Assembly: GCF_002197845.1 (NCBI RefSeq)
Contig: NZ_NIDE01000002.1
Location: 930,001-994,000 of the forward strand
Direction of reading: 5' to 3'
DNA: 64,000 nucleotides
From: Fimbriiglobus ruber
Lineage (GTDB): Bacteria > Planctomycetota > Planctomycetia > Gemmatales > Gemmataceae
The translations under genes and the position numbers were made by a program. The notes beneath the pieces are model-generated. The model searched no databases. It worked only from the letters and a program-made list of their open reading frames with translations, and was not told the DNA's origin. This document shows positions 1 through 64,000 of the stretch, one piece after another (positions within the stretch are counted from its first letter, which is position 1; each line of letters begins with the position of its first letter).

Positions 1-1006
1 GGGCGTCGTCGATCGGGGTGCGGTGCAGCTGTTCGCCGGTGGTCACGTCCCAGGCGAGGAAGTCCGTGCTGCCGACGGCGACGAGCTTGCTGCCGCCGCC
101 GGCGAAGCGGATCTGCTTGCTGCCGAGTGCGAGTGTGTGGCGGCCGTCGCCGATCCGGGCGATCGCCCCTTTCGGCAGCGGCGTGTCGGTGGTCAGCTCC
201 CACCTGGCGACCTGGAGCGGCGGGAGTTGGGGTTTCGGGGGACCGTCCTTACCGCTGTAAATCACGCAGGCGGCGAAGATCGCGGCCGCCGTCGCGCCGA
301 CCAGGAACAGCTTGGGGACCACGCCGGTAAACAGGGCCGCCCAGACGGTCGGCTTCGCGGCCGGGGCGGCGACGGCGGCCTCGATGGCGGCCGCCGTGGT
401 CGCGGCGGAGACGGGCGTCGGCAGGCCGAAGACGGCGCCCAGGGCGGCCGGGACGGCGAGCCCGCGCTTCTCCAGGCGCGTTTTCAGCAGCTCGCGCCCG
501 CGTTGCAGCCAGCCGCGGAGGGAGCCGTGGGAGGTGCCGAGCCGTTGGGCCGCCTCGTTCACGGTCAGGCCCTCGATCCCGCACAGGAGAATGGCCGATC
601 GGTATTCTTCCGGCAGCGCCGCCAGTTCCTCGTCGACGGCCGTGACCAACTCGCGGGCGGTGATCTCCTCCAGCGGGTCGCGGCCCCGCGCGGCGACATC
701 GTCCGTCGGCGTGGTCTTCGGCCCCTTACGCCCGGCGATCGACAGCGCCGCGCGACGGGCCGTGGCGTGTAGCCAGCCGACCAGCGCCTCGGGCTTCCGG
801 ATGCCGTGAGCGGACCGGGCCAGGTTCATGAAAGTCTGCTGGAAAGCGTCGTCGCTGGCGTGATCATTCCCGAGGACGCGCCGGCAGACGCCGAAGACGA
901 TCGGGCCGTAACGACGCACCAACTCGCCGAACGCTTCGCGGTCGTTCGAGGTGCGAAAACGGTCGAGGAGGTCCAGGTCGGTCTGGGATGTCGATACGGA
1001 TGACAT
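1..1006 (-). CDS. ECF-type sigma factor with membrane segment and WD40-like tail (partial)
   Basis: The reading frame opens at an ATG at 1006 and runs off the left edge, so only the first 335 residues are visible. Sigma-70 region 2 lies at about residues 24-92 (AFGELVRRYGPIVFGVCRRV) and region 4 at about 122-176 (LPEEYRSAILLCGIEGLTV, then a helix-turn-helix). A hydrophobic segment at about 221-249 (FLVGATAAAIFAACVI) is probably one membrane span, and WD40/beta-propeller-like sequence begins near 270. Planctomycetes are known for ECF factors with such extensions; the tail is thought to sense or to tether the factor. It should direct RNA polymerase to a specific promoter set; the target is unknown. 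It has no visible anti-sigma gene next to it. Confidence 0.9.
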   Translation of the reverse strand, partial: MSSVSTSQTDLDLLDRFRTSNDREAFGELVRRYGPIVFGVCRRVLGNDHASDDAFQQTFMNLARSAHGIRKPEALVGWLHATARRAALSIAGRKGPKTTPTDDVAARGRDPLEEITARELVTAVDEELAALPEEYRSAILLCGIEGLTVNEAAQRLGTSHGSLRGWLQRGRELLKTRLEKRGLAVPAALGAVFGLPTPVSAATTAAAIEAAVAAPAAKPTVWAALFTGVVPKLFLVGATAAAIFAACVIYSGKDGPPKPQLPPLQVARWELTTDTPLPKGAIARIGDGRHTLALGSKQIRFAGGGSKLVAVGSTDFLAWDVTTGEQLHRTPIDDA

Positions 1007-1087
1007 GGGCAAAATCTCGCTCCCCGGGACTTATCCTACCCGAGAGAGCGTCCGGGCTGCGAAGCGGCGCGCGAATTCCGAAGAATA

Positions 1088-1224
1088 TTCACCGCAGAGG
1101 GCACGAGAGGGCACATGAGAAGACAGAGAGAGAAGCGAAAATCGGTACGATTCTTTTTAAAGAATTGCTATTTGCTTCTCTCTCTTCGTCTTCTCATGTG
1201 CCCTCTCGTGCCCTCTGCGGTGAA
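1088..1224. repeat. long inverted repeat, family R2
   Basis: Two arms of roughly 48 bases (1088-1135 and 1175-1224) pair almost perfectly around an AT-rich centre. The signature is CCGCAGAGGGCACGAGAGGG on the left and its complement on the right. The same arms occur at 25782-25931. It fills most of the gap between the sigma gene and the phage-like gene to its right and contains no convincing gene. Confidence 0.85.
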
Positions 1225-1246
1225 TACGGATTTGGATTTTGCATCT

Positions 1247-2620
1247 TTAAGACGTAATCAGCGTATCGACGATCGTCGGGCTGCCGCTCGACGGAAGGAG
1301 CAGGCCCAGCGCCCGCATCCCGAAGAGGCGGTCGAACAGCGCCTGCCACGTCGCGAGATTGGAGGAGTCGCCGCGGTCGTTCGTCGCGGTCACGTTCCAC
1401 CCGTCGCCTTGAACGAACCGCGTCGCCCCGGAGAAGAGGGCCAGGCCCGGGCCGCCCGGGTAAGCCGCCGTCAGTGGGGCGACCGCGAGGTAGTCGATGA
1501 GCAGGTCGCCGCCGGCGGGCGTGGTGGAGACGTTCAGGCGGAGTTGCAGGCCGGTCGTCGGGATCACGGGCGGCGTGCGGACAATTCCCGTTTGTGAGGT
1601 GTAAGTCGTCCCGAGCCCCGTCAGGGCGAGGGAGACGCTCGCCGGGTTGCCCGTGGCGTCGTTGACTACGGCGCCCGTGCCGTCGACGAGTTCGACCTTG
1701 AGGACGCCCCCGGTCAGCGCCGCCGAGCCGCGCAGCCAGACGGCGAACGCGAGCGAGCTAACGGGCGGCGGCGTGTACCGCGTGTTCCCGCTCACGCCGG
1801 CGGCGGTGAACGTCTGGACGAGCGTGGGCGTCGCTCCAGCCGCCACCCGCACGGCGAAGCCGGTCGCGCCGTAGATCAGGGTGGTCTCCTGCGTCACCGT
1901 GCCCGTCGCGGTCCAGTTCACCGGCGCCGTCAGGCCCGTGTTCCAGGTGTCGAAGCCGCCGTTCACCAGCACGTTCGTGCCGCGGCTGTAGTCCGTCCCG
2001 GCGTCGGCGCACGTCACGGTCGTCGTCGCCCCGCTTCCTTGCGGCCAGTCCCAGTCGTACACCCCGGCCGCGTTCGGCGTGCCCGCCCACTGGAACCGCT
2101 CGCTGCCCGGGGGCCGCCCGCCGGTCGCGGCGTCCGCGGTACACTCGACCCGGGCCGCCTCCGCGATCAGGTTCTCCTGCTGCCGGCCGTCGCCCCGGGC
2201 CGTCGACAGGACCAGCACGCCGGTCCCGGTCTGGGTGGCGTACACCGTCGCCGTCGCCCCGACCGTGCAGACCTGGACGCTGGCCGAGGCCGCCTGCATT
2301 TGGGCGACCACGACGGCCAGCGCGTCCGCGAGCGTCTGCCCGCGCGTCGGCTGATCCTGCTGGACCATCCGCTGGACCGTGGCCCCGGTCAGGGTAGTCA
2401 GGTAGCTCATCGGCCGCGGCGGGATGCCCCGCAGGGTGGAATCGCGGCCCAGCGTCAGGTAGGCCGTCAGGTCTTCGTCCGTGCCCGAATAGCCGGCGAT
2501 GAGGTCGACGAGGGTGGTGTTCGTCCCGCCCTGGCACTGGTTCAGCAGGAGCAGCGCGTTGCCGGCCAGCCCGAGGCGGTCGAACAGGGCCGTGGACGAG
2601 CCGGTTAGGGGGATGCTCAT
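1247..2620 (-). CDS. phage-like structural protein, possibly tail or fibre
   Basis: This is a 457-residue protein starting at ATG 2620. Residues 1-130 are helical, with a TLADALAVVVAQMQAA stretch. The rest is Thr/Gly-rich beta sequence resembling a carbohydrate-binding jelly-roll (NVLVNGGFDTWNTG, then VSLALTGLGTTYTSQTG), a motif style common in phage and appendage proteins that bind surfaces. It is the leftmost gene of the minus-strand phage-like block, after two other structural candidates. A tail-tip or fibre role is inferred from position and composition; I do not recognise the exact family. Confidence 0.6.
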   Translation of the reverse strand: MSIPLTGSSTALFDRLGLAGNALLLLNQCQGGTNTTLVDLIAGYSGTDEDLTAYLTLGRDSTLRGIPPRPMSYLTTLTGATVQRMVQQDQPTRGQTLADALAVVVAQMQAASASVQVCTVGATATVYATQTGTGVLVLSTARGDGRQQENLIAEAARVECTADAATGGRPPGSERFQWAGTPNAAGVYDWDWPQGSGATTTVTCADAGTDYSRGTNVLVNGGFDTWNTGLTAPVNWTATGTVTQETTLIYGATGFAVRVAAGATPTLVQTFTAAGVSGNTRYTPPPVSSLAFAVWLRGSAALTGGVLKVELVDGTGAVVNDATGNPASVSLALTGLGTTYTSQTGIVRTPPVIPTTGLQLRLNVSTTPAGGDLLIDYLAVAPLTAAYPGGPGLALFSGATRFVQGDGWNVTATNDRGDSSNLATWQALFDRLFGMRALGLLLPSSGSPTIVDTLITS

Positions 2621-2653
2621 GGGGTCGCGTCCTTGGAGGTCAGTCGGCGTAAT

Positions 2654-2949
2654 GGGTGGGGCCGGCGCCCGGTGTCCCCGGGCGAGCGATCGCCACCCTG
2701 TCCGTCACGGGAGTGGGCGCGGGTCCGCCCCCGGTGTCCCCGGGCTCCCGCCCGGGTCTACGTTAGGCCGCCCCGGAGGGGCGGGAAAGCAACGCATTAC
2801 CCGGGTGCCACCCTCTCGCGAATGCGCCGGCTTTCCGCCCCTCTGGGGCGGCCTAACGTAGACCCGGGCGGGAGCCCAGGGACACCGGGCGCCGGCACCA
2901 TCTCGTGCCGGTTACTCGCCCGGGGACACCGGGCGCCGGCCCCACCCCA
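2654..2949. repeat. nested inverted repeat, family R1
   Basis: An inner pair (2731-2790 with 2830-2888) carries the signature GGCTCCCGCCCGGGTCTACG. An outer pair (about 2654-2687 with 2915-2949, core GGGGCCGGCGCCCGGTGTCC) flanks it, so the whole block can fold into a two-level hairpin. Related copies are at 23205, 43679, 59627 and 62153. It fills the gap between two minus-strand structural genes. Confidence 0.85.
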
Positions 2950-2955
2950 TGACGA

Positions 2956-3561
2956 CTACTCGTCCGGGAACGGGTTGACCGGCCCGCCCGCGCCGGCCGT
3001 GTCGATCACGGACTGGTTCAGCAGGCCGGCGACCTGGGCGGCGTCCCCGGAGGCCGGCGTCAGGTCCACGAACGGCGGGACCGGGGCGGCGACGTTGACC
3101 AGGCTGCGGTCCAGGAATTCGTAGTCGTAAATTCCGGTAACGCGGTACCGCGGGCTCACGCCGTCGCCGGGGTAGTCGATGTTCGCGGGCGAAATTTGGC
3201 CGCCCACGTAGACCGCGTTCGGGTCGGCGGGCGTCGGGTCCGGGAGTTCGGGCGGGCCGCCGACGCGGGCGACCGCGAACTCGACCCGCAAGCGGAGGCT
3301 CGCCCCGCCCAGGACGACCTTCTTCCCGACCCCCGCCGGCCGCCCCGGGGGCATGACGCGGACGCCCGGCTCGTCGATGAAGTGACTCGTCACGGTGTAG
3401 TAGTCGTACACGCCGGGCGTGTCGTCCTCGTACACCGCGTCGTCGTCGTCCGGGTCCTCCTCCGTCGACATCAGGTCGGCTTCTTCGATCAGCGCGTCGA
3501 CGACGTCGTAGTCGTCGTCGGTCCCAATGTCGTCCGTGTCGGGCGGCGGGTCGGTCGGCAT
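2956..3561 (-). CDS. acidic phage-like protein of unknown function
   Basis: This 201-residue protein starts at ATG 3561. The first 55 residues are strongly acidic (runs such as TDDIGTDDDYDVVDALIEE), and the C-terminal part is beta-rich with YDYYTVTSHFIDEPG and YRVTGIYDYEFL. It lies 12 bases downstream of the next structural gene and so is probably in the same transcript. I do not recognise a family; a tail-related role is inferred only from its position. Confidence 0.6.
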   Translation of the reverse strand: MPTDPPPDTDDIGTDDDYDVVDALIEEADLMSTEEDPDDDDAVYEDDTPGVYDYYTVTSHFIDEPGVRVMPPGRPAGVGKKVVLGGASLRLRVEFAVARVGGPPELPDPTPADPNAVYVGGQISPANIDYPGDGVSPRYRVTGIYDYEFLDRSLVNVAAPVPPFVDLTPASGDAAQVAGLLNQSVIDTAGAGGPVNPFPDE

Positions 3562-3573
3562 CGCGGACTCCGG

Positions 3574-4980
3574 TCAGGGGCCACTCGGCGGGGGCGGGGA
3601 CGCGGGCGGGGGCGCCGGCGGCGGCTGCGGGCGCTGGCCGCACGGGTCGTTCAGGACCGCGGCCACGAGCTGGACCGTCGCGGCCACCCCCCGCGTCGGC
3701 ATGACGACGCTCGCCGCGATGGCCGCCTTGCCGGCGGCGGACGCCGGGTCGATCCCCGCGTACGGCTGGCCGACCCACGCGTACGTGCCCGGGAGGGCCG
3801 GGGGCGGTTCGGCCGCCGGGGCGTTCGCGGCCACGTACGCCTGGTACTCGCCCACGAGCGAACCCACCACGGCAAAGTTCGGGGCGAGCGCGAGCAGCGG
3901 ACTGCCGGCCACCGCGGCCCCGGCCACCGCGACGGACGACCCGGTCGTCCGGGCGGCCCCGACCCCGCACTTCCAGTGGACGTCCAGGGTGATTTCGTTC
4001 TTGTCGTCGTCGAGCGACTCGGTCACGGTGTGCCCGTACATGACCGGGCCGGTCGAGGGGCTGCCCGTTCGTTGGGGGTTGGTCGCCAGGATGCGGGCGA
4101 CGGCGATGCGGATGCCGGCGTTCAGCAACTCGATCGTCGGCAGCCCCTTCTGGCCGCTGAGGGTCAGGTGGATCGACCCGAGCCGCATCCCGCCCGTCAT
4201 TGGGGCCTCGACCGACATGCTGCCGCGGATCTTCGTGGCCACGTGCGGCAACTTCATCAGCTGCTTGTCGACGAAGGTGAAGCGGTAGGCCAGGCCGTTC
4301 GTGTCGACGATGTACTTGGCACTGGCCCGGCGGAACCCGGCCGGGATGACCGGGGTGACGAGCCGGCGGACCGCGTCCGAGTCCACGTCCAGGGCGGCCA
4401 GCGAGGAGACCATGAGGACGCCCGTCCGCGTCTTCGTACACAGCCACGACGACTCGTCGTAGTCCGTCGTCTCCGACCACCGGAGGGACAGGCTGCCGGT
4501 GTCCTCGTCGTAATTCGGGTTGTCGCACTCAACCAGCGTGATTTTGACGGCGAAGTCGATGGCGTAGGTCGCGTTCGTCAGGGGGCTGACGACGCGGGCG
4601 TAGAGCGGTTGCGGGCCGTTGGCGTCGTCCAGGTAGACGGCCCCGGAGGCGTCGACGTCCGGCGGCAGGTCGCCGTCGCCGCTGTCGTCGTTGGTGATGA
4701 ACGTGCGGACGCCGTTGGCCCCGTCCTGGGTGAAGATCAGTTGCCGGCGGGGGAGCAGGAGGAGGTGGCGGATGCGGAGCCACGTCTGGACCGGCGTCTC
4801 GTAGGTCTCGTCGTCCGTGAGCTGGGCGGGCGGGGCGGTGCCGTTCAGGTAGCCGGTGACGTGGATCTCGGTCGACGTGTAGAGCTGGTCGGTCCCGGAC
4901 GGGTCGGGGACCGGCTTGTGGTCGACGCTGCGTACGGAGCAGTACGACAGCGTGATCCCGTTGTACGTGAGAGTCGCCAT
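3574..4980 (-). CDS. phage-like structural (tail) protein
   Basis: The product is about 468 residues from ATG 4980; a GTG two codons upstream is also possible. It begins MATLTYNGITLSYC, has a beta-rich body with repeated ATYAIDFAVKITLVEC-type strands, and ends in a proline-rich tail (PQPPPAPPPASPPPP). A GGTTAGCCTG motif ends only six bases before the ATG, leaving no room for a normal ribosome binding site. It heads a group of three minus-strand structural genes that should continue the tail module interrupted at 18 kb by the integron array. I do not recognise the family. Confidence 0.65.
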   Translation of the reverse strand: MATLTYNGITLSYCSVRSVDHKPVPDPSGTDQLYTSTEIHVTGYLNGTAPPAQLTDDETYETPVQTWLRIRHLLLLPRRQLIFTQDGANGVRTFITNDDSGDGDLPPDVDASGAVYLDDANGPQPLYARVVSPLTNATYAIDFAVKITLVECDNPNYDEDTGSLSLRWSETTDYDESSWLCTKTRTGVLMVSSLAALDVDSDAVRRLVTPVIPAGFRRASAKYIVDTNGLAYRFTFVDKQLMKLPHVATKIRGSMSVEAPMTGGMRLGSIHLTLSGQKGLPTIELLNAGIRIAVARILATNPQRTGSPSTGPVMYGHTVTESLDDDKNEITLDVHWKCGVGAARTTGSSVAVAGAAVAGSPLLALAPNFAVVGSLVGEYQAYVAANAPAAEPPPALPGTYAWVGQPYAGIDPASAAGKAAIAASVVMPTRGVAATVQLVAAVLNDPCGQRPQPPPAPPPASPPPPSGP

Positions 4981-4985
4981 GCCCA

Positions 4986-4995
4986 CAGGCTAACC
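4986..4995 (-). promoter_or_regulatory. recurrent GGTTAGCCTG motif
   Basis: On the minus strand GGTTAGCCTG lies six bases before the ATG at 4980. The same or a near-identical decamer precedes other phage-like genes at 27257, 32278, 39222, 43622, 47964 and 60089. A promoter element or operator is inferred; at this spacing a -10-like element would give a leaderless mRNA. Confidence 0.5.
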
Positions 4996-5131
4996 GGGCG
5001 AAAACCGCGCGGGCCTCGGCGTCATGTTTGACAAGCGGCTGTCGAGCGGTTAGCCTACCAGCCGACGGCTGGGCGGCTAAAGTAACTGCTGATGACCGGG
5101 ATAGGTTGCACGTGTGCGATCCAATTACAAG
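4996..5131 (+). other. left junction of the integron cassette array (candidate attI or secondary site)
   Basis: The first cassette starts inside CAAGTTCGGCGGAAG, with the expected G/TT cleavage point at 5131/5132. The sequence to the left (ATTACAAG) has no paired L''/L' arms, so it is not an attC. It looks like an attI end (classically ...CAAAG before TTRRRY) or a secondary G/TT insertion site. No integrase gene is adjacent; the next gene to the left is phage-like and on the other strand. A plus-strand GGTTAGCC copy at 5048 is also present. Confidence 0.5.
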
Positions 5132-5171
5132 TTCGGCGGAAGAAGACCCTCGCGAAGTAGGAGTGTGGTCC

Positions 5172-5507
5172 GTGTTGCATGACCGATACCCGGACCTACC
5201 GACGCTGCTTGCCGCAATCCGTACCCGACCCGGTATGTTCCTTGGCCGCCCGACAATCTCAGGCTTGCACCTGCTGCTCTGTGGCATCGCGTTCGCCGAA
5301 GACTTCCACCAATTACCAGAGGGCAAGCGGATTGGCGGGTTCGACCGCGAGGGATTCGAGCAGTGGGCCGAAGGCCGTCACAATCCGCGGCGTTTGTCGC
5401 TCAACTCATTCGGGTTAGCGGCTCACCTCGCCAAGTCCGAGGATGCCGGATTCGATCTATGGTTCCGATGGTACGATGAATTCGCGGGTTTGGGTGTCGG
5501 GCGTTGA
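5172..5507 (+). CDS. cassette 1 protein, unknown function
   Basis: I place the start at GTG 5172 because AGGAG at 5159-5163 sits eight bases upstream and the cassette itself begins at 5132; the frame stays open further left but would cross the cassette boundary. The product is about 111 residues and contains LLAAIRTRPGMFLGRPTISG and a C-terminal aromatic stretch (DLWFRWYDEF). The RTRPGMFLG segment recalls small bacterial proteins of unknown role that often occur near toxin-immunity genes, but I cannot name the family. It ends about 30 bases before attC1. Confidence 0.6.
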   Translation: MLHDRYPDLPTLLAAIRTRPGMFLGRPTISGLHLLLCGIAFAEDFHQLPEGKRIGGFDREGFEQWAEGRHNPRRLSLNSFGLAAHLAKSEDAGFDLWFRWYDEFAGLGVGR

Positions 5508-5536
5508 GAGCGCACAGAGACGGTGGTAGCGTCGAC

Positions 5537-5628
5537 GCCGAACAAAACGCTGCAGCAGACCCCGCCTCAAGTGTCTTGTTTGTGGGTGAGGTCGGCGTTG
5601 GCGGGGCTGCTGAGCTTGGGCGTTCGGC
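5537..5628 (+). repeat. attC site 1
   Basis: R'' GCCGAAC is at 5537-5543 and R' GTTCGGC at 5622-5628. The L'' and L' arms pair with two extrahelical bases. The centre (TCAAGTGTCTTGTTTGTGGG) is the variable terminal structure. Cleavage is expected between 5622 and 5623. Confidence 0.88.
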
Positions 5629-5649
5629 GGAAGAGGGTTGCGAGTGGCG

Positions 5650-6069
5650 ATGACCGAACCGACCATTGTGGCGAGTAATGGTACCGCAGTTGAAAGCGGG
5701 GGCGTCTACCTGACGTATAGCGGTGACCCCACCAGTCCCTATCGCGTCGCCAAGGTCGTCAGTGTCGGCGGCGGACCAGCCGGCGTCGGATGGGACTGTC
5801 AAGTCGGTTCGGACATGACTCCGATTTTGTCCCCCGATCTGTGGCTCAAGCTGTACGTGACTTGCCACGCAGATTCGCCAGGGCAACCGTCCTCGGACGA
5901 GCCATTCGTTATCATGCCGGTGTCGGTTGCCATGTTTCTGGCATGGGGACCACCCAAGTTTCCTATCCGCATGGGCACCGAGGCCATTACCGTCGAGGAG
6001 CTGGGCGCACGGGTTGCAGACTGGCACAAGCACGCCGAACAAAACGCTGCAGCAGACCCCGCCGCGTGA
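5650..6069 (+). CDS. cassette 2 protein, unknown function
   Basis: The start is ATG 5650 or the in-frame GTG 5644, which fits better the AGAGGG at 5632-5637. The product is about 139 residues, begins MTEPTIVASNGTAVESGG and is beta-rich in its N-terminal half. The last residues (QNAAADPAA) are encoded by the R''/L'' part of attC2, as is common for integron cassettes whose stop codon lies inside attC. No family recognised. Confidence 0.65.
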   Translation: MTEPTIVASNGTAVESGGVYLTYSGDPTSPYRVAKVVSVGGGPAGVGWDCQVGSDMTPILSPDLWLKLYVTCHADSPGQPSSDEPFVIMPVSVAMFLAWGPPKFPIRMGTEAITVEELGARVADWHKHAEQNAAADPAA

Positions 6070-6127
6070 CGGCTCCATATGGGCGTAGTTGCTTCAGCGG
6101 CGCGGCTGCTGAGCTTGGGCGTTCGGC
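6034..6127 (+). repeat. attC site 2
   Basis: R'' GCCGAAC is at 6034-6040 and R' GTTCGGC at 6121-6127. The arms match the family consensus; the centre GCGTGACGGCTCCATATGGG is of the second central type, shared with sites 3, 6, 9 and 13. Confidence 0.88.
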
Positions 6128-6146
6128 GGAAGAGAGCGTTCAGCAG

Positions 6147-6599
6147 ATGAACACGGATTCCGGCGTGAACGTCATCGTGTTCGAGGTGCTGATCAGCCGC
6201 CGGCTACAACCAATGCTCGGGGAGTGTTCGACTCGGGTCACGGACGGTCTCCGTAAGGTCTGGGGCGAGCTGGCGGCAGGGTTTGACCTCCGCCCCGCGA
6301 ATGTCCGCCGTGTGTATTCGCAGTGGGAGCCCACGCCAGAGGATCGCGCGTTCCTCGCGTCCGAGTTCCCGCCGGCAGTGAGGGTCAGTTACTCGTTCCG
6401 TCGCCCGCCGTGCCGCCGCGAATGGGGCCGACCGACGGAGGAGTTCGTCCGCGCGGTCGATGCGTTCGAGCGTGCCTTGGAGGAGCATGAGCGGGCCGCG
6501 AACGGGGGGGCCAAGGTCGGAGCACAGGGGCGGCCGTGGTGGCAGTATTGGCACTGGCCTGGTGAGGGGAACAATCCGTTCATCGGCAAGCCGGACTGA
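6147..6599 (+). CDS. cassette 3 protein, unknown function
   Basis: The start is ATG 6147, 20 bases after the cassette boundary. The product has 150 residues, with a helical N-terminal half (MNTDSGVNVIVFEVLISRRL) and a Trp/Pro-rich C-terminus (RPWWQYWHWPGEGNNPF). No family recognised. Its attC (site 3) is split by an IS110 element beginning about 20 bases after the stop. Confidence 0.65.
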   Translation: MNTDSGVNVIVFEVLISRRLQPMLGECSTRVTDGLRKVWGELAAGFDLRPANVRRVYSQWEPTPEDRAFLASEFPPAVRVSYSFRRPPCRREWGRPTEEFVRAVDAFERALEEHERAANGGAKVGAQGRPWWQYWHWPGEGNNPFIGKPD

Positions 6600-6656
6600 G
6601 TAGTGGCGCAGACGCCGAACAAGGTAGCGTGTTGTCAAGGGGCAAAAACGCATGAT

Positions 6657-7688
6657 TCATCCGCCGGTCGGGGGATGGTCGGGCGCACCCCCGACCGGCG
6701 GCCGAACCATGCTCCACGCCGGGTCGAACGGAGCCCGGTTCTTGAGGACCCCGTAGCAGATCATGACCAACTTCCGCATGCACGCCCCGACGGCTTGCAT
6801 CTTGGCCTTCCCGGCGGCCACCAGGCGATCATAGAACCGTTTCAACAGGGGGTTGAACCGGATCGCCGTTAGGGTCGGCAGGTACAGGGCCTTCCGGAGC
6901 CGGGCGTTCCCGGTCTTGGACAGGCGGGTGCGGGTGCGGACACTGGTCCCGCTCCGGTGCTCCCGGGGGGCCAACCCGGCGTACGCGGCCGCCGCCTGGG
7001 CCGACGGGATGTGGGCGACGGGCGGGAGTTCGGCCAGGACGGTCGACGCGGTCTGGTCCCCGACTCCGGGGATGGACGCCAGCAGAACCCGGTCGGCGGC
7101 CATCTCCGGGGTGGCCGCGATGAGAGCGTCGGCGGCGGCCTGCATGGCGTCGGCCTCCTTGCCCAGGAGCTTGATGACGCGGGCCACGGACTTGCGGGCG
7201 GCCGGGGTCAGGAGCGGGCTATCGAGCCGCGTTTTTTCTTGCGCGGCTAGGGCCCGGACGTCGTCCCGGCGGCGGACCAGGGCCTGGAGTTCGCGGACCG
7301 CGGGGGTCGGCGGGACCCAGGCCGGGGGGCGGTGATCGCGGACGTACCCGGCGATCAGGCGGGCGTCGGCCTTGTCCGTCTTGTTCCCCCGCCCGCGGAC
7401 GACCCCGGCGTACTTGACCCGGACCGGGTTGATCACACTGACCCGCCGGGCGGCTGCGTGCAGGTGGGTGGCGAGAGCATCCTCGTACCCGCCGGTCGAC
7501 TCCATCCCGTAGTGGACGTCGGCCCCGCTCGCGTGCCCGTCGACCCACGCGACCAGGGCCGCGTGCCCGTCCGGGTCGTTCGCGAAGGCGTGGTCGCGGG
7601 CCTTCCCGTCCGGGGTCAGGAGGCACGCGTCGAGGGTCTTCTTGCTGACGTCGATGCCGACGAACGTGGTCGTGGTGGTGGTGCCCAT
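6657..7688 (-). CDS. IS110-family recombinase (DEDD transposase), copy 1
   Basis: The 343-residue protein starts at ATG 7688. The RuvC-like DEDD domain is at the N-terminus: D13 in FVGIDVSKKTLDA, E63 in YGMESTGGYE and D residues in NKTDKADARLIAGYVRD. The C-terminal Tnp20 domain has LASIPGVGDQTASTVLAEL and LAPREHRSGTS with the serine required in this family. It catalyses excision and RNA-guided insertion of the element as a circle. It is intact and its protein is the same as that of copy 2. Confidence 0.95.
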   Translation of the reverse strand: MGTTTTTTFVGIDVSKKTLDACLLTPDGKARDHAFANDPDGHAALVAWVDGHASGADVHYGMESTGGYEDALATHLHAAARRVSVINPVRVKYAGVVRGRGNKTDKADARLIAGYVRDHRPPAWVPPTPAVRELQALVRRRDDVRALAAQEKTRLDSPLLTPAARKSVARVIKLLGKEADAMQAAADALIAATPEMAADRVLLASIPGVGDQTASTVLAELPPVAHIPSAQAAAAYAGLAPREHRSGTSVRTRTRLSKTGNARLRKALYLPTLTAIRFNPLLKRFYDRLVAAGKAKMQAVGACMRKLVMICYGVLKNRAPFDPAWSMVRPPVGGAPDHPPTGG

Positions 7689-7870
7689 GGCGTCCCTCCC
7701 TTACAGCTTCACGAATGCGGGGTCCACACGGGGTGGCCCGCAGGGTAGCGTCCGAAGTCGAGGAGCGCCGGCGGTCGGTCCGCGACCTTGTTCACGAGGT
7801 CGGAGCCTCATCCGCTGCATGCGGTTATCCGACCGCCGGGCTCGTCCTCACGACTACTTCACAGTAACAT
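7689..7870 (-). ncRNA. candidate bridge RNA of IS110 copy 1
   Basis: About 180 noncoding bases lie between the element end and the recombinase start, the place where IS110-group elements encode their bridge RNA. The minus-strand sequence folds into hairpins (for example GACCT...AGGTC). One loop has GAACAAGG, equal to the left side of the attC target, and another has TGCAGCG, the complement of the right side (CGCTGCA). The assignment of guides is inference. Confidence 0.5.
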
Positions 7871-7975
7871 GTGAAGCGCTGCAGCAGACTCCGCCGCGTG
7901 ACGGCATCACATGGGCGGAGTCGTTCGAGCGGCGGGGCTGCTGAGCTTGGCCGTTCGGCGGCAAGAGGATTGCGG

Positions 7976-8503
7976 ATGGAAACGGGATTGGCACTCGATA
8001 ATTCTCGGTGGGAAGACCTCCGCACCCGCAACGGAAACGCCACTTGGGTGCCAGGTTGGCTTCGGCAACTGGACGCCAATCCGCTCGATCACAAACTCTT
8101 CTCCGACGAATGGGCCGCTCTCTGCTCGGAAGGTTCAACTTGGTCTGCTGCCTACGCCGCGTTCCCGCATCTGGTGCGAATTGCATCCCGCGTGCGACCC
8201 GAAGAACGCTTCGAGTATGTTGTCGTACTCGGCCTGATTGTCAGGGATCAGTGCTACGGAGATTCGGCCGGCCCGATGGGACTGCGGCCGTATTTGGCGG
8301 CCGATTTTCAGGCGGCGATCGGACCCGCGCTGCAACTCGCGGCGGAGGTGCTGGGCGTGGCCCGACCTGACGAGCAGGAACTGCGTTACGGGCTGATGGC
8401 GGTCACGGCCCTTCAGGGGTATTACCAGTTGGCAGAGTTCATCGATCAGCTTGATGATGGCGATGTGTGCCCGCCATACGCGGAGTTCCTCGGCCGTAAG
8501 TGA
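7976..8503 (+). CDS. cassette 4 protein, unknown function
   Basis: The start is ATG 7976 after AAGAGG at 7962-7967. The product has 175 residues and is helical. It contains DEWAALCSEGSTWSAAYAAF followed by PHLVRIASRV, a pattern reminiscent of small HEAT-like or immunity-associated proteins, and the C-terminus is acidic. I cannot assign the family. The gene ends seven bases before attC4. Confidence 0.65.
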   Translation: METGLALDNSRWEDLRTRNGNATWVPGWLRQLDANPLDHKLFSDEWAALCSEGSTWSAAYAAFPHLVRIASRVRPEERFEYVVVLGLIVRDQCYGDSAGPMGLRPYLAADFQAAIGPALQLAAEVLGVARPDEQELRYGLMAVTALQGYYQLAEFIDQLDDGDVCPPYAEFLGRK

Positions 8504-8509
8504 AGGTAC

Positions 8510-8602
8510 GCCGAACAAATCGCTGCAGCAGACCCCGCCTCAGGCGTTGTGTTTGTGGGTGGGGGTCGGCCTTAGCGGGGCTGCTGAGCTCGGGCGTTAG
8601 CC
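8510..8602 (+). repeat. attC site 4 (R' GTTAGCC)
   Basis: R'' is GCCGAAC at 8510-8516 but R' is GTTAGCC at 8596-8602, so the two simple-site ends do not match each other. This is expected because R' belongs to the next cassette, whose own site begins with the complementary GGCTAAC at 9194. Confidence 0.9.
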
Positions 8603-8615
8603 GCAAGAGGCCAGC

Positions 8616-9179
8616 ATGGGATCTTTGTTTCGCTATATCGCCGACGACATCGCAGCCCGAGCCGAAAGCGGTGACTGCCCTGGTTGTCAGCGAAGTGCCC
8701 CACTTTTCCCGATAGAAGCGGCAATTGACGACGACGAATGGAGCGTGGGGGTCGATTGCCCAGAGGAAATCTGTTCCGACTGTATCCGTCGCCTGCCACT
8801 TCGCAAGTTCGCTCCCAGGACAGGCGAGAAGGTCGTACAGGAACTCATTAACACTCACCACCCCAAGGGAACGCTTAGCGGTGAACAACGCGTCAACAGG
8901 CTCGTTTCAATTTGCGATGAATACCGTCGCACGCCAGCGTACCCGCTATTTCTTCAAAACGAGGACTGGCCCTGGTGCTGTGGAGATTTCTGCGAGTATC
9001 TCGGCGTACCGAATAGCTACGAGGAATCGATCCGCATCGGAAGCGAGATGAAGTTGTGGCGCGGCGATTACAAACAGTTGTACGGCGACATGACGTTGGA
9101 GCCAGAATCACTGAATGAGGTTTGCCTCTTTCGTTGTCTGAAGTGCGGCAAAGAGGTGTTTACTTGGCAAATGACGTAG
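8616..9179 (+). CDS. CbrC-like (UPF0167 family) protein, cassette 5
   Basis: The start is ATG 8616 after CAAGAGG. The 187-residue product has an N-terminal CxxC pair (GDCPGCQRSAPL), a second pair (EICSDCIRRL), a PLFLQNEDWPWCCGDFCEYL core and a third CxxC (FRCLKCGKEVF). This arrangement fits the CbrC/UPF0167 family, known from a colicin-tolerance protein; the biochemical role is unknown. Three Cys pairs suggest bound zinc. The base composition is less GC-rich than the phage genes, consistent with separate acquisition. Confidence 0.7.
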   Translation: MGSLFRYIADDIAARAESGDCPGCQRSAPLFPIEAAIDDDEWSVGVDCPEEICSDCIRRLPLRKFAPRTGEKVVQELINTHHPKGTLSGEQRVNRLVSICDEYRRTPAYPLFLQNEDWPWCCGDFCEYLGVPNSYEESIRIGSEMKLWRGDYKQLYGDMTLEPESLNEVCLFRCLKCGKEVFTWQMT

Positions 9180-9193
9180 CCGGCAAGTGCAGC

Positions 9194-9285
9194 GGCTAAC
9201 AAAACGCTGCAGCAGACCCCGCCTCAAGGGTCTTGTTTGAACATGTAGTCAGCCGTGGCGGGGCGGCTGAGCTCGGCCGTTCGGC
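9194..9285 (+). repeat. attC site 5 (R'' GGCTAAC)
   Basis: R'' GGCTAAC is at 9194-9200 and R' GTTCGGC at 9279-9285. R'' is the exact complement of the 5' end of the same cassette (TTAGCC at 8597), which proves that 8597-9279 moved as one cassette. Confidence 0.92.
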
Positions 9286-9300
9286 GGAAGAGAGCGCACG

Positions 9301-9759
9301 ATGCGGTTCCTGTTCGAGTTAGCCGTGTTCGGGGTAATCGCCGGCGTCGCTTTCGCCGTCGTGTTCAGCCTCACCTGGGCGGTCGGCAGTCCGTTCGGGC
9401 TGGAGAGCAAGCGGGCGGCGCTGTTCGCCGGAGTGTTCCTATGCTTCTGGCTGCCCGCCTTCGCCAACGTCCACATTGCGGTCAGCGGGAGCGGCGGCGA
9501 GTCGGGTCGAGAGCGTGTGTGCGCTGGAGTGAGAGCCTTCGGGATGCTCGTGTGCTCGGCAGTCCTCACCGCACCGTTGGCGGCCTCGGGATTCACGTGG
9601 TCGCTGGGCATCCCGCTGTTCCTGGCCGGGCAGGTGTTCTGGTGGGGGTCGTGCTTCTTCGAGGACAGGTTCCGCCGCGGTACACACGCGGTCTCCACTG
9701 GGGGAGCGGCTCCAGACGCCGAACAAGGTAGCGTGTTGTCAAGGGGCAAAAACGCATGA
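9301..9759 (+). CDS. cassette 6 membrane protein, C-terminus altered by IS110
   Basis: The start is ATG 9301 after GGAAGAG. Four hydrophobic segments are visible (about residues 2-26, 39-60, 82-101 and 103-123), so the protein is an integral membrane protein. The last 16 or so residues are read from attC6 and the left end of IS110 copy 2, so the native C-terminus has been replaced. No family recognised. Confidence 0.6.
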   Translation: MRFLFELAVFGVIAGVAFAVVFSLTWAVGSPFGLESKRAALFAGVFLCFWLPAFANVHIAVSGSGGESGRERVCAGVRAFGMLVCSAVLTAPLAASGFTWSLGIPLFLAGQVFWWGSCFFEDRFRRGTHAVSTGGAAPDAEQGSVLSRGKNA

Positions 9760-9760
9760 T

Positions 9761-10792
9761 TCATCCGCCGGTCGGGGGATGGTCGGGCGCACCCCCGACC
9801 GGCGGCCGAACCATGCTCCACGCCGGGTCGAACGGAGCCCGGTTCTTGAGGACCCCGTAGCAGATCATGACCAACTTCCGCATGCACGCCCCGACGGCTT
9901 GCATCTTGGCCTTCCCGGCGGCCACCAGGCGATCATAGAACCGTTTCAACAGGGGGTTGAACCGGATCGCCGTTAGGGTCGGCAGGTACAGGGCCTTCCG
10001 GAGCCGGGCGTTCCCGGTCTTGGACAGGCGGGTGCGGGTGCGGACACTGGTCCCGCTCCGGTGCTCCCGGGGGGCCAACCCGGCGTACGCGGCCGCCGCC
10101 TGGGCCGACGGGATGTGGGCGACGGGCGGGAGTTCGGCCAGGACGGTCGACGCGGTCTGGTCCCCGACTCCGGGGATGGACGCCAGCAGAACCCGGTCGG
10201 CGGCCATCTCCGGGGTGGCCGCGATGAGAGCGTCGGCGGCGGCCTGCATGGCGTCGGCCTCCTTGCCCAGGAGCTTGATGACGCGGGCCACGGACTTGCG
10301 GGCGGCCGGGGTCAGGAGCGGGCTATCGAGCCGCGTTTTTTCTTGCGCGGCTAGGGCCCGGACGTCGTCCCGGCGGCGGACCAGGGCCTGGAGTTCGCGG
10401 ACCGCGGGGGTCGGCGGGACCCAGGCCGGGGGGCGGTGATCGCGGACGTACCCGGCGATCAGGCGGGCGTCGGCCTTGTCCGTCTTGTTCCCCCGCCCGC
10501 GGACGACCCCGGCGTACTTGACCCGGACCGGGTTGATCACACTGACCCGCCGGGCGGCTGCGTGCAGGTGGGTGGCGAGAGCATCCTCGTACCCGCCGGT
10601 CGACTCCATCCCGTAGTGGACGTCGGCCCCGCTCGCGTGCCCGTCGACCCACGCGACCAGGGCCGCGTGCCCGTCCGGGTCGTTCGCGAAGGCGTGGTCG
10701 CGGGCCTTCCCGTCCGGGGTCAGGAGGCACGCGTCGAGGGTCTTCTTGCTGACGTCGATGCCGACGAACGTGGTCGTGGTGGTGGTGCCCAT
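9761..10792 (-). CDS. IS110-family recombinase, copy 2
   Basis: The 343-residue protein is identical to copy 1, with D13, E63 and the Tnp20 serine region intact. Identity between the two copies implies very recent movement. Confidence 0.95.
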   Translation of the reverse strand: MGTTTTTTFVGIDVSKKTLDACLLTPDGKARDHAFANDPDGHAALVAWVDGHASGADVHYGMESTGGYEDALATHLHAAARRVSVINPVRVKYAGVVRGRGNKTDKADARLIAGYVRDHRPPAWVPPTPAVRELQALVRRRDDVRALAAQEKTRLDSPLLTPAARKSVARVIKLLGKEADAMQAAADALIAATPEMAADRVLLASIPGVGDQTASTVLAELPPVAHIPSAQAAAAYAGLAPREHRSGTSVRTRTRLSKTGNARLRKALYLPTLTAIRFNPLLKRFYDRLVAAGKAKMQAVGACMRKLVMICYGVLKNRAPFDPAWSMVRPPVGGAPDHPPTGG

Positions 10793-10974
10793 GGCGTCCC
10801 TCCCTTACAGCTTCACGAATGCGGGGTCCACACGGGGTGGCCCGCAGGGTAGCGTCCGAAGTCGAGGAGCGCCGGCGGTCGGTCCGCGACCTTGTTCACG
10901 AGGTCGGAGCCTCATCCGCTGCATGCGGTTATCCGACCGCCGGGCTCGTCCTCACGACTACTTCACAGTAACAT
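10793..10974 (-). ncRNA. candidate bridge RNA of IS110 copy 2
   Basis: This is identical to the 7689-7870 segment upstream of copy 1 and carries the same two guide-like loops matching the attC target. Confidence 0.45.
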
Positions 10975-11078
10975 GTGAAGCGCTGCAGCAGACCCCGCCG
11001 CATGACGGCTCTATAGTGGTGGAGTTGCTTCAGCGGCGGGGCTGCTGAGCTTGGGCGTGCGGCGGCGGAGAGGTGGTC

Positions 11079-11537
11079 ATGGGCGTGGGCCTATTCGTGA
11101 TGTTCGACCCAGACATGAACAGGCCGACCGAGTTCACGTCCAATCCGGACGGCCGGACGGTTGCGGCGGCCACCGCCGTGCTCGACGCGATCGCCGCGGC
11201 CAAGGGGTTGTCGCCGTTTACCCGTTTCATCCCGGATCTTGAGGGGTTCCTGGCCAACGATCCGGATCTCAAGGGCCTCCTGGACGACGACTCTGACTTT
11301 AAAGAATTGCTGGGCAACGGCCCGCCGGCGGGGGAGCCGCCCGAGTTGTGGTTCGACCCGGCTGACGGGCGGACCGAGTTGAGCATGTTGATTGAGGCCC
11401 TGAGGATGGAGCCGGCGTGGGCCGACGGGCAACCGGAAGGATGGGCCGGGGACGTCGCCGAGTGCCTGGAGCGGTTGCGGGCTGATGTGGAGGCCGCCGG
11501 CCGGGCGGGGGCACGGTTTAGCCTGAGCTACACCTGA
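11079..11537 (+). CDS. cassette 7 protein, unknown function
   Basis: The start is ATG 11079, five bases after GGAGAGG at 11067-11073; an in-frame GTG at 11073 overlaps that site. The 152-residue product begins MGVGLFVMFDPDM and has repeated FLANDPDLKGLL/LLDDDSDFKELL acidic helices, then an ELSMLIEALRMEPAWADGQP region. No family recognised; cytosolic. Confidence 0.65.
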   Translation: MGVGLFVMFDPDMNRPTEFTSNPDGRTVAAATAVLDAIAAAKGLSPFTRFIPDLEGFLANDPDLKGLLDDDSDFKELLGNGPPAGEPPELWFDPADGRTELSMLIEALRMEPAWADGQPEGWAGDVAECLERLRADVEAAGRAGARFSLSYT

Positions 11538-11550
11538 TGGTGCCGCAGAC

Positions 11551-11642
11551 GCCGAATCATGCGCTGCAGCAGACCCCGCCTCAAGTGCTCCGTCTGTGGG
11601 GCCGGTCGGCGGTGGCGGGGTTGCTGAGTTTGGCCGTTCGGC
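11551..11642 (+). repeat. attC site 7
   Basis: R'' is GCCGAAT (11551-11557, last base off consensus), and R' GTTCGGC is at 11636-11642. The L'' and L' arms are as in site 1. Confidence 0.82.
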
Positions 11643-11658
11643 CTTGGGGAGCTTCCTA

Positions 11659-12348
11659 ATGGAATCGGTCCTCGTTCAGATTGCTCTGTACGTGGCCGTG
11701 GCCGGGGTGTGGGGCTGGCTGGGCCGTGTCGTTGACCGCGACCTCCCGCGTGTTATCAAGGCTTCGCACAGGCTCGGCCTCCAATGTCCCCTGCTCTTTC
11801 ACCGGCTGACGGGTTGGGGTCGGTGGGTCTTGGTCGGTGGGGTGATCGTAGGGGTAGTCGGTGTCTCCACCGGGGTGGGGGTAGCGGCCGCTGTCGGGCT
11901 GTTGGTATCGGCGATCGGGCTGCTGACGTATCTCTACGCCGGGGTGTTTCGATTACAGAGGACCGTCCGGCATGCGGCGGCCAACCTGCAACAGCTGATT
12001 CTGCGATTCGGGTCGGACGAAGTCGGCATTGCGGCGGGCGCATTCTGTTCGGAGCGGACATGGCACGGACTATTCCGCCCAACCTCCGGCATGCCTGTGC
12101 GGGTCCGTGAGTACATCGCCTTCTGCGAGGAATGGCACGACCGGCTGCACGCGGAGCGCCCGTGCAGTGCCGATGAGTTCAAACCGTGGGCGGATATCCA
12201 AGCCTCGTCCGAGTGGCGGGCTTGCGGCCCTGGCGGACGGGTACGGTCGGTCGAGGGGCCGGTGTTCATCCAGGGCGGGGTCACTTGGGGCGTGCCGCCC
12301 GACGCCGAGCCAAGCGCTGTACACGATAACGACACCAGTCGGCGTTAG
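11659..12348 (+). CDS. cassette 8 membrane protein
   Basis: The start is ATG 11659. The 229-residue product has an N-terminal hydrophobic segment (about residues 4-23) and two close spans in the middle (about 55-72 and 75-95, rich in Val/Gly), followed by a soluble C-terminal domain with EYIAFCEEWHDRLHAERPCS. No family recognised. It is one of the larger cassettes (about 855 bases). Confidence 0.6.
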   Translation: MESVLVQIALYVAVAGVWGWLGRVVDRDLPRVIKASHRLGLQCPLLFHRLTGWGRWVLVGGVIVGVVGVSTGVGVAAAVGLLVSAIGLLTYLYAGVFRLQRTVRHAAANLQQLILRFGSDEVGIAAGAFCSERTWHGLFRPTSGMPVRVREYIAFCEEWHDRLHAERPCSADEFKPWADIQASSEWRACGPGGRVRSVEGPVFIQGGVTWGVPPDAEPSAVHDNDTSRR

Positions 12349-12406
12349 TGTGCGCGGCTCTCATCGCTGGGCGGGTAGAGCTACAGGTGCGGGTATCTGC
12401 GAGTAC

Positions 12407-12497
12407 GCCGAGCAAAAGCTGCAGCAGTCCCCGCCTCAGGTGTCTTGTCTGTGGGTGCGGTCGGCCGTGGCGGGGTTGCTCAGTTCGGGCGTTCGGC
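12407..12497 (+). repeat. attC site 8
   Basis: R'' is GCCGAGC (12407-12413), one base off, and R' GTTCGGC is at 12491-12497. The arms GCTGCAGCAGTCCCCGCC and GGCGGGGTTGCTCAG still pair. Confidence 0.82.
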
Positions 12498-12517
12498 GGT
12501 GGAAAGCTGAGGGTAGG

Positions 12518-12949
12518 ATGTCGTTCGCGGAACACCTAGCGAAGGTCGTCGCCGAGCAGTTGGAGCGGTTTGTCACGCTCAACCGGCACCAACTAGCCGG
12601 GCACGTGGCCAACCTCGACTTCTGGCTGGCTCAGGTGCGTCACGCGCTGGATGTGATCGACGGCTACCAGGAGCGGTTCCGGCGGCTCAAGGCCGGACAG
12701 GTCGAGTACGTTGCCCGGCACAAGACTCGAGTGTCCTCGTCGCTCGACCCTGATGTCGCCACTGTGCCGGACCTGCCCCGCCGTATACCTGACGGGAACC
12801 TTCGTGACGCCCGCCGAGCCGTGGTCGACGCGGCGTATCGGTTCCTGGTAAGGCTGTGCAACGATGGGTTGATCCCGGAGGAAGAGCTGCGCTCGCGGTG
12901 TAGCGGCCTCGGAATTGGCTTCGAGGCTTCTGACTTGCGGCGCGCCTGA
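12518..12949 (+). CDS. cassette 9 protein, unknown function
   Basis: The start is ATG 12518 after AGGGTAGG. The 143-residue product is largely helical (MSFAEHLAKVVAEQLERFV; ANLDFWLAQVRHALDVIDGY) with a second helical region (DARRAVVDAAYRFLVRLCND). No family recognised. The stop lies one base before attC9. Confidence 0.65.
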   Translation: MSFAEHLAKVVAEQLERFVTLNRHQLAGHVANLDFWLAQVRHALDVIDGYQERFRRLKAGQVEYVARHKTRVSSSLDPDVATVPDLPRRIPDGNLRDARRAVVDAAYRFLVRLCNDGLIPEEELRSRCSGLGIGFEASDLRRA

Positions 12950-12950
12950 C

Positions 12951-13044
12951 GCCGAACAGGGCGCTGCAGCAGACCCCACCGCGTGACGGCTCCTCATGGG
13001 CATGGTAGCATCAGCGGCGGGGCTGCTGAGCTCGGGCGGTCGGC
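12951..13044 (+). repeat. attC site 9
   Basis: R'' GCCGAAC is at 12951-12957. The R' end reads GGTCGGC (13038-13044), with the central T of the core changed, so cleavage at this site may be weak. The arms are conserved. Confidence 0.8.
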
Positions 13045-13059
13045 GGCGGGGGGATTTGT

Positions 13060-13191
13060 GTGGGGCTCGCAATCGGGCTTGCCGTCACTCTCGTTCCGGG
13101 CTCGCTATTGCTGCTCCGGCTCGTCCACTACGCGCTCGATCGTGTTTGCCTAGGTCATGCCCGACGGTTCAGCAGACGGCGGGGCATGTAG
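13060..13191 (+). CDS. cassette 10 small membrane peptide (43 aa)
   Basis: The frame starts at GTG 13060 with GGGGGGAT just upstream and ends at TAG 13189. The product MGLAIGLAVTLVPGSLLLLR continues into an Arg-rich C-terminus, a layout of one membrane span with a positive tail. The cassette (13039-13242) is the smallest in the array. Small hydrophobic cassette peptides could be toxins or membrane modulators; that is inference. Confidence 0.45.
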   Translation: MGLAIGLAVTLVPGSLLLLRLVHYALDRVCLGHARRFSRRRGM

Positions 13192-13248
13192 GCTTCCCAG
13201 GGTTTCAGGCTCGCCAGCCGCCGCGGCAGGTGAACGGTATTGTTCGCC
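13159..13248 (+). repeat. attC site 10 (divergent)
   Basis: The right end is R' GTTCGCC (13242-13248). The left end is a degenerate GCCCGAC near 13159. The arms GTTCAGCAGACGGCGG and CCGCCGCGGCAGGTGAAC pair at both ends with an internal loop. The site differs in sequence from the main family, but its R' is the exact complement of the R'' of the next site (13673). Confidence 0.6.
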
Positions 13249-13308
13249 GGCTAGTTTTTGTCCGCTGCGTGCGGGCCGGGGTTGGATTCCTCTTTAGGAA
13301 AGGCACAT

Positions 13309-13653
13309 ATGGCCAAGAAAAACGAATTTGCACCCTGCCAACTCATCGACAACGAGGACGGCACCTACAGCCTGATCTTCACCGACTTCGACGGGTCGGC
13401 GGCGGTTTTTGAGGAAATGGACCAAGAAGGCGGCGGCTATGGTTGGCATGGTGTCGTCGATGCCCTTGTTCGGATGAAGGCGCCGAAGCTAAAGAAGAGG
13501 TTGGATTACGACCCAGAAGCGGGCATGTTTGTCGCTCTCAGCAAGGACAAAGAAGCTCTCGGGCAGGTGGCGGAACTGATTCGAAATGCCGTCAATGACC
13601 CAAAACTCTTGAAAGAAGCGATCAAGAAAGCGGACCCGGAACTGATGGATTGA
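13309..13653 (+). CDS. Imm51-like immunity protein, cassette 11
   Basis: The start is ATG 13309 after AGGAAAGG. The 114-residue product begins MAKKNEFAPCQLIDNEDGTY. It contains GYGWHGVVDALVRMKAP, then LDYDPEAGMFVALSKDKEAL and a C-terminal helix, which closely follows the Imm51 pattern (Immunity protein 51) of polymorphic toxin systems. It would neutralise a cognate toxin in the cytosol; no toxin is next to it, so it may act as an orphan protector. The upstream leader (13249-13308) is longer than in other cassettes. Confidence 0.75.
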   Translation: MAKKNEFAPCQLIDNEDGTYSLIFTDFDGSAAVFEEMDQEGGGYGWHGVVDALVRMKAPKLKKRLDYDPEAGMFVALSKDKEALGQVAELIRNAVNDPKLLKEAIKKADPELMD

Positions 13654-13672
13654 GGTTGTACGATGGGTCGCT

Positions 13673-13769
13673 GGCGAACCAACGGCTGAAGCTGACCGGG
13701 GCCGCCATCCTGGTTTCGCGCGGCATCAGGTCTTGCGGGCGGCCCCGGCAGATTAGCCGAGCGTTCGAC
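13673..13769 (+). repeat. attC site 11 (divergent type)
   Basis: R'' GGCGAAC is at 13673-13679 and R' GTTCGAC at 13763-13769. The arms GGCTGAAGCTGACCGGGGCC and GGCGGCCCCGGCAGATTAGCC pair with extrahelical bases. The primary sequence is unlike the other sites while the architecture is the same, suggesting that the cassette came from another host's array. Confidence 0.8.
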
Positions 13770-13781
13770 GAAGGAGGTAGC

Positions 13782-14189
13782 GTGGCAGAGTTCGTGATCG
13801 GCAACACCAACTTCGGGGTGGACCCCAATAAGTCCTCGTTCAAACTGTTGACGAAACCGCACGGTCGCGTGGTTTTGGATGTCGAGATCAACGGTGATCA
13901 GTCGGCTTATGATGCAGCGTCTACGGCGGAAGACTCGGAGTGGTTTTGGACGCTGTACCCACCCCGCTTCTACGTGTATTCAGAGCTGGAGCGCGCCACC
14001 GAAGGCCACACCCTGACAGTGCAATTTTCCGCCGCTGAAAACGAATCGGCTGAGATGGCGATATACATGATGAATCACAACCGCGTCGCGGACGTGACCT
14101 TGACGATCTACGGTAACCGGCTCACGGCGTCGGGCCTCGTAGACCTGATGGGTCAGTCGGCTGAATTCCGCATCGACTGGTCTCGGTAG
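13782..14189 (+). CDS. cassette 12 protein, unknown function
   Basis: The start is GTG 13782 with a strong AAGGAGG at 13771-13777. The 135-residue product begins MAEFVIGNTNFGVDPNKSSF, is beta-rich (GRVVLDVEINGDQSAYDA; GHTLTVQFSAAENESAEMAI) and lacks membrane spans. An all-beta immunity-like or lectin-like fold is possible; no family recognised. Confidence 0.65.
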   Translation: MAEFVIGNTNFGVDPNKSSFKLLTKPHGRVVLDVEINGDQSAYDAASTAEDSEWFWTLYPPRFYVYSELERATEGHTLTVQFSAAENESAEMAIYMMNHNRVADVTLTIYGNRLTASGLVDLMGQSAEFRIDWSR

Positions 14190-14196
14190 CCAAGAC

Positions 14197-14273
14197 GCCG
14201 AACAATGCGCCGCAGCTGACCCTCATGGGCGTGGTCGTATGAGCGGCGGGGCTGCTGAGCTGGGGCGTTCGGC
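14197..14273 (+). repeat. attC site 12 (shortened)
   Basis: R'' GCCGAAC is at 14197-14203 and R' GTTCGGC at 14267-14273, but about 17 bases of the L'' side are missing, leaving 77 bases. The right arm GGCGGGGCTGCTGAGC is intact. Recombination through this site may be impaired. Confidence 0.78.
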
Positions 14274-14339
14274 CACAAGGCGTTCGCCTGCTCGCCGAGG
14301 TGTTTGCCCAAAAAAAGTCACTGTGCTGTCGATTTCACT

Positions 14340-14364
14340 CCTCCTCATTCGACGAATGAGGAGG
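14340..14364 (+). promoter_or_regulatory. perfect 12-bp dyad upstream of the VOC gene
   Basis: CCTCCTCATTCG and its complement flank a single A. The dyad lies in the unusually long 190-base leader of cassette 13. It could be an operator or a small hairpin. It suggests that this cassette may carry its own regulation. Confidence 0.45.
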
Positions 14365-14463
14365 AACCGCGGTTCGGAACTGGCTTAGACCATCCGGACG
14401 CCCGGCTTCTGGATCGTTTGGGATCTTGACCCACCGCAACACTCGACAGGAAAACAAAGGACC

Positions 14464-14868
14464 ATGAACAAACAGATCTTCCTCAACATCCCCGTCGCCG
14501 ACTTGCCGAAATCGATGTCCTTTTACCAGGCACTCGGGTACTCACTCAATCCGCAGTTCACCGGCGATTCGGCCGCGTGCGTCGTCATCAATGAGACGAC
14601 CTTCGTCATGCTGGGCACGCATGCCAAGTTCCGCGAATTCACCCCCAAGGCCATCTGCGACACGACCCAGGCTGTGGAAGTCCTGATCAACCTCAGTTGC
14701 GAGAGCCGACAGGAGGTCGACGATCTCGTCGCGAAGGCCGTCGCCGCGGGAGGCTCGACCTACGACAAGGCGGAAGACTTTGGATTCATGTATACGCACA
14801 GCTTTGTCGACCCCGACGGCCATGGGTGGGGGCTCTTTCACATGAGCGCGCCGCCGACGAATCCATGA
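14464..14868 (+). CDS. VOC-fold (glyoxalase/bleomycin-resistance-like) protein, cassette 13
   Basis: The start is ATG 14464 with AAAGGA upstream. The 134-residue protein begins MNKQIFLNIPVADLPKSMSF and has the paired beta-alpha-beta-beta-beta layout of VOC proteins, ending SFVDPDGHGWGLFHM with the typical DPDGH motif. Members bind a metal and act as glyoxalases, dioxygenases or drug-binding resistance proteins; the substrate cannot be told from sequence. Resistance or detoxification proteins are common integron cargo. Confidence 0.82.
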   Translation: MNKQIFLNIPVADLPKSMSFYQALGYSLNPQFTGDSAACVVINETTFVMLGTHAKFREFTPKAICDTTQAVEVLINLSCESRQEVDDLVAKAVAAGGSTYDKAEDFGFMYTHSFVDPDGHGWGLFHMSAPPTNP

Positions 14869-14938
14869 TGCTTGTATGGTAGGTGGGTACTTTGTGCGGC
14901 GAGTCCGCGCGGTAACGTTAGCGTGCCCAACAAGGCAG

Positions 14939-15033
14939 GCCGAACAAAACGCCGCAACAAACCCCGCCGCGTGACGGCTCCTCATGGGCGTTGTTGCTCC
15001 AGCGGCGGGGGCTGCCGAACTCGGGCGTTCGAC
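14939..15033 (+). repeat. attC site 13
   Basis: R'' GCCGAAC is at 14939-14945 and R' GTTCGAC at 15027-15033. The arm ACGCCGCAACAAACCCCGCC has drifted from the consensus. This is the last clear attC. Confidence 0.8.
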
Positions 15034-15047
15034 GACAAGGAGGTCTG

Positions 15048-15527
15048 ATGACAGTCAAACGGATGGACAACGTCGGCATCGTGGTCGAAGACATCGATGC
15101 CGCCATCGCGTTCTTCACGGAACTCGGCCTCGATCTCGAGGGGCGCGCCCCAATCGAAGGAGCCTGGGCCGACGGCGTCACCGGGTTGCGCGACATGCGG
15201 GTCGAGATTGCCATGATGCGGACCCCCGATGGTCACGGCCGGCTCGAATTGTCGCGATTCCTCGCGCCGCCCGTGGTCGCCGATCACCGCAACGCCCCGG
15301 TGAACGCTCTCGGTTACCTCCGCGTCATGTTCGCCGTGGAGGACATCGACGGTACACTCGCCCGGCTCGGTAAACGCGGCGCGACGGTCGTCGGCGAAGT
15401 GGTCCAGTACCGGGACGCGTATCGGCTCTGCTACATCCGCGGTCCCGAAGGAATTCTCATCGGGCTCGCCCAACAGCTCGGGCAACAGACGTCTCGAACG
15501 AACGCCGTGGAACGTGCACAGGCTTGA
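15048..15527 (+). CDS. VOC-fold (glyoxalase-like) protein after the last attC
   Basis: The start is ATG 15048 after AAGGAGG at 15037-15043. The 159-residue protein begins MTVKRMDNVGIVVEDIDAAI and contains GYLRVMFAVEDIDGTLARL and CYIRGPEGILIGLAQQLG, a two-module VOC fold with the C-terminal glutamate-containing strand. It starts 20 bases past the last cassette junction like the other cassette genes, so it is probably cassette 14. The expected GTCGAAC R'' after it is not found; a TCTCGAAC at about 15490 is the nearest match. Confidence 0.82.
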   Translation: MTVKRMDNVGIVVEDIDAAIAFFTELGLDLEGRAPIEGAWADGVTGLRDMRVEIAMMRTPDGHGRLELSRFLAPPVVADHRNAPVNALGYLRVMFAVEDIDGTLARLGKRGATVVGEVVQYRDAYRLCYIRGPEGILIGLAQQLGQQTSRTNAVERAQA

Positions 15528-15651
15528 CACGGGGTGAAGCCGAGCGGGGCGGCGGACGGCGTCGCGAGGCTGGTGCCACCCGACCAACGACACGGCGAGC
15601 CGGCCGTCGCGGCGGACGGGCCGGGCCCACAGGGTTTCGGGTAGCCGACCC

Positions 15652-15701
15652 GGCCCGGCTCGCGAGTTCGGCGACACCGGGCGCGGTCCGCGAGCCGGGC
15701 C
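15652..15701 (+). terminator. GC-rich inverted repeat after the last cassette gene
   Basis: Arms GGCCCGGCTCGCG (15652-15664) and its complement (15689-15701) enclose 24 bases that include a GTTCGGC core at 15666. It could be a transcription terminator without a U-tract, or the remains of the array's final site. The rest of 15528-15809 holds no gene that I can support. Confidence 0.4.
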
Positions 15702-15809
15702 GCGGCCGGCGGAATAAAACACCCCCGGGCTCGGTGTCAAATGGCGCGGGGGCACTCGCACGTCTCATCAGTGTGGTCGCGCCCCGCGTGCGTTTATCAG
15801 GAGTAAGAG

Positions 15810-17195
15810 ATGAGGGTTCGTTGGTCCGTCGGAATGCTCGGCGCGCTGGCGCTTGTGACCGGCCCGCACCCCGCACTCACCGCGGCCGACCCGGTCCCGG
15901 CCGAGTACACCCGGTTCGCCGAACTGTTCTCCATGCAGACCAAGGACGGGTACCTGAAGGCGTTCCGCCAGGACGCCCCGCGGCGGGCGGAAGCGGCCGC
16001 CGCGCTCAAGCCCGCCGACGGCGCGCTAGCCAAGGCGGCGAAGGAGTTCGACGCCGTCGCGCTGCTCTACGCGTCGGCCCAAAAGGTTTTGGACCGCGCC
16101 ACCTTCACCCCGGAGGAGCAGCGCCGCATGCAGGAACTCGGCCGCGCGGGGTTCAACGGCGACGACCCGAAGATGGCGGAGTACCTCGCGGCCGCCGTCG
16201 CCGGCCTGGCGAACGAAGCCCGGGCGGTTCAGGTCTCGACCAAGATCATCGACGAAGCGCTGGTCCGGCACGCCGCCGCGTGGAAGGCGGTCGCCCCGCT
16301 GGCCAAAAAGTACGCGGGCCCGAAGGCGACCGGCGCGCCGCTGAAATTCTCCTTCGTCATGTCCCGGCAGGCGCACATGAGCTACGGGTTGACGGCGGTC
16401 AACGAGTCCGGGCGGGCGCTGAATAACGTCACGCTCGTCGTCTCGACGGCCGTCTCGGCCAGCCTCCCGGCCGAGGCCCGGACGTACTACGTCTTTCACC
16501 GCGAATGGAAGGCCGGCGAAGCGATCGGGCTACGACAGGCCCTAGTGGACGCGTTCACCAAGGAGTGGGTGAGGGGGATCAGCATCAACTACACGGCCCC
16601 GCGGCCGACCCCGGGGTGCCTGACGTACTCGGTCTACGCCGACCAGTTGTCGCAGGAAGCCGTCGAGCTGGACATGGGCCTGCCCGAGCCGACGAGCCCG
16701 GGCGCGATCCTGACGCCGCGGCAGCGGAACACCGGTCACATGTTCAGGAACTCGAACGAGAGAGAAGGCACCCTCCACTACGCCTTCCACCGGCACGGCG
16801 AGCCGCAGTACGACCCGGCCAAGCCCGACTTGTTCGTGGCCGGCAGTGTGTGGACGGGTAAGACCGGGGTGACGGCCCCGAAGGGGGTCGTTCGCGACCT
16901 CAACTTCATCGTCACGTCGCGATCTGGGGCGGCCTTCAAGGCCGAGGTCCGGAGCGGCACGATTGTCGTGCGGACGATCGAGGGGAGTGTCGCGAACGGC
17001 AAGATCGAGTGGAAGGACGTGCCGCAGAAGGGCGTCCGCAGCCACGGCCCGCCGGTCGCCGGCGAGATCAACGGGACGCGGATCGAGGGCACCTATTCCG
17101 AGTCGCCGACGGCGCCGGCCAGACCGGGCCGGCCCGCCAAGGCGGCCGAAGGGTTCGTGTCGTTGGAGTACAACCCGCCGCCGGAAAAGAAGTGA
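15810..17195 (+). CDS. secreted planctomycete protein, unknown function
   Basis: The start is ATG 15810 with AGGAGT upstream at 15799. The 461-residue product has a signal peptide (MRVRWSVGMLGALALVTG, cut near TAAD). A helical region at about residues 30-160 is followed by a beta-rich region (LKFSFVMSRQAHMSYGLTAV) and a C-terminal beta sandwich (IEWKDVPQKGVRSHG) ending in a Pro-rich tail. It is probably host chromosomal sequence beyond the integron array. No known family; export is the only firm inference. Confidence 0.7.
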   Translation: MRVRWSVGMLGALALVTGPHPALTAADPVPAEYTRFAELFSMQTKDGYLKAFRQDAPRRAEAAAALKPADGALAKAAKEFDAVALLYASAQKVLDRATFTPEEQRRMQELGRAGFNGDDPKMAEYLAAAVAGLANEARAVQVSTKIIDEALVRHAAAWKAVAPLAKKYAGPKATGAPLKFSFVMSRQAHMSYGLTAVNESGRALNNVTLVVSTAVSASLPAEARTYYVFHREWKAGEAIGLRQALVDAFTKEWVRGISINYTAPRPTPGCLTYSVYADQLSQEAVELDMGLPEPTSPGAILTPRQRNTGHMFRNSNEREGTLHYAFHRHGEPQYDPAKPDLFVAGSVWTGKTGVTAPKGVVRDLNFIVTSRSGAAFKAEVRSGTIVVRTIEGSVANGKIEWKDVPQKGVRSHGPPVAGEINGTRIEGTYSESPTAPARPGRPAKAAEGFVSLEYNPPPEKK

Positions 17196-17476
17196 GCGCT
17201 GCCACCGCCGGAGTTCACGGGTAACGCCGGCGCCCGGCGCCACTTACGCCTCGGAGTTCGCCCGGCTCGCTGCACGTGGGGAGCGGCCGTGGCGGTCGGC
17301 CAAAGCCGCGGGCCGGATCCCCACGTCCGCGGCTGTTGGGTCGTGGACAAGGTACTCGGCAAAGGGTAGGTTCGGGCCGAACCCCGGCCGCGGCCGAGCC
17401 GCGGCCGAGCCGCCACCGGCCGGCTGCCCGGCTAGCTCATCCGGCGGATTGGTGAATCCGGGACCTGACGGTTGCC

Positions 17477-17812
17477 ATGGTCAACAGTTCCGAACCCGTG
17501 TTCGATTCCCTATGCGCAGCGTTGCACCTTGCGTGCAAGCCCACTTACGTCCCCAAGATCATTCAGGGGCGCAAGCAAATTGAGGCCATGCCCCGAGAAT
17601 GGGTCGTTCAAAACATCGATCGTGCCGCCGACGAGACACTCGATCTAAACGATTATTGGGACTACCGGCGCTTGCTGGAGCTGTTGATAATCATTAACGC
17701 CCGCGATTCGTTTAATCGGTCCATCGCCGTCGGGCTCGCGCACACGGACTACGATATTCACGAGGCCGCGGAAGATTTTTCTGGCACCCTTGATGGGGCA
17801 GGCGGCGTTTGA
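17477..17812 (+). CDS. hypothetical protein (111 aa)
   Basis: The start is ATG 17477. The product begins MVNSSEPVFDSLCAALHLAC and has a helical body (DLNDYWDYRRLLELLIIINA). Codon use is less GC-biased than the surroundings. No family recognised. The 280 bases before it (17196-17476) hold no supported gene. Confidence 0.55.
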   Translation: MVNSSEPVFDSLCAALHLACKPTYVPKIIQGRKQIEAMPREWVVQNIDRAADETLDLNDYWDYRRLLELLIIINARDSFNRSIAVGLAHTDYDIHEAAEDFSGTLDGAGGV

Positions 17813-17833
17813 GTACCGTCTATACCCGAGTTA

Positions 17834-17934
17834 TTACCTCGGCATGAAATAAGCTCAAAAATTGAAGCACAAAAGCACGGGGAGCCGCGTTCGTTTCGGA
17901 TTTAAATTGTTGAGCTTATTTCATGCCGAGGTAA
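17834..17934. mobile_element. MITE related to the IS630 element at 32952
   Basis: This is a 101-base element with perfect 25-base terminal inverted repeats (17834-17858 and 17910-17934) beginning TTACCTCGGCATGAAAT. It is flanked by TA duplications (17832-17833 and 17935-17936) and has no coding capacity. Its outer 17 bases equal the ends of the full IS630 at 32952-34096, so that transposase can probably move it. Confidence 0.9.
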
Positions 17935-18028
17935 TAAATGGCGCCCGGGCGCATAGACGAGCGGGCGCCCCCAATGTTCCCCAGACGAAAGGCTTGCTTC
18001 TTCGCCAAGTTCGCGTCGAACCGACTGC

Positions 18029-19744
18029 TCACCCCCGCGCCCGCCGGGCCGCTTCGGCGGCCTCCCGTCGCTCCCGGTCCATTCGCTCCTGCTGGCGGCG
18101 GAATCCTTCGTTCATCTCGTATGAGCCGAGCGGGTTCTTCTCCTGGGCGCTCTTTTGCATGTTCGCGAGCCGGGCCATCAGGTTGATGCCGTCCGCGATC
18201 GGCTTCAGGATTTCGAGGACGTTCGCGACCGCCTCGGTGACGGCCCCGGACAGGAATTGCTTGATCGACGTCGCCGCGTCCTCGAACGGGCGCATGCTCT
18301 CTTCGTAATGGTCGATCGCCTGCGTGAGCTGTTCGGTGCCCGGGGCCGTGGCCTCGCCGGATTGGATGGTCCGTTGGACCCGGCGGGCGTCGAGTTGGGC
18401 GATCGCGGCAGTCTGGCCCGGGCTGTGTTGGGCGAGCTGGCGGGCGTGCTGCTCTTCCTGATAGGCCAACTCGACGCCCGCCTTGGCCACCTCGTACAGC
18501 GCGACCCCGGACGCGACGACCGCTGCGATCGCGATCCCGACCGGCCCGCCGGCCGCCCCCGCGCCGAGGACTTCGGCGGCCGCCCCCGCCTCCGCGCCCG
18601 CTCCGGCCCCCACGGCTCCCGTGGCACCCGTGACCCCTGCGACCTCCGTGCCCGCCCCGGCCCCGGCCGCTGCCGTCGCGGCTCCCGCGGTTTCGGCGGT
18701 CGCGCCCGCGGCGGCCGGCGCGACCGATTCGCCGGCCGCCGCGGCGGTGGTCGTTTCCGCGGCCGCCGGCGTACTCCCGTTGGGCACCTTCGGCGCAGCC
18801 TCGGCGACCTTCGGGGTGGGTTCGAGGAGGTCGGCCAGCCCGCGGCCGACCCGCCCGCCGACCCGCTTTCGGAGCTGGTCGCCGACCCATTTCCCGGCGC
18901 GGCCCCGGGCCTTACGCGTCAGTGAGCCGGCCTTCCGAGCCCCGCGCTTGGCAAATTTCCCCGCGTGCTGGGCGACCTGGTCGACGGCCTTCCCGGCCCG
19001 GCCGCCGGTCCGCTGGTCGAACTGCTGCCAGATCCGGCCGAGCCGGGTGTTGCCCAGCTTTTGCTTCAATTCGCGGAACGGATTCCATTCCTTTTCCGCC
19101 GCCTTTTTCTTCTTCTCCGGCTCCTGATCTTTCGCGTTCCCGGCTGCCTGAGCCGCCACCATCTGCGCGACGAGTTCCCGGACGGATCGCACTTCCCCCA
19201 GGATCTCGGCTGGCCACGACGAGTTGCCGGATTGTCCGGATGCGGAGGATTCGCCCGTCGGCCCTGCCGAAGTCGTGTTAGTATTCCCGGCTCCGGTGTG
19301 CGGGGCGGCCCGATTCGCGGTGCCGTGTGGGTCGAACATGTCTGTCGGCGCCGACCCTATCGCATGCGTCGGTGAAGGTGCGAAATCCTGCCCGCCGGCC
19401 CCATCCGCCAATGGCTTAACCGCCGACGTAGCGGCTTTCCCCAGGTCGGCCCGGGTCGCGGCCGAACCCGACCCCAGGTTGTTTCCGAATAGGTCGTCGG
19501 AAGGATCGGTCTGCGGAACGTCCGGCGCGGAAGACGTGTCGGCCGGCCGGCCGACACCCGCGGCCGCAATCGCGTCGGGCGACGCATCCGGTGCCGGAGT
19601 GGGCTGCGGAGTTGGTCCGCCGACGGGCTTTTCGAGCCGACCTGGTGCCCGCGGGCGGGCCTTGATCAGGTCCGCCCGGGCCGCGGACTCGACCGGCGTA
19701 TGGTCGAAGTCAAATAGCCTGTCAAGGTGTGGGTTGTGGCGGAT
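18029..19744 (-). pseudogene. tape-measure-like protein, C-terminal part (gene split by ISAs1)
   Basis: The frame runs without a stop from the ISAs1 target at 19744 to TGA at 18029. Joining it with 21017-21225 across one copy of the 10-base target duplication gives one continuous frame of about 644 residues (junction reads PPVDIRHNPHLDRLFDFD). Features are Ala/Thr-rich low complexity, basic GKAVDQVAQHAGKFAKRGAR helices, a hydrophobic GPVGIAIAAVVASGVALYEV stretch and a coiled C-terminus. Its position after the tail tube and chaperone genes fits a tail tape measure or virion-internal protein. Confidence 0.65.
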
Positions 19745-19754
19745 GTCGACGGGC

Positions 19755-21006
19755 CAGGGCCTTTCCTTGTTTCATCTTGTTGAATCGACCTGGGCTGGGT
19801 AAACGGGGCACCTTCCGATTCCCAGGAGCTGCCCATGCCCGCGTGTACGCTGTACGAGGCCCTCGCCACCCTCCCCGATCCCCGCAGCCGCCACGGTCGC
19901 ATTCATCCCCTCCCGGCGGTCATGGGACTGGTCGCTCTGGCCATGCTGAGTGGCCGCAAGAGCTTGGCCGGGATCTCCCGGTTCGGACGGCAGCACGGGG
20001 CTCCGCTGGCTCACGCCCTGGGCTTCCGGCGGGGCAAAACGCCGACCGTCTCGACCCTCTCCCGAACCCTCCGCCGCTTCGACCCCCAGGACCTCGAAGC
20101 GGCCCTGTCCCGGTGGGTGACCGGCCGGTTCGACCCCCACGCGTTCGAGCACATCGCGATCGACGGCAAGACGTTGCGAGGCAGCCGCCACGGGGACGTG
20201 CCCGGCCACCACTTGGTGGCCGCCTACGCACCCGCCGTCCAGGCCGTCCTCGCTCAGGTCCGGGTCGATGCCAAAACGAACGAACACAAGGCCGCCCTCG
20301 AACTCCTCGGTATCCTCCCCGTGCGGGGCAAAGTGGTCACCGGGGACGCCATGTTCTGTCAGCGCGATCTGGCCACCCAGGTGATCGATTCCGGGGGCGA
20401 CTACGTCCTCGTGGCCAAGGACAACCAACCGGCCTTGGTCGCCGATATCCGAGCCGGATTCGCCTTCGCGACCGCCGCCCGATCGATCGCGGCGGCCACT
20501 TCCCCCTGAGGACCTGCCAACGGCACCCGATCCCGACCGGGTGGCCACGTCGGTCGACAAGGGACATGGGCGGATCGAGAAGCGAACCCTCCACACGACG
20601 ACGATTCTGACCGCCGAGGGGAAGTGGAAGGGGGCCAAGCAAGGGTTCCACGTCACCCGCGAGCGGACGGTCAAAGGGAAGAAGACGATCGAGGATGTGT
20701 ACGGAATCACCAGTCTGTCGATCCAACAGGCGAATGCGGCGACACTTCTGTCCATCCTCCGGGATCACTGGCAGATCGAGAACGGATTGCATTGGGTCCG
20801 GGATGAGACCCTGGGCGAGGACCGCTGCCGGGTGCGGATGGGTGCGGCTCCGCAGGTCCTGGCCGCCATCCGGAACGCCGTCGTCCATCTGTTGGCCGAT
20901 GTCGACACCGAGAACCGTCCGGAGGCCATCGAGTGGCTGCAAATCCACCACGATGAAGCCCGGGCGCTGATTGGGATCCCACAAAGTGAATAAAGGAAAG
21001 GCCCTG
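19755..21006 (+). mobile_element. ISAs1-family insertion sequence
   Basis: The element is 1252 bases with terminal repeats CAGGGCCTTTCCTT and AAGGAAAGGCCCTG. It is flanked by a perfect 10-base duplication GTCGACGGGC (19745-19754 and 21007-21016), as is usual for ISAs1. It interrupts the minus-strand tape-measure-like gene. Confidence 0.93.
19835..20993 (+). CDS. ISAs1-family transposase with a -1 frame break
   Basis: The first part (ATG 19835 to TGA 20507-20509, 224 residues) has the N-terminal DDE_Tnp_1-associated region and AIDGKTLRGSR, then VVTGDAMFCQ. The second part (to 20993) has DKGHGRIEKRTLHTTTI and RDHWQIENGLHWVRDETLGE, the family's conserved C-terminus. The two parts join in the -1 frame at a run of five C near 20504. 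This could be an inactivating indel, a programmed shift or a base-calling error. Confidence 0.85.
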
Positions 21007-21016
21007 GTCGACGGGC

Positions 21017-21225
21017 GGAGCGGGTGGCGCGCCCACGGGCTCGTTCATGAGCGCGTCGAGGGCGGGGTTAGGCCGGAGGTCCGTGGTCGACGGCTCCGTC
21101 GGGAGATCCGCCCGGGCGGCCGCCGCGGTCCCCCGGGCGAGCGCCGATCCGAGGTCGCCGTGGCGGGAGACGAGCGTCCGGGCGGCCGCCAGCGCGTCTC
21201 GTGTGTCGTCGCCGTCGCGGTCCAT
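21017..21225 (-). pseudogene. tape-measure-like protein, N-terminal part (gene split by ISAs1)
   Basis: The start is ATG 21225 with GGGGACG upstream. It begins MDRDGDDTRDALAAARTLVS and continues to PPAPPVD before the ISAs1 target. It is 32 bases downstream of the tail chaperone frame, as in lambda-like phages where the tape measure follows the chaperone genes. Confidence 0.6.
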
Positions 21226-21257
21226 GACCGTCCCCCAACGAAAAGACCGGCCCGGCA

Positions 21258-21446
21258 CTACCGCCGGCCGGTCAGGAATTGTGCGGCCGCCGCCACGCGC
21301 TCGCGGGCCGCCCGGTGCCGGAGGGCCCAGAGGCCCACCGTCTGTTCCCACGTCAGGCCCGGCGGGACGCCCCCGTAGGCGAGGGCGACGGCGTAAAAGG
21401 GCGGGCCTTTGCGGCCAGTCCCCCCAGATAGTCGAGGTAGACGCAC
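21258..21446 (-). CDS. tail-assembly chaperone extension (T part, reached by -1 frameshift)
   Basis: This open frame continues the 21353-21778 gene after a -1 shift at GGGGGGA (21425-21419). Downstream it reads GPPFYAVALAYGGVPPGLTW, then QTVGLWALRHRAARE. The EQTVGLW-type end resembles the T extension of lambda G/GT-like proteins. I see no convincing independent start, so it is probably made only as the fusion. Confidence 0.65.
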   Translation of the reverse strand: MRLPRLSGGTGRKGPPFYAVALAYGGVPPGLTWEQTVGLWALRHRAARERVAAAAQFLTGRR

Positions 21447-21778
21447 AGGAGCGCCACCCGTTCCCCCCGGGTCAGACCTTCGGACCGGCCGCCGCCGAGA
21501 TCCTTAAACTCGCCCGCGCCGAACGCCCGGCCGACCGCGGCGGCGATTTTGTTCACCGCGCCCGTCTGGGCCGCCGCGTGCCCGGTCGTGTCGACCACCC
21601 CGGGGATCGCTGTCGCGTCCTGGGTGAGGAGCCGCAACAGGTCGCGGCCGCAGCCCGGGCCCAACTCGGCCTCCAACGCCTCCCCGACGACGGTCGGGTC
21701 GACCCGTCGGGTCCGGATGCCGTCGAAGAACTCGAAAATCGTGCGGCCGTCGCCGCGCCGGCTCCAGGGCCACCTCAC
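21353..21778 (-). CDS. tail-assembly chaperone candidate (G part)
   Basis: The start is GTG 21778 (MRWPWSRRGDGRTIFEFFDG), 141 residues if not shifted. It sits between the tail-tube candidate and the tape measure, the standard location of the G/GT chaperones that coat the tape measure during tail assembly. The codons CTG GGG GGA form a G GGG GGA heptamer of the XXXYYYZ slippery type near residue 118, followed by a 50-codon -1 frame. Only a fraction of ribosomes should shift, giving a G to GT ratio. Confidence 0.65.
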   Translation of the reverse strand: MRWPWSRRGDGRTIFEFFDGIRTRRVDPTVVGEALEAELGPGCGRDLLRLLTQDATAIPGVVDTTGHAAAQTGAVNKIAAAVGRAFGAGEFKDLGGGRSEGLTRGERVALLCVYLDYLGGLAAKARPFTPSPSPTGASRRA

Positions 21779-22076
21779 GTGCTACCCCCCGCGTGGCCGC
21801 TGGCGAGGAGGGCGGGGCCGGCGGAGCCGGTGGGGCCGGTGGTGGGGAAGGTGGGGCGGCCGCCTTCACGACCTTGACGACGGTGAAGGTCCGGGCCTTG
21901 CGGTCCTCGACGCCCCACTCGACCGCCGTGCCGGGCGCGTCCGGCGACGGGTACGCGTTCGTCTGCCGGCGGACCGCCGCGACGACGGCAGGGATGTTGG
22001 CCTCGGTCGGACAGTCGAGCAGGTACTTGGTCCCGCCGGCGCCCGTCAGCCGCAGCATGCTTCTCGTGGTTGCCAT
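21504..22076 (-). CDS. small phage tail/head protein with proline-rich end
   Basis: The start is ATG 22076 with GGCGAAATGG context. Residues 1-75 form a compact domain (MATTRSMLRLTGAGGTKYLL), followed by PPSPPPAPPAPPAPPSSPA. Beyond about 21784 the frame overlaps the chaperone gene and becomes Arg-rich, which looks like an antisense-style artefact. One base fewer in the G run there would end the protein at TAG 21782-21784. The real protein is probably about 98 residues. Confidence 0.55.
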   Translation of the reverse strand: MATTRSMLRLTGAGGTKYLLDCPTEANIPAVVAAVRRQTNAYPSPDAPGTAVEWGVEDRKARTFTVVKVVKAAAPPSPPPAPPAPPAPPSSPAATRGVAREVALEPARRRPHDFRVLRRHPDPTGRPDRRRGGVGGRVGPGLRPRPVAAPHPGRDSDPRGGRHDRARGGPDGRGEQNRRRGRPGVRRGRV

Positions 22077-22086
22077 TTCGCCCTCG

Positions 22087-22614
22087 TCACGATTGGACTT
22101 CGTTGGTGTAAAGCGCGTCCGATCCGACACTCTGCTGATCCGGTGCGAAGGCCCGCCAGGCGAAGAATTCCAGCTCCACCTCGCCGAACTTGGTCGACAG
22201 GGTCTGGCTGTTCGGCGCCCGGAGGATGACGTTCGGGAAGAACCACGGGTCGTCCGACCCGCCCGGCAGGTACAGGGAGTGGCTCAATTGGCCCGCGGAA
22301 TTGTTAAAGAGGAACGTGCCGATGTCGCCCGCCTCGCCCACGTCGTTGGTCAGGCTGCCGGCGCCGCGGCGGACACACTCCTCGACGAATGTCGCGTCCC
22401 ACGACGACAACTTGAGGCGGATCGTGGCCGTCTCGCCCATGATCTGGAGGTCGGCCGGGGCCTCGCCCGCCGCGTCGGACTTGACCTCGCGGATCTTCCG
22501 CTCGAAGCGGATCGAGCCGCCGTCGGTCGTGATCCCGAGGAGGGTGAGCGCGCTTTCCGATCCGAACGGGACCATCGGCGCGCACGGTCCGAATGAGTGA
22601 AAGATGACCGACAT
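22087..22614 (-). CDS. phage tail-tube-like protein
   Basis: The start is ATG 22614. The 175-residue product begins MSVIFHSFGPCAPMVPFGSE and is beta-rich, with IRFERKIREVKSDAAGEAPA and ETATIRLKLSSWDATFVEEC. This is the pattern of phage tail tube or structural proteins with one metal-free beta barrel. Its position before the chaperone and tape measure supports a major tail protein. It lies six bases from its upstream neighbour and so is in the same operon. Confidence 0.6.
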   Translation of the reverse strand: MSVIFHSFGPCAPMVPFGSESALTLLGITTDGGSIRFERKIREVKSDAAGEAPADLQIMGETATIRLKLSSWDATFVEECVRRGAGSLTNDVGEAGDIGTFLFNNSAGQLSHSLYLPGGSDDPWFFPNVILRAPNSQTLSTKFGEVELEFFAWRAFAPDQQSVGSDALYTNEVQS

Positions 22615-22620
22615 ATCTGA

Positions 22621-23163
22621 TTACCCCCTTGGTCCGCGGTCGCCGAAATAGCGAGACGCCTGGTTGACCGTCCGCCGCGGGCCGGGGACCACGAACGGCG
22701 TGGCCGACATCCCGGCCCCCGCGGCGACGACCGCCTGGACGCCGAAGATCTCCTCGCCCACCCGCAGGGCTTCGAGCTGGTCCCGGGCCCACTGGACGAG
22801 CGGCAGGTTCTTCCCGTCCGCCGCCGCCGGCTGCCGCCGCCCGAGCAACCGCCAGACGGCCAGCCCCGCGACGATCGCCTGCAGGTGGGCCTGGGTCGCG
22901 CCCGTCAGGGCCGCCAGGTCTGTGGGCGCGTAACGTCCGCCGCGGACGCACGCGGCTTCCACGTCGCCGCTCGCCGTGAGCAGGGCCGCCGCGACGACCG
23001 CGCCCGCCGGCGTCGTCGGCTGCAGCAGGGCCGCCTTGGACGGCCGCGGGGCCGTGTCCTCGTCCCGACAGGCGTCCGCGACGACCCGGTAGTCGACCCG
23101 CAGGAGCAGGCCGGCCGCGTCGCAGTAGGCGGTCGGTGAGGTGACGATCGTTGGTGTGGACAC
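22621..23163 (-). CDS. phage head-completion-like protein
   Basis: The 180-residue product (MSTPTIVTSPTAYCDAAGLL) is helical. It has DTAPRPSKAALLQPTTPAGA, an AVVAAALLTASGDVEAACVR stretch and YAPTDLAALTGATQAHLQAI, much like DUF1320/gp36-type head-completion proteins that connect the capsid with the tail. Its place between capsid genes and the tail tube agrees with that. The start is at 23163. Confidence 0.6.
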   Translation of the reverse strand: MSTPTIVTSPTAYCDAAGLLLRVDYRVVADACRDEDTAPRPSKAALLQPTTPAGAVVAAALLTASGDVEAACVRGGRYAPTDLAALTGATQAHLQAIVAGLAVWRLLGRRQPAAADGKNLPLVQWARDQLEALRVGEEIFGVQAVVAAGAGMSATPFVVPGPRRTVNQASRYFGDRGPRG

Positions 23164-23204
23164 GGTCGGACCCTTGATGTCTGCGCGGCGGGAATGGGTC
23201 AGTG

Positions 23205-23350
23205 CCCGGTGTCCCCGGGCTCCCGCCCGGGTCTACGTTAGGCCGCCCCCGAGGGGCGGAAAACCCGCACGCTTCTTCTCAGACGCTTGTTTTAAGCCCC
23301 TCTGGGGCGCCCTAACGTAGACCCGGGCGGGAGCCCGGGGGCACCGGGGG
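23205..23350. repeat. inverted repeat, family R1
   Basis: Arms starting CCCGGTGTCCCCGGGCTCCC at 23205 pair with the mirror ending near 23350. The internal GGGGCGGAAAACCC and AAGCCCCTCTGGGGC continue the stem. It fills the intergenic space between two capsid-region genes. Confidence 0.85.
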
Positions 23351-23378
23351 CGGGCTTCCACCCGTGACGAGCGAAGGC

Positions 23379-23978
23379 TTACTCCAGCGTGTACCCGAAG
23401 CTCGTCTGGTTGATGCTGCCGGCGGCCGTGGCGTTGTTGTCCTGGAGCAGGATCGGCTCGTCCTTCCCGATGCTCGACACGACGCCGTTGTCATCGTCGT
23501 GGTAGGTCGTCGTGGCGGACGCGGGCACACTGTACGCCGGGTGGGCTTCGCCGGTCCGGGGGTCGGTGTCGGTCGAGAGGCCGAACATCCAGATTTTCCC
23601 GGCCGTCCCCGCGCCGACGCCGGCGACGAGGTTCGACGCCAGGGTGACCGCCAGGGTCGAGATGCTGGACACCTTGTACAACCGGGTGACGCCGTCGGTC
23701 TCCCGGATCGCGACGTAGTCGTTCGCCGAAAGCTGGTTCCCGGACGGCCCGGGGTTCGCGGTCAGGTTGACGACCGCCTGACTCGCGGCGGCCGCGGCGG
23801 AGGCCGTCGTATACCCCAACGACCGCAGGGCGGTCAGGGTGTGGGCGGTCGTCCCGGCCGTGGCCACGACCGTGGAAATCCGCGTGTAGTTGCCCGGCTT
23901 CGGCGGCACGAGGCGGTTGATCACCGTCCCGGCCGTCTGCGTGGCATTCCCGAAGCCGTTCCCGCCGGTCGATAGCAT
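23379..23978 (-). CDS. phage head-associated (decoration-like) protein
   Basis: This 199-residue protein (MLSTGGNGFGNATQTAGTVI) is Thr/Ala-rich with beta strands (VVNLTANPGPSGNQLSANDY; VTRLYKVSSISTLAVTLASN). It follows the major capsid gene on the minus strand and shares its style with capsid-decorating proteins. The role is inferred from location and composition. Confidence 0.55.
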   Translation of the reverse strand: MLSTGGNGFGNATQTAGTVINRLVPPKPGNYTRISTVVATAGTTAHTLTALRSLGYTTASAAAAASQAVVNLTANPGPSGNQLSANDYVAIRETDGVTRLYKVSSISTLAVTLASNLVAGVGAGTAGKIWMFGLSTDTDPRTGEAHPAYSVPASATTTYHDDDNGVVSSIGKDEPILLQDNNATAAGSINQTSFGYTLE

Positions 23979-24025
23979 GGCAGCCCCCGTTTTGGTAAGT
24001 CGTCAAGTCGTCAAGTCGAATTCCA

Positions 24026-24088
24026 CTGTGGGGGCACGTTTTTAACGTGCCCATCTCACACGGGCACGTTAAAAACGTGCCCCCACAG
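24026..24088. terminator. strong hairpin after the major capsid gene
   Basis: Arms CTGTGGGGGCACGTTTTTAA and its complement enclose a short loop. The stem of about 27 pairs lies only five bases past the capsid stop codon at 24094. It could be a terminator or mRNA-stabilising hairpin between the highly expressed capsid gene and its neighbour. Confidence 0.6.
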
Positions 24089-24093
24089 ATGAC

Positions 24094-25194
24094 TCAAGAT
24101 TCCAGATAGCCGGTGAGCTGGAAGCCGCTGATCGTCAGGGGCGGGATGACCTTGTCTTCCATGACGACGTGGCCCTCGATCAGGTCGTGCTTGGGCTCGC
24201 TGAAGGCCTCGATCCGGGCCTCCCCGTTGAAGTGGTAGCACTGGACGGTCGAGAAGTTCTGGAACCCGTAGTTGCCGTCGAGCCCGCCCGGGCGGCTGAC
24301 GAAGTAGCTGGTCCCCGCCGGCATGATGAAGTCCCGCTGGTTCGGCTGGGTCACGTTCGCGATCGTCCCGTTGTCCTGGGCGTTGACCAGCACCTTGGCC
24401 GTGTCCTCGACCACGATCTTCCACCCGGCGTACCGGTCGGGCAGGCCCCAGTCCTCGATGTTCGGGTTGACGACGTAGTCGCGGGCGAACTGCGACTGCT
24501 TGACGGCGTTCACGATCTCGCCGCTCTGGGCGACGATCTGGGCGTCCTCCGGCGGCAGCACCCAGACGAGTTCCTCGCCGGTGACGGCCCCGTTCGTCTG
24601 GAGGGTGATCCGCCGCTTGACCGCGTTGAGCGTCTTTTTGATGATCTGGAAGTTCGGGTTCGGGTTCCCGCTCGGCGTGAGTTCGGTCCCGCTCGAGTCG
24701 TCGAAGTAGACCGGGTCGTCCAGGCCGAGGAGTTGTTGGGGCGTGGCCGAGTTGTACCCGCCCCACGGGGCGGCCTGGAGGGCGGCCACGACCCGCATCG
24801 CCCGGTGCAGGTGGGCCTGGACGGCGCGGACGCGGTCGAACAGGAACTTGGGGTCGAACCCGGCCCCCCGCTCCCACACCCGCTGGGTGTTGGTGTCCAG
24901 GGTGTACGGGAAGTCCCACCGCTGGGTCCGGTCGTCCAGCATTTCGACCCGGATCTGGAACCCCTTGCCGGTCGGCCGGTAGTCGCCGTAGGCCCAGGCG
25001 TTCGCGTTCAGGTCGACCATCCGGGCGGCCTCGTCCGGGTCGAGCCGCCAGTAGTTGAACACGATCTCGGGGGCCGGGATGAGCTGGGCGTACCGCAGGT
25101 ACGGCATCTTCCACGGGTCCCGCATGAACCCCTGGATCATCCCCGTCGGGACCGGCAGCGTGCCGTTGAACGGCCCCATCGCGCGTAAGGTCAT
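24094..25194 (-). CDS. major capsid protein
   Basis: The 366-residue protein starts at ATG 25194 (MTLRAMGPFNGTLPVPTGMI). It has an N-terminal arm, an EIVFNYWRLDPDEAARMVDL helix and FPYTLDTNTQRVWERGAGFD. A central region IKKTLNAVKRRITLQTNGAV is followed by LVWVLPPEDAQIVAQSGEIV and a beta-rich C-terminus. This matches HK97-fold coat proteins in length and order. It is preceded by the decoration and protease/scaffold genes, the usual order. Confidence 0.75.
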   Translation of the reverse strand: MTLRAMGPFNGTLPVPTGMIQGFMRDPWKMPYLRYAQLIPAPEIVFNYWRLDPDEAARMVDLNANAWAYGDYRPTGKGFQIRVEMLDDRTQRWDFPYTLDTNTQRVWERGAGFDPKFLFDRVRAVQAHLHRAMRVVAALQAAPWGGYNSATPQQLLGLDDPVYFDDSSGTELTPSGNPNPNFQIIKKTLNAVKRRITLQTNGAVTGEELVWVLPPEDAQIVAQSGEIVNAVKQSQFARDYVVNPNIEDWGLPDRYAGWKIVVEDTAKVLVNAQDNGTIANVTQPNQRDFIMPAGTSYFVSRPGGLDGNYGFQNFSTVQCYHFNGEARIEAFSEPKHDLIEGHVVMEDKVIPPLTISGFQLTGYLES

Positions 25195-25213
25195 TCTTGT
25201 CTCCCAAGAGATA

Positions 25214-25311
25214 GTTAAAAATTAAAAATTAAAAGTTAAAAAATGAAATCGCGAAAATGACTCGGGTCTGTCTTGGGTCGCTTTTTTAATTTTTAACTTT
25301 TAATTTTTAAC
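25214..25311. repeat. AT-rich inverted repeat, family R3
   Basis: GTTAAAAATTAAAAATTAAA at the left and its mirror (TTTAATTTTTAAC) at the right form a long AT stem in an otherwise GC-rich region. A second copy is at 47220-47328. It separates the decoration and capsid genes. Confidence 0.85.
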
Positions 25312-25316
25312 TGACT

Positions 25317-25733
25317 TTAAGGCAGCTTGTACCGGATCGGGCGGACGCGAATCTGGTCGCCCGCGTTCCCTTCCTGTTTCGCGATCGCCCCGACGTAATT
25401 CCCGCTCGCCGCCGGGGTGCCCATGCCGCCGGAGTCGCTGGTCAGCTCCTGGCCGTTCACGACGGTCGCCGAGATCGCCAGCAGCGCCTCGTCGTCGCCC
25501 AGGCCGTGGATCTGCAACATCTCGCCCGCGACGGCCGCGTACCCGTCGTCCAGCGGCGCCCACGGGACGTACCGCGTCGACTTCTGGCTGATCCCGAACA
25601 GGCCGACCGTCGCGCCGGTCGCCTGGACGACAAGGTTCGCCGCGTACGGCGCCGTCCCCGTCCCGTCGGCCACCACGAACCGGCACGGCTGGATGTTCCC
25701 GTTCGCCACGCCGGTGTAACTCGCGCCGTCCAT
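25317..25733 (-). CDS. capsid decoration-like protein (DUF2190-like)
   Basis: I place the start at ATG 25733 (MDGASYTGVANGNIQPCRFV) after GGCAGGAA. The product has 138 residues, all beta, with ATGATVGLFGISQKSTRYVP and GEMLQIHGLGDDEALLAISA, in the manner of DUF2190 capsid decoration proteins. It lies between the protease/scaffold and the major capsid gene. The upstream in-frame extension is read through repeat R2 and is not believed. Confidence 0.7.
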   Translation of the reverse strand: MDGASYTGVANGNIQPCRFVVADGTGTAPYAANLVVQATGATVGLFGISQKSTRYVPWAPLDDGYAAVAGEMLQIHGLGDDEALLAISATVVNGQELTSDSGGMGTPAASGNYVGAIAKQEGNAGDQIRVRPIRYKLP

Positions 25734-25781
25734 TTCCTGCCTCCGGTCGATCGGAAAAAGAATGTTCACCGCAGAAGAATA

Positions 25782-25931
25782 TTCACCGCAGAGGGCACGA
25801 GAGGGCACGGGAGAGAAGGCCGAAGACAGAGAAGAACAAGATTAAGTTGAATACAGTTAGATTTTCGTGTCATTTAGTATTTAACTTGATCTTCTGCCTT
25901 CTCCGCGCCCTCTCGTGCCCTCTGCGGTGAA
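25782..25931. repeat. long inverted repeat, family R2
   Basis: The arms TTCACCGCAGAGGGCACGAG and complement are the same as at 1088-1224, with a different AT-rich centre. An extra partial arm unit (GTTCACCGCAGAAG) precedes it at 25764. Confidence 0.85.
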
Positions 25932-25947
25932 AAAGTGTCTTCTATTC

Positions 25948-26049
25948 TTAATTTGTTTTTTTCATCTGCTTTGCCGCATCCTGGTATTGGACGCCGGGGT
26001 GGTCCCGCACGTATTGCATGATTTTGTCGTGGTCGGCCGGCGGGGTCAT
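25948..26049 (-). CDS. small phage protein (33 aa), coupled to the protease gene
   Basis: The ATG at 26049 overlaps the TGA of the upstream protease gene in an ATGA, a classic coupling signal. The product begins MTPPADHDKIMQYVRDHPGV and is a short amphipathic helix pair ending QMKKTN. A role in capsid assembly is conceivable; nothing more can be said. Confidence 0.5.
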   Translation of the reverse strand: MTPPADHDKIMQYVRDHPGVQYQDAAKQMKKTN

Positions 26050-27251
26050 CGGGTTCCCCCGAGGTCGGCGTCCCGGTCGAGGGCGACGGGCGTGGTCAGG
26101 AACCCGCCGCGGGCGTCGCCGGGCAGCTTTTCGTAGGTGTCGAGCATGTACGCGACGTGGTCGTTCCGGGCGGCGGTCGTCGGGAAGGTCGTCAGGGCGG
26201 CGAGTTCCTTCTGGTAGCCGAAGCGGACGACCGCCCGGACGCCGTCGAGCATGCGGGCGCACTCGACGCGGACGCGGGCGTCCCGCTCGGCGTCCCGCTC
26301 GGCCTCGAGGCGGGCGATGCGGTCCAACACGCCCTTCTGATACGGCACGTTGTACCGCGTGTCGTCCGGGGCCGGGGTGCCGCCGTTGGTCGGGCCCATC
26401 GCCCGGCCGGCGGCCCCGGTCCCGCCGATGCCGCCGGCCGCCTGGTCCAGGTACTGGCGGACTCGGGCGTACTTCCGCCGCATGTACGCGGTGATTTTCT
26501 TTTCGTCCGCCCGGTCTTGCGGCGTCGGTTGGGCGTCGGTTTGGTCGTCGTTGCCCTCGTCGTCGTCCATGTACCGCGCGCAGTGGCCGTACTTGCGGAC
26601 GTACCGGCAGACGCGGGCGTATTGCGCTTCCTCGTCCGGCGAGAGGTCCGCGTCGTCGGCGTCGTCCGCACCGGTGTCGTCGGTATCGTCGGTGTCGTCG
26701 GCCATCACTGCCCCCATCGCGTACGTTACGGTGCCGGCGTGGTAGCCGACGGTCCCGAGGTCGAGTGCCGGGTCGCGCACGAGCAGCGCGACCCCCGTGA
26801 TCGTCCGGGCCGCCGGGTCGTAGTCCGGCGACCGTTCCGGGTACTGGTCCCAGACGCCCGTCTTACCGACCGGCACGTACTCGTCGTGCGTCAGCCGGAG
26901 GACCTTCCCGCCCGGCCGGTCGACGAGTTCGGCCCGGTAGTTCCGGGCGTACCCGACGAGCGGCGGCTGGGAGGGTTCGGGGAACCGGGGGTCGAATTGC
27001 CGGTGGCCGACGGTCAGCTTGACCAGGCTGCCGTCCCGCCGGTAGGCCCGGTTGACGTTGGCCGCGATCGCCGACAGGTCGGCCGCCGTGACGGTGACCG
27101 TCCGGGCCGGGAGCGTTTGGCCGTCGGCCAGAGCCTGTGTGGGGAACGTCCGGGTGTGCGGCTTGAACACGCTGACCCGCCGCTTGACGGCCCACTTGCT
27201 CGGGTCGTCGAGTTGCCGGATCAGCGTCATGGTCGGGTCGTCGTTCCCCAT
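26046..27251 (-). CDS. phage prohead protease / scaffold-like protein
   Basis: The start is ATG 27251. Residues 1-200 form a compact domain (VKRRVSVFKPHTRTFPTQAL; NVNRAYRRDGSLVKLTVGHR; ITGVALLVRDPALDLGTVGY) resembling Mu gpI-like proteases. A very acidic linker (DDTDDTDDTGADDADDADLS) and a helical C-terminal scaffold-like region (VLDRIARLEAERDAERDARV) follow. Fusion of protease and scaffold is usual for this class. A GGTTAGTCTG motif ends six bases before the start. Confidence 0.7.
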   Translation of the reverse strand: MGNDDPTMTLIRQLDDPSKWAVKRRVSVFKPHTRTFPTQALADGQTLPARTVTVTAADLSAIAANVNRAYRRDGSLVKLTVGHRQFDPRFPEPSQPPLVGYARNYRAELVDRPGGKVLRLTHDEYVPVGKTGVWDQYPERSPDYDPAARTITGVALLVRDPALDLGTVGYHAGTVTYAMGAVMADDTDDTDDTGADDADDADLSPDEEAQYARVCRYVRKYGHCARYMDDDEGNDDQTDAQPTPQDRADEKKITAYMRRKYARVRQYLDQAAGGIGGTGAAGRAMGPTNGGTPAPDDTRYNVPYQKGVLDRIARLEAERDAERDARVRVECARMLDGVRAVVRFGYQKELAALTTFPTTAARNDHVAYMLDTYEKLPGDARGGFLTTPVALDRDADLGGTR

Positions 27252-27256
27252 GATCG

Positions 27257-27266
27257 CAGACTAACC
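27257..27266 (-). promoter_or_regulatory. recurrent GGTTAGYCTG motif
   Basis: The minus-strand GGTTAGTCTG sits six bases before the ATG at 27251, the same spacing as at 4986. The region 27267-27511 to its right has no gene that I can support. Confidence 0.45.
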
Positions 27267-27511
27267 CCGGCGAATCGGTGCCGCGTGAAATGATCGTCGA
27301 GATGTGGTGAGATTTAACGGCCGGGGCGGGAAAAGCGGGTGAACGATGTGAAGAAGTCACCCGGGCGGCTACTGCGAACGGCCGGCGAGATCGCCCCGGT
27401 CGGTTCGCCAGGGTTTAGTACACTGAAAGCGTTAGACAACTCAGCCCAGGGTTCGCGAAGCGTACCCCGGGCAAACGCTAATCCGGATTCCGTCGGTCAC
27501 CGCGCCGCGGG

Positions 27512-27795
27512 TCACAGGCAGTCCACCCGGCGCATCTGTTTCAACCAGTGGACGGCGTACTCCAGCCCCTTCGACCCGACGATCATCGACCGCCCGTTCT
27601 CTTTGTAGGCTGCGTACCGGTCATACTTCCGGACCTGTGGGCAGGTTTCGGGATTCACCGGACGAGGTAGATCACCCAGCCCCAGTCGTACGTCTCGGTC
27701 CGGTCCGGGTCGACCCGGGCCGGGCCGCAGAAATCGTCCTCGCTCGCGTGGCCCCAAGTGGATAAGACTTCGCTCACGGCATCGTCGCAAGTCAT
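27512..27795 (-). pseudogene. Imm35-like immunity gene, frameshifted
   Basis: From ATG 27795 it reads MTCDDAVSEVLSTWGHASED, then TETYDWGWVIYLV, and hits a stop. The homologous continuation NPETCPQVRKYDRYAAYKEN, SMIVGSKGLEYAVHWLKQ is in the next frame. Compared with the paralogue at 27847-28182, one C is missing in the VP codon pair near 27655. Confidence 0.75.
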
Positions 27796-27846
27796 TCGAG
27801 ATGCCTCGCTATCGGGTGAGCCATAAGACCGCCGCGGCGGGCACGT

Positions 27847-28182
27847 TTATCCGTGTGTGTCGGAATCCTCAGCCCACCGCGGGCTCCCGGGCGGCCAGTC
27901 GATCGGCTTGGTGTACACCTTGGTCAGCTCGTAGACGGCGTACTCCAGCGCCTTCGACCCGACGACGATCGACCGCCCGGTCACGTTGTGGATCGCGTAA
28001 GGGTAGGACTTCCGGCCCTGTGGTGGGCAGTTCTCGGGGTTCACCGGGACGAGGTAGATCACCCAGCCCCAGTCGTACACCTCGGTCCGGTCCGGGTCGA
28101 CCCGGGCCGGGCCGCCGAAGTCGTCCTCGCACGCGTGGCCCCAGTAGGCCAAGACTTCCCGCTCGGCTTCGTCGAGTGTCAT
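27847..28182 (-). CDS. Imm35-like immunity protein
   Basis: The start is ATG 28182 after GGAGCAAAT. The 111-residue protein begins MTLDEAEREVLAYWGHACED and has VYDWGWVIYLVPVNPENCPP, YPYAIHNVTGRSIVVGSKAL and EYAVYELTKVYTKPIDW. The Trp-rich strand followed by a G-S-K/T turn is typical of Imm35/YrhB-type immunity proteins, which accompany papain-fold toxins. The upstream gene on the same strand ends in such a toxin domain. Confidence 0.72.
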   Translation of the reverse strand: MTLDEAEREVLAYWGHACEDDFGGPARVDPDRTEVYDWGWVIYLVPVNPENCPPQGRKSYPYAIHNVTGRSIVVGSKALEYAVYELTKVYTKPIDWPPGSPRWAEDSDTHG

Positions 28183-28194
28183 ATTTGCTCCGGG

Positions 28195-28326
28195 TTACAG
28201 GTCTCGCAGATCGTTTCCCGATCTCGTCCCGAATTTCGGGTGCGACAAGTCTGGCACACCATAATCGTCCTCGCTTACCGGTCCCCACGAAGAGAGGACC
28301 TCACGCACGGCTTCGTCATATGTCAT
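28195..28326 (-). pseudogene. truncated Imm35-like gene (43 aa)
   Basis: ATG 28326 opens MTYDEAVREVLSSWGPVSED, the same N-terminus as the intact paralogues, then switches to DLSHPKFGTRSGNDL and stops at TAA 28195. The second part equals the leader repeat also found upstream of the 28709 gene, so a deletion between direct repeats removed its C-terminal two thirds. Confidence 0.65.
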
Positions 28327-28421
28327 TCAAGTTGCCTCGGTAAGAAGGGGTCATAGGACCGCCGCGAGGGACACGTTTATCGACGGGAGCCGGAGCCCGC
28401 CGTCAACCCCCGCTCTGCGGG

Positions 28422-28709
28422 TCACCAGTCGATGGGCTTGGTGTACACCTTCTTCAGCTCGTAGATGGCGTACTCCAGTCCCCTCGTCCCGACGACGGTC
28501 GACTGCCCGGTCTCTTTGTGGATCGCGTACTCGTCGTACTTCTGATTCAGCGGGCACGTTTCGGGATTTATTGGGACGACGTAGACCACCCAGCCCCAGT
28601 CGTACGTCTCGGTCCGGTCCGAATCGACTCGGACCGGGCCGCAAAAATCGTGCTCGCTCGTATGACCCCAGAAGGACAAGACTTCGCGCTCGGCCTCGTC
28701 GCGTGTCAT
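28422..28709 (-). CDS. Imm35-like immunity protein
   Basis: The start is ATG 28709 after GGAGCAAAT. The 95-residue product begins MTRDEAEREVLSFWGHTSEH and is clearly paralogous to 27847-28182 (TETYDWGWVVYVVPINPETC; GQSTVVGTRGLEYAIYELKK). It is the copy closest to the toxin tail that ends at 28847 and is probably the cognate antidote. Confidence 0.75.
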   Translation of the reverse strand: MTRDEAEREVLSFWGHTSEHDFCGPVRVDSDRTETYDWGWVVYVVPINPETCPLNQKYDEYAIHKETGQSTVVGTRGLEYAIYELKKVYTKPIDW

Positions 28710-28846
28710 ATTTGCTCCGGGTTACAGGTTTCGCAGATCGTTTCCGATCTCGCTCCGGTGTTCGGCGGTGACAAGTCTGGCCCATCATATTAGCAACTTT
28801 ATGACGTCGCGCGTTCAACGAATATCGCGCGTCAAGTCTCCCGTCG

Positions 28847-30325
28847 TCATCTTCTGACGTCAGAATGAGTGATGATAACATCATACCCGCCGATATTCCC
28901 GAGGGGATAAAGAGCCTGGACCCCGACGACGTCAGCGGGCTGCCCGTGAAGTGGGATGGCAATCCCGTCGTGTGCTTCAAACAGCCAGATGCGATCGTTA
29001 ATATTTTCGACGTTAAAAACGTGCCCTGCTTTAGTGTCCGTCCGATTAATGACGACGATCGCGCGGGATTCTTTCTGCGGAAGGGCGCGAGCCAGCTCTT
29101 CGTGCAAATCGGCCGGGTTGCCTGTGTACTTGTACGATGCGTCGCCATCGACTCTTCGCCGGATTTCCCTCGAATCGAGTTGCCTGGCGTTATTCACGTC
29201 GACGGGTCTGGGTTCGTGGCCCGCCGCCGCTCTCTCGGCCTCGATCGCGGCCTCGGCGCAAGTGTGTTTACCAATATTATTGAGACGAATATATTCTTCT
29301 TTACTTATTTTGCCAGTATCCTTTAAGGTTTTGAGGCGATCAACCTCGTCGGACAGGATTGTCTTCATCGCCTCCAACCGCTGGTTCACGACCGCCATTT
29401 CGGGGTCCAACGGCGGCGGCCCGGGTTGGTGCCGGTAGACGGCGACGCGGGGGTCGAATTCCGACGCCTGGAGCGCGACGGCCCCGGCCTTCCGCGGTTC
29501 CATCGCGGCCGGCGGGCGGGCCCACGAGGCCCTGGGCATCAGGGCTCTGCGGGCGAGCAGCGTCGCCAGGACGGCCACGTGCGCGGCGAGGGCGCCGTCC
29601 CGCCCCAGGTGCTTCTCCGCCTGGTGCGACGCGACCTCTAACCCGATGTTCCACCCGGCGTCGACCGCGACCGCCCGCGAGACGCCGGCCAGGGTCGCGG
29701 GCGCCCTGAGCCCGGCGAGGCCGCCCGTCACCATCATGACGTTGGTGGCGTCGTCGGATCTAATCGCGTGGGCGGGGTAGTACGGGCGCTCGGCGGTCAG
29801 GTCGGCCTTCTCGCCGTACTTGCCGAACCAGACGGCCCGGGCCTCGTCGGATTCCGGGAAGCGGTAATAATCCTCGCGGACGGTGTCCCAGGTCTGCTTG
29901 TTGTGGAAGGCGTTTCCGGTGCGGATGTTGCCCGCGGTGAGCGCCTGCTTCATCTGCAATAGCTTCAGGGCCGGCGTGGCCGCGAGGCCGACGAACATCC
30001 GCCCCTGGTCGTCGATCTGGACTTTGGGGTAGAAGTACTTGAACGCGGGGTCGTCGGGCGACAGGGTCTTCGCGTACAGCCACGGGGCGGACGCCCGGGC
30101 TTTCGCCTGCTCGGCCGGCGAGAGTGCGCTCATGCCGACTTTGGCTTCGTAAGCGCGCCGCAATCCGGACAACAAGACGAACGTCTGCCCCGGACCTCGC
30201 TCGCGGTCAGCGGGTCGTTCAACGCCTTTTCGATCCGGTCGTCCGTGGCGTCTTTGATGAGCTGTTCGTGATACCGCTCGGTGAGCCCCCGCTGCGACAG
30301 TTGCAAGTCGTTCAGGTACTTCCAC
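28847..30325 (-). pseudogene. unit A: toxin tail with papain-fold (Tox-PL-like) domain, out of frame with its portal
   Basis: The believable sequence starts near 30190 (QTFVLLSGLRRAYEAKVGMS). A long helical and beta region leads to a C-terminal domain with Cys in NIGKHTCAEAAIEAERAA and His in AGHVFNVENINDRIWLFEAH, which fits the Cys-His-Asp layout of papain-fold deamidase/protease toxins (Tox-PL). The domain covers the last 140 residues. The frame differs from the preceding part by a missing G near 30195, so the full protein cannot be made from this sequence as given. Confidence 0.7.
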
Positions 30326-32174
30326 TCGTCCTTCGTGGCGTATCCGGGCGCCTTGTTCGCCAGGGCGGTGAGCCGCTTGTACGTTTCCTCCTGGAGGAGT
30401 TTGAGGTCGGGCGGCAGATCCAGGCGGTCGTACCCGAAGGGGGACACCTTGCCGTTAGAATCGAGTCGCCACAAGAAGAAGGACGTGCGGTCCCTCAGCA
30501 GGCGGATTTGTTGCCTCAGTAGCGCTTCCCGGCTGGAAGTGCTGAGCGGCTGGCGCCCGCGTTCCTCGGCCCAAAGTGCGACCTCTTGCTCCAGTTTTTC
30601 GATGTCGAGTTGTCTGACCTTGTCGTTTTCTTGAGCCCACCGGGGGCGTACGGGTTGTCGTCCCGGTCCGCGACCGGCACCGTCGTCCCGCGGTCGTGGG
30701 GGATGAATTGTCCGCCGGGGAAGTGCTTGCCCTTCAGGTCGATCCCGCCCCGCGGGGCGTGGGGCGAATCCTGCGCGTATCCCACCGGGCTACCGGGGGC
30801 GGCCCGCTGCGGCTCGTCCCCGCCGACGACCTCGTCGCCCGGGCCGGGCTTGGTCAGGCCGACCAACGCCCGCACCTCGTCGGCCTTGAACGTCAGCTTG
30901 GCCCCGGGCAGGTTGGCCGCTTTCACCAGCGCGTCGAGCTTGGCTTTGGCGTCCGGGTCGGGGAGCCGGAAGGCCCACCGATACCGCCAGGGGCGCCGCG
31001 GAAGTTGAGGTGCTGGAGGACGCCGACGAGGTCGCGGGTGAGGGTGTCGCCCAGGTTGTCGGCGTCCCACGCGAGGAGGTTGAACTTGGTGTCCGCGTGG
31101 AGGGCGGCGACGCCCGACCCGCCCAACCCGCTCCCCGCGGTTCCGGCGGACAGGGACTGGCCGACGTACAGCCGCTCGATGTGCCGCTCGAAGTACCGGT
31201 CGACCATGTCGACGAGGAACTGGGCCCCGGCCGTCTGGGCGGCGATGACCTCGACCTTGGCGGCGTCCTTGTCCCGCCCGCGGGGGACGGGGACGGCCAG
31301 GGCGCTCTTGCCGCGGGCGTCGGCGGCCGCCTGCTTGGCGGCGGCCTCGGCGGCCGGGTTGCCGTCCTCGTAGTAGAAGAGGAGGAGGCCCATGCTGCCG
31401 ACTTTTTCCATGTAGTCGGTCAGCCAGGAGAGCATCTCGTCGCGGAGCCACCACGCCCAATACACGTAGTCCCGCAACCCCACCCCGTGGGCCCGGCCGG
31501 CCATCTCGGGCTGCCAGTAGTCGGCCGCCTCCCGCTTGTGCGCATGGAGAATGAAGCGCTGACGGAGGTGGGGCCGACGGAGCATGGCGAGGAGGGTGCC
31601 GCCGTCCCACAGCTTGACGTCCTCCGGGGGAACGCCCCGGTGTCGCCGGGCCGGATGGTAATGCCGGGGGTGCCGTCCCAGTCGTACTGGATGGCGTCCC
31701 CGTGGACCGGCTCCCACGCCCGCACGACCCAACGGGGCTCGCCCGCGACTTCGTCTTGCGTCCACGCCAGTTGGGCGCCCGACCGGCCGAAGAAGACGGC
31801 CGACCCGAGGGCGGTGACGAGTTGCGACAGACTGGGGGTGCGGCGACAGCAAGCCTGCAACAGCCGGCGGACCCGCTCGCGGTCTTCGGAGTGCGGGTCT
31901 TTGGGGTTGGCCGGGTCGATGTCGTCGGGGTCGACTTCGACTTCCCACGGCCACCGGGTGAGGGGGAGAACGCGCTCCTGTTCGAGGGCGGCCAGGTAGG
32001 CGTCGCGGCGCATGGCCTGGGCGTTCCGGCGGCCGGCCCGGACGGCCTCGTCCCAGCGGTACGAGTAGGTGCGGGAGAACAGGTTGTAGAGGGCGGAGAA
32101 CGAGCGGACGGGCGGGATGAGGAAGCCGCGGGGGTCGGTCGCCTGGGCGTCGATGGGGTACGGTCGGCGGGCAT
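30130..32174 (-). pseudogene. unit A: phage portal protein gene with several frameshifts
   Basis: This is homologous to the intact portal at 40549-43518, from MPADRTP at 32174 through PIDAQATDPRGFLIPPVRSF, WDGGTLLAMLRRPHLRQRFI, VEVIAAQTAGAQFLVDMVDR and APRGGIDLKGKHFPGGQFIP. It changes frame near 32160, 31628, 30998, 30643 and 30195. Each break is one base short in a C, A or G run relative to copy B or to the continuing frame. Residues after GGQFIP differ from unit B (DIEKLEQEVALWAEERGRQP), so the tail was swapped at that motif. Confidence 0.75.
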
Positions 32175-32277
32175 GCGGGGGCCTCGGGTCGGGCCGCCCC
32201 CGTGTGCGCGGGAGTGATGGGGCGTGAGGGCCCGGGCGCCGGGGGTGCCGGGGCGGGTGCGGGGGTGCGGCTGACCG

Positions 32278-32287
32278 CAGGCTAACC
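32278..32287 (-). promoter_or_regulatory. recurrent GGTTAGCCTG motif, portal A leader
   Basis: The motif is about 104 bases before the portal A start at 32174. The same distance separates the motif at 43622 from the portal B start, and the leaders are homologous. Confidence 0.5.
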
Positions 32288-32951
32288 GCGGGCAGGACGT
32301 GAGCGTGGTGGGGAGATGGACGGGAGGAGCGTACGCTGGGCATGTGGCCGTACGCGCGAGCCCGGCCGGAGCGTCAGGCCGGCCCGTGACGGGGCGGCCG
32401 CCCGCCTATCAGTCGGTCGCGGGGGTGAACGTCCCGATCGGGCTACCGAAGGCACACAAGGTGAAACCGTCGAAGCGGGTGTGTTCCTCCGGGAAAACGA
32501 TCAACTCGAGCCGCCCGGCCCACCGCCCGTCGCGGCGGCGCTTGAAGAGTTCGATCCCCCCGAAGGCGCGCGTATTGTCGGGCGCGAGTACGACCTCGAC
32601 CGGGAGCCATTGATTCAGCGGGATCGGGCGCGACGACGCGATCTCGTACATATACTTGTAGTGGAGCAGGTGTCGTTGATTCTGCTCTTCGACTGACAGG
32701 TAAAACGGTAACTGTGTATCGTCGCATAATGCAATCGTCCCGTCCCAGCGGGCGAGTCCCGGCGTGTCGTCCGCCTCGACGATATACCCGCCGACCAGAT
32801 CCACACCAACGAGACGCCGGTCGGTGCGCGCGCGATCGAGCTGGTGAAACTCGGGCGTACTGAGCGCGTTCGTTTTCAACCACTTGAAGAATTGTCGCGT
32901 GTTGGGCTTGAAGGCGATTCGTCCTTCCAGGCCGTCCGACCGGATGTAATA

Positions 32952-34096
32952 TTACCTCGGCATGAAATATTCTCACACATTGATGGCGGATGCATATTGC
33001 GCACATGGATGCTGGAAATAGCTCATGACATGCTCGGGGAGGTGGAGCAACTTCCGCATAAACGTCTGAATCCGGGACCGCACCTCGGACGTCGTGTGCG
33101 GCAACCCGGACGCGTTGACCTGCCCTTTCAGGTCGTGGTTTAGGTACTCGACCGGGTTCCGCTCGGGGGCGTACCGGGGCAACAGGAAGACCTCGATCCG
33201 GTCCTGGTGGGCTTCCACCCAGGTGAGAACGGCGGGTGTCTGGTGGGCCGACAACCGGTCGACGATGAGGAACAGTTTCCCCGTCGTACTTCGCAGGAGT
33301 CGGTCCAAGAAGACCAGGAACAGGGCGGCCGTCATGGTTTGGGTGTACGTCATGAACCGGATGGTCCCGTCGTTCGTGATGGTCGAGATCTGGTTCGCCC
33401 GGACGTGTGGGCCGGAGACGTCGAGGATGGGCGGTTGGCCTTCCGGAGCATACCCCCGGGCCGGGACCTCGTCGGCCGCCACTCCGACTTCGTCGCACCA
33501 GTGGATCTCGGCTCCTTCGTCGGCCGCCCGGGCGGCGATCGCCGGGTAAATTTCGTCTAACCACTCGGCCACCTCGTCCGGGTCTTGGTCCCGGGACCGA
33601 CGGGCCGGCCGCTTCGGTGCGAATCCCCACCGCTGGAGGTACAGGCCGACCGTCCGGATTGCGAGGTCGACCCCGCACACCTGTTGGATCAGCTCCCGGA
33701 CCGCCCGGCGGGTCCAGAGCGGGGCCGCAATCCCGTGGTCGTCCGGGACCGTCGTCCGGACGAGTTGTTGGACGACCGCGGCGTGGTCGTCGGACAGGAG
33801 GCGGCCGGACCCGAGTGGACGGCCGGGGCGATCCCCGGGGAGGGCGTTCACCCCACCCGCCGCATACGCCGACCACCACCGGCAGACGGTCTCCCGGGAG
33901 ACGCCCAGGAGGTCGGCCACGTCGGCTTCCGTGAATCCCAACTCGCACCCCCGCAGCGCCCGCAGGCGAAGGGCGTCGAGGACCTCATCCGACAGCTGAC
34001 GGGCGTCCGGTAATGTGATGGCCATGGGGACGTCTCCCACCGGGCGACCGGATCTAAGAATCCATAAATACGTGAGCAGATTTCATGCCGAGGTAA
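32952..34096 (-). mobile_element. IS630-family insertion sequence
   Basis: The 1145-base element has perfect 17-base ends (TTACCTCGGCATGAAAT and complement) and TA target duplications at 32950-32951 and 34097-34098. Comparison with 39889 gives the empty site (GTAATAGCC). Confidence 0.95.
32973..34040 (-). CDS. IS630-family transposase
   Basis: The start is ATG 34040; 355 residues, intact. Helix-turn-helix regions are at the N-terminus (FTEADVADLLGVSRETVCRW). The DDE domain has D in AEIHWCDEVGVAADE, D in LFLIVDRLSAHQTPAV and E in PERNPVEYLNHDLKGQV. It should mobilise both this element and the MITE at 17834. Confidence 0.95.
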   Translation of the reverse strand: MGDVPMAITLPDARQLSDEVLDALRLRALRGCELGFTEADVADLLGVSRETVCRWWSAYAAGGVNALPGDRPGRPLGSGRLLSDDHAAVVQQLVRTTVPDDHGIAAPLWTRRAVRELIQQVCGVDLAIRTVGLYLQRWGFAPKRPARRSRDQDPDEVAEWLDEIYPAIAARAADEGAEIHWCDEVGVAADEVPARGYAPEGQPPILDVSGPHVRANQISTITNDGTIRFMTYTQTMTAALFLVFLDRLLRSTTGKLFLIVDRLSAHQTPAVLTWVEAHQDRIEVFLLPRYAPERNPVEYLNHDLKGQVNASGLPHTTSEVRSRIQTFMRKLLHLPEHVMSYFQHPCAQYASAINV

Positions 34097-34269
34097 TAGC
34101 CGGCCCCCGTATCACACTCGAGGCGGGTCGTCCCGATGCGGTCGTCCGGCCGCTGGTCGGTGACGTATAGCACGGCGAAAAGGGACATCATCTCCTCCAT
34201 TGCGGTTAACGATTTACCAGTGCGTGCATATTCTGAAGGATTTTCATGTCGGCTTCATACACGTTTAAT

Positions 34270-35990
34270 GGGGTGAAGTCTCTCTGATGCTGTGAAATGC
34301 CGGGGTTTTTGGCGTTCGGGCCGGGAAACACGCTGCGAGTCCCTTTTCGCCCTCCATGCCATTCGCCGTTTGTGCTTGAAAAAGTGCGGCGTTCCGACTC
34401 TCTTTGGGTTTACTACGACTCATCGAGCGAAGGAACGCCGCATGACCCTTTCTATCCCCCTGACCCTCGTCATGGCCACGTGTACGGCCCCCTGCGAATC
34501 GGACACGCCCAGCCCTCGGGACCGCTCCCTCGACGATCTGTGTACCGCGTCCCGGGACCAACTCCAGGCGCTCGTCGACGCCTTCCGGTCGGAGCCCATC
34601 ACCCCGGCACGGACCCAGCAATTCGAGCACGACGTTCAGAACGCTCTCCGCGGGCTCGGCCGGCACGTCGTCCAGTACACCTACAACCACGTCGAACCGG
34701 CGGCCATCGCCGAGCAACCCCGGCACGCCCAGTTCGCGTGCGAGAGGTACACGCGGGTCGGCGCAAAGACCCCGCAGAACGTGTGGACGGTGTTCGGCCA
34801 ACTGGTCGTCCGGCGGATCGGCTACCGGCCATCCCAGGCGGGCGAACCGATGCTCTTCCCGCTGGCCCACCGGCTGGGATTGATCCACGGGGCGAGTCCG
34901 GCTCTGGCCGCCCGGGCGTGCCAGTTCCTGGCCGAGGCCGGATCCAACCAGCAGCGGGTTCTGGCCCGCCTGCGGACGGACCACGGGGTCGGTTGGGGGG
35001 TCAAGAAGTTGCGCCAGGTGAGTCGGGCCGTGTCGGACGAGATGGCCGAATACCGGCACGACGCCCAGGTCGACCAACTCGTGGCCTGGCTGGTCGCGGC
35101 CGGGGCATCGACCGGCCGACACAAGCCGGTCGTGTGTGTCGGTCGGGACGGGATCACGCTCCGTCTGCGGATGACACGCGGGAGTCTGTACGAGGTGGCC
35201 AGCACGGGCACGGTCAGCGTGTACGACCGCCGGGGGACGCGGTTGGGGACCGTGTACCTGGCGTACGCGCCCGCATCCGGCCAGCCCGCGATGCGTGGGG
35301 CGTTGACGGCCATCATCCGCGACGTGTTGACCCGGTGGGAGGGTCCGTTACCCCGGTGGTGCTACGTGACGGACGCCGGGGACAACGAGACCGGGTACTA
35401 CGACGACGTGCTCAAGGGGATGACGCACCCGCGGACCCAGCAGGTCTTAGAGTGGGTCCGGGTGGTCGATTACTACCACGCGAGCGAGCGGGTGTGGACG
35501 TTGGCGAACGTGTTGTTCGGTGGCGACCGGGGGGCCGTGGGGTGGGCGAAGAAGATGCTGAAGTGGATGCTCCAACCGGGCGGGGTGAACCGGGTGCTGC
35601 ACTCGGCCGCGGCGTTCCGGGTGGCCCGGACGCTGACCCGGACCCAGAAGAAGGAGTACGACCGGGCGTACGCGTACCTGCGAAACCGGATGGGTCACAT
35701 GGACTACGCGAGATACCGACGGGTGGGTGTTCCGTTGGGCAGTGGAGTAACCGAGGCGGCGTGCAAGACGGTGTTCACTCAGCGGTTGAAGCTCAGCGGC
35801 ATGCGGTGGACGAAAGAGGGGGCGCAAGTGATCTTGAACCTGCGGGTGATCCTCCTGAGCGGGGTCTGGGACGTCGTGTATGGGCGGGTCTTGGCCGCAC
35901 GGCCGCAGCCCATCATGAGGGGTCACGTCGCTTCGGAGCCAAACGAGCTGGGAATCGCCGCATAATCAGCGAGTTAGAGAGACTTCAACC
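34270..35990 (+). mobile_element. ISKra4-family insertion sequence
   Basis: The element is about 1721 bases with imperfect ends GGGGTGAAGTCTCTCT and AGAGAGACTTCAACC. A GTTTAAT(G) duplication flanks it (34263-34269 and 35991-35997). The uninterrupted sequence is seen at 40056-40062. Confidence 0.9.
34442..35965 (+). CDS. ISKra4-family transposase
   Basis: The start is ATG 34442 after AAGGAACG. The 507-residue protein begins MTLSIPLTLVMATCTAPCES. It has the ISKra4 layout with QNVWTVFGQLVVRRIGYRPS, D in VVCVGRDGITLRLRM, D in RWCYVTDAGDNETGYYDD and E in PLGSGVTEAACKTVFTQRLK. It appears intact. Confidence 0.92.
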   Translation: MTLSIPLTLVMATCTAPCESDTPSPRDRSLDDLCTASRDQLQALVDAFRSEPITPARTQQFEHDVQNALRGLGRHVVQYTYNHVEPAAIAEQPRHAQFACERYTRVGAKTPQNVWTVFGQLVVRRIGYRPSQAGEPMLFPLAHRLGLIHGASPALAARACQFLAEAGSNQQRVLARLRTDHGVGWGVKKLRQVSRAVSDEMAEYRHDAQVDQLVAWLVAAGASTGRHKPVVCVGRDGITLRLRMTRGSLYEVASTGTVSVYDRRGTRLGTVYLAYAPASGQPAMRGALTAIIRDVLTRWEGPLPRWCYVTDAGDNETGYYDDVLKGMTHPRTQQVLEWVRVVDYYHASERVWTLANVLFGGDRGAVGWAKKMLKWMLQPGGVNRVLHSAAAFRVARTLTRTQKKEYDRAYAYLRNRMGHMDYARYRRVGVPLGSGVTEAACKTVFTQRLKLSGMRWTKEGAQVILNLRVILLSGVWDVVYGRVLAARPQPIMRGHVASEPNELGIAA

Positions 35991-36137
35991 GTTTAATGAA
36001 TTTCTAAACGCCTTTTCTATTTGTGCTAAAATCTTTGGTTGTTTCGCATATTGTTGCTGTGCGTGTTCGAGCGCCAGGGACTTCTCCTGTAATTCATACC
36101 CCAAAAATCGAATGCCGTCGTCGAGCTGCCTTCTTAA

Positions 36138-37507
36138 CAGTACAGCGCAGTAATTTAATAGGATGGGAGGGAAGGATTTAGGAGGAATCACATGACCGAG
36201 CAGGAAATCGTGGGCGTCGGCCCGGCGTTCGCCCGGTATCTGGGCCGGTATCGGGACGTGTTCCGGCAGGACCGCACGGCCGCCCACTTCGACACGTATT
36301 GTCGGGGCCTGTTATCCGACCTGCCGCGGAAATCGATCGAACCGATCGCGTTGGCGAGCGGGACGACGGTCCGTACCCTCCAGTTGTTCGTGACGACCTC
36401 GGTGTGGTCGTACGACGAGGCCCGGACGCGGTTGCACCGATTCGTGGCCGATACGCTGGCCGATCTCCCGACCGATCCCGTCGGAACGGTCGGGGTGATC
36501 GACGAGACGAGCAGCCGGAAGTGGGGGGATCACACTCCGGGCGTCCAACGGCAGTACCTGGGGTGTGTGGGCAAGGTCGACAATGGGATCGTGACCGTCC
36601 ACGTGGGGGTCACCAAGGGCACCTTTCGTACCCTGTTGGACGCCGACCTGTTCCTACCCGAGTCGTGGGACGTGGACCGCGCGCGGTGTCAGGCGGCCGG
36701 CATCCCGGACACCGTCCGGCACCACCCGAAGTGGCGGCTGGCCCTCGACCAACTCCTCCGGGCGAACACGAACGGGATCACGTTCGACTGGCTGACGTTC
36801 GACGAAGGGTACGGGGCAGCCGTCCCGCTCCTGACCGTGTTGGGCGTGATGGGACAGCGGTTCGTGGGTGAAATCCCGACGCATTTCGCCGTCCGGGACG
36901 CGGCCGGGGGCCCCTCCCGGCGGGCCGACGAGCGGTTGACCGGGGGTCACGCCGAGCGGGGGCGAGTGTACCGGTTGACCCGCCAGACGACCCGCCCGTC
37001 GGTCTGGCGGGTGGCCACCGCCATCGTCTGGGTGGCCGACCGCAAGCACACCCTGATGGTCGCCCGCAACGACGCGACCGGGGAGATCAAGTACTTCCTG
37101 ACGAACGCCACGGCCGAGCCGGTGGCTCGGATTCTCGCCGTCGCCTTCCGCCGGTGGACGGTCGAGCATCTATTCCGGGTCGCCAAACAGGAAGTCGGAC
37201 TGATGCACGACGAGGGGCGGGATTACACGGGGCTGATGCGGCACCGGACCCTGGCCGTGGTCGTCCTCGGATTCGTCGCCGCCCACACGGAGCGGCTCCG
37301 GGGGGAAAAACCCAGACGTGACGATGGAGCAGGTGTGCCGGGCGCTCAACGTCCGGTGCGCGATCCTGTTCCGGCGGCGACGGGGAACCGGGGCCACCCA
37401 ACATACCAGCGACGTAATTCAATACCACCAGCGGCGAAACAAGCAAGCCACCCGATCTCATAAGAAGCAGCGGCACAAACGTGTTACGTAAAATACGCGC
37501 TGTACTG
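36138..37507 (+). mobile_element. IS701-like insertion sequence
   Basis: Ends CAGTACAGCGC and GCGCTGTACTG flank the element, with a TTAA duplication at 36134-36137 and 37508-37511, the YTAR-type target of the IS701 group. The empty site is seen at about 40201-40204. Confidence 0.9.
36192..37463 (+). CDS. IS701-family transposase, C-terminal frame changed
   Basis: The start is ATG 36192 with AGGAGG upstream. It has the family motifs GVIDETSSRKWGDHTPG, ITFDWLTFDEGYGAAVPLL and WTVEHLFRVAKQEVGLMHDE. Near 37306 an A/G-run leaves the expected frame (which would continue NPDVTMEQVCRALNVRCAIL), so the last 45 residues are probably not native. The catalytic part is complete. Confidence 0.85.
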   Translation: MTEQEIVGVGPAFARYLGRYRDVFRQDRTAAHFDTYCRGLLSDLPRKSIEPIALASGTTVRTLQLFVTTSVWSYDEARTRLHRFVADTLADLPTDPVGTVGVIDETSSRKWGDHTPGVQRQYLGCVGKVDNGIVTVHVGVTKGTFRTLLDADLFLPESWDVDRARCQAAGIPDTVRHHPKWRLALDQLLRANTNGITFDWLTFDEGYGAAVPLLTVLGVMGQRFVGEIPTHFAVRDAAGGPSRRADERLTGGHAERGRVYRLTRQTTRPSVWRVATAIVWVADRKHTLMVARNDATGEIKYFLTNATAEPVARILAVAFRRWTVEHLFRVAKQEVGLMHDEGRDYTGLMRHRTLAVVVLGFVAAHTERLRGEKPRRDDGAGVPGAQRPVRDPVPAATGNRGHPTYQRRNSIPPAAKQASHPIS

Positions 37508-37855
37508 TTAAGGGGATGTGCGAGCGGATTTTATCCGCGATCGCCAAATTCCCACCAGGAGTGTTCTTTAAAGTCGATTTTACGGCATCATAGTTCTCAA
37601 TCAAAGCGCGGTAGGCTCGCGCCCCGGCCGGGCCGTACCCTTCCCGGTCGATCGCCTTTTGTAGGTGGATCAATTCCTCGCGCAATACGTAATCAGGGAA
37701 CGGCATGTCCGGGAGAACGATGACGTATTTGTCCCCGCTGGCCGACAGGTACGGGCCCTCCCGGAGCGCCGCCTGTTCGTTGCTGAATCGGATCTCGACG
37801 TGCTGTCGGAAGAATCGTTCGGGATTGTTCCGCACGGCCTCTTTGGGCAGATGGT

Positions 37856-39166
37856 TCAGGGCAAACTCGTAGGCGTAGGTGTGGATTTCCTCCCGCGAGA
37901 GCTGCCGGCCGAAGTCCGGCAGCCCGAAATCTTCGGGACCGAACCCGAGCCCTCGTTTCGGGGGTGGCTCCGGCTGTCCTTCGGGCGGTGGTATCCCTTC
38001 GGGCCCGCCGCCCGGCGGGGGATTCGCTCGTCGCGGGCGCCTCCCTGGGGGCGCGTCTCGGACGGGCGAAGGCGCGCCTTCCGGCCGAAAGCATCTCCCA
38101 ACCCGGAATCACCCGACCGACGAATTCCAGCGGACTCGTTCAACGAGCCCGGCTCGGGGGCCGTTTCCGGCCGCCGGAAGTCGGTCCACCTCGGCTGCTT
38201 GGGGACGAAGTGGAGGGCGAGCGGGCCGCCGTTCAGGGCCAGGTCGGTGCCGCTGCCGACCATCCGGGCGAAGTGCCGGGCGGCCAGCTGGATCTCCTCC
38301 GGCGACGTCGCCCGCAGGCCGTGGTACAGGAATTGGGTCGCGCCGGCGGTGAACTCCTTCACGTCGGACGGCAGGGTGAGGGCCGCGAGCAGGAGGCCGG
38401 CGACGTCGACCACCTGGCCGACGACCGGGATCTCCTGGGACGCCAGCCAGGCGGCCGCGAGGGTCGGCAGGAGGGGGATGAGGGCCTGCACCTTCTCCTT
38501 CATTTCGGCCGACAGTTCCCCGCTCTGGACGGCCACGTTGACGGCCAGCAGGAGCTTGTCCGCCGGGTCCATGTCGGCGATCCGCTTGGGGTCGTCGAGC
38601 CCCTGGCTCTTCCAGTACGTGGCCACCGCGTCGGCATACAGTGCGTGGATGGTCTCGTCGTCCCGGGTCACCGCGGCCGCCCGGAACGGGTGGGCCAGTC
38701 CGGGGATGACCATCGGACCGCCGGGCGGGTCGATCGTGTCGCCGGCCCGCGGGGGGAGCCCGGGCGGGAACCGGACCGAGAGCTGGCGGACAATGTCTTC
38801 GAGATCCCGGACGGCTTGCTGGTGCTCCGGCGAATCGGCCCGGGCCATTTGCAGGTTCGTCAGCAAGGCCAGGACTTCGTTGCGGTAGAACCGCTGCATC
38901 CGCAACAGGGCCTCGCCCCGGGCCGTCAGGATCCGGCCCTTCGGGTTCAGGACGACCGACACCCGCGTGTTCCGGGCGGCCCGGGCCCGGTCGTCGGCGG
39001 ACACGATCGGGTCGAGGTTCACGGACACCTCCCCCGGCGCGTACCCGCACAGGGCGGCCCACAACCGCAGCCGGCGGTCGTCCCCGAACGCCCCGGGCTC
39101 CTCCAATTGGTCGAGTGCCTCGCGGATCGAAATGCGGTCGTTCGGGGTGTCGAAGATGTGTTGGGA
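37856..39166 (-). pseudogene. unit C: orphan portal C-terminal/pretoxin region
   Basis: The sequence from IFDTPNDRISIREALDQLEE through DPADKLLLAVNVAVQSGELS to TDFRRPETAPEPGSLNES is nearly identical to residues 590-900 of the intact portal-toxin protein. About 580 N-terminal codons are missing. The break joins the portal leader (GTCCGCACGTCCCAACA) directly to an internal ACATCTTC. It forms an orphan module between two fuller units. Confidence 0.85.
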
Positions 39167-39221
39167 CGTGCGGACCCGGGCGCCGGGGGTGCCGGCGCGG
39201 GTGCGAGGGTGCGGCTGACCG

Positions 39222-39231
39222 CAGGCTAACC
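39222..39231 (-). promoter_or_regulatory. recurrent GGTTAGCCTG motif, unit C leader
   Basis: The motif lies in the portal-type leader that survives upstream of the orphan module, about 56 bases before the deletion joint. Confidence 0.5.
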
Positions 39232-39350
39232 GCGGGCAGGACGTGAGCGTGGCGGGGAGATGGACGGGAGGAGCGTACGCTGGGCATGTGGCCGTACGCG
39301 CGAGCCCGGCTGGAGCGTCAGGCCGGCACGCGACGGACGGCCGCCCGCCA

Positions 39351-39995
39351 TCAGTCGGTCGCGGGGGTGAACGTCCCGATCGGGCTGCCGAAGGCACACA
39401 GAGTGAAACCGTCGAAGCGGGTGTGTTCCTCCGGGAAAACGATCAACTCGAGCCGCCCCGCCCACCGCCCGTCGCGACGGCGCTTGAAGAGTTCGATCCC
39501 CCCGAAGGCGCGCGTATTGTCGGGCGTGAGTACGACCTCGACCGGGAGCCATTGATTCAGCGGGATCGGGCGCGACGACGCGATCTCGTACATATACTTG
39601 TAGTGGAGCAGGTGTCGTTGATTCTGATTTTCGACTGATAACGAAAACGGTAACTCCGTATCGTCGCATAATGCGATCGTCCCGTCCCAGCGGGCGAGCC
39701 CCGGCGTGTCGTCCGCCTCGACGATGTACCCGCCGACCAGATCCACACCGACGAGCCGCCGGTCGGTGCGCGCGCGGTCGAGCTGGTGAAACTCGGGCGT
39801 ACTGAGCGCGTTCGTTTTCAACCACTTGAAGAATTGTCGCGTGTTGGGCTTGAAGGCGATTCGTCCTTCCAGGCCGTCCGACCGGATGTAATAGCCGGCC
39901 CCCGTATCCCACTCGAGGCGGGTCGTCCCGATGCGGTCGTCCGGCCGCTGGTCGGTGACGTATAGCACGGCGAAAAGGGACATCATCTCCTCCAT
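39351..39995 (-). CDS. immunity protein candidate of the unit B toxin
   Basis: The gene starts at ATG 39995 (or ATG 39986, preceded by GGAGGAG), five bases after the toxin-frame stop at 40001. The 214-residue protein is soluble and beta-rich (RLVGVDLVGGYIVEADDTPG; RWAGRLELIVFPEEHTRFDG). It has no recognised family. The tight spacing and its duplication together with the toxin frame in unit C argue for an antidote. The copy in unit C is disrupted, this one is intact. Confidence 0.6.
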   Translation of the reverse strand: MEEMMSLFAVLYVTDQRPDDRIGTTRLEWDTGAGYYIRSDGLEGRIAFKPNTRQFFKWLKTNALSTPEFHQLDRARTDRRLVGVDLVGGYIVEADDTPGLARWDGTIALCDDTELPFSLSVENQNQRHLLHYKYMYEIASSRPIPLNQWLPVEVVLTPDNTRAFGGIELFKRRRDGRWAGRLELIVFPEEHTRFDGFTLCAFGSPIGTFTPATD

Positions 39996-40000
39996 TGCGG

Positions 40001-40801
40001 TTAACGATTTACCAGTGCGTGCATATTCTGAAGGATTTTCATGTCGGCTTCATACACGTTTAATGAATTTCTAAACGCCTTTTCTATTTGTGCTAAAATC
40101 TTTGGTTGTTTCGCATATTGTTGCTGTGCGTGTTCGAGCGCCAGGGACTTCTCCTGTAATTCATACCCCAAAAATCGGATGGCGTCATCGAGCTGCCTTC
40201 TTAAGGGGATGTGCGAGCGGATTTTATCCGCGATCGCCAAATTCCCACCAGGAGTGTTCTTTAAAGTCGATTTTACGGCATCATAGTTCTCAATCAAAGC
40301 GCGGTAGGCTCGCGCCCCGGCCGGGCCGTACCCTTCCCGGTCGATCGCCTTTTGTAGGTGGATCAATTCCTCGCGCAATACGTAATCAGGGAACGGCATG
40401 TCCGGGAGAACGATGACGTATTTGTCCCCGCTGGCCGACAGGTACGGGCCCTCCCGGAGCGCCGCCTGTTCGTTGCTGAATCGGATCTCGACGTGCTGTC
40501 GGAAGAATCGTTCGGGATTGTTCCGCACGGCCTCTTTGGGCAGATGGTTCAGGGCAAACTCGTAGGCGTAGGTGTGGATTTCCTCCCGCGAGAGCTGCCG
40601 GCCGAAGTCCGGCAGCCCGAAATCTTCGGGACCGAACCCGAGCCCTCGTTTCGGGGGTGGCTCCGGCTGTCCTTCGGGCGGTGGTATCCCTTCGGGCCCG
40701 CCGCCCGGCGGGGGATTCGCTCGTCGCGGGCGCCTCCCTGGGGGCGCGTCTCGGACGGGCGAAGGCGCGCCTTCCGGCCGAAAGCATCTCCCAACCCGGA
40801 A
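40001..40801 (-). CDS. unit B toxin-like C-terminal domain (frame -1 to the portal)
   Basis: The frame is open from 40801 to TAA 40001. It has a Pro-rich linker (NPPPGGGPEGIPPPEGQPEP), then FGPEDFGLPDFGRQLSREEI, HTYAYEFALNHLPKEAV and a helical C-terminus (YVLREELIHLQKAIDREGYG). A GTG at 40528 could start a 175-residue form. It looks like the natural end of the portal-toxin protein, but a run of five C near 40738 is one base short to join it. The catalytic type is unknown; a QLSREEIHTYAYEFA helix and an EELIHLQ helix are conserved-looking. Confidence 0.55.
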   Translation of the reverse strand, partial: FRVGRCFRPEGAPSPVRDAPPGRRPRRANPPPGGGPEGIPPPEGQPEPPPKRGLGFGPEDFGLPDFGRQLSREEIHTYAYEFALNHLPKEAVRNNPERFFRQHVEIRFSNEQAALREGPYLSASGDKYVIVLPDMPFPDYVLREELIHLQKAIDREGYGPAGARAYRALIENYDAVKSTLKNTPGGNLAIADKIRSHIPLRRQLDDAIRFLGYELQEKSLALEHAQQQYAKQPKILAQIEKAFRNSLNVYEADMKILQNMHALVNR

Positions 40802-43518
40802 TCACCCGACCGACGAATTCCAGCGGACTCGTTCAACGAGCCCGGCTCGGGGGCCGTTTCCGGCCGCCGGAAGTCGGTCCACCTCGGCTGCTTGGGGACG
40901 AAGTGGAGGGCGAGCGGGCCGCCGTTCAGGGCCAGGTCGGTGCCGCTGCCGACCATCCGGGCGAAGTGCCGGGCGGCCAGCTGGATCTCCTCCGGCGACG
41001 TCGCCCGCAGGCCGTGGTACAGGAACTGGGTCGCGCCGGCGGTGAACTCCTTCACGTCGGATGGCAGGGTGAGGGCCGCGAGCAGGAGGCCGGCGACGTC
41101 GACCACCTGGCCGACGACCGGAACCTCCTGGGACGCCAGCCAGGCGGCCGCGAGGGTCGGCAGGAGGGGGATGAGGGCCTGCACCTTCTCCTTCATTTCG
41201 GCCGACAGTTCCCCGCTCTGGACGGCCACGTTGACGGCCAGCAGGAGCTTGTCCGCCGGGTCCATGTCGGCGATCCGCTTGGGGTCGTCGAGCCCCTGGC
41301 TCTTCCAGTACGTGGCCACCGCGTCGGCATACAGCCGGTGGATCGTCCGGTCGTCCCGGGTCACCCCGGCCACTCGGAACGGGTTAGCCAGTCCGGGGAG
41401 GACCATCGGTCCGCCGGGCGGGTCGATCGTGTCGCCGGCCCGCGGGGGGAGGCCGGGCGGGAACCGGACCGAGAGCTGGCGGACCGTGTCTTCGAGGTCC
41501 CGGACGGCTTGCTGGTGTTCCGGCGAGTCGCTGCGGGATGCCTGCAAGTTGCCCAGCAAGGCCAGGACTTCGTCGCGGTAGAACCGTTGCATCCGCAACA
41601 GGGCCTCGCCCCGGGCCGTCAGGATCCGGCCCTTCGGGTTCAGGACGACCGACACCCGCGTGTTCCGGGCGGCCCGGGCCCGGTCGTCGGCGGACACGAT
41701 CGGGTCGAGGTTCACGGACACCTCCCCCGGCGCGTACCCGCACAGGGCGGCCCACAACCGCAGCCGGCGGTCGTCCCCGAACGCCCCGGGTTCCTCCAAT
41801 TGGTCGAGTGCCTCACGGATCGAAATGCGGTCGTTCGGGGTGTTGAAGATGTTCCGGAACCACTCGTCCGAGAGGTGAAAGAGTTGGGCGAATTCGTGCT
41901 TCGAGATGGTCCTTTTTTTCCACAGCAGGAGTCCCCAGGAGACCTCGGCGGCCGCCGCGATGTGTGCCGGGATTGGGTCCCGGGGTCCGGCCTCGGGACC
42001 TCCCGGTGCCACAATCGGGACGGTCGTACCACTCGCCCGCGGGACGAACTGGCCGCCGAGGAAGTGTTTCCCCTTCAGGTCGATCCCGCCCCGCGGGGCG
42101 TGGGGCGAATCCTGCGCGTACCCCACCGGACTGCCGGGGGCGGTTTGTTGCGGCGCGTCCCCGCCGACGATCTCGTCGCCCGGTCCGGGCTTGGTCAGGC
42201 CGACCAGGGCGCGGACCTCGTCGGCCTTGAACGTCAGCTTGGCTCCGGGCAGGTGGGCCGCCTTGACAAGCGCGTCGAGCTTGTCCTTGGCTTGCGGGTC
42301 GGGGAGCCGGAAGGTCCACCGATACCGCCAGCGGGCGCCGCGGAAGTTGAGGTGCTGGAGGACGCCGACCAAGTCGCGGGTGAGTGTCTCGCCCAGGTTG
42401 TCGGCGTCCCACGCGAGGAGGTTGAACTTGGTGTCGGCGTGGAGGGCCGCGACGCCGGACCCGCCGAGCCCGCTCCCCCTGGTCCCGGCGGACAGGGACT
42501 GGCCGACGTACAGCCGCTCGATGTGCTTTTCGAAGTACCGGTCGACCATGTCGACCAGAAATTGGGCCCCGGCCGTCTGAGCGGCGATGACCTCGACCTT
42601 GGCCGCGTCCTTGTCCCGCCCGCGGGGCACTGGCACCGCGAGGGCGCTCTTGCCCCGGGCGTCGGCGGCGGCTTGCTTGGCCGCGGCTTCGGCGGCCGGG
42701 TTGCCGTCCTCGTAGTAAAACAGCAACAAACCCATGCTGCCGACTTTTTCCATGTAATCGGTCAGCCACGAGAGCATCTCATCCCGTAGCCACCACGCCC
42801 AATACACGTAATCCCGGAGGCCGACCCCGTGTGACCGGCCGGCCATCTCGGGCTGCCAGTAGTCGGCAGCTTCCCGCTTGTGCGCATGGAGGATGAACCG
42901 CTGGCGGAGGTGGGGCCGGCGGAGCATGGCGAGGAGCGTCCCGCCGTCCCATAGCTTCACGTCTTCGGGCGGGAACGCTCCGGTGTCGCCGGGTCGGATG
43001 GTGATCCCGGGTGTGCCGTCCCAGTCGTACTGGATGGCGTCCCCGTGGACCGGCTCCCACGCCCGGACGATCCACCGGGGGTCGCCGGCGACGGCGTCCT
43101 GGGTCCACGCGAGTTGGGCACCGGACCGGCCGAAGAAGACGGCCGACCCGAGGGCGGTGACGAGTTGCGACAGGCTCGGGGTGCGGCGACAGCAAGCTTG
43201 CAGCAGTCGGCGGACCCGCTCGCGGTCTTCGGAGTACGGGTCTTTGGGGTTGGCCAGGTCGATGTCGTCGGGGTCGGCTTCGACCTCCCACGGCCACCGC
43301 GTCAGAGGTAGCACCCGCTCCTGTTCGAGGGCGGCCAGGTAGGCGTCGCGTCGCATGGCCTGGGCGTTGCGACGTCCGGCCCGGACGGCCTCGTCCCAGC
43401 GGTACGAGTAGGTGCGGGAGAACAGGTTATAGAGTGCGGAGAAGGAGCGGACGGGTGGGATGAGGAACCCGCGGGGGTCGGTCGCCTGGGCGTCGATGGG
43501 GGAGCGGTCGGGGGGCAT
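40549..43518 (-). CDS. phage portal protein fused to a pretoxin region (unit B)
   Basis: The start is ATG 43518; 989 residues. Residues 1-430 are a DUF935/Mu gp29-like portal (PVRSFSALYNLFSRTYSYRW; WDGGTLLAMLRRPHLRQRFI; GSMGLLLFYYEDGNPAAEAA; QFLVDMVDRYFEKHIERLYV). The motif APRGGIDLKGKHFLGGQFVP near 455-475 marks the fusion point. A helical pretoxin region (ISIREALDQLEEPGAFGDDR; LPGLANPFRVAGVTRDDRTI) runs to about residue 900. The last 90 residues are Arg-rich and probably out of frame, overlapping the real toxin frame. The portal forms the DNA entry ring of the capsid. Confidence 0.8.
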   Translation of the reverse strand: MPPDRSPIDAQATDPRGFLIPPVRSFSALYNLFSRTYSYRWDEAVRAGRRNAQAMRRDAYLAALEQERVLPLTRWPWEVEADPDDIDLANPKDPYSEDRERVRRLLQACCRRTPSLSQLVTALGSAVFFGRSGAQLAWTQDAVAGDPRWIVRAWEPVHGDAIQYDWDGTPGITIRPGDTGAFPPEDVKLWDGGTLLAMLRRPHLRQRFILHAHKREAADYWQPEMAGRSHGVGLRDYVYWAWWLRDEMLSWLTDYMEKVGSMGLLLFYYEDGNPAAEAAAKQAAADARGKSALAVPVPRGRDKDAAKVEVIAAQTAGAQFLVDMVDRYFEKHIERLYVGQSLSAGTRGSGLGGSGVAALHADTKFNLLAWDADNLGETLTRDLVGVLQHLNFRGARWRYRWTFRLPDPQAKDKLDALVKAAHLPGAKLTFKADEVRALVGLTKPGPGDEIVGGDAPQQTAPGSPVGYAQDSPHAPRGGIDLKGKHFLGGQFVPRASGTTVPIVAPGGPEAGPRDPIPAHIAAAAEVSWGLLLWKKRTISKHEFAQLFHLSDEWFRNIFNTPNDRISIREALDQLEEPGAFGDDRRLRLWAALCGYAPGEVSVNLDPIVSADDRARAARNTRVSVVLNPKGRILTARGEALLRMQRFYRDEVLALLGNLQASRSDSPEHQQAVRDLEDTVRQLSVRFPPGLPPRAGDTIDPPGGPMVLPGLANPFRVAGVTRDDRTIHRLYADAVATYWKSQGLDDPKRIADMDPADKLLLAVNVAVQSGELSAEMKEKVQALIPLLPTLAAAWLASQEVPVVGQVVDVAGLLLAALTLPSDVKEFTAGATQFLYHGLRATSPEEIQLAARHFARMVGSGTDLALNGGPLALHFVPKQPRWTDFRRPETAPEPGSLNESAGIRRSGDSGLGDAFGRKARLRPSETRPQGGARDERIPRRAAGPKGYHRPKDSRSHPRNEGSGSVPKISGCRTSAGSSRGRKSTPTPTSLP

Positions 43519-43621
43519 GCGGGGACCTCGGGTCGGGCCGCTCCCGTGTGCGCGGGAGTGTTGGGACGTGCGGGCCCGGGCGCCGGGGGTGCCGGGGCGG
43601 GTGCGTGGGTGCGGCTATCCG

Positions 43622-43631
43622 CAGGCTAACC
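43622..43631 (-). promoter_or_regulatory. recurrent GGTTAGCCTG motif, portal B leader
   Basis: GGTTAGCCTG lies 104 bases before the portal start and is followed by a GC-rich leader shared with units A and C. Confidence 0.5.
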
Positions 43632-43678
43632 GCGGGTTTTGCGAGACTGGAAAAGGGGGAAGCGCATCCTGTCTTCTA

Positions 43679-43833
43679 CCCCTCGGGGCGGCCGGACGTA
43701 GACCCGGGCGGGAGCCCGGGGACACCAGGGGAGCGACATTCGCTCACTCCTGCGGTTGATCCGGGTGAGTGCCTGCCCCCGATGTCCCCGGGCTCCCGCC
43801 CGGGTCTACGTTCGGCCGCCCCCGAGGGGCGGA
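43679..43833. repeat. inverted repeat, family R1 (opposite arrangement)
   Basis: The left arm CGTAGACCCGGGCGGGAGCC and right arm GGCTCCCGCCCGGGTCTACG face away from the direction seen at 2731. It separates terminase from portal. Confidence 0.85.
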
Positions 43834-43856
43834 AAACCACGCCCGGCGATCGCTGC

Positions 43857-43890
43857 CGACTTGAAGACTTGAAGACCTGAAGACTTGATG
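43857..43890. repeat. short tandem repeat GACTTGAA
   Basis: Four imperfect units of eight to nine bases (GACTTGAA, GACTTGAA, GACCTGAA, GACTTGAT) stand between R1 and the terminase stop. Similar short GTCAAGTC strings border repeats at 24000 and 59570. Confidence 0.7.
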
Positions 43891-43897
43891 ACGACTT

Positions 43898-45574
43898 TCA
43901 CGTCCGGTCGCGCCAGTTCCGGCGGCCGCCGGTGTCGACCCAGGAAGCGGTGCCGGGGGTGCGGGCGTCGTAGTAGGCGAGGTTCAGGGCGTCCATGCCG
44001 TCGGGCGAGCGGCCGAGCTTGCGCTTAGTCTCGTCCTTCGGCTCCACGCACCGGCGGCCGGCCGAATCGGGCCACCAGAGCGGGGCCAACGCCTGCGCCT
44101 CCAGCTTCGCGACGAGGTACGGCTTTCGGGCGTTCAAGTCCGCCAGGGAGAGGAGGCCGGCCTTCGCCCGCTCGACCGTCGAAAACCAGAGTTCGTGCCG
44201 CACCTTCTGATACTTGACCGCTTCGTTAGCCGTTTCGGAGGAGTTAACTGGGAAGACCGCGTAGCCGTCGGCCCGGAGGATGCTCACCACGCCGCCCCCG
44301 ACGCCGGTGTCGTCGACCTTGATGCGGATCGTCTTCGGGTCGATCGCGGCGGCCGTTCGCGGGCGGGTCGAGGTCGCGCGGGCCGCGAGCGCGGCGGCGA
44401 TCTCCTTCAGGCGGGCGGCGACGCGGACCTCGTCCCACCCGTTGACCGCCTCGTGGTCGAGGCTGACCGGCCCCCAGCGGGAGTGCGTCTCGGTCCAGTC
44501 GTCGCCGAAGCGGGCCACGTCGCAGCCGATTTCGGGTAGGTCGCCCGGAGCCCACACCAGAGTCGGGTTCGGCGCGAGGACGCTCGCCCACAACTGTTCG
44601 GACCAGACGCCGTAGGTGCCCGCGGACGGCCGGCGGCCCAGAACCCGGGCTTCGCCCAGCGGCCCGGGCCGCCACCAGGCGCCGGAGCCGGGCGGGAACT
44701 CCACGTCCGCCGGCGTCTGGTTTCCGGCCGACACCCGCTCGAACCAGTCGCCCATCCAGGCGGTCACTTGCTCGACCGTCACGGCACCGGGGACGGGCAG
44801 CGACAGGAGGGGCGAGCCCTTGCGCGACCGGTCGGCGTTCGCGAGGCCGACGGCCACGTTCGGGTGCGTCAGGCTGCTGACGGCGAAGACGCGCCACTTC
44901 CGCTCGCCGTCGGGGCCGACGGCCCGCTCCTCCTGGAAGCTCTGGCTCGTGGTCGTGGTCGGGTTCAGGATGGCGAAGAAGCCGTGCTCGCCGGTGGGCT
45001 GGAACATGGTGCCGGCCGTCTGCCAGTAGATGCCGTCCACGCCCTCGGCCTCGTCGAAGACGAAGAGCATGCGGGCCCGGTGGCGGCCCTGGAAGCTCTC
45101 GCCGGCGGCGGCCGTGTAGCCCTTGGCGTAGTGGTCCGGGCCGATCCGCATCTCGGGCGCGGCCGGGCCGGCGAAGTTCATCGACAGACGGACGGCGGCC
45201 CGCTGCCGCTGGAGGCGGACTTCCGTCCAGAGGAGGTCGGCCACGTCCCGGCGCGTTGGGGCGGTGGTGATGACGACGCCGGGGTCGCGGGTGTCGTACC
45301 ACCAGTTGACGAGCCAGGCCGCGAGATACGTTTTCCCCACGTTGTGGCCGGACTTGACGAGGACACGGTAGGGCGGCTGGAGGATGGCCGGGGCGATGGC
45401 CGCCTGGTCCGGGGTGGGGGTGACGCCGAGGACGTCGACCGCGTAGCCGACGGGGTCATTCATGTAGCGGGCGAAGGAAGGGGCCGCCGCCCGGGAGCGC
45501 TCGTCCTGTTCGGCCCGGGTCCGTTCCAATTCCGTGAGCATGGCCCTCAACTGACGCTTCGGGATTTTCGCCAC
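43898..45574 (-). CDS. terL: terminase large subunit
   Basis: The 558-residue protein starts at GTG 45574; ATG 45541 is an alternative. The ATPase domain has a Walker A-like SGHNVGKT (75-82) and Walker B FVFDEAEG (172-178). The RNase H-like nuclease has IGCDVARFGDD (D352), IKVDDTGVGGG (D421/D422) and SPDGMDALNLAYYD (D525/D528). It packages DNA into the prohead through the portal, encoded next on the same strand. All catalytic positions are present. Confidence 0.93.
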   Translation of the reverse strand: MAKIPKRQLRAMLTELERTRAEQDERSRAAAPSFARYMNDPVGYAVDVLGVTPTPDQAAIAPAILQPPYRVLVKSGHNVGKTYLAAWLVNWWYDTRDPGVVITTAPTRRDVADLLWTEVRLQRQRAAVRLSMNFAGPAAPEMRIGPDHYAKGYTAAAGESFQGRHRARMLFVFDEAEGVDGIYWQTAGTMFQPTGEHGFFAILNPTTTTSQSFQEERAVGPDGERKWRVFAVSSLTHPNVAVGLANADRSRKGSPLLSLPVPGAVTVEQVTAWMGDWFERVSAGNQTPADVEFPPGSGAWWRPGPLGEARVLGRRPSAGTYGVWSEQLWASVLAPNPTLVWAPGDLPEIGCDVARFGDDWTETHSRWGPVSLDHEAVNGWDEVRVAARLKEIAAALAARATSTRPRTAAAIDPKTIRIKVDDTGVGGGVVSILRADGYAVFPVNSSETANEAVKYQKVRHELWFSTVERAKAGLLSLADLNARKPYLVAKLEAQALAPLWWPDSAGRRCVEPKDETKRKLGRSPDGMDALNLAYYDARTPGTASWVDTGGRRNWRDRT

Positions 45575-45938
45575 GTGCTACCTCGCGGTCGTGCCGTTCC
45601 AGGTCGCGGATGCGCCGGATGATGTCGTCGTACTTCTCGCTGTGGGTGGCGAATTCGAGGGGGTATTGCCGCTCCAGCCACCACGCCGCCGCCTGCCACT
45701 TGTCGGCCGCCGCCATCTGGATGTGGGCGACGTTCCGGGCGAGGGCGTCGGCCAGCGCCTTCCGGACCGCGACCAGGAAATCGTGGTGGGCCCCGGACGT
45801 CGCCTTGGCCCCACGTTGGAGCCACACCTGCAGGGTCCGCGAGTGGATGCCGGCCCGCATCGCCGCGTACTTCTTGGGCACCCCGGCGGCGATGCCGTCG
45901 ATGATGATCCGCCGCACCTCGGGCGTGAGCTTGGTCAC
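45456..45938 (-). CDS. terminase small subunit-like DNA-binding protein
   Basis: The start is at 45938 (MTKLTPEVRRIIIDGIAAGV). The first 40 residues hold a helix-turn-helix (GVPKKYAAMRAGIHSRTLQV), followed by a helical region (FLVAVRKALADALARNVAHI; ADKWQAAAWWLERQYPLEFA) typical of small terminase or phage helix-turn-helix proteins. The last 40 residues overlap the terL start by 119 bases, an unusually long overlap; the functional protein may end earlier. Confidence 0.72.
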   Translation of the reverse strand: MTKLTPEVRRIIIDGIAAGVPKKYAAMRAGIHSRTLQVWLQRGAKATSGAHHDFLVAVRKALADALARNVAHIQMAAADKWQAAAWWLERQYPLEFATHSEKYDDIIRRIRDLERHDREVARGENPEASVEGHAHGIGTDPGRTGRALPGGGPFLRPLHE

Positions 45939-45965
45939 GGTACACCTTCAAGAAAAAGCAGGTTT

Positions 45966-46086
45966 GGCCACAGAGATCACAGAGGACACAGAGCAGAAAA
46001 GAGAGGGAAGAGAGGAGAGCTAATACTTTGCTTGAACTATTTGGCTTCTTCTCTCTTCTCTGTGTCTTCTGTGACCTCTGTGGCTA
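45966..46086. repeat. inverted repeat, variant of family R2
   Basis: The arms GGCCACAGAGATCACAGAGG and CCTCTGTGGCTA pair around an AT-rich centre. The sequence differs from R2 but has the same design (purine-rich arm with GAGGGCAC-like units). Confidence 0.75.
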
Positions 46087-47208
46087 AACTCTTTGGATTT
46101 TGAGCAAGCTCCGGGCGTCGTCCGGGCGGGGCGGGCCGACGTATTCGAAACCGGCGGTGAACCGCTCGGTCGCCCGGGTCCGCCCCAGAGTGATGCCGGA
46201 CTTGTTGGGCTCGTGGCGGCCGCCCAGGGAGGGTGGTCGCGTCATCCGCCAGAGGGGAGACTTGGCCCGGTGGCGGATGATGGCGGGGTGGGCGGTGGTG
46301 CTGCGGTAGGGCTTGCCGAGGCAACGCATGACGCCCGCGACGAAGTCGCTCAGGGCGTTGCCGATGCCGACGCCCTGATAGTCCGGCAGGCAGACGGTCC
46401 GGTGCTCGCGCCACCAGCAGACGCGGCCCGGGCAGTGGATCGCCGAGGCGAACGCCACCGGGCGGCCCTGCCAGAACGCGGCGAAGCACGTCGCGGACGG
46501 GTGCAGGCTCGCGTCTAAATAATGATGGTGCTTGAACGTGTCCCAGGCGGCGGCGCGAACGCGGCGGACTTCCAGCTCGATCGGCGGCCGCCGAAGTGCC
46601 CTCCGCGTCAGGGTGCCGTTGGGCATGTCGATCACCCAATCGGGGCAGAGCCATTCGGCCACGTCGTCGTGGCAGGTGACGGCCACGAACCGCTTCCCCG
46701 GCTGCCGGCGAACGGTCTTCGCGACCGCGGCGCTGCCGATCCGGGCGACCGTCCGGTCGACGACCGACGTGAACTCGTCCACGACGACGAGCGGCCGCGG
46801 GTCGCAGAGGGCGCGGGCGAGGGTGGCCCGGAACTGCTCGCCGTTGGACAGGCAGCGGAACGGCCGGACCCAACTCGGCGGGCTACTGAACCCGACCGAC
46901 GAGAGGGCCGCCGTCACGTCCTTGACCGAAAGGTCGGCCGGGAAGCCGTCGACCACAGCTTTGTCCGCCGGCCACTCGTACCCGCCGATGAGCGCGTCGC
47001 CGAACGCGGCCCGGGCGAGCGTCGATTTACCCGAGCCCGACGGCCCGACGATCAGGCCGACCTGCCAGTCGGCGTTGGGTGCGGGTACGTCGACCGTCCA
47101 CGAGCGTGAGGAGCGGTCCGCGGGCGGTATGTCGAACAGGCCCGCGAGCTGCAAGACGCGGGCGGTCTTCGCGACGGGGGCTTCGAGATGGAAGGTGAGG
47201 GTGGGCAT
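46084..47208 (-). CDS. ABC-type ATPase fused to GNAT acetyltransferase domain (COG2401-like)
   Basis: The start is ATG 47208; 374 residues. The ABC domain has Walker A GPSGSGKS (55-62), a signature region CLSNGEQFRATLARAL (119-134) and Walker B VVVDEF (141-146). Residues 220-320 form a GNAT-like fold with the acetyl-CoA loop QGVGIG (277-282), resembling Mom-like phage acetyltransferases. Such fusions are known in phages and archaea; a role in DNA modification or packaging protection is suspected. It lies between a ParB-like gene and terminase. Confidence 0.82.
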   Translation of the reverse strand: MPTLTFHLEAPVAKTARVLQLAGLFDIPPADRSSRSWTVDVPAPNADWQVGLIVGPSGSGKSTLARAAFGDALIGGYEWPADKAVVDGFPADLSVKDVTAALSSVGFSSPPSWVRPFRCLSNGEQFRATLARALCDPRPLVVVDEFTSVVDRTVARIGSAAVAKTVRRQPGKRFVAVTCHDDVAEWLCPDWVIDMPNGTLTRRALRRPPIELEVRRVRAAAWDTFKHHHYLDASLHPSATCFAAFWQGRPVAFASAIHCPGRVCWWREHRTVCLPDYQGVGIGNALSDFVAGVMRCLGKPYRSTTAHPAIIRHRAKSPLWRMTRPPSLGGRHEPNKSGITLGRTRATERFTAGFEYVGPPRPDDARSLLKIQRV

Positions 47209-47219
47209 GGTAAAGCAGA

Positions 47220-47328
47220 GTTAAAAATTAAAAGTTAAAAATTAAAAAAGAATACAGTGGAAGTTTCATGTGGGGTGAGGATTGAGCAGATGGGTTGTTT
47301 CTGTATTTTTTAACTTTTAATTTTTAAC
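47220..47328. repeat. AT-rich inverted repeat, family R3
   Basis: GTTAAAAATTAAAAGTTAAA at the left mirrors TTTTTAACTTTTAATTTTTA at the right. It is the second copy of the element at 25214-25311, here between the ABC-GNAT and ParB-like genes. Confidence 0.85.
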
Positions 47329-47336
47329 TGGTTTCC

Positions 47337-47897
47337 TCAGCTGATCAGCGACCGGCACGTGAGCCCGTCGGCCGTAAAGCGCTCCAACAGCTCCGCCTGG
47401 TGGCCCTCGTCCGTGCAGAGGACGAGGATGTGATACTTCTCGGCGATCTCTTCCAGGGAGGCAGTCGTCGCGGATACTTCGGGCGTTTCCTTGCTGGAAC
47501 GCGCGGCGGCCAGTTCCTTGAGCAGCGCGCCGACCGCGTCGTTGTCCGTGTGCACCGACCGGAGCAGGGCGTCGAGCTTGCCGGCGTCGGTCCCGGCCAT
47601 CGCGCCGAGCGGGTCGAGGGTAACAAGGAGTTTGTCCGCCTCGTCGTCCGTCAGGTCGACGACCAGGACGGGGACGACCGCGTCGGGCGCGGTCTCGGCC
47701 CGCAGGTGGCCGTCGAGGAGCGTCAGGCCGGCGGGCGTGTCGCGGGCGATGAGGGCGCCGGCGAACCCGATCTCGGCCAACACGCCGCGGAGGACGTTCT
47801 TCTGCCGGTCGGGGTGGGTCCGCCAGTTCTTCGGGTTGGGCACGAGGTCGCCCGCCGGCACCCGCCGCAGTTCCTTGACCCGGTCGCGAATTTTCAC
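47337..47897 (-). CDS. ParB-like nuclease domain protein
   Basis: The start is GTG 47897 after GGAGCAGG. The 186-residue product has LRRVPAGDLVPNPKNWRTHP and then LTLLDGHLRAETA, the conserved ParB/Srx motifs for nucleotide binding. In phages, such proteins often accompany DNA-modifying enzymes or methylases. It is the first gene of a probable operon with ABC-GNAT and the terminases. Confidence 0.82.
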   Translation of the reverse strand: MKIRDRVKELRRVPAGDLVPNPKNWRTHPDRQKNVLRGVLAEIGFAGALIARDTPAGLTLLDGHLRAETAPDAVVPVLVVDLTDDEADKLLVTLDPLGAMAGTDAGKLDALLRSVHTDNDAVGALLKELAAARSSKETPEVSATTASLEEIAEKYHILVLCTDEGHQAELLERFTADGLTCRSLIS

Positions 47898-47963
47898 GCG
47901 GCACCTGCTCCGATGGTTTCGCTGCGGGCCGAGGCGATAAGCCCGACCCGGTTCATCCGCTCA

Positions 47964-47973
47964 CAGGCTAACC
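47964..47973 (-). promoter_or_regulatory. recurrent GGTTAGCCTG motif upstream of the ParB-like gene
   Basis: The motif lies 67 bases before the GTG at 47897, at the head of the ParB-terminase operon. Confidence 0.5.
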
Positions 47974-48086
47974 GCGTGCGGAAGGAGGGGTGGGGCTGGC
48001 GGGGTGGGTGTATTGCTTGAGAAGATCGCGGCGGGTAACCTGCCTGTTCTGCACACGAAGAATGTTCAGACGTGGGATCTTCTCAG

Positions 48087-48917
48087 ATGTTGAGCTTTCT
48101 GTTTTGGAATTTGAAGAGTGAGAACGTCGAGACCCTCGCCAATCTGGTCGAGCATCTGTCGGCTGATATCGTCATCCTGGCCGAGTGTCCGGCGCCATCC
48201 GGGGCCATTCTCCGCGCAATTAACCGCACTAGCAAAGACTACTTTCTGGCCCGAAGTGGGTGTGATAAAATCGCTATCTATGCGCGGTATTCTGGCAGGT
48301 TGCTTGAGCCTGTTAAACGGGAAAATGAGGAGGTTCGCGGAGACGATTTCAGTTTTCGGCGGTTCGTTCTCCCGAAGCGAGGGGAGTTGTTGCTGTGCTC
48401 CGTACACCTTCCGTCGAAGCAACGACGGGAGAGAATCGATCAGATCGACTACGCTGTGAATTTTGCCGATTTGATAGCCGATGTGGAGACAATTGTGGGG
48501 CACCAGCGGACCGTCTTGGTTGGGGATCTAAACATGAACCCTTACGAAGACGGAATTGTGATGGCGTCCGGCCTTCACGCCGTACCGACCCGCCGCATTG
48601 CCTGCAAAGAGGTGCGCACGGTCAAGTTTCCGAGTGGGACGTATTTTTACAACCCCATGTGGTCACATTTCGGTGAAAAGCTTCAAGGCCATGCGGGGAG
48701 CTACTTCCTCGAATCACCGAAGTCGCGGGCCGATCACTGGAACATCTACGATCAGGTTCTCGTCCGACCGGAACTACTGCCTTATTTCCGGGATGAGGAC
48801 GTTCAGATTATCTGGCATGATCCGATTGGGGATCGTTCGTTGCTGGGGCCCGATGGGGTTCCGAATCGGGAGGAGTTCTCCGATCACCTCCCGGTTGCAT
48901 TCAAAATTAACCTCTGA
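48087..48917 (+). CDS. endonuclease/exonuclease/phosphatase (EEP) family protein
   Basis: I choose ATG 48087 (MLSFLFWNLKSENVETLANL); a GTG at 48072 is also in frame. The 276-residue protein shows N in FLFWNLK, E in DIVILAECPAP, the VLVGDLNMNPYEDG motif and SDHLPVAFK at the end, which together form the EEP metal site. It should hydrolyse phosphodiesters of nucleic acid or a nucleotide or phospholipid. Its base composition is lower in GC than its neighbours, indicating transfer. It is followed after ten bases by a small gene. Confidence 0.85.
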   Translation: MLSFLFWNLKSENVETLANLVEHLSADIVILAECPAPSGAILRAINRTSKDYFLARSGCDKIAIYARYSGRLLEPVKRENEEVRGDDFSFRRFVLPKRGELLLCSVHLPSKQRRERIDQIDYAVNFADLIADVETIVGHQRTVLVGDLNMNPYEDGIVMASGLHAVPTRRIACKEVRTVKFPSGTYFYNPMWSHFGEKLQGHAGSYFLESPKSRADHWNIYDQVLVRPELLPYFRDEDVQIIWHDPIGDRSLLGPDGVPNREEFSDHLPVAFKINL

Positions 48918-48927
48918 TGGTGACCTC

Positions 48928-49329
48928 ATGGCCGAGAATTTGTGGCCGACCGACTTCGGGACCGTGACCGTCGAGACGCCGAGCGGCATCCTACGGGAAC
49001 AGGCTCACGCGCTCGGCGCCCGGACCTCGAACATCGTGACCGGGGTGATGCGGAATGAGAGCAAGGACGCCGAGTTCGGGGTCTTTCGGTACGCCCTGTA
49101 TTTGTACGCCGAGCCGTTATCTTATCGAACGCCCATTTTGTATTTAGAGCACGGCATTGATTTGTATCCGGTCAAAATTACGATCACCGTATATATCAGC
49201 AGTGAAGGTTTTCATCCGTCCGAATTCCAGGCCGAAGATGCGAATGCGCTCAAGGGTCGCCTTAAAGAAATCTTTTCCCACCCGGTTATCAAGAAGATCA
49301 TTTCGAGCATTATTGCGCAGAGCCTTTAA
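48928..49329 (+). CDS. small partner of the EEP protein, unknown function
   Basis: The start is ATG 48928. The 133-residue product begins MAENLWPTDFGTVTVETPSG and has a beta-rich core (YPVKITITVYISSEGFHPSE) and a helical end. The tight spacing suggests one transcript with the EEP gene. No family recognised. Confidence 0.6.
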   Translation: MAENLWPTDFGTVTVETPSGILREQAHALGARTSNIVTGVMRNESKDAEFGVFRYALYLYAEPLSYRTPILYLEHGIDLYPVKITITVYISSEGFHPSEFQAEDANALKGRLKEIFSHPVIKKIISSIIAQSL

Positions 49330-49534
49330 TCTCAGGCGAATTCCGACGGCCCGCGCGAACCTCGGCGCCCTCGCGCCCGTCCCTTTGCCCGGATTCCTCT
49401 CCCGGCGAGGTTCGTGGCCGTGCGCTCGTTTACGCCGTGTACGTTCGTGCCGTTCCGGCTCCGCGGTGAGGTGCCGGCCGGGGCGATCGTGTACGACGTG
49501 AGCAGCTACGCCGACCACCCATATTGCACGCTGA

Positions 49535-50484
49535 GAGGCTGTCCGAAAAGTGACCTTGCTGTAAGTTGTGCGTCTCTTGTAAGTTAGTCGCTCCTTCGTA
49601 CTCGAGGAGCGAAGTCATGGATGCGACCGTTCGCAAACCGTATCCGACCGATTTGACCGACCTCCAATGGGAGATCATCCAGGTCGTCCTGCCGGCCGCC
49701 CGACCCGGAGGACGCCCCCGGTCGGTGGACCTCCGGGAGGTGCTGAACGCGATCGTGTACGTGAACCGGTCGGGGTGTCAGTGGTCGATGCTCCCGCACG
49801 ACTTCCCGGCCAAGAGTACGGTGTACGAATACTTCGCCCAGTGGCGGGACGATGGCACCTGGCAAGAACTCCTGGATGTCCTCCGGGAGGGGTATCGGGA
49901 AGTCCACGCCCCGAGTCACGAGCGGACCCGAGTGCCGCGAGCATCGACAGCCAGTCGGTCAAAGGGACCGAACACGCGGGCGGGAACGGGTACGATGCGG
50001 GCAAGAAAATCCAGGGCCGGAAGCGGTCGATCGTGGTCGATACGCTGGGCCTGCTGATGGTCGTGGCGGTGACCGCCGGGCACGTCGACGACGCGGCCGC
50101 GGCCCCGACCGTACTCGAAGGGTTGGACCGTGACGCGTACCCGCGATTGAAGGTCGTGTGGGCCGACGGGAAGTACCACAACCATGCCCTGAACGGGTGG
50201 AAAGACGGCCACCCGGAACTCGGATGGGAACTCGTCATCGTCCGCCGACCGGACGGGGTAAAGGGGTTCACCCTGTTACCCAAGCGGTGGGTCGTCGAGC
50301 GGACGTTCGGGTGGCTCGGGCGGGCCCGGCGGTTAAGTCGTAATTATGAGCGACTGAATAGTTCCAGCGAATCCATGATTCGTGTGCGGTCAATCCAGCT
50401 GATCCTCAATCGCATGGATCCACAAGAGCGTTATCCCCCGTTTAAATATAGAGTTGCATCAAAATAGTCTTCCCGGACAGGCTC
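49535..50484 (+). mobile_element. IS5-family insertion sequence
   Basis: The element is 950 bases with ends GAGGCTGTCCG and CGGACAGGCTC and a TGA duplication (49532-49534 and 50485-50487). Confidence 0.9.
49617..50467 (+). CDS. IS5-family transposase in two frames
   Basis: The first frame from ATG 49617 gives [20 protein letters not shown] and [20 protein letters not shown]. The second gives [29 protein letters not shown] and [20 protein letters not shown] with the DDE residues. The frames switch near 49930. Some IS5-group elements express the fusion by frameshifting; here it may equally be a mutation. Confidence 0.85.
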
Positions 50485-50912
50485 TGAGCCCGATGTGGCC
50501 GCACGGCGGCATTCCGGTGCCGGGGATGGCTGGGCAGGTGAGTGATTCGGTCGAGGGGATCTGGCAGGGGCTGAAGGTGATCGGCGGGAAGACGGCGCCG
50601 CGGTACTTCGCCGGCCGCGGCCACAAGCGGGGCGGCCAACCGCGGGGCCACCAGTACGGGACCAAGTTGCTGAAGATCGTCGAGGCCCGCGAGAAGATCT
50701 ACCGCGTGGCTTACGAATGGATGCTGGCCAATCGGGTCGAGCCGGAGTTGATCGAGCACTTCGTCGGACGGGCGTTCGAGGGCGACGCCCAGTATTTCCA
50801 CGACGTGAGCAACAACGGGCGCGTCGGCAACCCGGACGAGGGCTGGGCCCACGCCGCGGTGCTGGTGCAGTACCTGAACCGCGTGTGCGCGGGGCGGGCG
50901 TGAGGGGCGGCC

Positions 50913-51173
50913 TCACGCCCGGTCGCGGAGGTGTGTCCGGACCCCGAGCGCGAGGAAGACGAGACCGCCTAGCCAGAACAGGCCGGCGGCCGTCCACTTC
51001 CCGCCGATGTAGTAGAGGAGGGCGATCAGCCAGTGGACCCGCCCGCCCCGGCCGGAGTCTTCCATCAGGGTCAGGATCACGAACACCACGACCCCGATGG
51101 CGAGGAGCCCCAGGCCGTATTTCAGCCCCTGACCCAGCGTCACTTCACCGTCCGTGTCGTCGTCACTGGCCAT
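50913..51173 (-). CDS. small membrane protein
   Basis: The start is ATG 51173; 86 residues. An acidic N-terminus (MASDDDTDGEVTLGQGLK) is followed by two or three hydrophobic spans (GLGLLAIGVVVFVILTL; VHWLIALLYYIGG; AAGLFWLGGLVFLALGV). No family recognised. Confidence 0.6.
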   Translation of the reverse strand: MASDDDTDGEVTLGQGLKYGLGLLAIGVVVFVILTLMEDSGRGGRVHWLIALLYYIGGKWTAAGLFWLGGLVFLALGVRTHLRDRA

Positions 51174-51379
51174 GAACGTTCCTCAGGGTTGGTAAACGAT
51201 AAAAACGCACGATCCGGTATGGCCCGGGAGTGTAGACGGGCGCGACCAGCGCGGGCGCGCCCGGTTCTGCAAACCGGGCCGGGGAATACCACGGTTGCGT
51301 TGCGAGAGGTTCGTTGGCCCGAATCGGCTACGGCGTGCCGGGCGATCATGAAACCGGACCAATTCTGTCCCACGCCGGA

Positions 51380-51664
51380 TCATGACATGACACTTTCGAC
51401 TGTGCGGATGTTCTCGGGCTTGATCCACAAACGGTTGGCGCCCGTCTCGGCCTCGTGCGGTAGTTCGACCAAGCGGTATCCCGAATCTCGGTCAATTTGG
51501 ACGAGCCCGACCGGGAGGTAGTGTACCCCACCAATAGTCGAAAGAAAGTCCGCTTCGACGCGGATGTAGTGTTTTTTTCCCGTGTGGTCGCTGAACACGG
51601 CGATCCGTTCCGAATTCCGCATTCCGGGCTTCACGTCGTCACACCGGATTTCAACGTCTGCCAT
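51380..51664 (-). CDS. hypothetical protein (94 aa)
   Basis: The start is ATG 51664 (MADVEIRCDDVKPGMRNSER). The product is beta-rich with AVFSDHTGKKHYIRVEADFL and LWIKPENIRTVESVMS. The in-frame upstream extension is Arg/Pro-rich and unlikely to be translated. No family recognised. Confidence 0.6.
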   Translation of the reverse strand: MADVEIRCDDVKPGMRNSERIAVFSDHTGKKHYIRVEADFLSTIGGVHYLPVGLVQIDRDSGYRLVELPHEAETGANRLWIKPENIRTVESVMS

Positions 51665-51668
51665 GCTG

Positions 51669-51914
51669 TCACCCCTCGGACGAACTCGATGTGGTGTAGT
51701 GTACAAATGATCCCGAGCCCGGATCTGATTGATACCCGGCCTGCCCCGCGACCACAACCCCGGCAGCATAAAATATCGACCCGGGATGTCGGTGGGGCAA
51801 ACGAAATTTCCAGGCACTGGCCTGTTCGATTTTGTCGGCAGTCGCAAACGCGCGGCGGGCGCCAACTTGCTTCGCGAGTTGAACTTGTAAACTTTTCTTT
51901 TTTCGTCGAGCCAT
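51669..51914 (-). CDS. possible small basic protein
   Basis: ATG 51914 opens MARRKKKSLQVQLAKQVGAR with a helical basic N-terminus, but there is no clear ribosome binding site and the C-terminus is low in information. It ends four bases before the 51664 gene, so a two-gene operon is possible. Confidence 0.3.
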   Translation of the reverse strand: MARRKKKSLQVQLAKQVGARRAFATADKIEQASAWKFRLPHRHPGSIFYAAGVVVAGQAGYQSDPGSGSFVHYTTSSSSEG

Positions 51915-52002
51915 GAGAGGAGATCAAAGCGTGTGACCCTTTAAGATGACGAAGAAGTGGCCTGTCAAAGAATCTCCACATTTCCACCCGCGAGTTCTGG
52001 CG

Positions 52003-52260
52003 ATGAGCGAAGAAGCCGTGTTCCTCCGCGCCATAACGGCCGCCCCCGACGACGACCTCCCGCGACTGGTCTTCGCCGACCGGCTGGACGAGCGGGACGA
52101 CCCCCGCGGCGACTTCGTCCGGCTCCACCTCGCCCTGCGGGCCGCCGCCCCGGACCACCCCGACCGGGTGGCCGGCGAGCACGAACTCAGCTCCCTGCGA
52201 AAAAGCTGCGATCCGGAATGGCTGGCCGCCCTCTCCGGCCGGCGGGCGCGGATCATTTAG
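52003..52260 (+). CDS. TIGR02996-domain small protein
   Basis: The start is ATG 52003 (MSEEAVFLRAITAAPDDDLP). It continues RLVFADRLDERDDPRGDFVR, which is the TIGR02996 signature, common and multiplied in Gemmata-like planctomycetes; its role is unknown. It is 85 residues with a short end, so it lacks the repeat tail usually attached. Confidence 0.82.
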   Translation: MSEEAVFLRAITAAPDDDLPRLVFADRLDERDDPRGDFVRLHLALRAAAPDHPDRVAGEHELSSLRKSCDPEWLAALSGRRARII

Positions 52261-52365
52261 CGAAAACGGGCACCGGGGCGAAATGGGGTGAACCGGAGGT
52301 GCGGGTCGTGCCGATTATTCAGACGGTCGGATGGTTCGCCCGTTGTTACCGTCTGGGGGTTCGCG

Positions 52366-53406
52366 ATGACACCGCGCCGCCTACGCGTGTTGAGCTTGTT
52401 CGTCTTCGGCCTCTTGCTGATCGGGTGTACCCAGGCCGTCGTTCGGAAAGACCCCGGGCCGCACGACCCCGGGTTCCGGTTCTACCGGCCCAAACCGTAC
52501 TTGTTCATCGGCCCGATGGAGGCGGACGACAAGAAGGCCGGTGACACGGCCGCCGCGCCGGCCAAGGCGGCGCCCAAGGCGACGCCGGCCAAGGGGCAGG
52601 GGCAGAAGAAGCCCACCGTCGGCCCGCCGACGGAGGCGGATCAGAAGATCGGCGAACTCGAGGACCGAGTCAACGAACTGCACGCCATCGTCAACGAGAA
52701 AGTGTCCGACGGGCCGGACGCGCCGGCGGCCCCGGCGGCCTCCATCAAGGTGACGATGCAGATCAAGTACATGCCCGACTGGAACGAGGAATACTCGGTC
52801 CGGCTGCGGTCCGGCCTCGGGACGGGGAAACTGGAATTCAAGCTCGACGACGGGTGGAACCTGACCAGCGTCGGGATCGAGACCGACCAGAAGATCCCCG
52901 AACTGCTCAACGCCATCGCGAACCTGGCGGGCGTCGCCCAGGGCGCCAAGCCGGCCGCGGCCGCGGCCGCCGGGCAGAAAAAGCCGGGGGTCGTCCCGGC
53001 CGACGCCAACCTGTTCATCGTCGACACCCGCCCGGACGTCCCGCTCGGGTTCTACGAGCCGATCATCGCGACCGACACGCACGGCCGGAAGAGCCTGTTC
53101 GGGTGGCGGTACGTCGGGTTCATGCCGTTCGCCGGCTGCCCGGTCGACGTGTGCGTCCAGCCGCGGACGGTGACGTGCGACGTGGCCGAGCTGTGGGGCC
53201 TCGTGGCGGCGACCGGCTCGCTCAAATTCCAGCGGCTGTCCGAGATCGAGGCCGGGGCCAACCCGTACCAGTACCGGAAGTTCGAGCCGGCGGTCCACGG
53301 CGCGCCGGCCCCGCCGCCGGGGGCGAACCCGGTCAAGAAAGAAGCCGTGCCGGGAGCCGACCCCGACGCGACCGCGGACGAAAGTGCCCGGGCCGTCCGC
53401 CGCTGA
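52366..53406 (+). CDS. lipoprotein, unknown function
   Basis: The start is ATG 52366. The signal sequence ends with a lipobox (LLLIGC, Cys about residue 21). An Ala/Lys-rich linker, a short coiled coil (IGELEDRVNELHAIVNEK) and a beta-rich domain (IKVTMQIKYMPDWNEEYSVR; GIETDQKIPELLNAIANLAG) follow. It is a membrane-anchored periplasmic protein, and the 20-30 bases before it lack a clear ribosome binding site. No family known. Confidence 0.75.
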   Translation: MTPRRLRVLSLFVFGLLLIGCTQAVVRKDPGPHDPGFRFYRPKPYLFIGPMEADDKKAGDTAAAPAKAAPKATPAKGQGQKKPTVGPPTEADQKIGELEDRVNELHAIVNEKVSDGPDAPAAPAASIKVTMQIKYMPDWNEEYSVRLRSGLGTGKLEFKLDDGWNLTSVGIETDQKIPELLNAIANLAGVAQGAKPAAAAAAGQKKPGVVPADANLFIVDTRPDVPLGFYEPIIATDTHGRKSLFGWRYVGFMPFAGCPVDVCVQPRTVTCDVAELWGLVAATGSLKFQRLSEIEAGANPYQYRKFEPAVHGAPAPPPGANPVKKEAVPGADPDATADESARAVRR

Positions 53407-53631
53407 GGTGTGACGCGCCCGCCCGCCGCGTGCCCGATCGGGCACGCGGCACCCTCGCCAGATTCGTACCGCCGTGTAGTCGTACACATTTCCGGTTGCC
53501 TTCAATCAAAGCCCGGCTAAAATACTCATCGGCGGGAACGACAGCCGGCGAGCCCGGCGGCGGCCCGCGGTCGGTTCCGGCCGGCGGCGCTTTCGGGCGC
53601 GGCCGGGGGCCGGCTCATGGGGGATGAGAAA

Positions 53632-54792
53632 ATGACCAAACCATCACGCCGCCCGTTCGCCCTGCTGCCCGCCGGGCTGTGCGCCCTGGCCGGTGCCCTG
53701 CTCGCGCTCGGGTGCCAGCCGGCCGACGACCTGCCCAAAAGTGCCCCGTCCGCGGCCGCCGACCCGGCACCGCCGGCGCAGGCGCCCGACGACGAGGACG
53801 CGCGGCCCGGGCCGGCCGGTAAACCCCGGCCGCCGTTCGACATCACCTGGAAGGAGACCCGGGCCACCGGCGCGGAACTCGTCTCCGCGCCGTTTCATTT
53901 GAAAATCGAAACGCGGAACGACTACGCCGCGGCGTTCCGGCTGAACACCTCCGGTTTTGTTTTCGGCAAGGACTCGTCGTTCGACCGGTTTCACAACGTG
54001 AGAAACGCGGGCGGCCCGGGCGTGGGCGGCGTGGGCGACCCGGGCACTAAGGCTAAGGGCACGAACACCAAGGGCGCGAGCGAACCGTTCACCGGGGGGA
54101 TGCTGGCCGCGGTGTCGGGGACCGAGGGGTACCTGGCGGGGGTCGCCGTGACCGACACGCCGGACGGGAAGCGGACCGTGCCGTACACGTTCCCGTTCAC
54201 GGCGTCGCGCGACGCCGTGTGGATCGGCACGCCGCGGCCGACGCGGGACGACGAGCCGAACGACGTGCTGAACATCCGGGCGTCGCACGGGAAGGCGGTC
54301 GTCCAGCAGGGGTACGTCGGGACGCTGGAGTACACCGTCGGAACCCGCCCGACCGCCGGCGGCCCCGACAAGACCGCGAAGTTGGCCCTGACCGTGCTGA
54401 CCCGCGGGGCCGTCACCCCCCTGTTCGACTCCAAGGACGGCGGCCACAAGATCCTGGCCGCCGCCGCCGCCCGCGAAACCCAGGCCGTCAAGTTCGCCAT
54501 CCCCCGCGGGCAGCGCGGGCTGATCGCCGTCGAGGTCGGCCCCGCCGGCCGGATCCCCGGGACCGGGACCGGGGTCGTGGCGCGCCGGGTGTATTATTTG
54601 TACGCCCACGAGCGGAAACTCTACACCAGCGCGAGCGGCTTCCTCGACCTGGACCTGAAGGTTCTGGACGACGACTTGGCCGCCGGCAAGGTGAGCCCGG
54701 GCGAATACCAAAAGCGGCTCGACGAGGTGTTGGGCGGCGGGGCGGAGGAGACCATCACCCCGGCCCGAAAGATCGACCGGGCGAAAAACTGA
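53632..54792 (+). CDS. lipoprotein, unknown function
   Basis: I choose ATG 53632 (MTKPSRRPFALLPAGLCALA); ATG 53617 is five codons upstream. The lipobox is ALLALGC with the Cys about residue 28. An acidic Pro/Ala linker and a beta-rich body (APFHLKIETRNDYAAAFRLN; GKAVVQQGYVGTLEYTVG; TQAVKFAIPRGQRGLIAVEV) follow, and it ends in a helical tail. It lies 27 bases before the peptidase gene, so both are probably co-expressed. Confidence 0.75.
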   Translation: MTKPSRRPFALLPAGLCALAGALLALGCQPADDLPKSAPSAAADPAPPAQAPDDEDARPGPAGKPRPPFDITWKETRATGAELVSAPFHLKIETRNDYAAAFRLNTSGFVFGKDSSFDRFHNVRNAGGPGVGGVGDPGTKAKGTNTKGASEPFTGGMLAAVSGTEGYLAGVAVTDTPDGKRTVPYTFPFTASRDAVWIGTPRPTRDDEPNDVLNIRASHGKAVVQQGYVGTLEYTVGTRPTAGGPDKTAKLALTVLTRGAVTPLFDSKDGGHKILAAAAARETQAVKFAIPRGQRGLIAVEVGPAGRIPGTGTGVVARRVYYLYAHERKLYTSASGFLDLDLKVLDDDLAAGKVSPGEYQKRLDEVLGGGAEETITPARKIDRAKN

Positions 54793-54819
54793 CCCACCGG
54801 GCGCGGGGAGACCGATCGC

Positions 54820-56187
54820 ATGAACGGGTGGCTCCGGTTGGTACTCCTCGGGACCGCCGGGGCGCTCGCGGGCGGGGGGCCGGCGGCCGCCGCCGGCCGC
54901 GTCGACGGGCACATCCGGTGGACCCACCGGAACGGTACGAAGTACGCCGTCACCGGGGCCGCGGTCGACATCCAGAACGCGGACACCAAACAGTCGGTCG
55001 CGACGGCCACGACCGACCGCGACGGGAAGTACCGGGCCGACTTCCCCGTCCCCCCGGGCGGGGTTCGTGTGTTGGTCCGCGTCGACTGCGTCTGCCCGGG
55101 GGCCAAGATCGCGCCCGCCCCCGGCAAGCCCGCCCACTTCCTGACCTCCAGGACCCCGGTCGACGTGGCCGACGACACGGTCGCGACCGTCGACCTGACG
55201 GCGACCAATACGCGGGACAACCACACGGCGTTCTCGGTCCGCGAGGCCCTGCACCACGCGTCGACCTACGCCGGCCGCCTCGGCAAAGCCTCCCTGCCGC
55301 CCGTCCGCGTCTACTACCCGAGTACGGACACCCAGTACGACCCCGCCCTCAACCAGCTGGAGTTCCTCCAGTCCGACCGGTGGGACTGGGACGTGATTTT
55401 CCACGAGTACGGGCACTACCTGGCCAAGAAATACGACCTGACGGACTGCGTGACCGGGGACCACCAACTCGGCCAGAACCTGGCCGACAGCCTGGGGAAA
55501 AAGAAGGGAACCCGCATGGCCTGGAGCGAGGGGTGGCCGACGTTCTTCTCCGTCTCGGCCCAGCGGGCCATGAACCTCGCGGCGCTGGGCATCCCGTACG
55601 TCGGCGACACCCGCTACACGGACACGGAGGAGAGCTACATCTACGACGTCGACCTGACCCTCCGCGACGGGTACAGCACCGGGGAGGACAACGAGACGTC
55701 CGTCCAGCGGGCGTTCTTCTGCCTCTACCACGAGTTCCGGCTCGCGGACGACGCCATCTGGGCGGCCCTCGTCGACGCCACGCCGAAAACGCTGTCCGAC
55801 GCGTGGGCGGCGGTCGCCAAGGGCCGGAAGGAGCCGGACCTCGCCCGGCTCGGCCAAATCTTCACGGACTTCCGGATCGCGTCGGCCCCGACCGACCCGG
55901 CGGACGGGGTGAAGCTGCCGCCGCACCCGCCGACCTTCAAGTGGACCCCGAACGGCGGAAAGGGTGACTACTCGCACGACCGGTTTAACGTCGTGTTTAT
56001 CGACGCGCAGTGTCAACCGGTCCTGACCTCCAACCAGTTGACCACACCGGAGTACAAGCCCACGACCGCGGAGTGGACCACGATCACGGCGGGCCGGACG
56101 GACGTCCTGTGGTACGTGCTGTCGGCCAACTCGAAGAACCCGTCGACCGGGCCGTACCGCAGTGGCTGGCGGAAGCTCGCCCGGTAG
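54820..56187 (+). CDS. secreted zinc-peptidase-like protein with carboxypeptidase-regulatory-like domain
   Basis: The start is ATG 54820; a signal peptide ends near GPAAAAG. Residues 27-125 form a CarboxypepD_reg-like beta sandwich (DIQNADTKQSVATATTDRDG). The catalytic motif is HEYGH at 195-199 (WDVIFHEYGHYLAKKY), with a likely third ligand E237 in SEGWPTFFSV. It would act outside the cytoplasmic membrane on peptides. It is the second of a lipoprotein-peptidase pair. Confidence 0.78.
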   Translation: MNGWLRLVLLGTAGALAGGGPAAAAGRVDGHIRWTHRNGTKYAVTGAAVDIQNADTKQSVATATTDRDGKYRADFPVPPGGVRVLVRVDCVCPGAKIAPAPGKPAHFLTSRTPVDVADDTVATVDLTATNTRDNHTAFSVREALHHASTYAGRLGKASLPPVRVYYPSTDTQYDPALNQLEFLQSDRWDWDVIFHEYGHYLAKKYDLTDCVTGDHQLGQNLADSLGKKKGTRMAWSEGWPTFFSVSAQRAMNLAALGIPYVGDTRYTDTEESYIYDVDLTLRDGYSTGEDNETSVQRAFFCLYHEFRLADDAIWAALVDATPKTLSDAWAAVAKGRKEPDLARLGQIFTDFRIASAPTDPADGVKLPPHPPTFKWTPNGGKGDYSHDRFNVVFIDAQCQPVLTSNQLTTPEYKPTTAEWTTITAGRTDVLWYVLSANSKNPSTGPYRSGWRKLAR

Positions 56188-56233
56188 CCGGGGGGCGTGA
56201 CGCGGGAGTGGGGGGGCCTCCGAGAACAGGACG

Positions 56234-57121
56234 TTATTTGAACGGCGGCCAAGAGCCGGGGTCGTTCCCCGGGCAAATCACATCCTCGGCTTGTCCGTCG
56301 ATCGGGCGGATGATGAGTGTTTGTCCGAGAACCCGGCAGAGGTGCAGGGATTCGCGACTGTTCATGGTGTAAAACGTTTTGGCGCCGGCCGCTGCCGATT
56401 CGAGCGCGATCAACAGGTCGCCGACTTTCAGACACGGGTCATGTTTTCCGGCCATCTCCGGTGCCGATTCGGTATCGGCGAGGTACCGTTCGATCTCCCG
56501 CAATTCGTTCGTTTTTTTTTCGTCGGGAAGGGCTCGGAGGTAGTCGAGTACGGCTTTCGCTCGCTCGCGCTGGGTGGCCGAAAATTTCCCGACGGCGCAC
56601 ACGCCCTCCGGCAGTTTCGAACATTCCTCGGGACCGACTTCATAGATCAAGCGGTCCCGCCGGTGAACTTGGCGGACGTTCGCGCGCCCGCACTCGCACC
56701 CGCTTTCTTTCACCAGCCGATCGAGCCACGCGTCGAACATGGCTGTTCCGGTCGTCAATAAGCGGTGCAACTTCGCCCGCAACCGGTCTGCCTTGTCACC
56801 GTCTGATTCGCCAGTCACGCCGGCCATGAGCGAGATACAAATGCTCGCCCGTCGCGAATGGAATTTGTTGGTCCGGAGACGGTTCATGTAGTGGAACGTC
56901 TCCTCGAACCCGCCCTTTGTGTCGAGTTGGTCGATGAGATATTTCGCATCTTTCAGAACGCGTCGCTTGAACTCCTGCCGGGATACGAGGCCACTGACGA
57001 CTCGATAGCTCGCCCAGGTCGCCTCGATCTTCTTTCTCTGGCTCGGCGCGTGCAAGAGCCGAGCGATGCATACGGATGTGTCGGCAAAGAGTAGTTCCGT
57101 TCGGCTTTTTGGTGAAGACAT
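56234..57121 (-). CDS. PIN-like domain protein
   Basis: I choose ATG 57121 (MSSPKSRTELLFADTSVCIA). Acidic residues fit a PIN nuclease: D in LFADTSVC, E in LVSRQEFKRRVLKDAK and D in KVGDLLIALESAAAGAKTFY near the C-terminus. A Cys-containing insertion (KESGCECGRANVRQVHRRDR) lies between them. The protein of about 295 residues is longer than typical VapC toxins. It is the last gene of a three-gene operon. Confidence 0.65.
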   Translation of the reverse strand: MSSPKSRTELLFADTSVCIARLLHAPSQRKKIEATWASYRVVSGLVSRQEFKRRVLKDAKYLIDQLDTKGGFEETFHYMNRLRTNKFHSRRASICISLMAGVTGESDGDKADRLRAKLHRLLTTGTAMFDAWLDRLVKESGCECGRANVRQVHRRDRLIYEVGPEECSKLPEGVCAVGKFSATQRERAKAVLDYLRALPDEKKTNELREIERYLADTESAPEMAGKHDPCLKVGDLLIALESAAAGAKTFYTMNSRESLHLCRVLGQTLIIRPIDGQAEDVICPGNDPGSWPPFK

Positions 57122-57134
57122 GGTTCGGGTCGGA

Positions 57135-57743
57135 TCAGCTGCCCGCCAGTGGTTCGAAGCCCTCAAACGCGGAGAGCCCGAGTTCGGCGACGCGGCGGGT
57201 CGCTTCGATGAGGTCGTCGGTCGTCTTGGTGGCCGGACTCAGGGAAACTTCGACCAACTCCTTGAACGCGGTACATTGGTCGGCATCGAGCGTTTCGAGC
57301 CGATCACTCTTGGCGAGTTGCATCAGAGCGGACTGGATGAGGTCAAGGATCGATACCCAGTTTTGATCCTTATAAGCCCGAAGCGCCCACAAGTTGTCGA
57401 GGGCGGTACGGAGTGTAACCGCGGCCGCGAAAAGCTCCGAGTGGTCGCCGCGCGCGGACATCAACATCGTGTCGGTCGCTTCGACCGCAGTTTTCCAGTA
57501 CGACCGGACCTTCGCGCGGGCTTCAGCTTCGCCACCGGGCGCACCGATACTCTTTCGATTCTGTTTCCTGGATGCGGCGGTTGCCGCTGAAGAGTACGAA
57601 GAAGATGTGTCACCGGGCGGAACATGCACACCCACGAGGCCCACTTCTAATGACGGCACTCGGCTATCGCCGGAGGTATGGTCGAGCCCCGTAGCATGGT
57701 GTATTTGCACGATACTCGACTCCGGAACTAGCCCGCGATGCAC
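57135..57743 (-). CDS. hypothetical protein in the PIN operon
   Basis: The gene starts at GTG 57743, overlapping its upstream neighbour by 16 bases, and ends 13 bases before the PIN-like gene. The N-terminal 60 residues are irregular. The rest is helical (VRSYWKTAVEATDTMLMSAR; AVTLRTALDNLWALRAYKDQ). No family recognised. Confidence 0.6.
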   Translation of the reverse strand: MHRGLVPESSIVQIHHATGLDHTSGDSRVPSLEVGLVGVHVPPGDTSSSYSSAATAASRKQNRKSIGAPGGEAEARAKVRSYWKTAVEATDTMLMSARGDHSELFAAAVTLRTALDNLWALRAYKDQNWVSILDLIQSALMQLAKSDRLETLDADQCTAFKELVEVSLSPATKTTDDLIEATRRVAELGLSAFEGFEPLAGS

Positions 57744-58543
57744 TCGCGCAGCAGCTTTAACATACTCGTAGCCCGAGCGGTAATAAAGTCTCCGATTCGG
57801 AAATCGGTGTCAATTTGATCCCACAGGAATGCATCGACATCCAAAAGACTGTAAACTTCGGGCGTAACAGCACGGGCACGATCGAGTTTGAGAGTTCGGA
57901 GCAAATCGTCTCGTTTAAGATGCTTGGCACCACTTTCCCGAAAATTCACTTCGGCATCCCCGACGGGAATGGATGCAACACGCTCCGTCCCCGAAAGGGA
58001 GAGCCGGTACCGGCACTCGTCTCCGATAAGGACGAGTGACCAGTTCATCGCGTAATGCTGGGGGCCAAATTTTTTGTACAAGGCGTCACTCGCCGTCATT
58101 AGCCCGAGCGATTGTACCCATCGTTCGGATTCTTCAACGGACTCACTTTCGAAGTGGTAAAGTTCTCGATACCCGACCCGCTGAAACGACTCGATTTCGA
58201 GTTCATCGGTCACGATGCTGATAGCGGCCTGCGCCTCGGCTGCGAACCGGGTCACGTCTTCGGCTTCGATCACTCGAGGTTGGGTCCGCAAATCGCTTGT
58301 GATTACTGTCCGGCTTGATGAGACATCGAGCCGCAATTCCTCCTCCGGATTCAATAGTGTCGTCGCAGCCAGGCCCACGTTGCCATTCCGCCACCAACCC
58401 GTCTCGCGCTCGGCGAGCGTCCGGCTGATCCGACCCATTCGATCGAAATAGAGTTCGCCAGTGTCGTATTCGACGGCACAAATGATTTGCTTCAAAAGGG
58501 GCTCTTTCCCCTTGATGAGATGAATACCCTTCGCGCGACCCAT
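57728..58543 (-). CDS. hypothetical protein, TIGR04255-like, first gene of the PIN operon
   Basis: The start is ATG 58543 (MGRAKGIHLIKGKEPLLKQI). The 271-residue protein has FQRVGYRELYHFESESVEES in the middle, which faintly recalls the TIGR04255 family of sporadic bacterial proteins, and a C-terminal helical region (RIGDFITARATSMLKLLREC). A defence or toxin-antitoxin function is possible given the PIN partner. Confidence 0.55.
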   Translation of the reverse strand: MGRAKGIHLIKGKEPLLKQIICAVEYDTGELYFDRMGRISRTLAERETGWWRNGNVGLAATTLLNPEEELRLDVSSSRTVITSDLRTQPRVIEAEDVTRFAAEAQAAISIVTDELEIESFQRVGYRELYHFESESVEESERWVQSLGLMTASDALYKKFGPQHYAMNWSLVLIGDECRYRLSLSGTERVASIPVGDAEVNFRESGAKHLKRDDLLRTLKLDRARAVTPEVYSLLDVDAFLWDQIDTDFRIGDFITARATSMLKLLRECIAG

Positions 58544-58615
58544 CGGCGGCTCCTTTTACTCATCACCTCAACGGCCGTTGTAACAGTTCCACAGACATCG
58601 AACAAGTCTGTCCCC

Positions 58616-59215
58616 TCACTCCCCCACGTCCCGCTCCTTCAGCAGCGCCCGGACGCGGGCGTACGCCCGCCGGAACAGCGTCTGCACCTGGGCCTCGGTC
58701 GCGTCCAGCTCGGCGGCCACCTGGGCGGCCGACTTGACCCGGCCGTACACGCCCAGGCGGTCGCACAAGACCCGCCGCTCGACCTCCCACAACTGGCCCA
58801 ACGCGTACTCGACGGCCAGCAACTCGGCCGTCCGGACGTCGGCCGGGGCGGGGACGTCGTGGGAGCTGCCGTCGTCGATGCCGTTGCAGGAGAGCTGGAC
58901 CGTCTTCAGGCGGCGGAGTCGCTCCTTCGTGGCCACCTCGACCATCTCCCGGCCGGCGCTACACGCGAAATAGTTCAGGAACGACCCGACCTCCGGCTTG
59001 TACGACCGGACCGCGTACATGAACCGGCTCCACGCGACCGCCTCCAGGTCGTCGGCCTCCAGGCCGTTCGAGATGGCCAGTTCCATCGCCTTCCGCGACA
59101 CCCACCGGGCGACCGCACGGGCCAGCCGGTCGGCGGCCGCGGGGTCGCCCTCCGCGGTCGCCCGCCGCCAGAGTTCCTTCTGCTCGTCCGCCGACACGTC
59201 CTCGGCTTCGATCAT
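58616..59215 (-). CDS. sigma-70-like transcription factor in the phage-like cluster
   Basis: The start is ATG 59215 (MIEAEDVSADEQKELWRRAT). Region 2 is represented by LEADDLEAVAWSRFMYAVRS and YKPEVGSFLNYFACSAGREM, and region 4 by VKSAAQVAAELDATEAQVQT, LFRRAYARVRALLKE, a helix-turn-helix. The 199-residue protein has no long tail, unlike the ECF factor at 1 kb. It may switch transcription to phage-type promoters, possibly the GGTTAGCCTG-associated ones. Confidence 0.8.
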   Translation of the reverse strand: MIEAEDVSADEQKELWRRATAEGDPAAADRLARAVARWVSRKAMELAISNGLEADDLEAVAWSRFMYAVRSYKPEVGSFLNYFACSAGREMVEVATKERLRRLKTVQLSCNGIDDGSSHDVPAPADVRTAELLAVEYALGQLWEVERRVLCDRLGVYGRVKSAAQVAAELDATEAQVQTLFRRAYARVRALLKERDVGE

Positions 59216-59626
59216 AGCGCGACTCCTACAGAACCTGCCGGCATGGGTTGGGTTCATCGCGCACCGACCCCGCGGGCGGGGCCGGTGCGACCAGTCGGTC
59301 TGCCGTGTAAGGGCGGGACACCCGACCGCCCGGCGTGGCTTTTTCACGCTGTCCGCCGGGTCGCACCCGCACAGCGCCCGAGGGGGATCGCGCGCCTACT
59401 CGGCGCGCACCCGCGACTACCCCGGCCGGACGTCGGACACCACCGGGCGTTCGGGAACAGGGTCTCACACGTCTGTCGGCCCTGACCCGTGGGCCTCGCC
59501 CCCGACGCCCGCGGGCCCGCTCGGGAGAACACGGCTGCCAATCAGAGGCTGGGGAAGACACGTCGCCAGGTCGTCAAGTCCTCACGTCATCAGGTCGGAA
59601 GAAAGAAACGGAAGCGGCCGTTTCCC
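59216..59626. other. gap with no supported gene
   Basis: The roughly 410 bases between the sigma factor start and repeat R1 contain only Arg/Pro-rich frames without plausible starts. There is a short palindromic stretch (CCGACCCCGCGGGCGGGGCC near 59262) and short GTCGTCAAGTC repeats near 59570. I see no RNA gene. Confidence 0.5.
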
Positions 59627-59788
59627 GCCCCTCTGGGGCGGCCTAACGTAGACCCGGGCGGGAGCCCGGGGACACCTGCCCGCGTCACCCTCCCGTTCCC
59701 GCTCGTCGGTCGGGGCTCGTGTCGCTTCCCCGGTGTCCCCGGGCGGGTGCCCGGGTCTACGTTAGGCCGCCCCGGAGGGGCGGAAAAC
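59627..59788. repeat. inverted repeat, family R1
   Basis: The left arm CGTAGACCCGGGCGGGAGCC and a right arm with GGCGGGTGCCCGGGTCTACG pair over about 55 bases each. The copy is nearly the same as at 62153-62315. Confidence 0.85.
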
Positions 59789-59794
59789 GAAGAC

Positions 59795-60073
59795 TCACCC
59801 ACCCCACACGTCCATCTGCGCCGTCACCGCCCGGTAATTCGCGCCCGCCATGCTGCGGAGGACCGGCCTCATTTCCGCCATCCACGCCGCGTGTGCCTGC
59901 CATCGCTCGAACGAATCGGCGCAGTGCTCGTCGGCGTACCGCTCCTCGATCGCGTGCCGTAAGCCGGCGCGGACGTCCTCCCGGACGCGGGTCGCGAACC
60001 GCATGTCGTCCTCGTAGGCTTCGCGGAGGCGGGCGTACTCGCGCGTCATCCAGTCGGCAGCCTCGTCCACCAC
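59795..60073 (-). CDS. small phage-like protein (92 aa)
   Basis: The start is GTG 60073 (or the next GTG). The product is highly charged and helical (REYARLREAYEDDMRFATRV; FERWQAHAAWMAEMRPVLRS). The gene overlaps the end of its upstream neighbour by 28 bases, so it is co-translated. No family recognised. Confidence 0.6.
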   Translation of the reverse strand: MVDEAADWMTREYARLREAYEDDMRFATRVREDVRAGLRHAIEERYADEHCADSFERWQAHAAWMAEMRPVLRSMAGANYRAVTAQMDVWGG

Positions 60074-60501
60074 GTATCGCCTTCGACACAGGCTAACGCC
60101 GCCGCCGGTGGGTCGGTCGCCCGGCCCCGGTCGTCGATCAGCCAGACCCTCCGGTTCACCACCCGTCCCCGCTCGAATACCCCCGCCAACACCGTGGCTC
60201 GCGTCGGCGGGGGCTCCAGCTCCCCCACGGCGGCGTCTCCCGGGGGCGGGGTGGGCACTGGTTCGGCGGGCGGGTCGGGTGCGTCCGGCTCTGCCAACAG
60301 GACGGCGGCCGACCGCCAGGGCTCGCGCTTGAGTAAGCGGACGAGCAGCTGAAACAGCGGATGGCTCTCGACCGGCCCACGGACCCGAGGTGAGCCGCCA
60401 CCGGCGACGACCCTTCCACCCAACGCGCGGACCAGGCCGACCAGCTCGTCGGGCGTCGGCAGGCGGGTCGTGGTAGCCGCAAGGAAGTCGTCGGCAGTCA
60501 T
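60046..60501 (-). CDS. hypothetical phage-like protein (151 aa)
   Basis: The ATG at 60501 overlaps the helicase TGA (ATGA). The product begins MTADDFLAATTTRLPTPDEL, has a Pro-rich middle (PDPPAEPVPTPPPGDAAVGE) and an end with RRVWLIDDRGRATDPPAAAL. It is probably co-translated with the helicase. A DNA-replication accessory role is inferred from position only. Confidence 0.6.
   Translation of the reverse strand: MTADDFLAATTTRLPTPDELVGLVRALGGRVVAGGGSPRVRGPVESHPLFQLLVRLLKREPWRSAAVLLAEPDAPDPPAEPVPTPPPGDAAVGELEPPPTRATVLAGVFERGRVVNRRVWLIDDRGRATDPPAAALACVEGDTWWTRLPTG
60089..60098 (-). promoter_or_regulatory. recurrent motif CGTTAGCCTG (inside the upstream gene)
   Basis: The minus-strand decamer CGTTAGCCTG lies 15 bases before the GTG at 60073 and within the 60046-60501 coding region. 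It differs from the consensus at the first base. Confidence 0.35.
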
Positions 60502-62132
60502 GCGTCGACCTCCCGGCCGACTCGGTACGACTCTCGAACCGCCAATGCTTGCCACTTCGGGTAATGCAGGGCGGTTATCGGATTGACGCCGGCCTCGATC
60601 AGGTCGCGGAGCACGACGGCGCGGAATTTCGTGAGGCCCAGGTCGAAGGCGTCGGGGAGGCCGTGCCAGCGGAGCCAGGTGAGTTGCTTGACGCTCGCGG
60701 GGTCGCCCGGGGGCCAGTCGGCCGAGACGGAACGGGCCGCCGCGGACGCACCTTCGGCGGTGTCGCCGACGGCCCGGATCGGGCGGCCGGTGATGCCGTC
60801 GTATTCCACGTCCGTGACCGTCGCCGTCGCCCGGATCGATTGTCGGCGGCGGTCGAGCAAGGCGCGGAGTTCGACGAACGCGGCGGCCGTGTCGAGGTCG
60901 GCTTCGGGGTCGGAGCCGCCGGGCTGGGCGGCCGTCGTCTCCTGGACCTGCCGCACGGCCGCGCGGACGCCCGGCGCCAGGTCGTCGCCGCCGAGGATGT
61001 CGGTCGGGTCGCAGAGCTGGTGGCGGCAATTCTGCGGGTAATAGGTGACGACGGCCCCGAACGGCTTGGGGCTGGCCGCGATCAACTGGCGGCGGTCGTC
61101 GGCCGACTGGTCGCTGGCGAGCTGCCCGCGGAGACTGGCGTGCGGCCGGAAGACGCGGCCGACGCCTTGGGTGTACCGGACCAGAGACGCGGTCGGGGCC
61201 GCCCAGACGACGCGGGCCAGCTCGGGCACGTCGTACCCTTCGGTGAACAGGTCGACGTTGAAGACGTACTCGGTCTCGTCGGCGGCCAGCCGCTGCGCGA
61301 CGAGAGCCCGTTCCTCGTCGGATGAATCGGCCCACAGGACGGCCGACCGACCCGGGCGGTACCGCTGGTTCATGAGGGCGGAGTACGCCCGCGCGACGGC
61401 CACGCCGGGGCAGAAGACGATCGTCGGCCCGCGGTCCTCGGCCAGACTCGCGCAGACGGTGTGCAGCGGTTTCTCTTCGAGGAGCAGTTGTTCGACGTGG
61501 TCGGCGTCCAGGTCGGTCCCCCGTAAGGCCACGTGGGAGAAATCGAGGCCGTCGACCTCCCGGCGGAAGAATCGCAGGGGGACGATCCAGCCGTCGGCCG
61601 CCGCCTGACGGGGGCCGTAGGTGTACGCGACCGAATCGCAGACGGCCGCCAGCGCCACGCCGTCCTTCCGCTTGGGCGTGGCGGTCACGACCAGGACGCG
61701 GAGCCGCGGGTTCTTGCGAAAGTGGTCGATCACCGTCCGGTACGACCGGGCGACGGCCCGGTGCCCCTCGTCGACAATCAACACCGAAAACTGGGTCGGG
61801 TCGAACCGGGCCAGACGGTCCGGCTTGCTGAGCGTCTGGACGGAGGCGAACACTACCTTGGCTTGCCACAGCCCGCCTTCGGACGTGGCCTTGGCCTTCT
61901 CCACCGCCACGTCTTTGAACCCGAGGGCGGCGAGGCGGGCGATCGGCTGGTCGAGCAGGTAGTCCCGGTGCGCGAGGACGAGCGCGCGGCCGGGGTCGGA
62001 CACGGCCAGGTCCAGGTACAGCTCGGTCTTCCCGGTGCCGGTGGCCATAACCACGGCCGTCGACTGCACCCGCTCCCATTCGGCGCGGACGGCGGCGGCG
62101 GCGGATTGCTGGTAGTCGCGGAGGTGGAGCAT
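60498..62132 (-). CDS. SF2 DEAD/DEAH-box helicase
   Basis: The start is ATG 62132 (MLHLRDYQQSAAAAVRAEWE), a typical type of RYQ start. Motif I is ATGTGKT (30-36), motif II DEGH (121-124), motif III VVTATPKR, and the second domain has FNVDLFTEGYDVPELARVVW and YTQGVGRVFRPH (motif VI). The 544-residue length includes a C-terminal extension (VKQLTWLRWHGLPDAFDLGL). Such helicases serve phage replication or recombination. It pairs with the Rad52-like and ParB-like genes upstream. Confidence 0.93.
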   Translation of the reverse strand: MLHLRDYQQSAAAAVRAEWERVQSTAVVMATGTGKTELYLDLAVSDPGRALVLAHRDYLLDQPIARLAALGFKDVAVEKAKATSEGGLWQAKVVFASVQTLSKPDRLARFDPTQFSVLIVDEGHRAVARSYRTVIDHFRKNPRLRVLVVTATPKRKDGVALAAVCDSVAYTYGPRQAAADGWIVPLRFFRREVDGLDFSHVALRGTDLDADHVEQLLLEEKPLHTVCASLAEDRGPTIVFCPGVAVARAYSALMNQRYRPGRSAVLWADSSDEERALVAQRLAADETEYVFNVDLFTEGYDVPELARVVWAAPTASLVRYTQGVGRVFRPHASLRGQLASDQSADDRRQLIAASPKPFGAVVTYYPQNCRHQLCDPTDILGGDDLAPGVRAAVRQVQETTAAQPGGSDPEADLDTAAAFVELRALLDRRRQSIRATATVTDVEYDGITGRPIRAVGDTAEGASAAARSVSADWPPGDPASVKQLTWLRWHGLPDAFDLGLTKFRAVVLRDLIEAGVNPITALHYPKWQALAVRESYRVGREVDA

Positions 62133-62152
62133 GGTTCCGATCTTTGTGTTTT

Positions 62153-62315
62153 CCGCCCCTCGGGGGCGGCCTGACGTAGACCCGGGCGGGAGCCCGGGGA
62201 CACCTGCTCGGGACGTCCTCCCATTCCCGCACGTCGGTGGGGGCGCTTGTCGCTTCCCCGGTGTCCCCGGGCTCCCGCCCGGGTCTACGTCAGGCCGCCC
62301 CCGAGGGGCGGAAAA
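62153..62315. repeat. inverted repeat, family R1
   Basis: The left arm runs from CCCCTCGGGGGCGGCCTGAC through CGTAGACCCGGGCGGGAGCC. The right arm mirrors it up to GGGGCGG at 62315. It lies between the helicase start and the ParB-like stop. Confidence 0.88.
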
Positions 62316-62359
62316 CGGTCATTGAACGTCTTGTCGGTTCCGGCAGTGAAACGGCGATT

Positions 62360-63361
62360 TTACTTCGGCGACCAGTTCAGCCCCTGACAAAGCGGGCATT
62401 CGGGGCCGTGCATCTGGTCGTGAGGCGCACGCGGGCAGACGGCGTTCGCCGGCTCGCAGTCGGCGAGGTTGAGCAGGGCGGTTTCGATGCCCTTGTGCCG
62501 CCAGCCGTTACGGGTGGAATACGAGACGCCGGGGCGGATCAGGTACGCGCCGCCGGGGTGGTCGCACAAGTCCGCCCAGAGCCGCCGGGCTTTGCGGAGG
62601 TGCGCCAGCAGCGCCTCGAAAAGGGGGCGAGCCGCGAACGCTGCCTCGGCGTGGGCGCCGATGGGCTGGCCAGCCGCGTCGGGATCTTGAACGGGCGGAG
62701 CCGGGGGCTCGGGGAGAGTTGGGTCTGTCGGGGGCGGATCGATGGACGAGGGAGACGGTCTGTCGCTTCCTGCTTGTCTGCTCATGTCGACTGGAAACCC
62801 CTTTCCAGTCGACATGCATGGCACTGCGTCAGCCAAGATCGAATTGCGCCGGGCCGAATAGGATCGGCCATCAATACCCTCAATCTTTTCTGGATCTGTG
62901 CCACCAACCTCCTCATCCGAATAGGCCATTTTCAGATCGTCTTTGATCGTCGTGTGGCTAACCCCTTCCTCCCCCGCGATTGCCCGCAGGCTCATGCCGC
63001 CGGCGCGCATCTCGGCCACGCGCTGGACGCGGGCCGCCCGCGCCGCCCGGATCTCCTCCGGCGTCAGGCTCCGTCGGCCCTCCTGGAGGCTGTCGGCCAG
63101 GGTCGCGGCGCGGTCATCGGGCAGCTCGCCGAGCTTGATCGTGGGCACGATCTGGCCGAGTTCGTTCGCCACCTCGATCCGGTTCACGCCGTCCAATACG
63201 CTCTTGCCGTGGGTCGGGCTCACGTACAGGACGACCGGCTCGATCACGCCGTCGGCCCGGACCGACGACCGGAGCGCGTCGAGTTCGTCGGGCGTCAGGG
63301 GGCGGTAGCGGTCGCGGAACGGGGCGGCGTACTCCTCGCCGTTCAGCAGGACGGTGTTCAT
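62360..63361 (-). CDS. ParB-like nuclease domain protein
   Basis: I choose ATG 63361 (MNTVLLNGEEYAAPFRDRYR). The ParB domain covers residues 14-110 (LTPDELDALRSSVRADGVIE; VLDGVNRIEVANELG), with a helix-turn-helix (GMSLRAIAGEEGVSHTTIKD). A Pro-rich linker and a C-terminal domain with CPRAPHDQMHGPECPLCQGL (a probable zinc ribbon) follow. It probably binds DNA and regulates or partitions. Confidence 0.85.
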   Translation of the reverse strand: MNTVLLNGEEYAAPFRDRYRPLTPDELDALRSSVRADGVIEPVVLYVSPTHGKSVLDGVNRIEVANELGQIVPTIKLGELPDDRAATLADSLQEGRRSLTPEEIRAARAARVQRVAEMRAGGMSLRAIAGEEGVSHTTIKDDLKMAYSDEEVGGTDPEKIEGIDGRSYSARRNSILADAVPCMSTGKGFPVDMSRQAGSDRPSPSSIDPPPTDPTLPEPPAPPVQDPDAAGQPIGAHAEAAFAARPLFEALLAHLRKARRLWADLCDHPGGAYLIRPGVSYSTRNGWRHKGIETALLNLADCEPANAVCPRAPHDQMHGPECPLCQGLNWSPK

Positions 63362-63401
63362 AGAGTTGTCAGGTGTCAGAGGGGTGAACTCAGCGAGTGA
63401 G

Positions 63402-63468
63402 AACCCCCCAACCCCCCTTCGCAAGGGGGGAATACGTCCCCCCCTTTGCGAAGGGGGGTTGGGGGGGG
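63402..63468. terminator. GC-rich hairpin between the ParB-like and Rad52-like genes
   Basis: AACCCCCCAACCCCCCTTCG and its complement pair around AATACGT. The long stem (about 29 bases) just after the Rad52-like stop may end transcription or stabilise mRNA. It is a further repeat type, different from R1-R3. Confidence 0.6.
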
Positions 63469-63473
63469 AACTA

Positions 63474-64000
63474 TTAACTGTTAGCTGCTATTCGCCTGGC
63501 CGCGGTGGCGGCCGCCTTCCGCAGGCGGGCGAGTTCGCCGGGCGTCAGCATGCCACTGGCCTTGCACCCGGCCACCTCGGCGCAGATTGCGTCCAGGCCC
63601 GCGGGCGTCTCACAGGCGGTGACCGCCCGGAACAGGCGGGCGAAGGGCGACCGCTCGACGGGCGGGGCGGCATCGGGGGTGCCGGGGCGGTCGTGGTAGC
63701 GGCCGATGCCGAACTTGGCGGCCGCCCGCGCGAGCGCGTCAGCGTAGGCGGTCTTCATGCGACCGTTGCCCGCGTTGTCGTCGCCCGGGCTGCCGACGGC
63801 CGCCTTCGTGACCCACTCGCCGGCGATGCGGACCGACAGCCGGCACTCGACCTCGCCGGCGATGAGTAGCGTGTACGCGTCGGACCAGTTGTTGACGCCG
63901 ACGACGGCGTCGAGCCGATCCATGACGAGGCGGGAATCGAGCGACGGGCGCCGGCCCGCCGGGGCGGTCCCGTCGTCGGCGGGCGGGTCGAACGGGGCGA
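63474..64000 (-). CDS. Rad52/Rad22-like DNA annealing protein (partial)
   Basis: The frame runs off the right edge; the visible part ends at 63474. It reads RPSLDSRLVMDRLDAVVGVN, NWSDAYTLLIAGEVECRLSV, then GNGRMKTAYADALARAAAKF, GIGRY, the conserved core of Rad52/22-like single-strand annealing proteins found in phages. The C-terminal part is helical and Pro-rich. It would promote annealing during phage recombination. ATG 63923 is internal to the core and not the true start. Confidence 0.82.
   Translation of the reverse strand, partial: APFDPPADDGTAPAGRRPSLDSRLVMDRLDAVVGVNNWSDAYTLLIAGEVECRLSVRIAGEWVTKAAVGSPGDDNAGNGRMKTAYADALARAAAKFGIGRYHDRPGTPDAAPPVERSPFARLFRAVTACETPAGLDAICAEVAGCKASGMLTPGELARLRKAAATAARRIAANS

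What the first reader, a model, noticed from the sequence alone, without database searches (positions are those of the whole stretch)
8597..9285. Core co-variation proves cassette behaviour
The cassette starting TTAGCC (8597) ends in an attC with R'' GGCTAAC (9194), while both flanking cassettes use TTCGGC and GCCGAAC. The cassette starting TTCGCC (13243) likewise ends in an attC with GGCGAAC (13673). Only a circular-cassette model predicts that the far ends of one segment complement each other.
Basis: seen in the sequence. Interest (0 to 1): 0.8.

Follow-up and report, generated by a model that had tools for sequence, protein, structure and literature searches.

The report
Ordinary integron cassette with variant ends
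The segment is a mobile gene cassette in an integron-type array, and its two matching ends show that it once was a circle, as the textbook model says; this is ordinary, though the array sits apart from the genome's integrase gene and is repeatedly hit by an insertion sequence that specialises in cassette junctions.

Summary
Window 8597-9279 starts TTAGCC and its own attC has R'' GGCTAAC. Both integrated junction sites pair only 5/7, but the joined circle (9194-9279 + 8597-8602) and the joined empty site (8510-8596 + 9280-9285) both pair 7/7. No other cassette of the array shows this. An independent relative repeats it: GTTAGCC at the start, GGCTAAC in its own attC. The 13243 example is not secure: no attC fold precedes it, and GTTCGCC occurs in 20% of other cassettes. 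Over 216 cassettes paired core change is rare; cores mostly drift on one side. "Proves" is too strong, and the rule is the standard cassette definition (PMC2674596). Better proof: cassette bodies shared between arrays, with homology starting at the R' core whether attI or attC lies upstream. The array is an intI-less integron array headed by an attI-like site (window 5100-5137); a full-length IntI lies on another contig. Nine of nine full or nearly full copies of an IS110-family element in this genome sit in the same position inside attC sites.

The parts
5100..5137 (+). attI-like site at the head of the array, core GTTCGGC 5131-5137
   Evidence: Matches a motif found after intI in this genome (C14, C18) and in G002 and G030; no intI nearby.
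5537..5628 (+). attC, R'' GCCGAAC, R' GTTCGGC
   Evidence: Bottom-strand fold z = -3.6, model R1 113 bits (the site is in the training set).
6034..6127 (+). attC, R'' GCCGAAC, R' GTTCGGC
   Evidence: training set of R1
6614..7959 (+). attC split by an IS: R'' GCCGAAC 6614-6620, remainder about 7876-7959
   Evidence: Right part scores 60 bits; junctions.
6621..7878 (-). IS110-family insertion sequence; transposase 6657-7688 on the - strand, long non-coding region 7689-7880 upstream of it
   Evidence: PF01548 and PF02371; 1281-bp block identical to the second copy.
7954..8596 (+). upstream neighbour cassette, ends TTCGGC / GCCGAAC
8510..8602 (+). integrated left attC of the finding, R'' GCCGAAC, R' GTTAGCC, 5/7 paired
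8597..9279 (+). the cassette of the finding (683 bp), start TTAGCC
   Evidence: Circle and empty site both 7/7.
8616..9179 (+). cassette gene, 187 aa, UPF0167 (PF03691)
   Evidence: Pfam E 7.1e-9, above the gathering score.
9194..9285 (+). integrated right attC of the finding, R'' GGCTAAC, R' GTTCGGC, 5/7 paired
9718..11063 (+). second attC split by the same IS (IS 9725-10982), R' GTGCGGC
11551..11642 (+). attC, R'' GCCGAAT, R' GTTCGGC
   Evidence: training set of R1
12407..12497 (+). attC, R'' GCCGAGC, R' GTTCGGC
   Evidence: training set of R1
12951..13044 (+). attC, R'' GCCGAAC, R' GGTCGGC
   Evidence: training set of R1
   Evidence: No attC-like fold upstream; 20% background for GTTCGCC; Pfam E 1.8e-27.
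13673..13769 (+). attC of a divergent type, R'' GGCGAAC, R' GTTCGAC
   Evidence: Fold z = -3.1, 29 bits with a model not trained on it.
14197..14273 (+). attC, R'' GCCGAAC, R' GTTCGGC
   Evidence: 53 bits, not in the training set
14939..15033 (+). last attC found, R'' GCCGAAC, R' GTTCGAC
   Evidence: training set of R1

Best explanation
Window 5131-15033 is an array of integron gene cassettes headed by an attI-like site but without an adjacent integrase gene. Each unit runs from the TT of one R' core to the G of the next. The 8597-9279 cassette was inserted as a circle whose attC had paired variant cores (GTTAGCC / GGCTAAC). Recombination at G^TT put half of the variant pair at each end of the integrated segment and mispaired both junction sites. 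Shown here: site anatomy, restored pairing in the circle and empty site, a second such cassette in another genus, and cassette bodies shared between arrays. Inferred: that an integron integrase, perhaps the one on contig C14 acting in trans, did the insertion.
For: Repeated 78-97 bp sites with R''/R' and L''/L' arms and an extrahelical base on the bottom strand. Only the 8597 cassette has 5/7 at both junctions and 7/7 for both the circle and the empty site. Independent repeat in G011. Of 24 variant-start cassettes 6 hold the complement of their start, 0.98 expected from other cassettes. Model R1 finds 55 such sites in the genome. Full-length IntI at C14:1281594-1282535, 447 bits against a cut-off of 265. 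The same ORF-less cassette sits in four arrays, with homology starting at the R' core under both attI and attC; a G002/G012 cassette is 92% identical across genera.
Against: Over all informative cassettes own-end and same-site matching tie 12:12, and the reverse test (variant R'' predicts the start) gives 2 of 22 with 1.93 expected, so the co-variation is not a general signal here. No relative carries the 8597 body, so its presence/absence could not be shown; its two protein homologues in the family (43% and 37% identity) have no attC within about 1.5 kb. The array has no intI.
Confidence: 0.9

Rival explanations
1. The paired cores are a coincidence of drift in a decaying array: GTTAGCC arose at 8596 and GGCTAAC at 9194 independently.
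For: Most variant cores are one-sided, and the tie of 12:12 in informative cassettes is what drift gives.
Against: Two matched substitutions on each side, at the ends of one unit, restore 7/7 in both the circle and the empty site; a second genus shows the same pair; GGCTAAC is in about 2% of other cassettes.
Confidence: 0.06
2. Pairing is kept by selection on each integrated attC hairpin, not by a circular history, so R'' and R' of one site should match.
For: Two sites have both sides changed and matched within one site: C14:615557 GCCGAGC/GCTCGGC and C2:531317 GCCGAAT/ATTCGGC.
Against: In the case at hand both integrated sites are mispaired (5/7) while the circle and empty site are perfect. 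No strict same-site case was found in the filtered set, against 5 own-end cases, four of which only keep the consensus.
Confidence: 0.03
3. A transposon-like unit with short inverted repeats near its ends, unrelated to integrons.
For: Complementary ends by themselves would fit.
Against: R'' lies about 80 bp inside the end, in an attC-type hairpin repeated along the array; shared cassettes start at the R' core; the unit's only long ORF on the cassette strand is a UPF0167 protein, not a transposase.
Confidence: 0.01

Closest known systems
Integron gene cassette / attC (59-base element), as defined in PMC2674596
   Same: Unit from the T of one R' to the G of the next; R'' RYYYAAC and R' GTTRRRY; bottom-strand hairpin with an extrahelical base; the attC belongs to the circular form.
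   Different: attC sequence type specific to this clade (CGCTGCAGCAGACCCCGCC ... GGCGGGGCTGCTGAG).
CALIN (cluster of attC lacking an integrase; PMC8618304, PMC9024848)
   Same: Several attC, no intI nearby.
   Different: Has a recognisable attI-like site at its head, and a full-length IntI exists elsewhere in the genome; PMC9024848 notes that attI sites outside class 1 are poorly described and not detected by IntegronFinder.
Treponema chromosomal integrons with intI in the direction of the cassettes (PMC3607928)
   Same: The C14 and C18 integrons of this genome also have intI reading towards attI and the array.
   Different: Other phylum; several further attI-headed arrays in one genome.
IS1111-attC insertion sequences (Tetu and Holmes 2008, Post and Hall 2009, cited in PMC11187229)
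   Same: DEDD transposase; insertion at one fixed place in attC sites.
   Different: The long non-coding region is upstream of the transposase gene, as in the IS110 type, not downstream as in IS1111.

Membership tests
Integron cassette array | attC sites with R''/R' and L''/L' arms and a bottom-strand hairpin | tested here: met
Integron cassette array | cassette boundary at G^TTRRRY, shared cassettes with the same boundary in different contexts | tested here: met
   (other cassettes of the same genome and of relatives, not 8597 itself)
Integron cassette array | own ends complementary (circular attC) | tested here: met
   8597 cassette 7/7; the 13243 cassette inconclusive
Complete integron | adjacent integron integrase gene | tested here: not met
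   No intI match in or near the array; a full-length copy lies on contig C14, 447 bits
Complete integron | attI site next to the first cassette | tested here: met
   Motif at 5100-5137 equals the one placed after intI in G000, G002, G030; recombination activity not tested
Integron cassette array | IntI-dependent excision and insertion | not testable with these tools
   Needs a bench assay
IS1111-attC group | insertion at a fixed place in attC | tested here: met
   9 of 9 full or nearly full copies; homologues in G034, G001, G088 likewise
IS1111-attC group | long non-coding region downstream of tnp (IS1111 type, PMC11187229) | tested here: not met
   About 190 nt upstream of tnp, about 36 nt downstream, so IS110 type

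The most novel reading that the evidence does not exclude
One genome carries six attI-like sites heading cassette arrays, four without any intI, so that a single integrase would serve several scattered arrays in trans; the attI itself may have been copied as a unit, since two intI-less copies begin at the same GTTAGTGGGAT box just after the place of the intI stop codon.
Probability: 0.25. Interest if true: 0.55.

Novelty: new member of a known kind. Interest (0 to 1): 0.25.

Why it matters
The core co-variation is a clean textbook illustration from an under-studied lineage and needs no new concept. What could matter is the setting. A genome with one full-length integrase gene and several attI-headed arrays without one is a natural test of whether integrase works in trans on distant attI sites; off-target insertion by an IntI elsewhere in the genome is one of the published ideas for the origin of CALINs (PMC8618304). 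The IS110-type element found only in attC sites, with putative guide segments matching attC, may be a guided element that specialises in integrons.

Tried and rejected
Rfam scan of the window: nothing at gathering scores. Simple regular-expression attC scan: too strict, replaced by a covariance model. Presence/absence of the 8597 cassette at DNA level in 58 relatives: only attC matches; protein homologues at 37-43% identity in two genomes have no attC nearby. Own-end versus same-site statistic over 216 cassettes: tie, because one-sided drift makes both equally likely. Reverse test from variant R'': no excess. Claim for 13243 as an independent proof: rejected. Collection scan for the two-box attI: one hit, a Planctomycetota MAG with only the last 34 aa of intI left upstream.

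Full report
What was claimed. Two segments have ends that complement each other but not their neighbours: TTAGCC at 8597 with GGCTAAC at 9194, and TTCGCC at 13243 with GGCGAAC at 13673. All four words are present at the stated places.

Anatomy. The window is G000:C2:930001-994000 of a 12.4 Mb genome in 20 contigs; it is probably a planctomycete (inference: the only exact two-box attI match in the named genome collection is a Planctomycetota MAG). From 5537 to 15033 it holds twelve attC-type sites, two of them split by an IS. A model built on eight of them finds 55 sites in the genome; scores of the eight training sites are high by construction. The sites show R'' and R' outer arms, L'' and L' inner arms with one extrahelical base, and fold on the bottom strand.

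Case 1. In its present place the 8597 cassette has mispaired sites on both sides (5/7 each). Joining its own ends gives GGCTAAC...GTTAGCC, 7/7, with all seven outer pairs in the predicted bottom-strand fold; joining the flanks gives GCCGAAC...GTTCGGC, also 7/7. No other cassette of the array shows this pattern. In relative G011 a cassette starting GTTAGCC contains GGCTAAC 481 bases on, at the start of an attC-like stretch that the model had missed. This second case was met while checking an apparent counter-example, not by a planned search.

Case 2. No attC-like fold precedes 13243 (z +1.1), although the attC at 13673 itself folds well (z -3.1). The word GTTCGCC is found in 20% of other cassettes. 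If 13243 is a cassette start, the unit 13039-13242 has no recognisable attC. The case fits the model but is not evidence for it.

How general. In 216 distinct cassettes (this genome and G002, G010, G011, G012, G022, G034), 169 had canonical GTT/AAC on the three cores compared, and 150 of these start with GTTCGGC. In the 29 informative ones own-end and same-site pairing tie 12:12. Variant starts: 6 of 24 contain their complement, 0.98 expected from the other cassettes; two of the six clearly sit in attC contexts. The control uses related cassettes and is rough. Variant R'': 2 of 22, 1.93 expected. So the paired change is rare, and its force comes from case 1 and its G011 parallel. Two sites elsewhere in the genome have matched changes within one integrated site, which the circular model does not predict.

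Better evidence for cassettes. Homologous cassette bodies recur in different arrays, many of them aligned from base 1 after the R' core. In this genome one ORF-less cassette occurs on C14, C17, C18 and C19; upstream of the core the sequences are attI in two and attC in two, and homology begins at GTTCGGC. A cassette of G002 is 92% identical over 417 bp to one in G012, a different genus.

Setting. A full-length IntI is on C14; on C18 a second copy is interrupted by another mobile element. Both read towards the array, an orientation reported as atypical in Treponema (PMC3607928). After the intI stop codon comes a conserved region ending GATAGnTTG...CnAATnA...GTTCGGC, also found after intI in G002 and G030. 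The same motif stands at window 5100-5137 and at five other places; four of the six, the window's among them, have no intI. I read it as attI; no activity was tested.

The IS. Two copies in the window share a 1281-bp identical block and interrupt attC at the same place. All nine full or nearly full copies in the genome do so in the same orientation, and homologues in G034, G001 and G088 show the same right junction. The long non-coding region lies upstream of the transposase, as in IS110 types (PMC11187229). It contains TGCAGCG and, 26 nt later, GAACAAGG in transposase sense, which match the two sides of the attC target (CTGCAGCG / CCTTGTTCGGC); this resembles seekRNA guide segments but is an inference from short matches.

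Comparison with the known. The unit and its boundary rule are the published definition of a cassette: from the first T of one R' to the G of the next, the attC being that of the circular form (PMC2674596). Integrons in Planctomycetes are on record (PMC2426708, PMC8352920). The finding is a new member of a known kind. The attI-headed, intI-less arrays and the attC-targeting IS110-type element are the parts I would follow.

Noticed in passing
window 6621-7878 and 9725-10982; also C2:996263, C14:1279906, 1277970, 1274576, C17:25708, 29246, C18:73116: IS110-family element, all nine full or nearly full copies inside attC sites at the same place and orientation; its upstream non-coding region holds short segments matching both sides of the attC target.
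   Followed up: partly
window 5100-5137; C2:995121, C14:590268, C14:1281456, C17:25110, C18:75107: Six attI-like sites in one genome, only two with an intI (one of these interrupted).
   Followed up: partly
L027 13090-15850 (C18): Second intI copy split by another mobile element with a transposase-like reading frame; attI and array follow it.
   Followed up: no
L134 4395-4600 (G043 C9): An attI-like site without intI with another GTTCGGC core about 170 bp upstream, as if the attI were itself a cassette-like unit.
   Followed up: no
C14:1279825-1279523, C17 and C18 first cassettes, C19:629.5k: One ORF-less cassette family present in four arrays of the same genome.
   Followed up: partly
window 17836-17940: Long inverted repeat (TTATTACCTCGGCATGAAATAAGCTCAA ... 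TTGAGCTTATTTCATGCCGAGGTAATAA).
   Followed up: no
window 2721-2960, 23196-23370, 59625-59785: Dispersed palindromic G+C-rich repeats (CCGGGCTCCCGCCCGGGTCTACGTTAGGCCGCCCC).
   Followed up: no
window 27533-28789: Three to four imperfect direct repeats of a roughly 380-530 bp unit.
   Followed up: no

Follow-up and report, generated by a model that had tools for sequence, protein, structure and literature searches.

A locus of Fimbriiglobus ruber encodes a soluble protein that joins an ABC ATPase to a GNAT domain of the ordinary acyl-CoA type, with a ParB-like partner directly upstream and phage packaging genes close downstream, and raises the question of what this protein does for its carrier. 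The locus was analysed within a 64,000-nucleotide stretch of the genome (the window), and its relatives were compared across phage and bacterial sequences.

The cassette and its surroundings in the window

The ABC ATPase–GNAT fusion (P0001, 374 residues; 46084–47208, minus strand) was delimited from its open reading frame, profile matches and an AlphaFold2 model. Residues 9–360, near the full length, match PHROG 11143 (4.1e-100), a family widespread in phages and annotated as function unknown, and the Pfam matches to ABC_tran (1.6e-8) and Acetyltransf_1 (4e-6) both exceed the curated cut-offs. All features of the fusion lie on the minus strand. The ABC nucleotide-binding domain (NBD; residues about 1–205, 46594–47208) carries Walker A GPSGSGKST (residues 55–63, 47020–47046), the ABC signature LSNGEQ (residues 120–125, 46834–46851), Walker B VVVDEF (residues 141–146, 46771–46788) and an intact H-loop, H180. 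The GNAT domain (residues about 206–358, 46135–46593) carries an HHYL motif after its first helix (46516–46527) and the motif A sequence QGVGIG (residues 278–283, 46360–46377), which we take to be the acyl-CoA pyrophosphate loop. In an alignment of 97 homologues, numbered one lower than P0001, conservation is complete or nearly so at the key residues of the Walker motifs, the signature and the H-loop, at the QG of the acyl-CoA loop and at the H–Y pair, H229 and Y230 being invariant. P0001 has complete ABC motifs followed by a GNAT domain in one chain, as in full-length members of the ABC-GNAT family.

The AlphaFold2 model of P0001, calculated from the 97 sequences, reached pLDDT 94.2 and pTM 0.88. 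Its ABC half was matched to the NBD of a heme exporter (7w7c_A; VIA-align, Z 15.2, 177 residues aligned, rmsd 2.9), and the 373-residue model consists of the NBD and the GNAT domain only, with no transmembrane domain such as an ABC transporter may have in the same protein. The GNAT domain modelled alone (pLDDT 92.0) was matched to 1y9k_A (Z 14.0, rmsd 3.2, 136 residues aligned), so the C-terminal half is predicted to adopt the fold of an ordinary acyl-CoA GNAT, and CoA binding by the QGVGIG loop is predicted from the motif. The preliminary description of this DNA had named a missing acetyl-CoA site as grounds for abandoning a DNA-modification role; with the motif conserved and the model that of an ordinary acyl-CoA GNAT, those grounds fall away.

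The ParB-like partner (P0002, 186 residues; 47337–47897, minus strand) ends in a 44-residue C-terminal "tail" module (47340–47471, minus strand). Its best PHROG match is to PHROG 498 (3.1e-12), a DNA-methyltransferase family of which P0002 matches the N-terminal part; the match to PHROG 620 (1.6e-10) identifies a ParB N-terminal NTPase-fold domain. Pfam ParB_N did not match P0002 itself and matched its relative in phage Pmp13 (1.7e-7), and the DNA-binding HTH domain that marks a canonical ParB was not found in P0002, no HTH family matching up to E 1. A GHxR motif, presumably nucleotide-binding, is present in 106 of 152 ParB-like proteins and in P0002.

Downstream of the cassette, all on the minus strand, are the small (PHROG 4102, 1.6e-22; 45456–45938) and large (PHROG 2, 1.2e-15; 43898–45574) terminase subunits and a Mu-type portal protein (PF06074, 6.2e-44; 40549–43518). 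The 10 ORFs beyond the portal, from 28.3 to 40.5 kb, gave no PHROG match, which makes the element a probable prophage fragment. The P0002 and P0001 genes are separated by 128 nt with a palindromic repeat, an AT-rich inverted repeat (47219–47329) with 56 matches in its own genome, and an inverted repeat of the CACAGAG type (45962–46089; 83 matches in its own genome) runs over the 3' end of the ABC-GNAT gene, on the side towards the terminase gene. The two palindromic repeats differ in sequence from each other, and the first occupies a gap where many relatives have a 22-nt gene overlap. The intact Walker motifs and the fusion, the ParB-like gene beside it and the position by terminase genes had all been proposed in the preliminary description, and the ORFs, Pfam, PHROG and motif data agree with them. 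The single operon that it also proposed is no more than likely, because of the 128-nt palindromic gap and the second palindrome before the terminase gene.

Several other features of the window were recorded. Close upstream of the cassette an IS4/5-family transposase spans two frames (DUF4096, DDE_Tnp_1; 49566–50467) and is either a programmed frameshift or a broken copy; a plus-strand ORF of 281 residues (48072–48917), with an Exo_endo_phos match at 7e-6, is divergent from the cassette; and two IS110-family transposase genes of equal length and Pfam scores (6657–7688 and 9761–10792) lie about 3.1 kb apart.

The 12.36-Mb source genome holds one full copy of the ABC-GNAT gene, for which the nearest relatives are on contigs of Planctomycetia (71% identity), Gemmata (70%) and Zavarzinella (68%). 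Comparison of five relative loci (L102–L106) with the window showed ParB and ABC-GNAT in common, plus the small terminase in L102 only, and wider synteny was rejected.

Exchange with mom and a modular ParB-like partner

By tblastn, relatives of P0001 were found in 77 of 50,697 phage records, and Mom in 226 records of the same set; at least 591 viral-contig stretches also carry ABC-GNAT. Among the Porphyromonas phages, phage008a carries ABC-GNAT with a formyltransferase where phage014a carries Mom. Their sequences agree at 86.1% over a 3109-bp stretch that stops a single base short of the mom CDS, and at 81.7% over the final 93 bp, so that the difference is confined to the cassettes. The tail flank is common to 10 records, largely prophages assembled from bacterial genomes, of which four have a Mom cassette (93–100% identical to that of phage014a), five have ABC-GNAT and one has neither. 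In Pseudomonas phage Komp_PAO1_1, the 282 bp before the cassette share 72.7% identity with the stretch before mom in PAN70, and encode a Com-like zinc finger (E 7.3e-17) directly upstream of the cassette; the next-best Com match among all ABC-GNAT loci had E 0.099, and of 83 Mom loci 70 gave a Com-like ORF. Com activates mom translation in Mu (PMC6483171). The exchange thus comprises one phage lineage read base by base and a one-sided match in a second, and with Com upstream it indicates that ABC-GNAT stands in for Mom in two phage lineages. In the window, the best Com HMM match had E 0.49, and no Com-like gene was found there.

The ParB-like gene adjoins ABC-GNAT in 138 of 148 loci (59 of 64 after dereplication at 60%), or in 136 of 140 under another rule, both sets being chosen by ABC-GNAT alone. 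The commonest arrangement is the 22-nt overlap (61 loci), and in L125 and L138 ParB, tail, ABC and GNAT are read in one open frame of 611 and 584 residues; two further candidates for such fusions, picked by length (L180 and L074), were rejected as their N-terminal part is not ParB in frame. The gene pair is also listed for a Leptospira phage, under "replication", in PMC6078989. Among isolated phages, Gordonia phage Jace has the ParB-like and ABC-GNAT genes, Gordonia phage Ligma has a formyltransferase in addition to both, and in Lactococcus phage P335 the ABC and GNAT parts are split. A universal partnership is ruled out: the ParB-like gene is absent in 8 of the 18 phage loci read, 6 of them also without the tail module and 2 keeping the tail alone.

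The C-terminal 44 residues of the ParB-like protein make up a module of their own, which occurs free of the ParB domain, just ahead of ABC-GNAT, in Komp_PAO1_1 (E 7.9e-10) and also in Porphyromonas phage008a (E 3.5e-4). The "acr candidate" of phage008a (L011, 3774–3902) resembles such a free-standing tail module, for which reason a role of this small protein in anti-CRISPR is doubtful.

A ParB-like gene, matched by the same ParB HMM, is also found upstream of one branch of Mom, with Microbacterium phage Appa as prototype (L266, 2969–4121, and L268–L347), in 69 of the 69 relatives whose sequence reaches far enough, all fetched with one seed and so related to each other. There the partner ends in a CPxC module: the C-terminal motif is present in 76 of 77 Appa-type Mom partners versus 0 of 144 ABC-GNAT partners, and the tail HMM matched 0 of 69 Appa-type partners. 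At Mu-type Mom loci a ParB-like gene was found in 0 of 79, with Com there instead, and the Com HMM gave 4 matches in Appa-type loci, which were not taken as identifying the CPxC module with Com. Most simply, the data read as a single interchangeable ParB front end, joined to a small module specific for each modifying enzyme. A literature search, which did not extend to the 2013 paper of Iyer and colleagues, returned no recognised earlier account of the mom exchange, the Com association or the two C-terminal modules.

Proposed function and its alternatives

We consider the locus, on the strength of sequence comparison, to be probably an anti-restriction cassette of phages for ATP- and acyl-CoA-dependent acylation of DNA bases, in which the ParB-like protein is a partner. 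Decoration of DNA bases is probable because related phages have the cassette exactly where others have Mom; the DNA-modification role put forward in the preliminary description gains from this replacement, from Com ahead of the cassette at a second locus and from the ParB front end in common with a Mom branch. In the proposed mechanism, two ABC domains would come together on ATP and grip or distort the DNA duplex, and the GNAT domain would move the acyl group of acyl-CoA onto an exocyclic amine of a base, adenine N6 being the first candidate that the analogy with Mom suggests. The ParB-like protein would dock to ABC-GNAT through its C-terminal tail module, and its NTP-binding domain would load or direct the enzyme on phage DNA. 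The acylated phage DNA would then resist host restriction enzymes, and the cassette would be expressed with the late genes through its place before the packaging genes, not for any action in packaging. No measurement of a modified base in an ABC-GNAT carrier was found in the literature.

GNATs acylate many substrates, which counts against a base as the target. The enzyme may instead acylate a host or phage protein, such as RNA polymerase or a restriction subunit, with the ABC domain as an ATP-driven substrate receptor and any restriction resistance indirect. The fold matches of the GNAT half are mostly protein N-acetyltransferases, the closest being of the kind of RimI and Naa50, and PMC7824862 describes phage GNATs predicted to modify host proteins. 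The exact exchange with mom, Com upstream and the ParB front end common with Mom indicate DNA, however, and a protein target is judged unlikely, if the least so of the alternatives.

Mom-like activity in the strict sense, in which the enzyme would make N6-methylcarbamoyl-adenine and the ABC domain would be accessory, draws on the same locus, on Com upstream in one phage and on an H–Y pair in both families (HHYL in ABC-GNAT, HYS in Mom). The N6-methylcarbamoyl adenine product is named for Mom in PMC8281217, and the PDB lists Mu Mom as "Methylcarbamoylase mom" (8bv8); this structure is not among the 50 fold matches listed for the GNAT-only model, an absence given no weight here. P0001 had no match to PF25680 or PHROG 1384 (Mom) up to E 1, however, and the Mom HMM matched nothing anywhere in the window. 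Profile comparison by hhalign gave the GNAT domain a probability of 0.4 against 36 dereplicated Mom proteins and 0.9, over 17 columns, against the Appa-type branch, versus 99.2 over 187 columns between the Mu and Appa-type Mom branches themselves. Since hhalign aligned the H–Y pair at noise level, the pair is a lead only; Mom lacks, in a three-sequence alignment, the Q/RxxGxG motif that ABC-GNAT conserves. Membership of the Mom family by sequence is therefore ruled out, and a methylcarbamoyl product is quite improbable. What the preliminary description called Mom-like thus survives as a likeness of function, drawn from the comparative evidence, and not as kinship of sequence.

Slightly less probable still is a module of prophages for superinfection exclusion or defence in place of protection of the phage's own DNA. 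Many copies lie in prophages or bacterial contigs, and a homologue at E 1e-30 or better is present in 42 of the 95 genomes of the source's family, but the isolated phages LE3, pT24, PX29 and VmeM-32 also carry the gene, no nuclease partner was seen, and the exchange with mom argues the other way.

Segregation or packaging by a ParB–ABC ATPase machine, an SMC-like loader at a pac site with the GNAT as regulator, is the least probable of all: the ParB-like protein does lie beside an ABC ATPase, and in at least 71 of 115 loci a terminase-like gene follows within 3 kb, but the ParB-like protein has no HTH, the modelled NBD is single and compact without a coiled coil, and the cassette also occurs at genome ends, after tail genes and beside quite different terminase families. 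Modification during packaging was a separate suggestion of the preliminary description. The terminases near ABC-GNAT belong to many different families, the copies exchanged with mom sit behind tail genes or where the genome ends, and in large lytic phages ABC-GNAT has other positions again. Coupling of the cassette to packaging is unsupported, because a late-expressed slot explains the terminase proximity equally well.

A possible acyl donor, wider meaning and known systems

Some cassettes are followed by a Formyl_trans_N protein, namely those of Komp_PAO1_1, Porphyromonas phage008a and ten Gordonia phages (in the loci of Pseudomonas, Gordonia and Porphyromonas phages, L006 5074–5691, L009 1805–2452 and L011 5029–5502). 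The formyltransferase was found in 28 phage records, 13 of them with ABC-GNAT close by (10 Gordonia, Komp_PAO1_1, MT835523 and MT836387). Among the loci scanned it was restricted to L006, L009 and L011, with none in L022–L181 and none in the window, which rules it out as a general part of the cassette. Among solved structures, the N-terminal domain of 10-formyl-THF dehydrogenase is its nearest relative (8e-24). Both have no Asn at the position two residues ahead of the active-site His, where Met-tRNA and GAR transformylases carry one. That dehydrogenase domain passes formyl to a phosphopantetheine thiol, which suggests, by analogy, a formyl-thioester as donor for the GNAT.

These observations can be joined in a tentative picture, to which we give a good deal less than even chances. 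An ABC-GNAT dimer would produce an undescribed DNA base through ATP-gated acylation of an exocyclic amine; one ParB-like front end would serve two unrelated GNAT modifiers, each through its own C-terminal module (CPxC for Mom, the tail for ABC-GNAT), with Com of Mu as the free-standing counterpart of such a module; and the phages with a formyltransferase (Gordonia, Pseudomonas, Porphyromonas) would place a formylated mark or use a formyl-thioester donor. The natural exchange with mom gives a predicted orphan class of DNA-modifying enzymes support beyond domain guesswork. Since ABC-GNAT is as common as the counts in phage records and viral contigs indicate, a new base modification, if true, would matter for restriction and for the sequencing and biology of phages. 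The ParB front end, being modular, offers a handle on the way in which GNAT modifiers select phage DNA, and it hints at a second role for Com.

Among known systems, Mom of phage Mu, which we take to be a member of the GNAT superfamily, is alike in occupying the same locus as ABC-GNAT in related phages, in having Com upstream, as in one ABC-GNAT phage, and in that one Mom branch has the ParB front end of ABC-GNAT; it differs in showing no profile similarity and in having neither an ABC domain nor Q/RxxGxG. TmcA, the tRNA(Met) cytidine acetyltransferase, likewise combines a P-loop ATPase and a GNAT in one chain and acetylates a nucleobase amine, and its GNAT half ranks 46th among the listed Foldseek matches of the GNAT half of P0001 (2zpa). 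Its ATPase is of the helicase type and its substrate RNA, whereas P0001 has an ABC NBD and no helicase module. For phage proteins of the ParB-CTPase fold, PMC12704722 describes diverse members that bind NTP and, in phages, are often fused to DNA methyltransferases; the cassette protein has the same ParB-like NTP-binding domain but no HTH, stands beside or fused to ABC-GNAT and has a C-terminal module of its own. The nearest precedent is the ABC ATPase–GNAT system that Iyer and colleagues predicted in 2013 to acylate DNA bases, as cited in PMC7824862. The domain pair is the same, and Tenacibaculum phage pT24, named there, carries a homologue of P0001; most loci here add an upstream ParB-like partner with a tail module, although the neighbouring ParB gene may already figure in the 2013 paper. 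The locus in the window is a further member of this ABC-GNAT family already predicted to be DNA modifiers.
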